From: Rhodospirillaceae bacterium
Lineage (GTDB): Bacteria; Pseudomonadota; Alphaproteobacteria; SHVP01
Assembly (NCBI GenBank): GCA_002701885.1
Contig: NZXH01000047.1
Location: 1 to 36,669 of the forward strand
Direction of reading: 5' to 3'
DNA length: 36,669 bases
Of this stretch, positions 1-36,669 are shown in pieces. Below the pieces are notes generated by a model. The model was not told the origin of the DNA, made no database searches, and was given only the letters and a program-made list of their open reading frames with translations. Every line of letters starts with the position of its first letter. Positions within the stretch are counted from its first letter, which is position 1. The position numbers and the translations under genes were made by a program.

Positions 1-255
1 CCAATTAGCTTATTGAAAATAGTTTCCTTACCCGAAAATTACCTTTAGATTAAATTTTTTATGATATTTTACTATTTTATAATGCCTTTTATAAATTATA
101 CAGCATTTTCAATAAATCAATCTTGTTAGTTAGGCTTTTCAAGGCTAGATTTGATTTATTATTTTTTAAATATATTTATGTTTTTTTCTTATATTAATTT
201 TACTAATTATTGTCCGGTTTTTTTTAAGGTTATTAAGCAATAATAAAACTTTTTT
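1..255. other. AT-rich intergenic region upstream of ftsK
   Basis: No convincing gene, RNA or terminator is visible. In frame 1 a short open stretch ends with TAG at 46-48 and could be the last 15 codons of an upstream gene, but it is too short to identify. The rest is very AT-rich and presumably holds the ftsK promoter. Many TATAAT-like hexamers occur by chance, so I do not single one out. Confidence 0.4.
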
Positions 256-2718
256 ATGACAAACACTAATAGAGACATATCCTTCTTACCTCAGGGCACT
301 ACCAAATTTTTCAAAAAAAGAGCCATTGAAATATTATCTGTAATACTAATTTTTTTTTCCTTATTTTTATTTATATCTCTTATTTCATATTCATCAGTGG
401 ACCCAAGCTTAAACACTTTAACTAACGCTGAAGTATCAAATTTAACCGGATTGCCAGGAGCAATAGTAGCTGATCTGACTACTCAAGTTTTTGGAATATC
501 AATTTATTTATTGATACCTATTTTACTCACTTGGTCTTGGAGAATGATCACCCATAAAGGAATTAAAAATCTTTGGCTTAAATTTTTATTTTTAATTATC
601 ACTTTAGTTTTATTTTCACTTAATCATGAAATTGTTTTAAAAAACTTTAATCAACCTTCATTTAGTAATTTAAATGGATTAGTAGGTTTTATTTTTTATA
701 AATATAGTATTGGGCAAATTAATAACCTAAATATAAATATAATATATTCAATTGTAATTATCTTATTTGTTTTTAGTGTTCTAAGTCTCATTTATACATT
801 AAGCCTAAGCACAAAAGAGTGGAAAAAAATAGGTAATTTTTTTAGAGTATTCACTACAAAAATTTTTAGATTAATACTGTGGTTTACTCGTACGGGTGAA
901 AAATTTGCTTTAAAACCTAATCTTAAAAAAGGAAATATTGATATAAGCACAGAAAAGAAACCAACAGAAAAAACTTCAAACAAAATAATAAAAAAAATAC
1001 TTTCTGCTAAAACTTTTTTTAAAAAATTAATATTGAAAAGAAAAGATGGATTAAAAAGAAAAATTGAGCCAACTTTAAGTAAAGGCACTATAGATGATGA
1101 ATCAGTAAACGAAAAAAAAGGTCGTATTAGTCCTAGTAATCAAAAACTGAAAAAAAGTAAAAGAGAAGAAATAGAAGCACAAACTAAGTTAAGCCTAGAT
1201 AAAAATATTTTAGAATTACCACCCCTACATCTACTTTCTTTAAATACCAATAAAAAACGTACAATAAGTGAAGAAGCTCTTGAACAAAATGCTCGAATGT
1301 TAGAGAGCGTTTTAAGTGATTTTGGTATTAGCGGTGAAATAACCAAAGTAAGGCCTGGCCCAGTAGTCACACTTTATGAATTAGAGCCTGCTAGAGGAAT
1401 CAAAGCTTCTAGAGTTATTAGTCTTGCAGATGATATAGCTAGATCTATGAGTGCAATTTCTGCACGTGTAGCAGTCATACCTGGACAAAATGCTATAGGT
1501 ATAGAGCTACCTAATTCAAATAGAGAAACAGTATATTTACGAGAATTGCTTTCTTCGAAAGAATATGAAAACTCTGGTTCAAAACTAACTTTAGCTCTCG
1601 GGAAAGATATTGGAGGAGAACCAATATTTGCGGACCTTACAAGAATGCCCCACCTTCTTGTTGCTGGAACAACTGGCTCAGGAAAATCTGTAGCAGTAAA
1701 TTCTATGATATTATCAATTTTATATAGGTTAAGCCCTGAACAATGTAAGCTAATTCTAATTGACCCCAAAATGCTTGAATTATCAGTTTATGATAATATT
1801 CCTCACCTTCTCGCTCCAGTAGTAACTGAACCTGGAAAAGCAGTTGTTGCTCTAAAATGGACAGTTAGAGAAATGGAAAAACGCTATAATTCTATGTCCC
1901 ACTTAGGTGTAAGAAATATTGCAGGCTATAATCAGAGGCTTGACCAAGCAATAAAAAATAAAGAAACATTAACGAGAACAGTTCAAACTGGATTTGACGA
2001 GGAAACAGGTAAACCGATATTTGAAGAACAATTACTAGACCTTAAACCAATGCCATATATTGTAGTTGTAGTTGATGAAATGGCAGACCTTATGCTGATA
2101 GCAGGAAAGGACATTGAAGCTTCAGTTCAAAGATTAGCACAAATGGCTCGAGCTGCTGGTATTCATTTAATTATGGCTACTCAAAGACCTTCTGTAGATG
2201 TTATAACTGGTACAATTAAGGCTAATTTCCCAACAAGAATTAGTTTCCAAGTAACATCGAAAATTGATAGCAGAACAATTCTTGGTGAACCAGGAGCAGA
2301 GTCACTGCTTGGTTCAGGAGACATGCTTTTTATGCAATCAGGAGGTAAATTAAGAAGAGTCCACGGGCCTTTTGTTAGTGATAATGAAGTTGAAAAAATT
2401 GTAGACTTTTTAAGACGACAGCAATCCCCAATGTATATAGAAGAGGTTACTACAGACGTAGATGATACTACTCAAAATAATAACTATAATGCTATATCAG
2501 CTGAAAATAATGATAAAGATGAAGATTTATTTAATAAAGCAACTGATCTAATTTGTCGTGAGGGAAAGGTTTCTACTAGCTTTATACAAAGGCACTTTCA
2601 AATTGGTTATAATAGAGCAGCAAGGATTGTTGAGAGAATGGAAAAAGAAGGAATAGTTTCAAAACCAAACAGGGTTGGAAAAAGAGAAATTCTTTCTAGA
2701 ATAATAAAAGATGAATAA
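256..2718 (+). CDS. ftsK: DNA translocase FtsK
   Basis: FtsK is a septum-anchored, ATP-driven DNA pump that clears the chromosome terminus and activates XerCD recombination during division. At 820 aa it has the normal three-part layout. There are about four hydrophobic segments in the first ~185 residues (the first at ~22-47), then a Lys/Ser-rich linker (~190-310). The motor follows, with Walker A GTTGSGKS (~471-478) and Walker [12 protein letters not shown] (~600-612). A C-terminal winged-helix gamma domain (~755-815, containing [18 protein letters not shown]) would read KOPS-type polarity sites. The linker is short compared with E. coli FtsK, as is usual in alphaproteobacteria. The ATG lacks a clear Shine-Dalgarno sequence. 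The stop overlaps the start of lolA by 8 bases, so the two are translationally coupled. Confidence 0.97.
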
Positions 2719-3373
2719 ATATTCCAAAAAAAAATTAAATTTATTATATATATATATATTAATTTTTTTATTTGTAGTATTTATGTTTTTTTCTTCACAA
2801 ATTTTTGCAAAAAATAACGACGAAATTATTAGTAAAATTGAAAATTACTTCAATAATATTAACACCCTTCAAGCAGAGTTTATCCAGATAGATCATTATG
2901 GGAATTCTAAGAGCGGTGTATTACGAATGGCAAAACCAGGAAAAATTAGATTTGAGTATGATAAGCCATCGTCAATAATTATTATTAGCGATGGACAATA
3001 TATAATATTTTTTGACAAAAAACTTGGGCAAATTAATAGAATACCAAAAAATAAAATCCCGATTAAATTCTTAATCGATGATAAATTTTCTTTCAAAAAA
3101 AATGAAATTCTTATAAAAAATTTAAATTACGACGGAAACGTTATTTCAATAACAATTAAAGATAATAAAAATCATTTTAGTGGAGACCTTACTCTTTTAT
3201 TTGAAGACAAACCCTTAGTATTAAGACAATGGATCATCCAAGATTCTCAAGGATTTACTACAAAAGTTTCACTGCAAGAAATTAGCACAGATATTGTTAT
3301 AAATGATACATATTTTAAATTTAATTACCAAGAAAATTTTGATAAAATAAATAAATCTTTTTTGCCGGAATAA
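2711..3373 (+). CDS. lolA: Outer-membrane lipoprotein carrier protein LolA
   Basis: Periplasmic chaperone that accepts lipoproteins from LolCDE and carries them to the outer membrane. The 220-aa product has a Lys-rich N-terminus, a long hydrophobic core and a likely signal-peptidase site after residue 33 (SQIFA|KN). The mature part shows the LolA pattern: LQAEFIQID (~residues 54-62), a [16 protein letters not shown] strand pair, then the hydrophobic [18 protein letters not shown] strands and a late [11 protein letters not shown] segment. The position directly after ftsK, overlapping it by 8 bases (ATGAATAA), is the classic alphaproteobacterial arrangement. An (AT)n run in the signal-peptide codons is low-complexity sequence within the coding frame. 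No lolB-like gene is visible nearby. Confidence 0.93.
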
Positions 3374-3421
3374 CTTTATGCTTATATAAAATGAATAAAT
3401 TAATATTTGTGATTGATAAAT

Positions 3422-4177
3422 ATGAACAATAGGCCAATAGTTGGGATAGTTGCAGGAACAATGGAACTAGACGCAATCAGTTGGCATTCAGCTGGAGAAT
3501 CAAGCTTAATAGCTCTGACTGAAGTATCTGGTTGTAATCCTGTAATTATTCCTGCTCTTGGTAATAATTTAAACCTTAATGATGTTCTTGACGACTTAGA
3601 TGGACTCTTCCTTTCAGGAGGAGCAACAAATATTCATCCAAAAAATTATTCAGGTAAATTGTACAGAGATAAAGATTTATACGATAGAAAAAGAGATAGT
3701 ACATCAATACCACTAATTAAATTAGCTATAGAAAAAGATATACCAATTTTTGCAATTTGTAGAGGTTTCCAAGAACTTAATGTTGCTTTAGGGGGATCAC
3801 TTTACTCTTACCTTCATGAAGAACCCGGTAAATTTGATCACAGAAGAGATAGAACTAAATCTATTGAATATCAAACTATACCATCCCACAATATCAACAT
3901 ACACGAAGATGGATTAGTTAATAAAATTTTAAATAAGAAAAATATAAAAGTTAATTCTTTGCATGGGCAAGGTATAAATAAATTAGGAGAGGGTTTAAAA
4001 ATTGAAGCTGTTGCAGAAGACTCTACTATAGAAGCAATTAGTTATACTAAATCTAATATTTGGTCCTTGGGTGTTCAATGGCACCCAGAGTTAAGTATAG
4101 ATCATGATCTTTACTCCAGAGAGCTATTTAAGGCTTATGGAGCGGCTTGTAAAATTAAAAAAAAAAAGAATAAGTAG
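3422..4177 (+). CDS. Class I glutamine amidotransferase-like hydrolase (peptidase C26, PuuD-type)
   Basis: Belongs to the gamma-glutamyl-GABA hydrolase/peptidase C26 family, which cleaves gamma-glutamyl amides, for instance in putrescine breakdown. Visible motifs are an N-terminal PIVGIVAG strand, the LFLSGG oxyanion region, the nucleophile elbow FAICRGFQELNVALGGSLY (catalytic Cys ~113), and the C-terminal GVQWHPE that supplies the catalytic His and Glu (~220). An upstream in-frame TTG at 3413 would add three residues. I prefer the ATG at 3422 because it begins at the conserved strand, and neither start has a clear ribosome site. No other putrescine-pathway genes are nearby, so the substrate is unknown and I give no symbol. 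The next gene starts 8 bases downstream of the stop. Confidence 0.85.
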   Translation: MNNRPIVGIVAGTMELDAISWHSAGESSLIALTEVSGCNPVIIPALGNNLNLNDVLDDLDGLFLSGGATNIHPKNYSGKLYRDKDLYDRKRDSTSIPLIKLAIEKDIPIFAICRGFQELNVALGGSLYSYLHEEPGKFDHRRDRTKSIEYQTIPSHNINIHEDGLVNKILNKKNIKVNSLHGQGINKLGEGLKIEAVAEDSTIEAISYTKSNIWSLGVQWHPELSIDHDLYSRELFKAYGAACKIKKKKNK

Positions 4178-4185
4178 AGAAAAAT

Positions 4186-4764
4186 ATGATAGATCAAGAA
4201 ATAGAAATTATTAGACTTACCCATATAGCTAAATTTACTAAGAAAATCTTAGATATTGATTGGTTTAGTAGAACCAACCAACCATTGTCAAATCATGAAA
4301 AAGAGTTATCAGAAAAATATATCTCTGCAATCGGTTTCCCTGAGGCAAACATATCAAATGTTCCAGGTTGGAGTGAGGCTGCGGGTATTGCGGAAAACCC
4401 AAATTGGAATTCAAATTGGTGGGAAGCTGAAGAACAACTTAGATCAGCATTGTTAGCACAATCATTAGAAAGTATAAATGATAATGAGTTAAGTCATGCT
4501 TTAAATCATGTAACCACCCAAACTGCTGGACAATCTCTTGAAGCTGTAGCTTTTGATAAATTTGCTGAAGAATTAGATGATCTTGACTATTACCAATCTT
4601 TTGTTAATGCAGCTGCTGGAATGGCAATCGCATCAGCTTACCAGGCAGCCTTAGTTCTATCAGCCAGCGCTCACCAAGACCACCCATTCTCGTTAAAATT
4701 TCAACTTTTCGAAAATGGCAGACTTCCATTGGGGATAATTGGAAATACTTTTTCAATTTTTTAA
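4186..4764 (+). CDS. Conserved-looking hypothetical protein, 192 aa
   Basis: I do not recognise the family. The protein is acidic, soluble and mostly helical, with no signal peptide or membrane segment. A Trp/Asn-rich patch (VPGWSEAAGIAENPNWNSNWWEAEEQ, roughly residues 58-85, split here only for description) is followed by long Ala/Leu-rich helices and a His-containing ASAHQDHPFSLKFQLFENGR segment near the end. It starts 8 bases after the amidotransferase stop and ends 6 bases before xthA, so it is almost certainly part of the same transcript. The coding frame is sound: it is uninterrupted, fits the spacing of its neighbours, and has a purine-rich AGAGAAAA tract before the ATG. A competing +1-frame 66-aa ORF inside it is a shadow. 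Confidence 0.75.
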   Translation: MIDQEIEIIRLTHIAKFTKKILDIDWFSRTNQPLSNHEKELSEKYISAIGFPEANISNVPGWSEAAGIAENPNWNSNWWEAEEQLRSALLAQSLESINDNELSHALNHVTTQTAGQSLEAVAFDKFAEELDDLDYYQSFVNAAAGMAIASAYQAALVLSASAHQDHPFSLKFQLFENGRLPLGIIGNTFSIF

Positions 4765-4770
4765 ATTAAT

Positions 4771-5559
4771 ATGAAAATTGCTACATGGAATATAAACAGT
4801 ATCAGAATAAGAATAGACCAAGTTATAAGGTTTTTATTAAAAGAAAAAATTGATATTTTGTGCCTTCAAGAGACCAAGGTTACTGATAATCTCTTTCCTT
4901 TTAAGACGTTCAAAGATAATGGTTATAATTTTATAAAAGTAAATGGTCAAAAACAGTATAATGGAGTTGCAATAATTTCTAGATTACCGATAACCAGATC
5001 ATATAAAAAAGATTTTTGTGAAAAAAAAGAAAAGCGTTATATTAGTATAACTTTAGAAAATAATATTGAAATTCATAATTTTTACTTCCCCGCAGGCGGT
5101 ATTGAACCTGATATAAAAAAGAATCCAAAATTTGAAGAAAAGCTAAATTTTTATTCGAAAGTAACAGATTGGTTTACAAAAAGAAACTCGAAAAAAAAAC
5201 AAATATTAGTTGGTGATATGAATATTGCTCCTAGCGAAAATGATGTTTGGTCTCATGAAAAACTAATTAATATTGTCAGTCACACACCTATCGAAATAAA
5301 GTATTTTGACAAATTAATCAAAAGTTTTGATTGGGTTGACGCAGTAAGATATTTTAATGGTGATAAAAAAAAAATTTTTTCTTGGTGGAGCTATAGAGTC
5401 ATCGAGTGGAAATTAGAAAATAAAGGCAGAAGATTAGATCATATATGGGTTGAAAAATCTTTAAGTAAAAAAATCCAGAACATTCAAGTATTAAAAAAAT
5501 TCAGAAACTATTCTCAGCCATCAGACCATGTACCGTTAATTTTAGACTTAGACATTTAA
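4771..5559 (+). CDS. xthA: Exodeoxyribonuclease III
   Basis: AP endonuclease/3'-5' exonuclease of the EEP (exonuclease-endonuclease-phosphatase) fold that repairs abasic sites and blocked 3' ends. All catalytic blocks are present in 262 aa: NINSIRIR (residues 8-14), LCLQETKV with metal-binding Glu34, GVAIISR, the VGDMNIAP block with Asp149 and Asn151, RRLDHIWV, and the terminal SDHVPL with Asp252-His253. Length and motif order fit the ExoA/XthA branch. It ends the leftmost plus-strand gene run, and its last 12 bases overlap the 3' end of the convergent methyltransferase gene. That leaves no room for a separate terminator. Confidence 0.95.
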   Translation: MKIATWNINSIRIRIDQVIRFLLKEKIDILCLQETKVTDNLFPFKTFKDNGYNFIKVNGQKQYNGVAIISRLPITRSYKKDFCEKKEKRYISITLENNIEIHNFYFPAGGIEPDIKKNPKFEEKLNFYSKVTDWFTKRNSKKKQILVGDMNIAPSENDVWSHEKLINIVSHTPIEIKYFDKLIKSFDWVDAVRYFNGDKKKIFSWWSYRVIEWKLENKGRRLDHIWVEKSLSKKIQNIQVLKKFRNYSQPSDHVPLILDLDI

Positions 5560-6039
5560 TTTATACATAAAATATCTTCCAATAGTAATGCCTTGGGGTA
5601 ACTGCAATTCTGTGAAAAATTTTGAACTTAAACTTTGATCTCCCACTACAAGTCCATTTACATCAATAATCTTGGAAAGAATTACAGAGAGAGATTCTGC
5701 TCTCTTTAAACTTTCATCTTCATTTCCTGAGCCAATATCAAAATGAGCTAAAATAATTGGAGCACTAACTTCCTTTTTAAATTTAAAAAGTGTGCTTTTA
5801 AAATCACCTTCGTATAAATATTTTTTAGGAGGAATACAGTCTGGATGCGCTTTAACACTCTTTTCAAAAACAAATACTTTTTTTTCTGGGAATATTTTTT
5901 TTATGTGATCATAGGTTCTTCCGTTCCCCAAACCTATTTCAAGAATTACACCTTGTAGATCACTAATTAATTCTGAAGCAAATTCTATACAAACTTTTTG
6001 AGACTGAAGGCGCCTTATAGCAGATTCAAGCCTACTCAT
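5548..6039 (-). CDS. Class I SAM-dependent methyltransferase-like protein (PF12692 type)
   Basis: Small (163 aa) Rossmann-fold protein. The SAM-binding motif I is LEIGLGNGRTYDHI (~33-46), followed by VFVFEKS (motif II acidic residue) and a PIILAHFDIGSGNEDES segment where the catalytic/adenine loop would lie. This resembles the short alphaproteobacterial methyltransferase family PF12692, whose substrate is unknown. The ATG at 6039 lies 9 bases after the stop of the upstream cNMP-binding gene, so it is the third gene of the ABC exporter operon. Its 3' end overlaps xthA by 12 bases on the opposite strand. Assignment to the methyltransferase fold is fairly secure; the function is unknown. Confidence 0.78.
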   Translation of the reverse strand: MSRLESAIRRLQSQKVCIEFASELISDLQGVILEIGLGNGRTYDHIKKIFPEKKVFVFEKSVKAHPDCIPPKKYLYEGDFKSTLFKFKKEVSAPIILAHFDIGSGNEDESLKRAESLSVILSKIIDVNGLVVGDQSLSSKFFTELQLPQGITIGRYFMYKLNV

Positions 6040-6048
6040 ATAAATAAA

Positions 6049-6501
6049 CTAATTATTACCAAGAGATTTAGCTAATTGAGCTGTTGTTTGTTCTAATCGC
6101 GCTGCTAGCTCTCTTAAAATTTGAACAGCCATTTGAGGAAATTCGCTAACTAGTCTAAAAAACAAATCTTTAGAAATTCTCAAAACAACTACATCGGAAG
6201 AAGCCCTAACTGTAGCTGTTCTCGGTACATCACATAGTATTGATATTTCTCCCACAATTTGATGTTTTCCAATTTGACTTACAGTCTTGGAATCTCCATT
6301 GGCCATTTCAATTATAATATCCGCTTCACCTTCAATAATTATAAAAGCTGCATCTCCAGGGTCACCTTGAACACACAAATCAAGTCCTTTGCGAAATGTC
6401 AACCTTTCACTTGTGAAAGCAAGTAATTTTAATTTTGCAGGTTCAATATTAGCAAATATAGGAACTTGTCGTAATAATTCTACTTCATCATTAAGGCTCA
6501 C
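6049..6501 (-). CDS. Stand-alone cyclic nucleotide-binding-domain protein
   Basis: 150 aa consisting essentially of one CRP-type cNMP-binding beta-roll and a C-terminal helix, with no DNA-binding HTH. The phosphate-binding cassette looks intact: GEISILCDVPRTATVRA (residues 84-100), with Glu85 and Arg94-Thr95 in the positions that hold the cyclic phosphate in CRP/PKA-type domains. The front of the roll is VQGDPGDAAFIIIEGEADI (~44-62). The start is GTG (6501-6499), supported by a strong AAGGAG seven bases upstream. That ribosome site overlaps the stop codon of the ABC exporter gene, pointing to coupled translation and a partner role. It may gate or regulate the exporter in response to a cyclic nucleotide, but this is inferred from position only. 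Confidence 0.9.
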   Translation of the reverse strand: MSLNDEVELLRQVPIFANIEPAKLKLLAFTSERLTFRKGLDLCVQGDPGDAAFIIIEGEADIIIEMANGDSKTVSQIGKHQIVGEISILCDVPRTATVRASSDVVVLRISKDLFFRLVSEFPQMAVQILRELAARLEQTTAQLAKSLGNN

Positions 6502-6508
6502 AAGATAT

Positions 6509-6514
6509 CTCCTT
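6509..6514 (-). promoter_or_regulatory. Shine-Dalgarno site for the cNMP-binding protein
   Basis: Minus-strand AAGGAG lies 7 bases before a GTG codon and overlaps the stop of the ABC exporter gene (6513-6515). Most genes here have weak ribosome sites, so this strong one both decides the GTG start and suggests re-initiation by ribosomes finishing the exporter. Confidence 0.8.
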
Positions 6515-9185
6515 ATTTATTCTTATCTTCAATTAGCTTAGCCAAACCATCACCAGAATTTAGCTCTTCAAAACTGCCGAATTTAATTATCTTACCTTTT
6601 TTCATAGCAATAGTTTTATCAAAATAAGAAGCTTGCGAAGTTGAAGGCACAATCCATAGCAGACAACGACCTTTCATTTCATTAACTAGTTTTTTCATTA
6701 TTGTTTCAACTATATTGCTCTCAATAGCAGACAATCCGTCAGATATTATCAATACGTCAGGATTTTTAATTATAGATCTCGCTAATATTAATTTTTGTCT
6801 TTGAGCCAAAGTTAATCTGGAGCCAGAAATTCCTACATTAAAGTCTAACCCTACACTTACAATAGCTTTCCTTAAACCAATTTGAGCAATCACATCAGCC
6901 AATATTTTTCCTACTCTATCAGCTGATTCTGCTTCACCGTAAGCTATTTTTCCAAATAGAATATTATCCTGAAGAGTTGCTCCAGTGATGTATTGATTTG
7001 AATTATAAAATTCAATATCTTTTTTCAAACTTTCTGGAAGTCCCTCTGAAAAAATTTTTCTTGCTTTAAGTATCTCTCCTTGAAATTCTTCAGTAACAAT
7101 ACCTAATCTGTGTCTTGCTGGAACAAGCAGAAAGGGAAGCCCAATTAACTTTGCCACTTCATCTTCTTTAAGCTGATCTAAATGCTCTTTACTTACCCTA
7201 CCCAATATAGCTTGGAAATCTGGCAACTCTTCAGAGGATATAAAACTAAATTGCTGAAAAAATTCATGGTCAGGAGGTAAATCAGCAAACAATTCTACCA
7301 TAGTTGCAGCTACTTGATAACCAGTATGAAGCATTTTATCTTTTAGACCTGCTTTATCAAGTACACTCATAACATAACTATGGTTTCCTAAATGATTCAT
7401 ATCAAACTCATCACTAGTTGGGTTTCCAAAAATTAAATTTTCTCCAACAGTTGCATTCGTATTGTAAGAATTAACTTCAAATGATTCTACCAGATTAGCC
7501 AAGTCCTTATCATTTGCTATTTTTTGAATAAAACTCTCTCTTGCCTGAAGAACAAGGTCAGTGGTTTGTTTCTTTGTATCTGGATCTATTGTACCTCTTA
7601 ATCCAAGTTGATAAACATCATCTGTAAGATCAGCAATTTCAAGCACTCTTAATGCCTGCTCAACAAGAGAATCATCATCAGTTGCCCCTGCAGCTGCATA
7701 ATCCGTCCATATAGCATTTGGGTCATCAGTTGAATTGCCTGATGCTACAGAGGTAGAAATTGTTGATTTGAATTCTTTTGCTTTTTCTGAATCAGGATTT
7801 TCTGATATTTGTTTATGCCTCAACCCATAGTAAAGATTGTCTGCCAAAGAAGAAGAAAAAACATATCCCCCTGAGCCAACGTAAGACATACGCCTTCCTG
7901 TTAAAGACTCAGGAGCTTGAGATATATCATTACCTCCCAAATTTATTGATCCAGAGGAAGGTTGAATAAGACGAGCTAAAAGCATTGCTAGATCTTCTCT
8001 TCCGCTACCTGGAATTCCAACTAAAGCAACTGATTCATTTAACGAAAATTTTATATTTGCCCCATCAACGATAGCAGTCTCTTGGTCATCATTTAAAATA
8101 ACATTTGTAAGTGATAAATCTCCAGATAATCCATTATCATCTTTTGGTTCTTCTGTTTGAGCAAGTTCGTCAATCATATCAACAGGCTCAAATTGAGAAA
8201 TCACTTGATCATATTTAATTTTTGAATCTGCTTGTTTTTGATAATAGCCTAATAACTCTTTCCATGGAGAAGCTAAATCTTTATGGGCGGCTATAGCGGC
8301 CATCAGAGTTCCTACTTCAAGCTCTCCTTTAATAACTAAATATCCTCCAATAGAATAAAAGAAAAACGGACCAAGTTGTTGAATAAAATTATTTACAAAT
8401 TTTATGAAAAATTTTTGTCTATAAATTTTGTATCTTACGTCAAATATTCCACTTAGTTGATATGAAAATTCTGCCCGCTCCCTTCTAGAAGTATCATGAA
8501 CATGCACTTCTTCTACACCTTGAACTGTTTCTCCAATCCTATCAGATAATGTTCTAACCCTTTTAACTCTTTCTTTTCCTAAAAGATTAACTTTCATTTG
8601 TAATTTAGGAATTAGGTAGAGTTGAATAGGATAAAGAGCTACAGCCGCTGCTGCCATGAAAGGGTTTTGGGCAAACAAAAAACCTAATATTACTAATAAT
8701 TGTCCACCTTGAAAAATAGGTTGAGCGAACGCATCTCCAATAAAACCACCAAGTGGCTCTACCTCAGCAGTAATCATGGGTATAATTTCACCTTGGGACA
8801 TATTTTTGAAAGTCCCTCTAGGAAATCTTAAAACACGACTGTAAAGGTCATATCTTAAGCGCCTTAACATTCTCTCACCAGTAAGGCCCTTGTATACATT
8901 TATGATATATTTAAAGGCTTGATTAATAACTACTAAAATTAAAAAGAGGATACATAAGATAATTAACCATTGTATATGGTCTACGGAAAAGCCAAGATTT
9001 AGGCCAAATAATTCTGCTTTTTGAGGAAAAGTTTCAGGGTCACCTTGAATAGCACCATTTATAATTTGCTTAGGTAACTCATAAAAAATGTAAAGAACGG
9101 GAAAGGAAAGTATGGCCATTAGAGTCAGCGTTACTTGCTGCCTACTACTAAACTTAAGAATATACTTAAATATGCTTTTTTCCAT
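6513..9185 (-). CDS. Atypical ABC exporter: membrane domain plus enlarged, degenerate nucleotide-binding domain
   Basis: 890 aa, against about 580-620 for a normal half-exporter. Residues ~15-325 form a type-I exporter membrane domain (hydrophobic segments near 20-37, 72-90, 160-195, 270-300) with the usual cytoplasmic coupling region. The nucleotide-binding domain starts near 355, but its catalytic residues are changed. Walker A is GIPGSGRED (390-398), with Arg396 where the Lys should be. The Q-loop region is YVGSGGYVF (435-443), with Ser for Gln. The signature is ISGSR (786-790). Walker B IISDG has Asp816 but Gly817 for the catalytic Glu, and no H-loop His is evident (IVPSTS ~845-850). About 290 extra residues separate Q-loop and signature; they echo the helical subdomain (ADNLYYG 448-454, GENLIFG 581-587, QDNILFG 739-745). 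It heads the minus-strand operon with the cNMP-binding and methyltransferase genes. The substrate is unknown; the divergent glycan genes hint at a glycan or lipid. Confidence 0.85.
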   Translation of the reverse strand: MEKSIFKYILKFSSRQQVTLTLMAILSFPVLYIFYELPKQIINGAIQGDPETFPQKAELFGLNLGFSVDHIQWLIILCILFLILVVINQAFKYIINVYKGLTGERMLRRLRYDLYSRVLRFPRGTFKNMSQGEIIPMITAEVEPLGGFIGDAFAQPIFQGGQLLVILGFLFAQNPFMAAAAVALYPIQLYLIPKLQMKVNLLGKERVKRVRTLSDRIGETVQGVEEVHVHDTSRRERAEFSYQLSGIFDVRYKIYRQKFFIKFVNNFIQQLGPFFFYSIGGYLVIKGELEVGTLMAAIAAHKDLASPWKELLGYYQKQADSKIKYDQVISQFEPVDMIDELAQTEEPKDDNGLSGDLSLTNVILNDDQETAIVDGANIKFSLNESVALVGIPGSGREDLAMLLARLIQPSSGSINLGGNDISQAPESLTGRRMSYVGSGGYVFSSSLADNLYYGLRHKQISENPDSEKAKEFKSTISTSVASGNSTDDPNAIWTDYAAAGATDDDSLVEQALRVLEIADLTDDVYQLGLRGTIDPDTKKQTTDLVLQARESFIQKIANDKDLANLVESFEVNSYNTNATVGENLIFGNPTSDEFDMNHLGNHSYVMSVLDKAGLKDKMLHTGYQVAATMVELFADLPPDHEFFQQFSFISSEELPDFQAILGRVSKEHLDQLKEDEVAKLIGLPFLLVPARHRLGIVTEEFQGEILKARKIFSEGLPESLKKDIEFYNSNQYITGATLQDNILFGKIAYGEAESADRVGKILADVIAQIGLRKAIVSVGLDFNVGISGSRLTLAQRQKLILARSIIKNPDVLIISDGLSAIESNIVETIMKKLVNEMKGRCLLWIVPSTSQASYFDKTIAMKKGKIIKFGSFEELNSGDGLAKLIEDKNK

Positions 9186-9319
9186 CTTTTTTCCCTAAAA
9201 TTATACTTTTTTAATACCTACTCTTGATTGATCAATAGGTCAAAGCTATAAAACCAATTCGAACATAATAATTCAAAACTTTGCTGGGTTGAACTAAAAC
9301 TATAGGCTATTATTGAAAA
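9186..9319. promoter_or_regulatory. Divergent promoter region between ABC exporter and glycan operon
   Basis: These 134 bases must hold the start signals for both the exporter operon (-) and the glycosyltransferase operon (+). A perfect 10-bp palindrome ATTGATCAAT sits at 9227-9236. It is a possible operator, but it does not match the FNR spacing (TTGAT-N4-ATCAA) and short palindromes arise easily at this base composition. I could not pick a convincing -35/-10 pair. Confidence 0.4.
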
Positions 9320-10573
9320 ATGATTAAAAAATTTGATAATTCTAAAATCTCTGGCTCAAGAGTTCTTATTTATAGTCATGATACCATGGGTCTTGGCCAT
9401 TTAAGACGAAGTAGAGCCATAGCAAATTCACTAGTAGAAAAATATGACGATTTATCAGTATTAATACTCTCTGGCTCTCCAATAATTGGTAGCTTTGATT
9501 TTAGCAATAGAGTTGATTATGTTAGAATTCCCGGTGTTATCAAATTAAAAGATGGAGAGTATACCACACTAAATCTAGCGATAGATATTGATGAAACTAT
9601 ATCTATGAGATCCTCAATCATAAAACATACTGCAGATATATTTGACCCTGATGTATTCATAGTAGATAAAGAACCAACCGGGCTGAGGGGGGAAGTTCTA
9701 GAGACTCTGAAGATGCTTAAAGAAAGAGGAAAACACCTTGTTTTAGGACTTAGAGATGTTCTTGACTCCTCCGCTGCGCTTGAACCTGAGTGGAAACGAA
9801 AAAATGTTTTGCCTGTCCTTCGAAAATTATACGACGAGATTTGGATTTATGGACTTCCTCAAATTTATGAGCCTCTGAATGATCTTCCATTACCTAAAAA
9901 AGTTTTAGATAAAATAACATATACTGGCTATCTCAGAAGATCCGTTAAGAATACATCTAACTCTATGGATAGGTTTTTTCCAGAAAAAGAACCTTATTTG
10001 TTAGTTACACCAGGAGGAGGAGGAGACGGAGAAGAATTAATCGAATGGGTACTAAGTGCTTATGAAAATGACCCTCTATTACCCTACGCAGCTTTATTTG
10101 TTCTTGGACCATTCATGCAACCAGAACTTCAAGAAGAATTTATGAAAAGATGTAAAAAAATGAAGAGGATCCATGTAATCACTTTTGATGTTCAGATGGA
10201 AGACTTAGAATCTAATGCTGCAGGTATAGTGGCTATGGGTGGCTACAATACATTTTGTGAAATTCTGTCTTTGGATAAAAGGGCAATTATTATTCCAAGA
10301 ACCTCACCAAGGTTTGAACAATATATTAGAGCCTCAAGAGCAGAAGAGTTAGGTCTTGTCAAAATGCTTGAAGATAACGGCAAACTTGACCCTTTATTAA
10401 TGGCTCAAGCATTAAAAGAAATGCCTAAGCAAAAAAAACCTTCTGAAATAATTGTACCTGGGCTTTTAGAAGGTTTAGAAAATGTAAATAGACTAGTTGA
10501 GCCATGGATAAGTAGAAAGAATGATAAAGAGATTAATTTACATAAAAATATTACACCACTTAAAAGAGCATAA
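9320..10573 (+). CDS. Glycosyltransferase, COG4671-like (GT-B fold), copy 1
   Basis: 417-aa soluble protein resembling the predicted glycosyltransferases of COG4671, related to the GT28/MurG C-terminal fold. Seen: an N-terminal strand VLIYSHD followed by the loop GLGHLRR (residues 24-30), the GxGH element of GT-B enzymes; a PYLLVTPGGGGDGEEL segment (~225-241) opening the C-terminal donor domain; and a GGYNTFCEIL motif (~310-319) in the place where MurG/UGT-type enzymes bind the nucleotide-sugar. No membrane segment is present. It is the first gene of a seven-gene plus-strand cluster, and a diverged second copy lies at 13540-14688. The ATG is preceded by an A-rich tract without a strong ribosome site. 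Donor and acceptor are unknown. Confidence 0.85.
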   Translation: MIKKFDNSKISGSRVLIYSHDTMGLGHLRRSRAIANSLVEKYDDLSVLILSGSPIIGSFDFSNRVDYVRIPGVIKLKDGEYTTLNLAIDIDETISMRSSIIKHTADIFDPDVFIVDKEPTGLRGEVLETLKMLKERGKHLVLGLRDVLDSSAALEPEWKRKNVLPVLRKLYDEIWIYGLPQIYEPLNDLPLPKKVLDKITYTGYLRRSVKNTSNSMDRFFPEKEPYLLVTPGGGGDGEELIEWVLSAYENDPLLPYAALFVLGPFMQPELQEEFMKRCKKMKRIHVITFDVQMEDLESNAAGIVAMGGYNTFCEILSLDKRAIIIPRTSPRFEQYIRASRAEELGLVKMLEDNGKLDPLLMAQALKEMPKQKKPSEIIVPGLLEGLENVNRLVEPWISRKNDKEINLHKNITPLKRA

Positions 10574-10583
10574 CTTATAAACT

Positions 10584-11798
10584 ATGCATGTGGCGTTTAT
10601 TTTAAAAGGGTACCCACGAATATCTGAAACTTTTATTGCCCAAGAAATTCTAGCCTTAGAACAAAAAGGTATTAATATATATATATTTTCTTTAAGAGGT
10701 CCGAGAGAAAAATTTACTCATCAAATTAATAAAAAAATAAAGGCAAAGGTATACTATATACCAGAATATATATATAAATCACCTTTAAAAATTTTTTTGT
10801 CATGGCTAAAAATAAGAAAACTTCCTGGATATAAAACTTCCCAAAGAGAGTGGTTTAAAGACTTAAAAAAGGATTTTACCCCAAACAGAATTAGAAGATT
10901 TGCACAAGCAATAGTTTTATCTAAAGAGTTACCTAGCTCTATTACACACCTGCATTCTCATTTTTTACATACACCTACATCAGTTACTTATTATGCATCA
11001 AAAATTTTGGGCAAACCTTACTCAATATCTGCTCATGCAAAAGACATATGGACAACAAAAAACTGGGAAAAAGAAAAAAAACTTAAAAATGCTTTATGGA
11101 CAACCACCTGCACAAAGCAAAACCAAGAACATTTATTAGCTTTATCTCCGAAGTCAAATATAAACCTAATTTATCATGGAATTGATTTTGACCGCTTTCC
11201 ACCTCCTCATGAAGAAGAACCAATAAAAAAAGATTTAAAAGAAAATTCACCATTTATTATATTATCAATTGGCAGGTTGGTAGAAAAAAAAGGTTTTGAT
11301 ATTCTATTAAAAGCTCTATCCTTACTACCTAATGAAATAAATTGGAAATTAGAACATATTGGTAATGGTCCATTAAGTAAAGAATTGAAAACTCTCTCAA
11401 GAAGGCTAGGTTTACAGAAAAAAATAAATTGGAATGGAACTTTAACACAAGAAAATATTTCAAAATTTTATCAAGTAGCTGATATTTTTGTTTTAGCATC
11501 TAAAATAACAAACTCAGGAGATAGAGACGGGATTCCAAATGTTCTTATGGAAGCACAATCACAAGGAATTGCGTGTATAAGCACAAAACTCCCGAGCATA
11601 GAGGAATTAATTATAAATAATGTTTCTGGTATTTTAGTTGAAAGTGGCTCAATATTTAAGCTTAAAGAAGCTATGATTAACTTAATCATGCACCCTGACA
11701 TAAGAAAAAAAATAGGTTATGCTGGCCAAACTAGGGTAAAAGAAAATTTTTCAATGCACGTTGGTATTGAAAAACTTTCAAAGCTTTTTTTAAGTTAA
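10584..11798 (+). CDS. Glycosyltransferase family 4 (WcaL-like)
   Basis: 404-aa GT-B retaining glycosyltransferase. The N-terminal signature FILKGYPRISETFIAQEILAL (read as two parts, residues 5-13 and 14-25) is typical of the colanic-acid WcaL/AmsK subgroup, as is the SAHAKDIW acceptor-domain motif (~149-156). The donor domain begins at ILSIGRLVEKKGFDILLKAL (~225-244). The nucleotide-sugar loop is DGIPNVLMEAQSQGI, which keeps the second Glu of the EX7E motif; the first position is Asp. It begins 10 bases after the previous stop and ends 7 bases before the next gene, so it is one operon. The likely role is adding a sugar to a lipid-linked or surface glycan on the cytoplasmic face. Confidence 0.9.
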   Translation: MHVAFILKGYPRISETFIAQEILALEQKGINIYIFSLRGPREKFTHQINKKIKAKVYYIPEYIYKSPLKIFLSWLKIRKLPGYKTSQREWFKDLKKDFTPNRIRRFAQAIVLSKELPSSITHLHSHFLHTPTSVTYYASKILGKPYSISAHAKDIWTTKNWEKEKKLKNALWTTTCTKQNQEHLLALSPKSNINLIYHGIDFDRFPPPHEEEPIKKDLKENSPFIILSIGRLVEKKGFDILLKALSLLPNEINWKLEHIGNGPLSKELKTLSRRLGLQKKINWNGTLTQENISKFYQVADIFVLASKITNSGDRDGIPNVLMEAQSQGIACISTKLPSIEELIINNVSGILVESGSIFKLKEAMINLIMHPDIRKKIGYAGQTRVKENFSMHVGIEKLSKLFLS

Positions 11799-11805
11799 AT
11801 ACATT

Positions 11806-12954
11806 ATGAAAATAGCATTTTATTCTCCTCTAAAACCATATGACCATAAAGTAATTTCAGGAGATAGAAACATTGCCAAATCCTTGATTAAATTATTCGA
11901 AAGTTTAGGGCATGAGGTAATTATTCCATCCAAATTTAGAAGCTATGCTAAAAATTCAGAGGCACAACACTCTATATACGAAAAATCATCTAAAGAAATA
12001 TCTATGATTTTAGATGAATTTGACAACAAGGTCCCTGATCTATGGTTTACTTATCATAGTTATTATAAAGCACCAGATTATTTTGGACCTTTAATAAGTA
12101 AAAAGCTATCTGTACCATATATTATTCTAGAAGCATCTTACGCAAAAAAAAGAAGTATAGGGGAATGGAAAATTGGTAGCAGAGAAGCTTTTAAATCAAT
12201 TACCTCTGCTAACGCTATAATTAATTTTACAAACAGAGATTTTGAAGAGATAAATAAAATTATTAGGCATAAAAGCCAAAATTATATTTTACCGCCTTTT
12301 CCAGATACATCTATATTTTATAAAAAAGATTTGGATAAAAATATTTTTAAGAAAAATTTTTCCTCTAAGTTTAGTATTCCAGAAAGTGCTCCTTGGGTGT
12401 TAACCGTTGGGATGATGAGGGATGATGATTCGAAACTAGCATCATATGAAATACTTTCAAAATCAATGAATTTATTAAATCAAGATTACTATCTTTTAGT
12501 GGTTGGAGACGGCCCAAAAAAAACATATGTAAAAAAATTATTGAAAGAAGCAATAAATGAAAAAGTATTTTTTCTTGGAGAAATGAAACCTATAGACCTT
12601 GCTAATTTATATAACTGTTGTGATATATTTGCTTGGCCAGGTGTAAATGAAGCTTTTGGATTATCTTATCTAGAAGCCCAAGCATGTGGCTTGCCTGTAG
12701 TAGCAGGAAACTCTGGTGGTGTTTCAGAAGTAATAAATAAAACTAAATCTGGGTTTTTGGTAGATATTACTGATAAAAACCCACAAAATTTTAGTAATGC
12801 TTTAGAGAAACTAATTACTGACTCGAACCTTAGGTATAATATGAGTATTGCAGCTGAAAATTTTATTAACAGAGATAGAACTTTAGAAACTACGGCTGAA
12901 AAACTTAATAATATTTTATATATGGTATTAAATAATTATAAAAATTTAAATTAA
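11806..12954 (+). CDS. Glycosyltransferase family 4
   Basis: 382-aa GT-B enzyme. The acceptor domain starts MKIAFYSPLKPYDHKVISGDR (motif residues 1-20 only). The donor domain contains VLTVGMMRDDDSKLASYEIL, VVGDGPKK, LGEMKPIDLANLYNCCDIF, and a complete EX7E motif in NEAFGLSYLEAQACGLPVVA, followed by GGVSEVI. The subgroup resembles sugar transferases acting on lipid-linked oligosaccharides, but substrate specificity cannot be read from sequence. Its stop codon shares one base with the start of the histidine phosphatase gene (TAATG), indicating translational coupling within the glycan operon. Confidence 0.9.
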   Translation: MKIAFYSPLKPYDHKVISGDRNIAKSLIKLFESLGHEVIIPSKFRSYAKNSEAQHSIYEKSSKEISMILDEFDNKVPDLWFTYHSYYKAPDYFGPLISKKLSVPYIILEASYAKKRSIGEWKIGSREAFKSITSANAIINFTNRDFEEINKIIRHKSQNYILPPFPDTSIFYKKDLDKNIFKKNFSSKFSIPESAPWVLTVGMMRDDDSKLASYEILSKSMNLLNQDYYLLVVGDGPKKTYVKKLLKEAINEKVFFLGEMKPIDLANLYNCCDIFAWPGVNEAFGLSYLEAQACGLPVVAGNSGGVSEVINKTKSGFLVDITDKNPQNFSNALEKLITDSNLRYNMSIAAENFINRDRTLETTAEKLNNILYMVLNNYKNLN

Positions 12955-13529
12955 TGAAAAATATAGTATTCATAAGACACGCTGAAACAGAATGGAATTT
13001 AATGGGACTTATTCAAGGCCACACAGACATTCCTATTTGTAAAGAAGGTGAATCAAATGCTAAAAAGTGGAAGATTAATTTAAAAGATTATACTCTTTGG
13101 TCAAGTCCATTACAAAGAGCAACCAGAACTGCAGAGATAGTTTTTTCAAAAAAACCAAAAATTGAAAATGCATTAATTGAAATGAATTGGGGTGACTGGG
13201 AAGGAAAAAAGCTATCTGAATTAAGGAATAAATTGGGTAAAAAAATGAAAATAAATGAAAACCTTGGGCTAGATATGAGGCCAGTAAATGGGGAAACACC
13301 TAGAGAAGTACAAGGTAGAGTTTCTAGTTGGCTATTATCTATATATAATTTAGGAAATAATCATGTTTGTGTTACCCATAAAGGTGTTATACGTTCTGTA
13401 ATTGCTCTATCTACCGACTGGGAAATGAAAGGGAAGATACCAATTAAAATAGAAGATGGTAAAGCATATAGTTTTAATTTTAGTAACAAAAAAAAATTAA
13501 CTTATTCATCTACAATATCAATGATTTGA
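12954..13529 (+). CDS. Histidine phosphatase family protein (phosphoglycerate mutase-like)
   Basis: 191 aa of the branch-1 histidine phosphatase superfamily. The catalytic RHAETEWN motif is intact (Arg8, His9 the phospho-acceptor). Arg55 lies in SSPLQRATRTAEI, Glu76 in IEMNWGDWEGKK, and the second catalytic His142 in VTHKGVIRS. GLIQGHTDIPI matches the cofactor-independent phosphatase-like (GpmB/CobC/SixA-type) members. Located inside a glycosyltransferase operon with a 1-base overlap at its start, it more probably removes phosphate from a sugar phosphate or glycan intermediate than serves glycolysis. That is inference from context. Confidence 0.9.
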   Translation: MKNIVFIRHAETEWNLMGLIQGHTDIPICKEGESNAKKWKINLKDYTLWSSPLQRATRTAEIVFSKKPKIENALIEMNWGDWEGKKLSELRNKLGKKMKINENLGLDMRPVNGETPREVQGRVSSWLLSIYNLGNNHVCVTHKGVIRSVIALSTDWEMKGKIPIKIEDGKAYSFNFSNKKKLTYSSTISMI

Positions 13530-13539
13530 AATAACAAAC

Positions 13540-14688
13540 ATGCATAAAAGAGTTTTATTTTATGTCCAACACCTTCTTGGAATAGGACATTTAAAAAGAG
13601 TTTCAATAATTGTAAAACAAATGTCTTTAAAGGGTTTAGATGTAACAGTTATTTCCGGTGGAAACAGAGTAGATAGTATAGATTTTGGAAAAGCTTCTTT
13701 TATACAACTTCCCTCCGCAAAAGCAAAAGACTCCAATTTTTCAACTTTAATTGATGAAAATGGAAATACAATTAACGATATTTGGAAAAAAAATAGAAGA
13801 GAACTAGTTCTAAATGTATTTCAAAAATTAGAACCACATATATTAATAACTGAAATGTTTCCCTTTGGAAGAAATCAAATGAAATTTGAACTTTTACCTC
13901 TTTTAGAGGAAGCAAACAATAGTAATGTAACAATAATTTCTTCCATAAGAGATATAATTGTAAGCGATATAAAAAAAACAAAGGTGGAGCAGCGTAATTT
14001 TCTACTCACAAAATACTATAAATATATACTTGTGCATGGAGAAGAGAAATATTATTCAATAGGGAAAAATCTTGGTTTAGATAAACTCAATATAAAAAAA
14101 ATATATTATACTGGTTATGTTTGTAATCAAAAAAACAATAAAAATTCACTACCAAGATACAAAAAAGAAATTCTAGTTTCTGCTGGGGGAGGAGCTGTAG
14201 GAAAGAAGATTATTGTAAATGCTATTAAGGCTTCTTCACTTTTTTTTGATCAAGACTTTACTTGGAGGATATTAATAGGACTTAATGAAAATGATCAAAA
14301 CAAAAAAGAATATTCCAAACTGGCACATCAAACAGGAAAGAAAATAATAATTGAATATTTTACGGAAAATTTTAATATACTTCTCTCCAATTGCTTAGTT
14401 TCTATTAGCCAAGCAGGATATAATACTTTCTTAGAAGCGATTTCTTGCAAAGTAAAGTCTATATTTATTCCATATGCTGAAGACATTAAAAGCGATCAAA
14501 TAATCAGAGCTAGATCTTTTAGCTCACTTAACTTTATTAAATATATAGACGAAAAAGACTTAAATCCGTCTAAAATAAAAGATAGCATAATTGAACTAAT
14601 GAAACAGGAGGATAGAGAGTTTAATTTACCAAATTTTGATGGTGCTGAAAATACATATAAATTTATTAATGGCCTTACTAATGAGTAA
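13540..14688 (+). CDS. Glycosyltransferase, COG4671-like (GT-B fold), copy 2
   Basis: 382-aa diverged relative of the first gene of the cluster. It has the same opening (VLFYVQHLLGIGHLKR, with GIGHLKR at 14-20), the same order of elements, a shorter Gly patch (VSAGGGAVGKK) at the start of the donor domain, and SQAGYNTFLEAI corresponding to the GGYNTFCEIL loop of copy 1, followed by a conserved DQIIRARSF tail. No membrane segment is visible. The GIGH loop and the donor loop are both retained, so it should be active, perhaps on the next acceptor in the same glycan. Its last 8 bases overlap the preferred start of the deacetylase gene. Confidence 0.82.
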   Translation: MHKRVLFYVQHLLGIGHLKRVSIIVKQMSLKGLDVTVISGGNRVDSIDFGKASFIQLPSAKAKDSNFSTLIDENGNTINDIWKKNRRELVLNVFQKLEPHILITEMFPFGRNQMKFELLPLLEEANNSNVTIISSIRDIIVSDIKKTKVEQRNFLLTKYYKYILVHGEEKYYSIGKNLGLDKLNIKKIYYTGYVCNQKNNKNSLPRYKKEILVSAGGGAVGKKIIVNAIKASSLFFDQDFTWRILIGLNENDQNKKEYSKLAHQTGKKIIIEYFTENFNILLSNCLVSISQAGYNTFLEAISCKVKSIFIPYAEDIKSDQIIRARSFSSLNFIKYIDEKDLNPSKIKDSIIELMKQEDREFNLPNFDGAENTYKFINGLTNE

Positions 14689-15451
14689 AATTTGGAGAGA
14701 TTTAAACACCGAATTAGAAAGATGGAAAGATGCATCTATCTATCCTATTTTCTGGATAAGGGATGACGATGCTATCAAAGATGGACCAAAACTTACAAAA
14801 TTAATTTTTACTGCAAAAAAATTTAACACTCCTCTTTCAATTGCTGTTATACCATTTTTAATTGAGAAAAATTTGATTGAAAGATTAAATTCTTACGATT
14901 TAATTACGGTTCTACAACACGGATTTAAACATAAGAATTATGAACCAAATAATCAAAAAAAGTCTGAATTTGGACAAAGCAGAGACTTAAATAATATGAT
15001 CGCAGATATATTTCATGGGACAAAATTAATATCTGAAGCCTTTGAGAAAATATTTGAACCAATTTTCGTCCCACCATGGAATAGAATGAACCACCTGCTT
15101 TTACCTTATATTTATTCTTTAGGAATTAAAGGAGTATCTTCTTTTAATAAAAACTTGGTAGATAATACAAATAATAAATCTATAGTTATGAATACTAATA
15201 TTGATATTATTGATTGGAAAAAAAACAAAAAATTTATAGGCGAAGAACAAATTATACAACAATTAATTTTTGAGCTTATAAGTAGAAGAAATAAAAAAAA
15301 TGAAGGATATAATGAACCTATCGGAATTCTAACTCACCATAATCAAATGAATGATAGCGCTTTTTTATTTTTGGAAAAATTAATATTGAACACAAAAACC
15401 TATGGGGCTCAATGGAATTCAATAAAAGAAATAATAATGAAAAAAAAATAA
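14681..15451 (+). CDS. Polysaccharide deacetylase family protein (NodB-like)
   Basis: A divergent NodB/carbohydrate-esterase-4-like protein of 256 aa. Seen: IRDDDAI near the N-terminus (motif 1 acidic triad), LQHGFKHKN (the His-x3-His metal pair of motif 2), FVPPWNRM (motif 3), and GILTHHNQM near the C-terminus (motif 5 His). There is no signal peptide, so it may act in the cytoplasm on a lipid-linked or soluble precursor. I chose the ATG at 14681 rather than 14636. The later start directly precedes the conserved domain and overlaps the upstream gene by only 8 bases, whereas the longer version adds an unlikely 15-residue extension read through the glycosyltransferase end. It is the sixth gene of the glycan cluster. 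Confidence 0.82.
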   Translation: MSKIWRDLNTELERWKDASIYPIFWIRDDDAIKDGPKLTKLIFTAKKFNTPLSIAVIPFLIEKNLIERLNSYDLITVLQHGFKHKNYEPNNQKKSEFGQSRDLNNMIADIFHGTKLISEAFEKIFEPIFVPPWNRMNHLLLPYIYSLGIKGVSSFNKNLVDNTNNKSIVMNTNIDIIDWKKNKKFIGEEQIIQQLIFELISRRNKKNEGYNEPIGILTHHNQMNDSAFLFLEKLILNTKTYGAQWNSIKEIIMKKK

Positions 15452-15942
15452 AGGAATTTAAATATAAATTTCAATCTAATTTATGGGATATAGCCCAAAC
15501 TATCTTATGGTTATCTATTTTACTATATTTTGTATTTTTTATAGACCTTTCAAATACTTTACTTTATATAGCTTTTTTCTTTATAATTTTACTATTAATA
15601 TACTCTACTTATTTAATACTAAAGAGTTTATCAAAAATAACTTTTGATGAAGAAGAAGTAATTAAATCTAATCCAGTTATTAAAACTATTTTAAAATGGA
15701 AAGATATATCAGAAATTAAATTAAATTATTATTCTACCAGAAGAGATAAAGAAAAAGGGTGGATGGTTTTATTTCTACTTAATAGACAAAAAAAGATAGT
15801 AATTCATTCCTCAATATCAGGTTTTGACGAGATACTAAAGCAAATAGGAGCAAAAACATACTCAAATAATTATTTATTTAATTTTTATACAGAAAATAAC
15901 TTTAAAGCTATGGGTATTAATTTGTATAATAAGGATAAATAA
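15412..15942 (+). CDS. Two-TM membrane protein of unknown function
   Basis: 176 aa with two adjacent hydrophobic helices (roughly residues 28-45 and 50-69) separated by a very short turn, then a soluble ~100-residue C-terminal part with alternating beta-strand character (TFDEEEVIKS, WKDISEIKLNYYSTRR, WMVLFLLNRQKKIVIHSS). The layout resembles small bacterial PH-like membrane proteins, but I cannot name a family. The ATG overlaps the deacetylase gene by 40 bases, a long overlap, yet no later in-frame ATG precedes the first helix. It sits last in the glycan cluster, 17 bases before the importer ATPase. Confidence 0.7.
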   Translation: MEFNKRNNNEKKIKEFKYKFQSNLWDIAQTILWLSILLYFVFFIDLSNTLLYIAFFFIILLLIYSTYLILKSLSKITFDEEEVIKSNPVIKTILKWKDISEIKLNYYSTRRDKEKGWMVLFLLNRQKKIVIHSSISGFDEILKQIGAKTYSNNYLFNFYTENNFKAMGINLYNKDK

Positions 15943-15959
15943 AAACAAAGAGCTTATGA

Positions 15960-17813
15960 ATGGATAATATACTTTTAGTTAACGACCTTCATGTTGAATT
16001 TAATGCCCCTGAGGGTTTAATTAAAGCTGTAAAAGGGGTCTCTTTTAAAATTCCAACAGGGAAAACTATAGCAATAGTGGGAGAATCAGGTTCAGGAAAA
16101 TCAGTAATTTCTCAATCTATTATGGGTATCTTACCCAAAAATGGTTCAGTAGCTCAGGGTCAAATAAAATTCTATGACCCTAAAAACTCTTTCAAAGAAA
16201 CAATGATTACATCTATAAAAAATAATAGCCCTGAAATGAGAAAGGTTAGAGGGTCTGGAATATCAATAATTTTTCAGGAACCAATGACCTCATTGTCCCC
16301 TTTGCATACCATTGGAAATCAAATCGCTGAAGGTTTTCTTTTACATAATAAGGTTGGTAATAATGAAGCAAGGGAGGCAACTGTTGAAATATTAAAATTA
16401 GTAGGATTTCCAAACCCTTCAAAATCAATAGATATATATCCGTTTGAATTATCTGGTGGTTTAAGGCAAAGAGCAATGATTGCAATGGCTATGATCTGCA
16501 GACCAGCTCTTTTAATAGCAGATGAACCCACCACAGCTTTAGATGTAACCGTTCAGGCGCAAATTTTAAAATTAATGAAAGACCTTCAATCGAACTTAGA
16601 AATGGCCATACTTATGATAACCCATGATTTAGGGGTTGTAGCAAATATGGCAGATGAAATAATTGTTATGTACCATGGGGAAATTATGGAATATGGAAGC
16701 CTAAAGGATATATTTCATGATCCTCAACACCCATACCTTAAGTCTTTATTAAAAGCTGTTCCTAGATTTGGCATGGGACCAAATGAAAGGCTAATTCCTA
16801 TTAGAGAAATCAATTCCAAAATTTCTACTTTGGGTTCAGAGATAAATTTAGAAACAGGTAACAAAGTAGTCCTTGAAGTTAAAAACTTAAGTAAAACATT
16901 TACAACAAGAAAAAAATCATTTCTTAGTAATTCTTCCCAAAACGCAATTAAAGCTATTGATGATGTTAGCTTTGATGTGCCTAGAGGAGAATGTGTAGGT
17001 TTAGTAGGCGAATCAGGTTGTGGAAAAACTACCACTAGCAAAATTATAATGGGCGCACTTAAGCCAGACACAGGAGAAATAATTTTCAATACTAGTAAAA
17101 GCAAAATAGATGTATTAAAAATAAGACAGAGAAAAGAAGTCTTATATTTTAGAAAAAGTTCGCAATATATTTTTCAAGACCCCTTTAGTTCTTTAAACCC
17201 AAGAATGACGGTTTTTGACATTATAAATGAGCCATTGATTATACATAATTTAGGCTCGGAGGAAGATAGACTCAATAAAGTAAAATCACTAATTGAAATG
17301 GTAGGTCTTCCAATTACTTCATTAAGAAGATATCCCCATAGCTTTTCTGGAGGGCAAAGACAACGGATTGGCATTGCAAGAGCCTTAGCATTAGAACCTG
17401 AGTTTCTAATTTGCGACGAACCAGTTTCAGCTTTAGACGTTTCAATTCAAGCTCAAGTTCTTAATCTGCTTAAAGATCTTAAACGGGATCTAGGTTTAAC
17501 CTATCTATTTATTTCCCACAATTTAGCTGTAATTGATTATATTTCAGATTATATTATTGTTATGTGTGCAGGCAAAATCGTTGAAAAAGCACCCAAAGAT
17601 GATTTTTTCAATAATGCACAACACCCCTATACAAAAGCGCTTTTAGGTGCAGTGCCTGAACCTAATCCAAATAAAAAGTTAAATTTTCAAAACCTAATGG
17701 ATGGAAAAGCTTCAATCCCATCTGAGTGGCCAGAAAAATATGTAATAAACGAAAAATTTTCACCTACAATGAATGAAATTGGAAATAACCACTGGGTGTT
17801 ATCAAATGTTTAA
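15960..17813 (+). CDS. ABC importer ATPase, fused double NBD (DppD-DppF/YejF type)
   Basis: 617-aa fusion of two nucleotide-binding domains that power an oligopeptide-family (OppDF-like) importer. NBD1: Walker A GESGSGKS (~41-48), signature LSGGLRQR, Walker B LLIADEPTTALD (~184-195), and the D-loop/H-loop THDLGVV. NBD2: GESGCGKTT (~350-358), FSGGQRQR (~460), LICDEPVSALD (~484), SHNLAVI. Both catalytic sets are complete, in contrast to the exporter at 6513-9185. The C-terminal oligopeptide-transporter extension (AQHPYTKALLGAVPEP) occurs after each half in the usual form. The ATG at 15960 follows an AAAGAG tract. The 3' end overlaps the binding-protein gene by 8 bases, so the four importer genes form one operon. 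Confidence 0.95.
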   Translation: MDNILLVNDLHVEFNAPEGLIKAVKGVSFKIPTGKTIAIVGESGSGKSVISQSIMGILPKNGSVAQGQIKFYDPKNSFKETMITSIKNNSPEMRKVRGSGISIIFQEPMTSLSPLHTIGNQIAEGFLLHNKVGNNEAREATVEILKLVGFPNPSKSIDIYPFELSGGLRQRAMIAMAMICRPALLIADEPTTALDVTVQAQILKLMKDLQSNLEMAILMITHDLGVVANMADEIIVMYHGEIMEYGSLKDIFHDPQHPYLKSLLKAVPRFGMGPNERLIPIREINSKISTLGSEINLETGNKVVLEVKNLSKTFTTRKKSFLSNSSQNAIKAIDDVSFDVPRGECVGLVGESGCGKTTTSKIIMGALKPDTGEIIFNTSKSKIDVLKIRQRKEVLYFRKSSQYIFQDPFSSLNPRMTVFDIINEPLIIHNLGSEEDRLNKVKSLIEMVGLPITSLRRYPHSFSGGQRQRIGIARALALEPEFLICDEPVSALDVSIQAQVLNLLKDLKRDLGLTYLFISHNLAVIDYISDYIIVMCAGKIVEKAPKDDFFNNAQHPYTKALLGAVPEPNPNKKLNFQNLMDGKASIPSEWPEKYVINEKFSPTMNEIGNNHWVLSNV

Positions 17814-19740
17814 TTATCAAGAAAGTAAACATTCAAATTTATTCAAACCTGAAAGTATCATTATATTTTTAGTAATAATGACTTTATTTACAATTATTCC
17901 AATGAAACTGTATGCGGAAAAGTATATAGAATCTGAATACTTTATCCAGAAAGTACAGAATAATACTTTGCCTTCTATTGAAAATCGTATTCCAAAAAAA
18001 CCTAGATTAATTAATGTCGAAGAACCTGGAAAATATGGTGGAGAGATCAGAATGTTCATTGGGCGTACTAAAGATATTCGCCTTATGGTAGTATACGGAT
18101 ACTCTAGGTTAGTAGGGTATAATATAAATAGGGATCTAGTTCCTGATATACTTGAAAAGTTTGAAATTATAGACAATAAAAAATTTACTTTTTATTTAAG
18201 GAAAGGACATAAATGGTCTGATGGAACTGAGTTTACTTCAGAGGATTTCAGGTATTGGTGGCAAGACGTAGCAAATAATGAAAAATTATCTCCCTCTGGA
18301 CCACCCAATGATATGATTCAAGATAACGAAGCTCCAGAATTCAAGGTTATTGATAAATACACAGTTCAATACGAGTGGAAAAAACCCAAAACATCTTTTT
18401 TAAATCGTTTAGCTAGCGCCTCTCCTTTATTTATATATCGACCAGCACATTATTTGAAACAATTTCATATAAAGTATACGCCTGAAGAAGATATTAAAAA
18501 AAACAATAAAAGTAAAAGGAACTGGGCAGCTATACATAACAAAAAAGATAACTTATATAAATTTGACAACCCAGACCTTCCTACTCTTCAGCCTTGGTTT
18601 AATTCAACCAGTCCACCTGCAACAAGATATATATTTAAAAAAAATCCATACTTTCATAGGGTGGATCAAAATGGAAGACAACTGCCTTACTTAAATCAAG
18701 TGAGGTTTTCTCAAGTTTCAGCTTCGTTGATAGCAGCTAAAGCCGGTGCAGGTGAGTCTGATTTACAAGCCAGAAATTTAAGCCTAAAAAGTTTTCCCTT
18801 TTTAAAAAAGAATGAAATTAAACTCGGGGACAACTCAAAGTATAAAACATATCTTTGGAAGGGTGCTAAAGGGTCTCACATAGCACTTTTTCCAAATCTA
18901 AATATTAATAACGAAATTCTAAAAGAGTTATTTAGGGATGTTAGGTTTAGAAGGGCATTATCATTAAGTATTGATAGAGAGTTAATCAATGAAGCATTAT
19001 ATTTTGGTCTTGCTTCAGAAAGTAATAATACTGTTTTAAAAGAAAGTGAACTATTTAAGGAAAAATATAAAACTTCTTGGACTCAGTATGATATTGATAA
19101 AGCAAATGACCTACTAGATAAAATAGGAACAATTAATAAGGGTAGTGATGGTTTCCGCGTAATGAAGAATGGGAAAAGACTAGAAATAATTGTTGAAACC
19201 TCTGGGGAAAGCGAAGAAGAAACTGATGTTTTAGAATTAATAAAAGAAAGCTGGGAAGAAATTGGTATAAAGTTATTTTCAAAACCATCACAAAGAGATG
19301 TTCTGAGAAATAGAATTTTTTCTGGTGAAACAATGATGGCGGTCTGGTCAGGTCTAGAAAACGGCATTCCAACTAGGAATTTTGAACCGAGAGAATTGGC
19401 TGTTACTTCTCAACAACAATTTCAATGGCCAAAGTGGGGTCAATATGTTGAAACAAGAGGGTTGTCGGGAGAAAAAGCAGATTTGAAAGAAGTTATAATG
19501 CTTAATGATTTACTAGTTAAATGGCAAAATACATCGGAACAAAATTTAAGAAAGAAAATATGGCAAGATATGCTCGATATTCATGCTGATCAAGTCTACA
19601 CTATTGGAATAGTTTCTGGAGTAAAACAGCCAGTTGTAGTAAGAAAAAACCTCAAAAATGTTCCTAAAAATGGAATTTATAATTGGGACCCAGGGGCACA
19701 TTTTGGTATCTACATGCCCGACACATTTTGGTTAGAATAA
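17806..19740 (+). CDS. Extracellular solute-binding protein family 5 (large type)
   Basis: Periplasmic substrate receptor of the importer. From the ATG at 17806 it is 644 aa, with a Lys/His-containing N-region, a hydrophobic core (residues 18-33) and a probable cleavage site after LYA (37). An upstream in-frame ATG at 17773 would hide the signal peptide behind 11 extra residues and extend the overlap with the ATPase, so I reject it. Family-5 features: LVPDILEKFEI, LRKGHKWSDGTEFTSEDFRYWW, YRPAHYLKQFH, FKKNPYFHRVD, and DVRFRRALSLSIDRELIN. The length exceeds DppA/OppA (about 535 aa) and resembles the large binding proteins that in several bacteria import oligosaccharides or modified peptides. 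The ligand cannot be deduced. Confidence 0.92.
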   Translation: MFNYQESKHSNLFKPESIIIFLVIMTLFTIIPMKLYAEKYIESEYFIQKVQNNTLPSIENRIPKKPRLINVEEPGKYGGEIRMFIGRTKDIRLMVVYGYSRLVGYNINRDLVPDILEKFEIIDNKKFTFYLRKGHKWSDGTEFTSEDFRYWWQDVANNEKLSPSGPPNDMIQDNEAPEFKVIDKYTVQYEWKKPKTSFLNRLASASPLFIYRPAHYLKQFHIKYTPEEDIKKNNKSKRNWAAIHNKKDNLYKFDNPDLPTLQPWFNSTSPPATRYIFKKNPYFHRVDQNGRQLPYLNQVRFSQVSASLIAAKAGAGESDLQARNLSLKSFPFLKKNEIKLGDNSKYKTYLWKGAKGSHIALFPNLNINNEILKELFRDVRFRRALSLSIDRELINEALYFGLASESNNTVLKESELFKEKYKTSWTQYDIDKANDLLDKIGTINKGSDGFRVMKNGKRLEIIVETSGESEEETDVLELIKESWEEIGIKLFSKPSQRDVLRNRIFSGETMMAVWSGLENGIPTRNFEPRELAVTSQQQFQWPKWGQYVETRGLSGEKADLKEVIMLNDLLVKWQNTSEQNLRKKIWQDMLDIHADQVYTIGIVSGVKQPVVVRKNLKNVPKNGIYNWDPGAHFGIYMPDTFWLE

Positions 19741-19758
19741 TTAAGGGTTATAAAGCTA

Positions 19759-20784
19759 ATGTTCAATTATCTAATTCAAAGAATGTTTGTTATGATACCT
19801 ACTCTACTGGTAATTAGTTTTCTTATATTTGTAATAATCCAACTTCCTCCAGGGGATTATTTATCTAATCAACTTCTAGAACTTCAATCTCAAGGTGATT
19901 CAGCCGCTGCAGAACGAATAGCTTTTTTAAGAGAACAGTACGGTCTTGATAAGCCCTTTATACAACAATATGGAATCTGGTTAGGAGTCTTACCTGGTAA
20001 TGAAGGTTTCTCTGGACTTCTTCAGGGAGATTTTGGTCAATCTTTCGAGTTTGATATGCCAGTAAGTGAAGTAATCGGTGATAAAATATGGCTATCAATA
20101 ATTGTTTCTTTCGCTACAATAATTTTTACCTGGGTTGTTTCTTTTCCAATCGGTGTTTATTCAGCAACTCATCAATATAGTGTAGGTGATCATTCACTTA
20201 CACTAATTGGCTTCTTGGGTCTTGCGACCCCTAATTTTCTTTTAGCTTTAGTTTTACTATATTTTGCAAACGTATGGTTTGGAACTGAAATTGGCGGGTT
20301 AATGGATGAAAAATATCTCGATCAGCCCTGGTCATTTGATAAATTTATGTCTGTGTTAGAGCATTTATGGGTCCCAGTTGTGGTTATTGGAACATCTGGA
20401 ACAGCTGGTATGATAAGAAGGTTACGGGCCAACCTTTTAGACGAGCTCCAAAAACAATATGTTACTACTGCTAAAGCAAAAGGACTACATGACTTCAAAA
20501 CTTTACTAAAATACCCTTTAAGAATGTCATTAAACCCTTTCATAGCAGATATAGGAAATCTTTTACCTCAAGTTGTTTCTGGAGCAGCAATAGTATCTGT
20601 GGTTCTATCGTTACCAACAACTGGACCTATGCTTCTACAAGCACTCCAGTCACAAGATCAATATTTGGCTGGATCTTTTCTCATGGGACTAGCCCTTTTA
20701 ACTGTTGTAGGAATGTTTCTCTCAGACTTAGCATTAGCAGCTCTGGACCCAAGAATAAGGTTAGGTGAAAGTGCATCAAAATGA
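19759..20784 (+). CDS. ABC importer permease, DppB/OppB type
   Basis: 341-aa inner-membrane permease with six predicted helices, starting FNYLIQRMFVMIPTLLVISFLIFVIIQLPPGDY, the usual OppB opening (shown only as a landmark; key residues PPGD at ~31-34). A long first periplasmic region carries FLREQYGLDKPFIQQYG. The cytoplasmic EAA loop reads RANLLDELQKQYVTTAKAKG, followed by the LLKYPLR element that contacts the ATPase. An AAGGGT ribosome-site-like tract lies about 12 bases before the ATG. The stop overlaps the next permease start in an ATGA motif, showing strict coupling of the two channel halves. Confidence 0.95.
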   Translation: MFNYLIQRMFVMIPTLLVISFLIFVIIQLPPGDYLSNQLLELQSQGDSAAAERIAFLREQYGLDKPFIQQYGIWLGVLPGNEGFSGLLQGDFGQSFEFDMPVSEVIGDKIWLSIIVSFATIIFTWVVSFPIGVYSATHQYSVGDHSLTLIGFLGLATPNFLLALVLLYFANVWFGTEIGGLMDEKYLDQPWSFDKFMSVLEHLWVPVVVIGTSGTAGMIRRLRANLLDELQKQYVTTAKAKGLHDFKTLLKYPLRMSLNPFIADIGNLLPQVVSGAAIVSVVLSLPTTGPMLLQALQSQDQYLAGSFLMGLALLTVVGMFLSDLALAALDPRIRLGESASK

Positions 20785-21950
20785 CAAATACAAATAAAAA
20801 CGAAATGAGAGAACATTATGTAAATAAAAAACCTTTTGACCCTCAATCAATTGAGAAAATGAGTGCATCTCAAGAAAAGTTTTTTATGGCATCACAATGG
20901 AAAATGATGTGGTGGAAATTACTAAGACATAAACTGGCAGTTTATTCTGGATGCATACTTTTATTTTTATACTTTTCTATTTTAATTAGTGAATTTTTAG
21001 CCCCTTATGCTCTAGACTCTAGAGATAGGAGAAATATTTTTGCTCCTCCCCAATCCATAAATTTATTTCATGAAGGTGAATTTATTGGCCCCTTTGTTTA
21101 CGGTTACAAAAAAGTTTTAAATACCGAAACATTAGAAAGGGAGTATACAATAAGTAAAAATAAAATATATAAAATTAGATTTTTATGTAGTGGAGATAAG
21201 TACAAATTTTGGGGAATGATTAATTCGAGTTTTCACTTATTTTGTCCTTCCAAAAAAGGTTACCTTTATATATTAGGTACCGATCGTCTTGGAAGAGATA
21301 TGCTATCTAGAATAATCTATGGAACTAGAATTTCTTTAACAGTTGGGCTAATAGGAATAACCATAAGTTTTTTTCTTGGAATAACATTAGGGGGTCTTGC
21401 CGGATATTTTGGCGGTTGGGTTGATAGTTTAGTGCAAAGAAGCATAGAAATTATTAGATCATTTCCAGAACTACCCCTTTGGATGGCTTTATCAGCGGCA
21501 CTACCAGCTACTTGGAGCCCCATATTAATTTATTTGGGAATAACAATAATCTTGGGTTTGATAGACTGGACAGGATTAGCAAGAGCAGTAAGGTCTAAAT
21601 TATTATCCTTAAGAGAAGAAGATTTTGCTACTGCGGCTGTTCTTATGGGGGCAAGTCCAAAAAGAGTCATAGCAAGGCATTTATTACCATCATTTATGAG
21701 TCATCTAATTGCTTCAGCAACTTTGTCAATACCGGCAATGATACTTGGTGAAACTGCTTTATCATTTTTAGGTTTAGGCTTAAGACCCCCTATAACTAGT
21801 TGGGGAGTTCTATTAAACGAAGCGCAAAATATCAACGCTGTAGCACTACATCCTTGGTTAATATTCCCAGTAGCTCCAGTAATAATAACTGTCTTAGCCT
21901 TAAATTTTTTTGGTGATGGACTTAGAGATGCAGCAGACCCATATAAATAA
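20781..21950 (+). CDS. ABC importer permease, DppC/OppC type with enlarged periplasmic segment
   Basis: 389 aa, longer than typical DppC (about 300). After a cytoplasmic N-tail and the first helix (~52-72), roughly 85 extra residues precede the LGTDRLGRDMLSRIIYGTRISL motif (part of the family's second block). They include GPFVYGYKK and KFWGMINSSFHLFCPSKKGY, which probably form an extra periplasmic subdomain against the binding protein. The remaining helices and the EAA loop (SLREEDFATAAVLMGASPKR, then HLLPSF) are standard. It overlaps the upstream permease by 4 bases and ends one base from the convergent methyltransferase gene. The insertion is of a kind known with large family-5 binding proteins, so it supports an unusual or bulky ligand. 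Confidence 0.93.
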   Translation: MTNTNKNEMREHYVNKKPFDPQSIEKMSASQEKFFMASQWKMMWWKLLRHKLAVYSGCILLFLYFSILISEFLAPYALDSRDRRNIFAPPQSINLFHEGEFIGPFVYGYKKVLNTETLEREYTISKNKIYKIRFLCSGDKYKFWGMINSSFHLFCPSKKGYLYILGTDRLGRDMLSRIIYGTRISLTVGLIGITISFFLGITLGGLAGYFGGWVDSLVQRSIEIIRSFPELPLWMALSAALPATWSPILIYLGITIILGLIDWTGLARAVRSKLLSLREEDFATAAVLMGASPKRVIARHLLPSFMSHLIASATLSIPAMILGETALSFLGLGLRPPITSWGVLLNEAQNINAVALHPWLIFPVAPVIITVLALNFFGDGLRDAADPYK

Positions 21951-21951
21951 C

Positions 21952-22773
21952 TCATAATTTTTTTATCCACAAGCTTGATTCAAAGGCATTATTTAATAGT
22001 GGTAATCTATGTAAAAAAGTTTTTTCAATTTCTTTATATAAATAAGATTTTATATAGTTACTTGCCCATTCAATACTCCATCTATCAGATAAAAGTAATG
22101 TAGCAACTAAAGTCTGTTCATTATAATTTCTCCAACTCCATGAATTTGGGTAATTATCAGGAAGAAAAATATCATGTACATGCACTAACGCTCCTATTTT
22201 TAATTTTGGAATAATATGATTAAATATTATATCTACATCGCTTCCAGGCATTAAAATATGACTGGAATCAATAAATAAAATATCTATTTGGTCGAACGAA
22301 AAGTTATCTATATTTAAATCTTGAATTTTTAATTCGATGTGATTGATAAATGGAAGATTTTTTATATTGGCTCGAGGTTTAGGGTCAATACAAACTAAAT
22401 CACATTTTATTTTATTATCTACTATGCCTTTTGAAAGAAACCTTGAGGAGTGACCAGAACCAATCTCAATAATTTTTTTAGGCTTATTTTTTCTTATCAT
22501 AAAATAAGTTGATGCAGCATCTAATCTTGGGAACCAATCTTGGTTCCATCTTGGCTCCGGTTCAAAAGTAGTGCTTAGATCTATAAGATTATCTTCATAC
22601 TCAGTAATAGATTGAATATTTAAAATCATATTATGAAAATATTTATTAAAAAATTTTTCTAGATATCTGTATTTCCTAGTTTTAAAGCTTTTAATATACC
22701 GATGAGGTATAAATATTCCTTTACTTCTAAGACCAGTTAGGGTTAGGAATTCGTTTATTTTCCTTTTTATCAT
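21952..22773 (-). CDS. Class I SAM-dependent methyltransferase
   Basis: 273 aa with a Rossmann methyltransferase domain of the Methyltransf_24-like kind. Motif I is IIEIGSGHSSRFLSKG (~97-112). CDLVCIDPKPR supplies the acidic ribose-binding residue, and DILFIDSSHILMPGSDV gives the post-motif loop, followed by HVHDIFLPDNYP. The Asp/His-rich pattern (DSSH, HVHD) is typical of sugar or small-molecule methyltransferases in glycan clusters. It lies on the minus strand downstream of the MBL-hydrolase gene (14-base gap) and ends one base from the importer operon. Glycan methylation is a plausible role by context; the substrate is unknown. Confidence 0.85.
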   Translation of the reverse strand: MIKRKINEFLTLTGLRSKGIFIPHRYIKSFKTRKYRYLEKFFNKYFHNMILNIQSITEYEDNLIDLSTTFEPEPRWNQDWFPRLDAASTYFMIRKNKPKKIIEIGSGHSSRFLSKGIVDNKIKCDLVCIDPKPRANIKNLPFINHIELKIQDLNIDNFSFDQIDILFIDSSHILMPGSDVDIIFNHIIPKLKIGALVHVHDIFLPDNYPNSWSWRNYNEQTLVATLLLSDRWSIEWASNYIKSYLYKEIEKTFLHRLPLLNNAFESSLWIKKL

Positions 22774-22787
22774 TTATCTAAGATTAC

Positions 22788-23621
22788 CTACAGAACTATC
22801 TTTAAACCTTCTCTAGCTACTAAAGTACCTGGCCTTTTTGTTTCTGCTTCAATAGAAATTTTATCCATAAAAGAGTCCTCATGACTCGGATCATGATGAA
22901 AAATACATAGTCTCTCTGCCTCAGCCAAGTCACATAATTTAGCACCTTCTTCCCATGTAGAATGACCCCAGTGCTGTCTATCTTTGAACTCTTCTTCCGT
23001 AAACATTGAATCATAAATAACAATATTAGCCCCTTCAATGAGTCTAAGAATATTTTTATCTGGTTCACCAGGAATATGATTTGTATCAGTAATATAACAG
23101 ATAGACTTATCATAAAAATTTATCCTGTATCCAGTTGCTCCATTTTCATGATTAAGGGGGCATGTTTTTATTTGTATATCATCTGAAAAAACTAGATTTT
23201 CACCAGCAAAAAAATCTGTAAAATTCATACTACAGGGAAAAATATCTAAACCAACAGGCCAAACTGGCTCTTTCATAATGCTAGACAATACATTTTTTAT
23301 ATTATTTTTTGGTTTTAAGTGACCTGAAAAAAATTCAATTTTATTTTTTTGATTAAATGCAGGAGAAAAAAATGGCAATCCACAGATATGATCATAGTGA
23401 GTATGCGAAAAAAAAATTCTGAAATTGTTAATATCTTCTTTAACTAGTTCATTCCCTAAATACCTTATACCTGTACCAGAATCGAAAATAAAAACTTCAT
23501 TTCCACACCTTATTTCCACGCATGATGTGTTGCCACCATATTTTGCCACCTTAGGGTCACTACAGGCAATACTGCCCCGGACTCCCCAAAACTTTACAAA
23601 AAATTTATTATTCTTCTTCAA
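22788..23621 (-). CDS. MBL-fold metallohydrolase
   Basis: 277-aa metallo-beta-lactamase-fold protein of the PhnP/RNase-Z-like group (COG1235-like). It begins VKFWGVRGSIACSDP and YGGNTSCVEI, a characteristic opening. The metal motif HTHYDH is at residues 73-78, further ligands lie in CPLNHENGATG and ITDTNH, and the terminal His patch is CIFHHDPSHED. The start is TTG at 23621, preceded by a GGTAGGG-like purine tract; no ATG lies near the conserved N-terminus. The family includes phosphodiesterases and ribonuclease-like enzymes, so I leave the activity open. It is followed 14 bases later by the methyltransferase gene, and the regulator gene lies upstream on the same strand with a 41-base gap. 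Confidence 0.88.
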   Translation of the reverse strand: MKKNNKFFVKFWGVRGSIACSDPKVAKYGGNTSCVEIRCGNEVFIFDSGTGIRYLGNELVKEDINNFRIFFSHTHYDHICGLPFFSPAFNQKNKIEFFSGHLKPKNNIKNVLSSIMKEPVWPVGLDIFPCSMNFTDFFAGENLVFSDDIQIKTCPLNHENGATGYRINFYDKSICYITDTNHIPGEPDKNILRLIEGANIVIYDSMFTEEEFKDRQHWGHSTWEEGAKLCDLAEAERLCIFHHDPSHEDSFMDKISIEAETKRPGTLVAREGLKIVL

Positions 23622-23662
23622 AAAACCCTACCTAATTAAGTTTATAAATATTAAAAAAAACC

Positions 23663-24361
23663 TTAAACTAGTGAAAAATTTAATTTATAACCACCTTCTT
23701 CATTTGTTAAATACACTGGCTTTTTATAATCAATTTCAATCTTTTTTCTTATCTTGTATATGTGCGTTTCTAAAGTATGAGTATCTATTGACTTATTGTA
23801 CCCCCAAACCTCTTTTAATAAAACATTTTTTGGTACCAAAAAATTTTCTTCCATAGATAAATACTCAATTATAGCCGATTCCTTGTCAGTAAGCTTTATA
23901 ACTTTATCTAAATTATCCTTATAAATAATTATTTTTAAATGGGGAAAAAAAATTAAATTACCAATAAATACTTTCTTATTTTTTTTATTTAATAAAATCT
24001 GAAAATTATTATTAATAGATATAATAAATTCTTTAAATACAATTGGAATTTTTATGCGATAAAAAATAAAATTTGAAAACACTTTATCGGATATACTTAT
24101 TTCATTACCAGAAATTAAATATACTGGAATTTTAAAGTCGTATTTTACAAAATACTTTGTGTCTATCAGTGCAATTAAGTCTATAACGCTACTGTCACCA
24201 ATTAAGCAGTCATACTTTTCATCTTTAAATACCTCTTGGAATTTATCTTCATCATGTAAAATTTGTGCGTTGAAATTTTCAGTCTGATTTATCAAAGTTT
24301 GAATTTCACTTTCTAAGACTTCGTTACCTAAGCATAGCAATATATTTTTTTTATCATTCAT
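23663..24361 (-). CDS. OmpR-type winged-helix regulator with atypical receiver domain
   Basis: 232 aa. The C-terminal ~95 residues form an OmpR/PhoB winged helix: KLTDKESAIIEYLSME, LLKEVWGYNKSIDTHTLETHI (recognition-helix region), YKIRKKIE, and EEGGYKLNF hairpin. The N-terminal ~115 residues have the size and strand pattern of a receiver (ILLCLGNEV, YDCLIGDSS, KIPVYLISGNE), but the acidic pair at the first strand and the conserved Lys are not obvious, so phosphorylation is doubtful. I place the start at the ATG at 24361. The longer reading to 24499 adds 46 hydrophobic residues that overlap the divergent transpeptidase gene. Sixty-four bases separate the two divergent starts, so it could control that gene. 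Confidence 0.82.
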   Translation of the reverse strand: MNDKKNILLCLGNEVLESEIQTLINQTENFNAQILHDEDKFQEVFKDEKYDCLIGDSSVIDLIALIDTKYFVKYDFKIPVYLISGNEISISDKVFSNFIFYRIKIPIVFKEFIISINNNFQILLNKKNKKVFIGNLIFFPHLKIIIYKDNLDKVIKLTDKESAIIEYLSMEENFLVPKNVLLKEVWGYNKSIDTHTLETHIYKIRKKIEIDYKKPVYLTNEEGGYKLNFSLV

Positions 24362-24425
24362 TTTTTGTTTTGTTCTAGATGTTCTTTTAAGTATTATATA
24401 CTTTTTATAATCTAATTTAAAATAT

Positions 24426-24932
24426 ATGAAAAAAAATATAATAGAAATTTTTTCAAAGTCAAAACAGTTAAAATGGATGGGGAAAATATTTCCCTGCAAT
24501 ATTGGATCTGGTGGGATAACTGAAAATAAAGTTGAAGGAGATAAGTGTACCCCCAGAGGAACTTACCCCTTAAGAGAAATAATGTATAGGCATGATAGAA
24601 TAAATAAAATACATACCAAATTAAAAAAGAGGCGAATTGAGAAAAATTTCAAATGGTGTGACGACCCTAAGGATATAAATTATAATAAGTTCCTTATAGG
24701 GCAGTATAAAGCTTCTTGTGAAAATCTATGGAGAAAAGATAATATTTATGACCTTGTTGTTATTATTGGGTACAACGATGAACCCGTTATACCATATAAA
24801 GGAAGTGCAATCTTTATGCATTCTGAAGGAAGTAAAAAATCTCATACAAAAGGTTGCATATCACTAAGTGTAAAGCATTTAATTTATATAGTTGAAAATA
24901 TAGAAGAAAATACACTGGTAAAAATTATTTAA
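24426..24932 (+). CDS. L,D-transpeptidase (YkuD) catalytic-domain protein
   Basis: 168-aa single-domain YkuD protein of the short COG3786-like kind. It has CNIGSGGITENKVEGDKCTPRG near the N-terminus (here only the GxxGxxxxKxEGDxxTPxG pattern matters). The catalytic region is AIFMHSEGSKKSHTKGCISLS, with His132, His140 and the nucleophile Cys144. Such enzymes form or remodel 3-3 peptidoglycan cross-links or attach proteins to peptidoglycan. No signal peptide is visible, which is usual for annotated members of this short group but leaves the route to the periplasm unclear. It is divergent from the winged-helix regulator, and its last 4 bases overlap the convergent yggS gene. Confidence 0.87.
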   Translation: MKKNIIEIFSKSKQLKWMGKIFPCNIGSGGITENKVEGDKCTPRGTYPLREIMYRHDRINKIHTKLKKRRIEKNFKWCDDPKDINYNKFLIGQYKASCENLWRKDNIYDLVVIIGYNDEPVIPYKGSAIFMHSEGSKKSHTKGCISLSVKHLIYIVENIEENTLVKII

Positions 24933-25585
24933 CTTTTAGATCTTGGGCCAAATATTTTTTGCCCTATTCTTACTTGTGTTGATCCAAATTCTATGGCTAT
25001 TTTAAAATCTGATGACATGCCCATACTCATTTCTTTAAGTCCTAATTCTTTTGCTAAGTTACTAATGAGTGCAAAATGTAAGCTAGGTTCTTCATTAAGA
25101 GGTGGGATACACATTAATCCGACAATATTTATATCTAGATTTTTTTTACATAATTTATATAAATTTATGCATTCCTCAGGACTTACCCCTCCTTTCTGCT
25201 TTTCCGATCCAGAATTTACTTGAATGTAATATTTAAGCTTTCTGTTCATTTTTTTTTCGTATAAATCTAACTTCTCTGCTAAAGAGTATCTATCTACAGA
25301 TTCAACAGCATCAAATATATTCACAACATCCTTTACTTTATTCTTTTGTAAAGACCCGATAAAATGAAGTTTTATATTAGAATATTTTTCTTTTAGGTAT
25401 GGCCATTTTAATTTTGCTTCTTGGATTTTATTTTCTCCAAACAATAAATGCCCTTGTTTAATTATAGTTTCAATATTTTCTGTATTTTGTTGTTTGGAAA
25501 CTATTTGAATTTGTGTATTTTTTGATATATTTGCAATATCATTGTAGCATTCTTCTAAATTTTTTATTATTAAGTTTTTAATCAT
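24929..25585 (-). CDS. YggS-family pyridoxal-phosphate homeostasis protein
   Basis: 218-aa PLP-binding barrel protein (PLPBP/YggS) that buffers pyridoxal phosphate and affects amino-acid balance. The PLP lysine is Lys31 in IQIVSKQQ, followed by FGENKIQEA (49-57). The barrel continues with LHFIGSLQKNK, YYIQVNSGSEKQKGG and GLMCIPP, and ends with the phosphate-binding LSMGMSSDFKIAIEFGSTQVR block and IGQKIFGPR. Every family landmark is in order. The gene is divergent from the ThiE-like gene, with only 15 bases between start codons, so each promoter must lie inside the other gene or be shared upstream. Confidence 0.95.
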   Translation of the reverse strand: MIKNLIIKNLEECYNDIANISKNTQIQIVSKQQNTENIETIIKQGHLLFGENKIQEAKLKWPYLKEKYSNIKLHFIGSLQKNKVKDVVNIFDAVESVDRYSLAEKLDLYEKKMNRKLKYYIQVNSGSEKQKGGVSPEECINLYKLCKKNLDINIVGLMCIPPLNEEPSLHFALISNLAKELGLKEMSMGMSSDFKIAIEFGSTQVRIGQKIFGPRSKS

Positions 25586-25600
25586 GATAACAGGTACAAT

Positions 25601-26221
25601 GTGAATTCATCAATTGAAATTCTGAGTAAAAAATCTACTAAATTAGATAGATTTGCAAAAGTGAAAAATACCAAATTTCTTCCAACTCTTTGGTTCTTTA
25701 CTGATTATCATAGAAATCCTGACCCATTTAGTATTTTAAATCAACTCCCAAAAAATACTGGGGTTGTTTTTAGAGATTACAAAGCACCAAAAAGAAAAAA
25801 TATGGCTAAGAAAATGGCAGATTTCTGCAAAAAAAATAATTTAATTTTACTTATTGGTGGAGATTCCAAACTGGCATTAGAGGTTGGAGCTTCTGGTATA
25901 CATATTCCTCAATTCAATAATTTAAGTTTACCGTATCTTCGACCTAAAAAATCAGAATGGATAATTTCAGCTTCTGTTCATAGTAAAAATATGTTTAGGA
26001 GAGTTAATTATTTAGGGGCAAATGTCATTTTTTTATCTCCTTTTTTTCAGACGCTTAGCCATCCCTATGTCAAACCTAGAGATAGATATTACTTATATAG
26101 ACTAACAAAAGAATTCAGTATATTTTCTATAGCACTAGGTGGTATAAACACAGATAACATTACAAAGTTGAATGGATCTGGTATTAATGGTATAGCTGCA
26201 ATCTCCGGTTTTTTTAAATAA
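25601..26221 (+). CDS. Thiamine-phosphate-synthase-like protein (ThiE/TenI family)
   Basis: 206-aa TIM-barrel protein of the ThiE/TenI family. Seen: LWFFTDYHR (first strand), TGVVFRDYKAP in the place of the ThiE QLR-K element, LLIGGDSKLALEVGASGIHIPQ (the ThiE GVHLGQ equivalent), SASVHS, LSPFFQTLSHP (equivalent of GPxFxTxTK) and ALGGINTDNI. Several catalytic and substrate positions differ from true ThiE, notably the TK of the GPxFxTxTK loop. It may therefore be a TenI-like or otherwise repurposed member, and I give no symbol. The start is GTG at 25601, because the nearby ATG at 25599 runs straight into a stop; GG lies eight bases before the GTG. It is divergent from yggS and followed by the cupin gene after 17 bases. 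Confidence 0.8.
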   Translation: MNSSIEILSKKSTKLDRFAKVKNTKFLPTLWFFTDYHRNPDPFSILNQLPKNTGVVFRDYKAPKRKNMAKKMADFCKKNNLILLIGGDSKLALEVGASGIHIPQFNNLSLPYLRPKKSEWIISASVHSKNMFRRVNYLGANVIFLSPFFQTLSHPYVKPRDRYYLYRLTKEFSIFSIALGGINTDNITKLNGSGINGIAAISGFFK

Positions 26222-26238
26222 TTTGTGTAATATCCAAA

Positions 26239-27438
26239 ATGAATAGCAAAAAATCTTTCCAAGATCTAATAAACCCGATAGCCGAAAATGAATTTTTTAA
26301 TAACTATTATGATAAAAAATTCTTACATATAAAGTCCGAGAACCCTGATAAATTTAAAGAACTATTTACTTGGGATTCATTTTCTAAAATGTTGAATATG
26401 ACTTCTATTTGGAGTTCGTCAAGTCTTCAATTGGTCTTAGACAAAAACAAAGTTCCACCTGAAGATTATTGTTATCCAGATGTAGATAGAGAAAAAAATG
26501 AAATTTTCCAGCCACAACCAAATAAAATTATTGAATACTTGAACAAAGGAGCAACTTTAATTGCTAATGAAGTTGACACTCTCGATCAAAATATATCTTT
26601 AATTTCAAGTATTTTAGAGGAAAAATTTTCTTCGAAAACACAATGCAATATATATTTTTCAAAGCAAGGGAGGCAAGGGTTTGATGTACATTTTGATGTT
26701 CATGAAGTTTTTGCTATAAATATAATCGGAGAAAAAGTTTGGAATATCTATGAAGGCAGGCTTGATAATCCTATTAACAGTGAGGCATATATATCTCTGG
26801 ATAAGGATTACGCAAAGAATAATTCTGGGAAAATTATTGAAGAAGTGTTAATGAGACCTGGAGATATTTTATATATCCCAAGAGGTCAATTTCACGAAGC
26901 GCTAGCATCATCAGACAGATCCATGCACTTATCATTTAGTGTTACGCATTTAATTGGCCATGACATATTAAGTTTACTATTTAATAAAGCTATGGAAGAT
27001 TCTTTTTTTCGATCTAATTTCCCTATGAGTTTTCAAGGAAACTCTGAAATACAAAAATGGTTAACCTCCTTTGATGAAAATCTATCTTCAATAATTAATA
27101 GCTCTAGGTTTGTAGACTTGGTTAAAAATCAGTTAAAGAATTATAAGTTAACAAGAGGTAATTATAATTTTCCTAATGATATCACCTTAGATATAAAACA
27201 AAAATTCAGTTTTATTGATAATGTAGAAATCAAAAATGTAGAAGGTCAAAGTGTTTTAGTGCTTAATAAAAAAGCAATTAAGATTCCATCGAATTTTATA
27301 AATATCGTTTCAAAATTAATTTCTATTAAAACATTTACCATCGAAGAAGCATACCAGCAATCTAGTGGCCTTGATCAAAATAGCTTAATAAAACTGGTGG
27401 AAGATTTATCGAATATGAATCTTATTATAAAAAAATAA
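26239..27438 (+). CDS. JmjC/cupin-fold 2-oxoglutarate-dependent oxygenase
   Basis: 399-aa protein of the cupin_4/JmjC group that includes the ribosomal oxygenases (YcfD/RoxA, which hydroxylate ribosomal proteins). The iron triad is visible: His151 and Asp153 in FDVHFDVHEVFAINIIGEKVW (residues 149-169, only HxD is essential) and the distal His219 in PGDILYIPRGQFHEAL. An INIIGEKVWNIYEG segment supplies the usual 2-oxoglutarate-side contacts. A helical dimerisation region and a winged-helix-like C-terminus follow, as in the ribosomal oxygenases. Related proteins occur widely, so the exact target is open. The stop is immediately followed by the palindromic terminator shared with the porin gene. 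Confidence 0.87.
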   Translation: MNSKKSFQDLINPIAENEFFNNYYDKKFLHIKSENPDKFKELFTWDSFSKMLNMTSIWSSSSLQLVLDKNKVPPEDYCYPDVDREKNEIFQPQPNKIIEYLNKGATLIANEVDTLDQNISLISSILEEKFSSKTQCNIYFSKQGRQGFDVHFDVHEVFAINIIGEKVWNIYEGRLDNPINSEAYISLDKDYAKNNSGKIIEEVLMRPGDILYIPRGQFHEALASSDRSMHLSFSVTHLIGHDILSLLFNKAMEDSFFRSNFPMSFQGNSEIQKWLTSFDENLSSIINSSRFVDLVKNQLKNYKLTRGNYNFPNDITLDIKQKFSFIDNVEIKNVEGQSVLVLNKKAIKIPSNFINIVSKLISIKTFTIEEAYQQSSGLDQNSLIKLVEDLSNMNLIIKK

Positions 27439-27439
27439 A

Positions 27440-27465
27440 AAAGGCAGGTCCTAAGACCTGCCTTT
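27440..27465 (-). terminator. Rho-independent terminator of the porin gene (possibly bidirectional)
   Basis: A perfect 11-bp inverted repeat, AAAGGCAGGTC and GACCTGCCTTT, encloses a CTAA loop. On the minus strand, the direction of the porin transcript, it is followed by a long T-rich run (TTTTTT-A-TTTTTTT), the hallmark of an efficient intrinsic terminator. On the plus strand only TTT follows, so termination of the JmjC transcript should be weaker. It is the only clear intrinsic terminator I see in the window. Confidence 0.93.
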
Positions 27466-27486
27466 AATAAGCTATAAAAAGCTAAA

Positions 27487-28566
27487 CTAGAATCCTACTG
27501 AAGTAATCACTAAGAATTCTGTTACACTGTTTTCATTAGCAGCTACACTTGCATTGTCAGTCATATCCCATGACGCGATTTTCGCACCAATTGATACTCC
27601 TGGGCCAATTGACCTATTAGCTGCAAGACTTACTATTGTAGTCTCATCATCACCGTTGTTTAGAACTTCGTTTTCACCGGCATAATATTCAATACCAACT
27701 GTTGTTCCACTTAGGTTAGTTGTTATACCAAGTCTGAAGTGAGTTGAGTCTGTATCCTGAGCTAATGGAGGACCAGCTTCTTGGTTTTTCCAACTACCAC
27801 CCATTCTGATATTTCCAACAGTAACAGTACCACCGAAGTTCCATTGTTGTGAATCTTCTTCACCAGCTGCTTCAGCACTAAATTGCGCTAAACCACCACC
27901 AACACTAATTGCTGCGCCAGCGAGATTTGTTGAGAAATTCGCACCAAATTCAGTAGTTCCACCGAATTCACCAGATGTACCATCATCACGATCACCTAAT
28001 GTAGCAAAACCAGCTCTTTCTGGAGTGTAAGAAATACCCCACTGCATGCCCATAAGTTTTGGTCCTCTGTATGTAATTTTTGTGTTGTCACCTTCAGCAC
28101 CACCACAAGCGAAAGCAGCAACACCGTTAGTTGCTGTTGCACCTGAGAATGTAGCACAACCTGTGATTGATCCACCAATTACGAATGGTCCTAGGTGTCT
28201 AAACTGGTCGGAAGCACCATCTTCACTACCTAACTCAATACGACCCCATGATTCTTCATTTTCAAGATATAGCATTTGCTCATCGATAGTAGCGTTAGCG
28301 CCGTCAGTAACCATTTCTACTTTAACACCAACTTCTAAACCATTATCAAGAACAGTTGCACCTCTGAAAACGATTTCACTGTCTAATTGAATAGCTTCAC
28401 CTCTTACGTTTGGAACAGAAGTATCATCTTCTGAAATCCAACCAACTGCAGCGTTCATGTAACCACCAACGCTTAGTTTGATTGGGTCTGCGGCATTAGC
28501 AGTTGCTGATGCAGCAAGCATTCCGGCTGTTACTAGAGCCGTTGTACCTATTAAAGATCTTTTCAT
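27487..28566 (-). CDS. Outer-membrane porin, alphaproteobacterial type
   Basis: 359 aa with a clean signal peptide cleaved after ATANA (residue 25). The mature protein consists of short amphipathic beta strands, many Gly/Asn-rich turns, and a final strand ending in Phe (ITSVGF), the sorting signal recognised by the BAM complex. The start of the barrel, PIKLSVGGYMNAAVGW, and the loop after GRIELGSEDGASDQFRHLGPF resemble the Rhodobacter-type porins (porin_4), with the latter forming the constriction loop. Cys137 and Cys154 in a Gly/Ala-rich stretch could form a loop disulfide. Base and codon use are visibly richer in G/C than neighbouring genes, as expected for a highly expressed gene. An AAAGGA ribosome site precedes the ATG. 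Confidence 0.93.
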   Translation of the reverse strand: MKRSLIGTTALVTAGMLAASATANAADPIKLSVGGYMNAAVGWISEDDTSVPNVRGEAIQLDSEIVFRGATVLDNGLEVGVKVEMVTDGANATIDEQMLYLENEESWGRIELGSEDGASDQFRHLGPFVIGGSITGCATFSGATATNGVAAFACGGAEGDNTKITYRGPKLMGMQWGISYTPERAGFATLGDRDDGTSGEFGGTTEFGANFSTNLAGAAISVGGGLAQFSAEAAGEEDSQQWNFGGTVTVGNIRMGGSWKNQEAGPPLAQDTDSTHFRLGITTNLSGTTVGIEYYAGENEVLNNGDDETTIVSLAANRSIGPGVSIGAKIASWDMTDNASVAANENSVTEFLVITSVGF

Positions 28567-28577
28567 TTATACTAGTC

Positions 28578-28591
28578 CTTTGTTTACAAAG
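28578..28591 (-). repeat. Inverted repeat overlapping the porin ribosome-binding site
   Basis: CTTTGT-TT-ACAAAG is a perfect 6-bp stem. On the porin mRNA the downstream arm ends in AAAG of the AAAGGA ribosome site, about 8 bases before the ATG. Folding could partly mask the site and be opened by ribosomes, Hfq or a small RNA. This is a structural inference from base pairing only. Confidence 0.5.
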
Positions 28592-28678
28592 AAAAAAAAT
28601 ATCGTAACCATTTACGACCTTGCTATTAAAGTGATATTAGTCACAAATGTCCAGCACCTTCCCCATTGTTTTTATATA

Positions 28679-28698
28679 TTGTTGTATTTTTACAACAA
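28679..28698. repeat. Inverted repeat in the porin upstream region
   Basis: TTGTTGTA-TTTT-TACAACAA, an 8-bp perfect stem with a 4-base loop, lies 112 bases upstream of the porin ATG. It could be a regulator-binding operator or an RNA hairpin in a long leader. Nothing in the sequence distinguishes these options, and no T-run follows on the minus strand that would make it an attenuator. Confidence 0.45.
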
Positions 28699-28918
28699 CA
28701 TACTTGTAACCAAATCCAAGAAAATTATAGTTTTGTATGATTGAATATATAGATTATTAAAGTATGTTGCATATTTGTTACATATCAATTTACTTATTTA
28801 CTCAAATAAATTAGTAAAAAAATTGACAAATTGGATATTTATCTTCATATGCAATAGTGATTAGGTATTATAATTTTATAAAATCTTTTATAAAAAAAGT
28901 AATTTAATAGGTTTTTTT

Positions 28919-29485
28919 ATGTTTCTTAATTTTCAGAAATTATATTTGTTAATAATTTTCGTAGTTTTCTCAATCATTTTATCAAATTGCTCTGCTATTC
29001 AAACTAATAATGACCCAATTGTAAAAATGCCAAATACGGGAGATGTTAGCGTTTGGGTTCCACAAAGTGTAGTAGATGAAAAAACTGCAGGTTCAATTTT
29101 TGGAGATAGTGGTGTACCTCTTTTTAATGACAAAAAAGATAAAAGTGGTGGTGGTGGAATTGGAGTGAACGTTTTTCTCTGGAGAGCAACTCTTGATACA
29201 ACCTCTTTTTTGCCTCTCCTTTCAGCTGACCCTTTTGGAGGTGTGATCATAACTGATTGGTATTTGCCAGTTGAATCACCTGATGAAAGATATAAATTGA
29301 CTATATATATTTTAGATAAAAAACTTAGAGCAGATGGTTTAAAAATATCCCTTTTCAAACAGCAGAAAAATAATAAAGGTGATTGGATAAATTCTGAGTT
29401 TGATAAAAATTTAGTAAGAAAGCTTGAAGATACAATTTTATCTCGTGCCAGAGAACTTAAAATTGCTTCTATAAAAGCAAAATAA
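28919..29485 (+). CDS. DUF3576-family outer-envelope lipoprotein
   Basis: 188 aa. A hydrophobic N-terminus ends in the lipobox ILSNC, so Cys24 would be lipidated. The mature part shows the DUF3576 core: GIGVNVFLWRATLDTTSFLPL, SADPFGGVIITDWYLP (key residues DPFGGVI and DWY), ERYKLTIYILDKKLRADGLKIS. The family is largely restricted to alphaproteobacteria and usually sits just upstream of leuS, as here (88-base gap). The function is unknown, but the lipobox and its conserved company with leuS-lptE suggest envelope assembly. The ATG follows a TAATAGG tract. Confidence 0.87.
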   Translation: MFLNFQKLYLLIIFVVFSIILSNCSAIQTNNDPIVKMPNTGDVSVWVPQSVVDEKTAGSIFGDSGVPLFNDKKDKSGGGGIGVNVFLWRATLDTTSFLPLLSADPFGGVIITDWYLPVESPDERYKLTIYILDKKLRADGLKISLFKQQKNNKGDWINSEFDKNLVRKLEDTILSRARELKIASIKAK

Positions 29486-29573
29486 GTTTATAATTGTATC
29501 TAATTTATTCCTTTAATAACTTTATTAACTTTTTCAAAATTTAATTTCCTTACTAGATAGCTAGGTAGTTTTT

Positions 29574-32153
29574 ATGAAAGAATATTTTGAGCGATATAAT
29601 TCCGAAGTTAATGAAAAAAAATGGCAAGATGAATGGAATAATTTGAATTGCTTCAAAGCATCCATAGATCTATCAAAACCCAAATACTATGTATTAGAGA
29701 TGTTTCCCTATCCTTCAGGGCGAATTCATATGGGTCATGTAAGAAATTATACTTTAGGTGATGTCATTGCACGATATAAGAGATCAAAAGGTTTTAATGT
29801 TCTTCACCCCATGGGTTGGGATGCTTTTGGGTTACCAGCTGAAAACGCAGCTAAAGATAAAAAAATCCACCCATCAGAATGGACATATGAGAATATTTCA
29901 AATATGCGTACTGAACTTAAGCGTATGGGTTTATCACTTGACTGGAGTAGAGAAATTGCCACTTGTCATCCAGGCTACTATAAGTTTCAACAACAACTAT
30001 TTTTGGATATGTATAATAAAGACCTTGTTTATAGAAAAAAATCTATGGTTAACTGGGACCCTGTTGATAGAACTGTTTTGGCTAATGAACAAGTCATTGA
30101 TGGAAAAGGATGGAGGTCTGGAGCTCCAGTAGAAAAAAAAGAATTATCTCAATGGTTCTTTAGAATTACTAAATATCAAGATGAATTACTGAACGAACTA
30201 AATAGTCTTAAAAGATGGCCTGATCGAGTTAGGCTTATGCAAGAAAATTGGATTGGAAAATCTAATGGGGCTCAAATTGAATTTGAAATTTTTAATAGCA
30301 CAAAAAAATTATCTGTTTATACAACAAGACCTGATACATTATTTGGGGCAACCTTCTGTGCAATATCACCGGAACATTCTCTAGCAAAAGAGATTGCAAA
30401 AAAAAATAAAACAGCTCAAATTTTTATTGAAGATTGTAATAAACTTGGAACAAGTGAAGCGGTAATTGAAAAAGCTGAAAAGAGAGGTTTTAAAACTGAA
30501 CTATTAGCTAAGCACCCTTTTAACGATACATTGCTCCCCATATTTATAGCTAACTTTGTTTTGATGGAATATGGAACTGGTGCAATTTTTGGTTGCCCTG
30601 CTCACGACCAAAGAGATTTAGATTTTGCTAATAAAATGAATCTTTCTGTTATCCCAGTTGTTATGCCAAATAATGAAAATATTCAAACATGGAAAATTAA
30701 AAATGAAGCTTATACTGGAGAAGGTATTTTAATTAATTCTGATTTTTTAGATAATTTAGATATTAAAACAGCTAAAAATGAAGTAATTAAAAAGCTAGAG
30801 AAACAAGGAATAGGTAAGAATGTTACAAAATATAGATTAAGAGATTGGGGGGCTTCGAGACAGAGATACTGGGGTTGTCCAGTTCCGATAGTTTATTGCG
30901 ATAGATGTGGTGCCGTTCCAATTCCATCTTCCGAATTACCAATAGAGCTACCTAAAAATATAGATTTATCTTTAGTTGGGAATCCACTCGAAAAAATCTC
31001 TGAATGGTATGAAACAACTTGCCCAAAATGTTCAGGGAAAGCTACAAGAGAAACAGATACTTTAGATACCTTTGTTGACTCATCTTGGTACTTTGCAAGG
31101 TTTTGTTCACCTAGGGATACTTCTGTTGTTAATAAAAGTGAGGCAAATTATTGGCTACCTGTAGATCAATATATTGGAGGAATAGAGCATGCAATTCTTC
31201 ACTTGCTATATTCAAGATTTTTCGTTAAAGCGATGAAAGAATGTAATTATATTAATATTGATGAACCCTTTGATGGATTGTTTACTCAAGGAATGGTGTG
31301 TCATGAAACATACCTAGGTTCAAATAATGAGTGGCTTTATCCTGAAGAAATAGAATTTTCTAATAAGGGAGAAGCCTTAAGACTTTCTGACAAATCAAAA
31401 GTTTTTATTGGAAGATCTGAGTCAATGTCAAAATCTAAGAAAAACGTAGTCGACCCTGGATCTATAATCAGACAATATGGCGCTGATACCGCAAGATGGT
31501 TCATGCTATCCGATAGTCCGCCTGAAAGAGACTTAGAATGGACAGACTCAGGTGTTCATGGAGCATGGAAATTTATAAATAAATTGTGGAAACTTGTTCT
31601 TTTAAGTATACCAAATCTTCCCAAAGATTTATCAGATGAACCAACTAATTTAAATCCAAAAAGTCTTGAACTAAGACAACAAAATCACAAATCTATAAAA
31701 AGTATTACTCAATGTTTAGAAGAATTTAAATTTAATGTGGCGGTTGCTAAAATCCATGAATTAGTTAACATTTTTCAGGAATCTATAACCGATAGAGATA
31801 TTTCTAGTTGGGTAAAACGTGAATGCATTGAGTTTATTTTAAGATTATCTAATCCAATGATCCCTCATATAACAGAAGAACTTTGGCAAAAGTTAGGGCA
31901 AAATACTTTGTTGAGCAGTCAACCTTGGCCAGAGCCTATTCCTTCATTATATAAGGAAGAAAATTCAAATATATCTATACAAATTAATGGCAAACATAGA
32001 GTTACTATAAACATTGGCAAATCAAGTGATAAAAACAATGTAGAGGCCGCTGCTAAACAACATGCTAATATACAAAAAGCTTTAACTAATAAGAAAATAG
32101 TAAAAACAATTTATGTACCTGGTAGGATTTTTAATTTTGTTATATCAAAATAA
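29574..32153 (+). CDS. leuS: Leucyl-tRNA synthetase
   Basis: Class I aminoacyl-tRNA synthetase that charges tRNA-Leu. The 859-aa length is normal for bacterial LeuRS. Landmarks in order: [11 protein letters not shown] (HIGH-type site, HMGH at 52-55), the CP1 editing domain with [12 protein letters not shown] (~246-257) and GCPAHDQRD (~342-350), a zinc-type insert with YCDRCG and CPKCSGK, the leucine-specific region, MSKSK (~616-620, the KMSKS loop), and the anticodon-binding helices up to the C-terminal domain (VYVPGR-like [12 protein letters not shown]). A GGTAG tract precedes the ATG. The 3' end overlaps lptE by 41 bases. Confidence 0.98.
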
Positions 32154-32664
32154 ATTTATTAAATTTTTATTGCTAATATTTTTTTCCATTTGTATTCCTT
32201 TTCTAAATGGTTGTGGCTTCCAGCCTTTATATGGTGAAAATAAAACACAAACCCTTTCTATTTTAGAATCGAAAATTGATATAGAAAAAATCAAAGGAAG
32301 AAATGGTCAAATACTAAGAAATGCTCTCCTAGAACAATTTGGATCTGATAGAAATACAACAAAAACTATTACTCTAAAAGTTGTTTTGGACAAATCTATT
32401 GTACCACTCGCTTTTAGAAGCGATAAAACTGTAACTAGGTTTAATGTTAAAATTCACGCAGACTACTTACTTCAAGATAAAATTAGTAATAAAATTTTAA
32501 CAAGAGGTTCATCGAGTTCGATTGCCTCATACAGCGTGGTTTTATCTGAATTTGCAAATTTATCTGCTTCTAAGGACGCTGAAGAAAGAGCGCTAATTGA
32601 TTTAAGCAAAAATATTTCTAGATTAGTTGGTGTTTACCTTATTAATCATAAAAGTATAAATTAA
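32113..32664 (+). CDS. lptE: LPS-assembly lipoprotein LptE
   Basis: 183-aa outer-membrane lipoprotein partner of LptD in LPS insertion. The N-terminal hydrophobic stretch ends in the lipobox FLNGC with Cys34, followed by GFQPLYG, the hallmark of alphaproteobacterial LptE. The mature part has the expected order: [76 protein letters not shown] (landmarks only). The ATG at 32113 lies within leuS and gives an unusually long N-region; TTG codons at 32137 or 32170 could instead give a shorter signal. The stop abuts the holA start directly (TAAATG). Confidence 0.9.
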
Positions 32665-33690
32665 ATGAAAGTTTTTTCTAATAAAGCTGATGCATTTATA
32701 AAATCTATTCCAGACAATATATTTGGCGTATTATTTTATGGGCCGAACAAAGGATTGGTTTCTATTAGATCTCAAGCTTTAAAGAAGTTTTGGGCTGGTG
32801 ATAATTATGATCCTTTTGATGTAGTTCAATTAGACAGCACTGAAATAATTAAAGATCTTTCTATTTTTTTAAATCATATAAGTTCTATGTCATTTAGTAG
32901 AAACAGACAGGTTATAATTATATCAAATTCATCGGATAAATTAACCAAGGTTCTTAAAGAATTAGATTTTAGTATATATATAGATAAAAAAATAATCCTT
33001 GTTAGTGATGAGCTTAGCCCTAGATCTAGTCTTAGAAAATATTTTGAAGGGGATGATTTTTTAGCATCTATACCATGCTATGAAGACTCCTTAACTGACA
33101 ATATTTCATTTGTACAAAGGTGTATATCTGATAAGGGGCTTGTTCTTTCAAATACTTTAATTAAGGAGATAGCCAATTACTTATCTAATGATAGGCTTAT
33201 TAACTTTCAAGAGCTTACTAAATTATTTACTTATATCAATGACGACTCCAGTAAAATAAATTCTGATTTATTAAATAAAATTTTGAGTACTAGTAGTAAT
33301 ACTTCAATTGAAAATATTTCATATGCTGTTGGTAGTGGCCAAAAAAATAAGTTAATTCAAAATATAAATTCTGCTTTTAGAATTGGAACTAATCCTATAT
33401 CTATTATTCGTGGAACAGCTTATCATTTAGAGAGAATTTTGTTTATAAAACAACAATGCAATGCTAATGTTTCTATATCTGAAAGCATGAGCAATTTAAA
33501 ACCAAAAATTTTTTTCAAAAGAGAAGCTGAGTTTATTAATCAAGTTAATAATTGGTCAGTAGAATCTATTATATTATCTCTTAGAAACCTTTTATTTACT
33601 GAACTGGCCTGTAAAAAATATCATTTTAGATCAAATTTTTTATGTGAGAGGTCTCTACTATCTATATCCTCTAGGTTCAGTAAGAAATAG
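32665..33690 (+). CDS. holA: DNA polymerase III subunit delta
   Basis: 341-aa clamp-loader delta subunit, which opens the beta clamp. The first region VLFYGPNKGLVSIRSQAL (~22-39) is the AAA+-like P-loop remnant of HolA, which does not hydrolyse ATP. The middle includes DPFDVVQLDSTEI and SFSRNRQVIIIS, and a helical C-terminal domain with NPISIIRGTAYHLERILFIKQQ matches the PilM-like collar helices of delta. The ATG immediately follows the lptE stop, giving the usual alphaproteobacterial lptE-holA pair. It ends 2 bases before the convergent parB stop. Low similarity is usual for HolA, but position and length fit well. Confidence 0.9.
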   Translation: MKVFSNKADAFIKSIPDNIFGVLFYGPNKGLVSIRSQALKKFWAGDNYDPFDVVQLDSTEIIKDLSIFLNHISSMSFSRNRQVIIISNSSDKLTKVLKELDFSIYIDKKIILVSDELSPRSSLRKYFEGDDFLASIPCYEDSLTDNISFVQRCISDKGLVLSNTLIKEIANYLSNDRLINFQELTKLFTYINDDSSKINSDLLNKILSTSSNTSIENISYAVGSGQKNKLIQNINSAFRIGTNPISIIRGTAYHLERILFIKQQCNANVSISESMSNLKPKIFFKREAEFINQVNNWSVESIILSLRNLLFTELACKKYHFRSNFLCERSLLSISSRFSKK

Positions 33691-33692
33691 AT

Positions 33693-34616
33693 TTATCTAG
33701 GACTTAATAATCTATGCACAATATCGTCCAATTGATCTAGATTTTTAAAAATTATTTGTATTTTTCCCTCTTTATTATCACTTACATAGTCAATGTCTAC
33801 TAAGTATCCTAGGGCTTGCGAAATATCTTTTTCTAATGCTATTGTATTAGCATCTTTTATCTTTTCTTTTGTTTTATTTAGATTGATATGTTTATTTATT
33901 TTTTCTGATGAGCGAACATTTAAACCTTCTTTAATAATTTTCCTAGCATCATCTATTGGATTTTTTGAACTTAAAAGGGCTCTTCCATGGCCCGCACTAA
34001 TTTTACCTTCTGATAGTAGCAGTCTTACTTCCTCAGGTAAATTTAGCAATCGTATTGTATTAGCTACATGGCTTCGACTTTTACCCACTTCTTTAGATAT
34101 TTTATCTTGTGTTACACCATGATTTTCCGCTAAATCCTTATAAGCTGTTGCTTCTTCAATAGGGTTTAAATTTTCTCTTTGAATATTCTCTATAATAGCT
34201 ATTTCTAACAAAGCTTTATCATCAATATTCTTTATCGAGACTGGTAACTTATCTAATTTTGCTAATTGCGCTGCACGCCACCTTCTTTCACCAGCTATAA
34301 TTTGATACTCTTCTTTATTATTATCAGTTTTTCTTACTAAAATTGGATGAAGTATTCCTTTCTCAACAATTGAATTAGCAAGACTTTCTAAATCTTTTTT
34401 GTCAAAATTTTTTCTTGGTTGATTAGGGTTTGGAAGTAAGTTTTCTATTGGTATTTCTCTGTTTGAGGTTTTAATTTTCTGTAACTCTTTAAGATCCTCT
34501 GCTTCATTACCAAGAAGAGCAGAGAGCCCCCTACCAAGTCCCTTTTTTCCAGAGGTATAAGTTTGGTTTGAATCCTTTATAGTTTCATTATTATACTCAT
34601 CATCATCTTCTTGCAA
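33693..34616 (-). CDS. parB: Chromosome partitioning protein ParB (CTPase, parS-binding)
   Basis: 307-aa centromere-binding CTPase that loads at parS, slides and recruits ParA and SMC. It begins with a poorly conserved acidic tail, then KGLGRGLSALLG (25-36; the ParA-stimulating GLGRGLSALL box), the N-terminal CTP-binding domain with IENLLPNPNQPRKNFD and the CTP motif GERRWRAA (109-116), the HTH domain (GVTQDKISKEVGKSRSHVANTIRLL), and a C-terminal dimerisation segment. No internal Met precedes the conserved part. The TTG at 34616 is chosen, supported by AAAGGA seven bases upstream. It lies 115 bases after parA, so it may have its own promoter. Perfect cognate parS sites lie at 36170-36216. Confidence 0.97.
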   Translation of the reverse strand: MQEDDDEYNNETIKDSNQTYTSGKKGLGRGLSALLGNEAEDLKELQKIKTSNREIPIENLLPNPNQPRKNFDKKDLESLANSIVEKGILHPILVRKTDNNKEEYQIIAGERRWRAAQLAKLDKLPVSIKNIDDKALLEIAIIENIQRENLNPIEEATAYKDLAENHGVTQDKISKEVGKSRSHVANTIRLLNLPEEVRLLLSEGKISAGHGRALLSSKNPIDDARKIIKEGLNVRSSEKINKHINLNKTKEKIKDANTIALEKDISQALGYLVDIDYVSDNKEGKIQIIFKNLDQLDDIVHRLLSPR

Positions 34617-34731
34617 TTTAATTTCCTTTCCATTTAAAAAAGAAGTTTAATAAAACAACTTTAATATAATCTCATTTAATTATTAGTTTTATACAAAACA
34701 AAAAATGTTTAATAATACTACTAAGAGATAT
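34617..34731 (-). promoter_or_regulatory. Intergenic leader upstream of parB
   Basis: 115 very AT-rich bases between parA and parB, unusual for a pair that is often coupled. It ends in a good ribosome site, and a minus-strand TATATT-containing stretch is a candidate -10, but no convincing -35 was found. Independent parB transcription is therefore possible but not shown. Confidence 0.35.
34624..34629 (-). promoter_or_regulatory. Shine-Dalgarno site deciding the TTG start of parB
   Basis: Minus-strand AAAGGA lies 7 bases before the TTG at 34616-34614. The distance is ideal, and there is no Met codon upstream of the GLGRGLSALL box, so the TTG start is well supported. Confidence 0.75.
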
Positions 34732-35550
34732 TTATCGCAAAAAATTAGATTCTCTTTCGATAAACTCTTTTGCTAAATTCATATATGCAACGCTTCCGGA
34801 ACATTTATAATCATAAACTAAAGCAGGTATACCGTGGGACGGGGCTTCAGAAACCCTTACATTTCGGGGAATAACAGTATCAAATACGGTAGAACCTAAA
34901 TTTTTTCTTGCATCTTCTGCTACTTGTTCAGATAGATTGTTACGCTTGTCAAACATTGTTAGTATAATTCCTTCAAGCTTGAGATTTGGGTTAAACGTTA
35001 ACCTAACCATCTCTACTGTTTTCATTAATTGGCTCAAACCTTCTAATGCAAAAAACTCACACTGCAAAGGCACAAGGACAGAATCAGCTGCCGTCAATGC
35101 ATTTAATGTTAAAATTCCTAAAGCAGGTGGACAATCAATTAGTATATAGTCATAAGTGGAATCATCATTAGATTGTTTAATTGCTTCGTCAAGTTGGTAA
35201 CCTCTTTTTTCTTTGTCAATTAATTCAATTTCAGCACCAAGAAGGTCAACTGTAGCAACAACTATATCCAAATTTGGGATCTTACTATTTTTAATGGATT
35301 CAGTTAATTTTGATTCGCCAGATATAAGAGAATATGAATTTACTTGTCTTTCATTTTTTTCGAAACCTAGACCAGTACTGGCATTACCTTGTGGATCAAG
35401 GTCAATAAGTAGTATTTTTAAACCTACAGCAGCAAGTCCAGTAGCTAGGTTTATAGTTGTAGTAGTTTTCCCAACTCCACCTTTTTGATTAGCAATCGCA
35501 AAAACCTTATGCTTATGGTTATTATTTGTATTTAATTTTTTTTTATACAC
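34732..35550 (-). CDS. parA: Chromosome partitioning ATPase ParA
   Basis: 272-aa Walker-type ATPase that drives ParB-parS complexes towards the pole. Residues 23-30 form the deviant Walker A KGGVGKTT, preceded by VFAIANQ. Walker A' and B follow as LLIDLDPQGNASTGLG and YDYILIDCPPALGILTLNAL (Asp in ILIDCPP), with EFFALEGLSQL and the C-terminal IPRNVRVSEAPSHG block. The short N-terminus without a DNA-binding HTH marks it as a chromosomal (type Ib-like/Soj) ParA rather than a P1-type plasmid protein. The start is GTG at 35550, overlapping the rsmG stop by 8 bases (GTGTATAA), so parA is coupled to rsmG. Confidence 0.97.
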   Translation of the reverse strand: MYKKKLNTNNNHKHKVFAIANQKGGVGKTTTTINLATGLAAVGLKILLIDLDPQGNASTGLGFEKNERQVNSYSLISGESKLTESIKNSKIPNLDIVVATVDLLGAEIELIDKEKRGYQLDEAIKQSNDDSTYDYILIDCPPALGILTLNALTAADSVLVPLQCEFFALEGLSQLMKTVEMVRLTFNPNLKLEGIILTMFDKRNNLSEQVAEDARKNLGSTVFDTVIPRNVRVSEAPSHGIPALVYDYKCSGSVAYMNLAKEFIERESNFLR

Positions 35551-36154
35551 GTTTAAATGCCTCCACTACAACTATTCTTGATTCAGAATTAGTTATACTC
35601 TTGTATGTTCTTAAGTTAATATCCCAAATCTTTTTAGTTTCATCTAATTCCTGATTATATGTCTTTCCCTTTGGAAAAATACACTTTACTTCATATATGC
35701 CTCTCAATTCTAAAATTGAAAGTAATTTATTTATTGAAGAAAAAGCCCTTGAAATCACTATATTAAATGAGGGAAGTTTTACATTTTCAATCCTATCATT
35801 CAATACTTTTGCTTTAGAACCTGTTTTGCCTATTACCTCTTTCAAAAATGCTACCTTATGACGATTAGATTCAATAAGATACATTGGGCAACACCCCAGT
35901 AAACTTAGAACAAGTCCTGGAAAACCAGCTCCACTGCCAATATCTATAATTCCTGTATAATTTTTATATGGCTTTATGAATTCAATTATCTGAGCTGAAT
36001 CAATAAAGTGACGTGCCCATTGGTCCTCTAAAGACCTAGATGAAACAAGATTAAGATTTTTTTGCCAACTAGACAATAATCTACTATAGGTTAGAAAAGA
36101 CCGTCTCTGTTCATTTGTAAAGCAGAAATTTTCAAAAAAGAAACCTTTGTCCAT
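35543..36154 (-). CDS. rsmG: 16S rRNA (guanine-N7)-methyltransferase RsmG
   Basis: 203-aa SAM-dependent methyltransferase that makes m7G527 in 16S rRNA. The N-terminal helical region has NLNLVSSRSLEDQWARHFIDS (landmark LVS and HxxDS), motif I is IIDIGSGAGFPGLVLSL (GSGAGFPG at 73-80), then LIESNRHKVAFLKEV and IENVKLPSFNIVISRAFSS (VxSRA), with KGK following near the end. The gene lies between mnmG and parA as in most alphaproteobacteria. The ATG is at 36154, only 15 bases from the first parS site. ParB spreading from parS could therefore influence its promoter. Confidence 0.96.
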   Translation of the reverse strand: MDKGFFFENFCFTNEQRRSFLTYSRLLSSWQKNLNLVSSRSLEDQWARHFIDSAQIIEFIKPYKNYTGIIDIGSGAGFPGLVLSLLGCCPMYLIESNRHKVAFLKEVIGKTGSKAKVLNDRIENVKLPSFNIVISRAFSSINKLLSILELRGIYEVKCIFPKGKTYNQELDETKKIWDINLRTYKSITNSESRIVVVEAFKRV

Positions 36155-36169
36155 AACTTACTAATATAA

Positions 36170-36185
36170 TGTTTCACGTGAAACA
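36170..36185. other. parS: parS centromere site 1
   Basis: TGTTTCACGTGAAACA, a perfect 16-bp palindrome identical to the bacterial chromosomal parS consensus bound by ParB. It lies in the 43-base gap between the rsmG start and the mnmG stop, and about 1.5 kb upstream of the parB start. Confidence 0.96.
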
Positions 36186-36197
36186 TCAATAAATAAT

Positions 36198-36669
36198 TTA
36201 TGTTTCACGTGAAACATTATAAGGTTTAGAAGATTCGCTTGATTTAACATAAGAAAATAGAGCCGTTAAACAACCTGGGGTTATTCCTTTTATCCTGCTC
36301 GCAGCACCTAAAGTTCGGGGTTTAGAAAATTCAAGGATTTCTTTCATCTCATTACTAATGCCACCTATATCTGAATAAATAATACTATCTGGTATCAAAA
36401 GAGATTCATCCTTTCTAAATCTATCAATGTCCTGTTTCTGCCGCTCTAAATACCCTGAGTATTTAGCTGATATTTCAATTTGCTCTAACGCACTAAGAGA
36501 ATATTTTTTAAGCGTTGGCCATATGGGAGTTAGATCAGAAAATGATATATCTGGCAAAGAAAGAAGGTTGGTAATAGACCTACGTCTTCCATCTAATTTA
36601 ACTTTTATTCCAAAATCTAAAAGTTTATTGGGGGTTATTAAACTATTTTCTGCAAAAATAGTAAGGGCA
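36198..36669 (-). CDS. mnmG: tRNA uridine-5-carboxymethylaminomethyl modification enzyme MnmG, 3' part
   Basis: The C-terminal ~156 codons of MnmG (GidA), which with MnmE makes the cmnm5U34 modification in tRNAs; the rest lies beyond the window edge. Read in the frame through 36668, the fragment contains the family pattern AENSLITPNKLLDFGI, helical linker segments, YLERQKQDIDRFRKDESLLIP (landmark YLERQ and the Pro) and the terminal GITPGCLTALFSYVK block that binds MnmE. A TTG at 36557 is only an internal codon, because the frame continues upstream without a stop. The last codons, VSRET, lie in the second parS site. MnmG-RsmG-ParA-ParB order is typical. Confidence 0.94.
   Translation of the reverse strand, partial: ALTIFAENSLITPNKLLDFGIKVKLDGRRRSITNLLSLPDISFSDLTPIWPTLKKYSLSALEQIEISAKYSGYLERQKQDIDRFRKDESLLIPDSIIYSDIGGISNEMKEILEFSKPRTLGAASRIKGITPGCLTALFSYVKSSESSKPYNVSRET
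36201..36216. other. parS: parS centromere site 2, inside the mnmG 3' end
   Basis: A second perfect TGTTTCACGTGAAACA, 31 bases (start to start) from the first site. It forms the last codons of mnmG: on the minus strand it reads GTT-TCA-CGT-GAA-ACA before the TAA. Paired parS sites this close would load ParB clamps cooperatively. Confidence 0.96.

Follow-up and report, generated by a model that had tools for sequence, protein, structure and literature searches.

A conserved alphaproteobacterial family of ABC-type exporters with a degenerate nucleotide-binding domain is linked to a cyclic-nucleotide-binding protein

The window studied here is a stretch of 36,669 nucleotides from a Rhodospirillaceae bacterium (contig NZXH01000047.1, assembly GCA_002701885.1). 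The open reading frame at 6513..9185 on the minus strand encodes a degenerate ABC exporter, P0001, of 890 residues plus the stop codon, whose family is conserved in Alphaproteobacteria. A preliminary description of the locus had placed the gene at the same coordinates, correctly and free of stops and frameshifts, and had not given the strand. The protein consists of a transmembrane domain (TMD; residues 1-345; 8151..9185), the N-terminal part of a nucleotide-binding domain (NBD) with the Walker A motif and Q-loop (residues 355-456; 7818..8123), an all-helical insert (residues 457-735; 6981..7817), and the C-terminal part of the NBD with the signature, Walker B, D-loop, and H-loop positions (residues 736-890; 6516..6980), all on the minus strand. 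The TMD is supported by Pfam PF00664, the AlphaFold2 model, and its invariant basic residues; the N-terminal part of the NBD by Pfam PF00005 and alignment with canonical exporters; the C-terminal part by the alignment; and the insert by the AlphaFold2 model, the alignment, and profile comparison.

Eleven bases downstream of the exporter starts the gene of P0002, a cyclic-nucleotide-binding (cNMP) protein of 150 residues (6049..6501, minus strand; Pfam PF00027, 3.9e-20), and a Methyltransf_17 methyltransferase gene (5548..6039, minus strand; Pfam 4.4e-45), found in 47 of 80 related loci, lies in the same direction as the exporter. On the plus strand are the genes of a divergent GT28-type glycosyltransferase (9320..10573; in 75/80 loci) and two GT4 glycosyltransferases (10584-11798, in 73/80 loci; 11806-12954, in 67/80 loci), followed, within the same cluster, by a peptide/nickel-type importer with a tandem ATPase, a large binding protein, and two permeases (15960..21950, plus strand). 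In Rhizobium leguminosarum, genes for an ATPase, a binding protein, and two permeases likewise lie directly before the homologous locus. On the rhizobial plasmids, the genes of the glycosyltransferases, the exporter, and the cNMP protein are retained as a core. Some members (Tistrella L092, L082) have no glycosyltransferases. Two genes of the window gave no Pfam match and are conserved, one (14636-15451) in 52 and the other (4186-4764) in 11 of the 80 related loci. Scans for promoters and terminators gave results near the chance level.

To set the register of the NBD motifs, we aligned P0001 with ten canonical exporters taken from sibling genomes. Each of them carries GK[ST], Q, LSGGQ, D[ED], and H where these residues should fall, and these controls ruled out motif misalignment. 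In this alignment, the NBD of P0001 retains none of the nine canonical catalytic residues. The Walker A motif is GIPGSGRED (residues 390-398; 7992..8018, minus strand), in which Lys is replaced by Arg396 and Ser/Thr by Glu397. The Q-loop is YVGSGGYVF (residues 435-443; 7857..7883, minus strand), with Ser438 in place of Gln, and the H-loop position is occupied by Pro847 (6645..6647, minus strand). The replacements at Walker A and the Q-loop and the missing H-loop His had been named in the preliminary description, and the alignment agrees with each of them. The replacement of the catalytic Glu by Gly, also claimed there, was a register error of one residue: IISDGLSAIE aligns with LLLDEATSALD, and therefore the Walker B Asp corresponds to Ser815 and the catalytic Glu to Asp816, within the segment from Walker B to the D-loop, VLIISDGLSAIE (residues 811-822; 6720..6755, minus strand). 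Further changes, formerly overlooked, are LTLAQRQ (residues 791-797; 6795..6815, minus strand) at the position of the canonical signature LSGGQ[RK]Q, that is, LTLAQ for LSGGQ; the D-loop Asp, replaced by Glu822; and an insert of about 277 residues. The ABC_tran (PF00005) match is weak and split, with 47 bits, over the cut-off.

This insert extends the stretch between the Q-loop and the signature from 24 residues in canonical exporters to about 277 residues in the family. The AlphaFold2 model of the whole protein had a pLDDT of 86.5 and a pTM of 0.80, and the insert modelled alone was all helical with a pLDDT of 90.8. No match to the insert was obtained by sequence search or in Pfam, and a Foldseek search of the PDB gave no fold match (best E 2.3). 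A [TV]xENLxFG segment located after the Q-loop recurs twice more inside the insert. When non-overlapping slices were compared as profiles, the second and third copies matched each other with an E value of 9e-10 over 61 columns and the first copy matched the other two, over 23-27 columns, with values of about 1e-4, whereas reversed controls gave 0.02 or worse. Because of this repeat, the insert may have arisen when part of the helical subdomain of the NBD was duplicated, a reading supported only for the segment around the motif.

The membrane domain had been described as intact, as Pfam ABC_membrane (PF00664; 1.3e-25, 91 bits, over the cut-off) bears out. Ten basic residues of this domain (K92, R108, R109, R120, R206, R211, R251, K258, K262, and K324) are invariant in the family and mostly absent from canonical exporters. 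Judged from the sequences, they would suit an anionic substrate.

Homologs were collected from 41 related genomes and by scanning 84,980 species genomes, where at least 517 relatives were confirmed. In an even sample of Alphaproteobacteria, the gene was present in 132 of 385 genomes and 87 of 276 genera, as full-length copies or as fragments at contig ends. Outside this class, a single contig matched, over the membrane domain only. The family copy on contig L077 (JANQQD010000373.1), which is labelled Anaerolineae, pairs with that of the alphaproteobacterial L074 on very short branches, and this contig is probably mis-binned. One member (L131:3485-7504) has an N-terminal extension of about 460 residues in which no Pfam match was found. 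In S. meliloti 1021, the match on pSymB (NC_003078.1, 841723-844378) is 2656 bases long, and that in strain 2011 (NC_020560.1, 841727-844381) is 2655 bases long, as in most others; the record of strain 1021 may contain a one-base difference in the exporter gene. The dN/dS values were between 0.01 and 0.12 in every region of the exporter, including the NBD. P0001 belongs to a real, conserved subfamily of ABC-type exporters. As we found no description of the family or of the S. meliloti locus in the open-licence literature, this large alphaproteobacterial family is apparently undescribed.

The alignment of homologs, which the preliminary description had proposed as a check, extended the catalytic degeneracy to the whole family. 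Residues were tallied in 89 non-duplicate sequences, and combinations of residues and their changes on a tree were studied in 87 homologs. The Walker A Ser/Thr is replaced by an acidic residue in 75/89 sequences (84%), and 85/89 (95%) lack the Walker B Asp, which is Asn or Ser in 78 and retained in four. Most members have [KR][ED] at Walker A paired with N/S at Walker B; the two are not strictly coupled. The Walker A Lys position has Lys in 45 of the 89 sequences and Arg in another 39, and a basic residue is kept there in 82/87 homologs; Arg can substitute for this Lys in binding. The catalytic position is Glu in 59/89, the Q-loop Gln survives in about one-quarter and the H-loop His in about one-third of the 89 sequences, the D-loop Asp is kept in 81/87, and the AQRQ core of the signature is nearly invariant. 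On the tree, Lys, the catalytic Glu, and His were each changed about a dozen times, and in the rhizobial plasmid copies the Walker A Lys is replaced by Ala or Gly and the catalytic Glu by Arg or Gln. The tallies, the tree, and the rhizobial copies together show an old loss, common to the family, at both Mg-ligand positions and a progressive one elsewhere; by the same residues, P0001 is near the extreme of catalytic loss in the family.

Close relatives with the canonical Lys and Glu had been considered a sign that function was not lost. Such relatives do exist, which bears out this objection in part, and L010, 57% identical, for example keeps Lys, Glu, Gln, and His; however, even these relatives have lost both Mg-ligand positions, and the combination of Lys, Ser/Thr, Asp, and Glu was found in none of the 87 homologs. 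As 15 of the 87 retain Lys, the catalytic Glu, and His together, residual use of ATP is possible in part of the family.

Of the 80 loci, 79 have the cNMP gene after the exporter gene. P0002 has both the PF00027 match and the Glu and Arg of the phosphate-binding cassette, VGEISILCDVPRTATVRA (residues 83-100; 6202..6255, minus strand), which contact the cyclic nucleotide in known cNMP-binding members. In the cassette, Gly84, Arg94, and Ala96 are conserved in 80/80 and Glu85 in 76/80. In 12 of 21 distant members, the exporter itself carries a cNMP domain at its C-terminus as a fusion, and Pfam confirmed the fusion in all three fused members checked. The synteny and the twelve fusions strongly support the link to the neighboring cNMP-fold protein suggested in the preliminary description. 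Class III nucleotide cyclases were found in all 12 genomes tested, with eight in the source genome, which would be consistent with binding of cAMP or cGMP by the partner protein. In Mesorhizobium, the locus lies between two cyclase genes. To judge from the conserved residues, the family has preserved the receptor and given up the ATPase site.

Fifteen loci encode related membrane domains of 278-434 residues that stop at the final transmembrane helix and thus have no NBD, and in none of these loci does an adjacent gene encode an exporter-type NBD. In a tree of TMD sequences, which has a long branch to the canonical outgroup, the NBD-less proteins and the degenerate family form one group that contains none of the ten canonical exporters (100/100 support), and within it the NBD-less proteins lie on two separate branches. 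One branch (419-434 residues; L138:11773-13077, L139:9779-11038, and L141:7761-9023) is located in copper-resistance clusters of roseobacter plasmids, together with genes for TolC, copper oxidase, azurin-like proteins, and cytochrome c. Two of these three proteins are annotated as ABC transporter ATP-binding protein. A second NBD-less group (279-337 residues) includes L106:5862-6869, L108:2690-3703, and L110:4667-5506, and these genes adjoin the same downstream gene in all three genomes. As no gene for an exporter-type NBD adjoins the NBD-less genes, the membrane domain of this clade has uses without an NBD in cis, and its presence in copper-resistance clusters indicates that substrates may vary within the clade.

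From the precedents discussed below, the basic TMD residues, and the adjoining glycosyltransferases, we favor a transporter of the type IV exporter fold that has lost ATP hydrolysis, is regulated by cyclic nucleotides, and moves a glycan or glycolipid; we give this joint reading a probability of roughly one-half. The transporter would presumably be a homodimer, in which the NBD, no longer hydrolyzing ATP, would persist in the cytoplasm as a folded module that has no catalytic role and has grown by the helical insert. This module could be the docking or gating element for the cNMP-binding protein, whether adjacent or fused. The substrate, probably a glycan or glycolipid that the neighboring glycosyltransferases produce, would be moved downhill or with an ion gradient. 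On a bolder version, which we hold only tentatively, the exporter has become a transporter or channel that needs no ATP and is gated by cyclic nucleotides, in which the dead NBD and the insert form the gating module for the cNMP receptor, and some related lineages have dropped the NBD.

ATP might instead be bound without being hydrolyzed and serve as a ligand that keeps the NBDs dimerized, much as it does at the degenerate sites of CFTR. The basic residue at Walker A (82/87), the D-loop Asp (81/87), and the nearly invariant AQRQ core fit such a role, whereas the acid at the Mg-ligand Ser/Thr (75/89) and the missing Walker B Asp (85/89) are unfavorable for Mg-ATP, and the rhizobial copies lack even the basic residue of Walker A; we consider this explanation rather unlikely. 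Catalysis of a non-canonical kind, in which the acid has shifted from Walker B to Walker A, still coordinates Mg, and sustains a slow ATPase, would account for the reciprocal [KR][ED] and N/S pattern of most members and for the catalytic Glu of 59/89 sequences. It seems very improbable, as P0001 has Asp at the catalytic position and neither His, Gln, nor LSGGQ, and as the Walker A and Walker B patterns are not strictly coupled between sequences.

A partner supplying the active NBD, also raised in the preliminary description, found no support in the gene context. P0001 would then be inactive itself and would pair, in a heterodimer, with an unlinked exporter half carrying a canonical NBD; degenerate halves are common (PMC7756269), and the source genome has other exporters. 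However, 74 of 80 loci have no linked canonical half; another NBD was present in the flanks covered for the remaining 6/80, in each case at a distance of about 3 kb or more from the exporter, and was adjacent in 0/80. The loss of both Mg-ligand positions and the NBD-less relatives without an adjacent exporter NBD also speak against a heterodimer, which we regard as improbable. Although the many catalytic losses could be taken as signs of a decaying pseudogene, purifying selection is strong throughout (dN/dS of 0.01-0.12) and the gene persists in 132/385 genomes of the class, full-length or as contig-end fragments, so decay is ruled out.

If the favored reading of a cNMP-controlled transporter independent of ATP hydrolysis is correct, the family would be a second natural route, beside SbmA/BacA, to an ABC exporter that works without hydrolyzing ATP, with surviving intermediates that have a partial catalytic set, none, a fused second-messenger receptor, or no NBD. 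The function of an ABC TMD without ATP could then be tested in Sinorhizobium meliloti (pSymB) and Azospirillum, cyclic nucleotides would gain a direct transport target in bacteria, and the label 'ABC transporter ATP-binding protein' on genes of the family would probably be wrong.

Like the type IV exporters MsbA and ABCB, P0001 has a six-helix TMD and a C-terminal NBD in one chain, in the order ABC_membrane and then ABC_tran, and in Foldseek the whole model aligned with TmrAB, P-gp, and TM287/288. Unlike MsbA and ABCB, it lacks the catalytic set (Walker A, the Asp/Glu of Walker B, LSGGQ, Q-loop, and H-loop) and has the NBD insert of about 277 residues and a cNMP partner, and its family differs from canonical exporters in the invariant basic residues of the TMD. 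MsbA_lipidA (TIGR02203) was the best NCBIfam match, at 176.9 bits against a cut-off of 602, and P0001 was thus rejected as an MsbA equivalog. As in the family, catalytic Glu, H-loop, or signature residues are lost in CFTR, TAP, TM287/288, and TmrAB (PMC7756269); however, these proteins combine a live site with the dead one, and the P0001 family, which is not known to have a live site, also lacks the Mg-ligand positions. In NHLM bacteriocin systems (TIGR03896), an exporter gene is likewise linked to a cNMP-fold protein, whereas the P0001 family has no peptidase domain and has other neighbors; P0002, at 40.9 bits against a cut-off of 161, is not an NHLM equivalog.

The precedents for transport without ATP are SbmA, which is driven by protons and arose from an ABC membrane domain (PMC13316013), and MsbA-MD, an MsbA without the NBD, which moves ethidium on a proton gradient (PMC4979069). 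No SbmA_BacA domain was found in P0001 or its NBD-less relatives, in which PF00664 was found instead, and we do not assign them to SbmA/BacA. In the proton-driven peptide transporters SbmA/BacA (SLiPT), the TMD of an ABC exporter works without ATP (PMC13316013), and we propose that it may do likewise in the P0001 family, most members of which, unlike SbmA/BacA, keep a remnant of the NBD.

Follow-up and report, generated by a model that had tools for sequence, protein, structure and literature searches.

The 890-aa ABC-exporter-like protein encoded in the window (the whole stretch of 36,669 nucleotides analyzed here) belongs to a widespread and undescribed family of Alphaproteobacteria, which has the fold and ancestry of known exporters. 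Its nucleotide-binding domain (NBD) carries an internal repeat and a degenerate ATP site, and a gene for a cyclic-nucleotide-binding (cNMP) protein lies next to it. Tentatively, with confidence a little short of even, we read the family as descendants of an ABC exporter that became pseudo-ATPases linked to cyclic nucleotides and would serve a glycan or glycolipid pathway. The architecture is established by direct observation of homology, internal repeats, loss of motifs, and linkage and fusion of genes, while the mechanism is what we propose from them. A conserved ATPase is the defining feature of ABC transporters; if our reading is true, the family is a natural experiment in regulating or running an ABC fold without its standard engine. 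In the searchable literature, which lies mostly outside subscription journals, nothing was found on the 890-aa protein or on its repeat architecture.

The features discussed are collected in Table 1. The exporter transmembrane-domain fold is present in the 890-aa protein, as indicated by PF00664 and by sequence and Foldseek matches to exporters. The top PDB matches are type IV ABC exporters (MsbA, Sav1866, TmrAB and P-glycoprotein), which are alike in the transmembrane domain and in the N-terminal part of the NBD. The best match of PF00005 (ABC ATPase) is only partial, covering residues 374-478, and among the best 25 NCBIfam models listed none was above its cut-off, the best being MsbA_lipidA (176.9 bits against a cut-off of 602). 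Existing annotations call family members no more than ABC transporter proteins. Within the window genome the protein is the sole one of its kind, the remaining matches being ordinary ABC proteins with 16-32% identity. Relatives with 46-90% identity were found on more than 20 contigs, and a query made only of the NBD insert detected the family in 98 of the 289 alphaproteobacterial genomes sampled, down to 21-25% identity and nearly always with one copy per genome. Every aligned member has the insert. In the phylum-level sample, matches occurred only in the Alphaproteobacteria, to which all genomes listed there belong. Since the insert is kept in these 98 genomes, usually in single copy, it is neither an assembly error nor the mark of a decaying gene; long open homologues in many families also rule out an assembly artefact, a frameshift or a decaying gene. 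One genome (G154) has two paralogues, and one member of 1340 aa (L075:1485-5507) has a long N-terminal extension and an adjoining cyclase-like gene.

Table 1. Features of the ABC-exporter-like protein, its gene neighbourhood and its NBD-less relatives (positions are those of the window unless a locus is named)
Feature	Residues	Position	Strand	Remarks
ABC-exporter-like gene		6513..9185	(-)	890 aa; full-length relatives exist
Transmembrane domain	1-335	8181..9185	(-)	Slice used for the tree; PF00664 match at residues 41-298, E 1.3e-25
Degenerate Walker A, GIPGSGRE	390-397	7995..8018	(-)	
Repeat copy 1	432-532	7590..7892	(-)	Q-loop strand, SSLADNLYYG, VLEIADLTDD helix
Module with repeat copy 2	530-632	7290..7598	(-)	LxAR helix, strand, ATVGENLIFG, VLDKAGLKDK helix
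Unique helical insert of copy 2	633-688	7122..7289	(-)	Near-invariant FADLPPDHEFFQQFSFI at its start
Module with repeat copy 3	689-785	6831..7121	(-)	LxAR helix, strand, ATLQDNILFG, VIAQIGLRKA helix
Degenerate signature, RLTLAQRQ	790-797	6795..6818	(-)	
Degenerate Walker B, VLIISD	811-816	6738..6755	(-)	Asp replaced by Ser815
H-switch position	847	6645..6647	(-)	Pro847 instead of His
Cyclic-nucleotide-binding protein		6049..6501	(-)	150 aa; directly downstream of the ABC gene; PF00027, E 3.9e-20
Methyltransf_17 protein		5548..6039	(-)	Next after the cNMP gene; conservation frequent, not universal
Divergent glycosyltransferase cluster		9320..14688	(+)	GT28-like, GT4, GT4, histidine phosphatase, GT28-like
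Opp-type importer genes		15960..21950	(+)	ATPase, binding protein, two permeases; also in rhizobial clusters
NBD-less loci		L116:5773-7077, L117:5773-7077, L118:4770-6032, L119:4779-5981, L120:5001-5975		

The original prediction placed the signature about 350 residues after the Q-loop, and the measured distance is indeed about 353 residues (from position 438 to 790-795), against about 56 in a canonical exporter of the window genome. Compared with type IV ABC exporters, the family has about 290 extra residues in this interval, with repeats. The motif said to recur three times is found exactly where it was claimed, as SSLADNLYYG (445-454), ATVGENLIFG (578-587) and ATLQDNILFG (736-745). The single window sequence makes the repeat only partly visible, the similarity being reached by none of 500 shuffles for R2-R3, by 5 for R1-R3 and by 134 for R1-R2. 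With profiles from an alignment of 69 members (slices R1 432-562, R2 557-724 and R3 719-840) the predicted self-alignment is clear: hhalign gave 97.6% for R2-R3 (P 2.8e-12), 91.9% for R1-R2 (P 6.9e-7) and 69.9% for R1-R3 (P 4e-5), unrelated slices within the same protein gave less than 1%, and none of 200 column-shuffled profiles reached the observed score for any of the three pairs. A high score of R1 with the slice 350-445 arose only because 14 residues are common to both. Alignment of residues 530-632 with 689-790 gave 99.0% (P 5.9e-18, 84 columns), and both modules consist of an LxAR helix, a strand, a YNxxATxxxNxLFG loop and a VLxxxGLxD helix. These comparisons indicate that a module of about 90 residues is duplicated within the NBD and that about 60 residues, comprising the Q-loop strand, the NxxFG loop and the GLxD helix, recur three times. 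R1 and R2 also matched the canonical NBD (96.5% and 79%, respectively, both with 0/200 shuffles), and the repeated part is evidently homologous to the first half of the canonical NBD helical subdomain. R2 lies nearest to R3, scoring 74 with it against 35 with canonical exporters, and a FDxxxYN motif is common to copies 2 and 3 and absent from copy 1 and from canonical NBDs, which suggests that copy 2 arose through duplication inside this protein itself.

The VLxxxGLxD helix expected after each motif is present and is significant alone in all three pairs (0/100 shuffles each). The stretch taken for a repeated signature helix fared differently. This LxAR helix is common to copies 1 and 2 (0/100 shuffles) but does not significantly match the true signature helix: similarity to the signature helix in copy 3 was at chance level (31/100 and 14/100 shuffles for copies 1 and 2), and similarity to the signature helix of canonical exporters was near chance (3/100 and 11/100). 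Three signature helices are thus not supported. The repetition behind the proposed tandem helical subdomains is real and family-wide, but three complete subdomains are not supported, given the signature helix, the insert of copy 2 and the missing fold match; the data support a repeated half-subdomain together with a new helical insert. This insert showed no known domain and no meaningful relatives among PDB folds, PDB sequences, Pfam and viral folds. In the AlphaFold model of the whole protein, blocks in residues 350-880 mostly have pLDDT values of 80-95, and a strand, a loop, a short helix and then more helices are found in all three copies. The modelling proposed to count subdomains thereby recovered a similar order of strands and helices in the three copies, but not a recognizable fold for copy 2: modelled alone it reached a pLDDT of 93 and a pTM of 0.88, and the predicted domain had no significant Foldseek match among solved structures, NBDs included (best E 2.9).

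The ATP site departs from the canonical one throughout, a point that the original prediction did not raise. In the window protein the Walker A consensus GxxGxGK[ST] is broken, the Q-loop Gln is replaced by Ser438, the signature reads LTLAQ instead of LSGGQ, the Asp-Glu pair of Walker B is replaced by Ser815 and Asp816, the latter at the catalytic Glu, and the H-switch His is missing. The same elements (Walker A, Q-loop, signature, Walker B and H-switch) are non-canonical in the family, unlike in type IV ABC exporters. Among the 69 members, Walker A Lys is kept in 31 and Ser/Thr in 5, the Q-loop Gln in 12, the second Gly of the signature in 5, the Walker B Asp in 5, the Glu in 39 and the His in 19, whereas each canonical residue is kept in 31/31 canonical exporters treated in the same way. 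Magnesium is normally bound by the Walker A Ser/Thr and the Walker B Asp; each of these is absent from 93% of members, and none of the 69 has all six core residues together. About half of the members, including that of the window, have Arg in place of the Walker A Lys. In the most diverged ones (L063, L064 and L065) the glycine frame of Walker A is lost and a cNMP domain is fused to the protein. The NBD is best read, from these residues, as a pseudo-ATPase with family-wide loss of Mg-ATP-binding and catalytic residues. K, Q, E and H all survive in some members, and one (L016) keeps five of the six core residues, so ATP binding or slow hydrolysis may persist in some of them, especially outside the branch of the window. 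The commonest combination (43/69) pairs an acid at the Walker A Ser/Thr with Ser/Asn at the Walker B Asp, and could mark a rewired site or a dead one. This swap, at residues 397 and 815 (window 7995-7997 and 6741-6743), might represent a relocated metal ligand.

A cNMP-binding gene adjoins nearly all family members, and in 8 relatives the ABC protein itself carries the cNMP domain, fused at its C-terminus. Because of this fusion in eight members, there is good evidence that the two proteins act together. The cNMP protein of the window matches TIGR03896 below the cut-off and contains the Gly-Glu and the Arg of the phosphate-binding cassette (GEISILCDVPRTA), which are kept in most relatives; the cassette of the partner (GEIAILCDVPRTA) is well conserved. 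The cyclic-nucleotide site is thus retained as the ATP site decays. Class III cyclase genes are found within the rhizobial clusters and beside two other members, and the window genome, on its other contigs, encodes eight cyclase domains of this class. Where a locus is long enough to include the glycosyltransferase cluster, its gene order is mostly the same. The neighbourhoods in Rhizobium leguminosarum, Mesorhizobium and Sinorhizobium meliloti contain adenylate/guanylate cyclase, Opp-type, glycosyltransferase, ABC and cNMP genes. The importer genes of the S. meliloti ABC/cNMP cluster are, we take it from their numbering, smb20141/smb20142. These form a Dpp-like system (PMC2651895).

When plasmids were searched by tblastn, proteins turned up that stop short of any NBD and have 41% identity to the window protein over its residues 1-348. 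Those of Roseobacteraceae plasmids have copper-oxidase, copper-binding and cytochrome c genes as neighbours, and a Defluviicoccus plasmid also encodes such a protein. The Roseobacteraceae proteins ('ABC transporter transmembrane domain-containing proteins') resemble the family over these residues and differ from it in the complete absence of the NBD and in their copper-oxidase and cytochrome c neighbours. In a tree of the transmembrane domain, the NBD-less proteins and the degenerate family were separated from canonical exporters with full support. Only 1% of bootstrap trees showed the degenerate family as a clade, and nearly all nested the NBD-less proteins inside it; the AU test (p 0.186) did not reject a sister position, and the nesting is therefore not significant. 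Transmembrane domains of this lineage thus exist without an NBD in the same gene, and in another context. These relatives, mostly in copper operons, may have a different function.

In the reading that we prefer, a type IV ABC exporter would have given rise to a protein whose NBD became a pseudo-ATPase, its helical region being enlarged and built in part from repeats. Its transmembrane domain would move or flip a glycan or glycolipid made by the adjoining glycosyltransferases, and the enlarged NBD would act chiefly as a structural platform, where the cyclic-nucleotide sensor docks and gating takes place. Binding of cAMP or cGMP by the partner would then set the transporter on or off, in place of the ordinary cycle of ATP hydrolysis; a second messenger may thus switch the degenerate ABC protein instead of the usual powering. 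We consider unlikely, though worth stating, a more far-reaching version, a cyclic-nucleotide-gated former exporter that would have abandoned hydrolysis at both sites, had its NBD rebuilt by tandem duplication as a dock for the cNMP sensor, come to gate glycan or glycolipid movement by a second messenger, and left some descendants free of the NBD. Canonical ATP-site residues are also lost in CFTR, TAP1/2, TM287/288 and CydDC. In those proteins one consensus site stays in the dimer. The degenerate family, in contrast, has no visible partner gene, and a homodimer would have both sites degenerate. NHLM/bacteriocin-type systems likewise link an ABC exporter to a cNMP-binding domain or partner; the fused degenerate members differ in carrying the cNMP domain C-terminally, and we know of no NHLM/bacteriocin-type exporter that is degenerate or bears repeats.

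The main rival is an exporter that still consumes ATP under cyclic-nucleotide regulation, with a rewired site in which the metal ligand is relocated, hydrolysis is slow and the cNMP protein is only a regulator. This is a serious possibility, if a rather doubtful one. It would account for the acid and Ser/Asn combination (43/69), for the Glu and Lys kept in 39 and 31 members, and for the member with five of the six core residues. It agrees poorly with the change of Lys to Arg in about half of the family, the window protein included, with the loss of the Q-loop Gln, the second signature Gly and the His in most members, and with the disappearance of the glycine frame in the most diverged ones. 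Alternatively, the protein may be one half of a heterodimer whose partner, encoded elsewhere, supplies the intact ATP site. Degenerate half-transporters with active partners are well known, and the window genome has canonical exporters, but no second exporter half was found beside the ABC gene in the loci examined and the family is usually single-copy, which makes this arrangement improbable.

It is similarly improbable that the protein is no longer a transporter and acts as a membrane-bound cyclic-nucleotide sensor or scaffold for the glycosyltransferases, with the exporter fold as its anchor. Decay of the ATP site, the fused cNMP domain, the conserved glycosyltransferase neighbours and the NBD-less relatives would all fit such a role, yet the transmembrane domain has invariant columns and ranks with the well-conserved regions, which exceeds the needs of an anchor. 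Least credible of all is the idea that the motifs resemble each other by chance and that the insert is an unrelated lineage-specific domain. The similarity of R1 and R2 is invisible in the single sequence (134/500 shuffles) and copy 2 has no fold match, as this idea would have it, but the profile shuffles (0/200 for every pair) rule out chance similarity of the motifs, and the two modules align at 99.0% (P 5.9e-18).

The pseudo-ATPase, cyclic-nucleotide-linked reading points to an uncharacterised glycan pathway in Alphaproteobacteria, possibly controlled by a second messenger. Because the family occurs in the tractable rhizobia Rhizobium leguminosarum and Sinorhizobium meliloti, the idea is open to direct test. 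A metallo-beta-lactamase-fold protein is encoded in the window (22788-23621, (-) strand) and at a Mesorhizobium locus (L115:15204-16058, (+) strand), the two being 42% identical. It weakly matches class II cAMP phosphodiesterases (E 6.8e-4), and may serve the ABC/cNMP system by removing its cyclic nucleotide.
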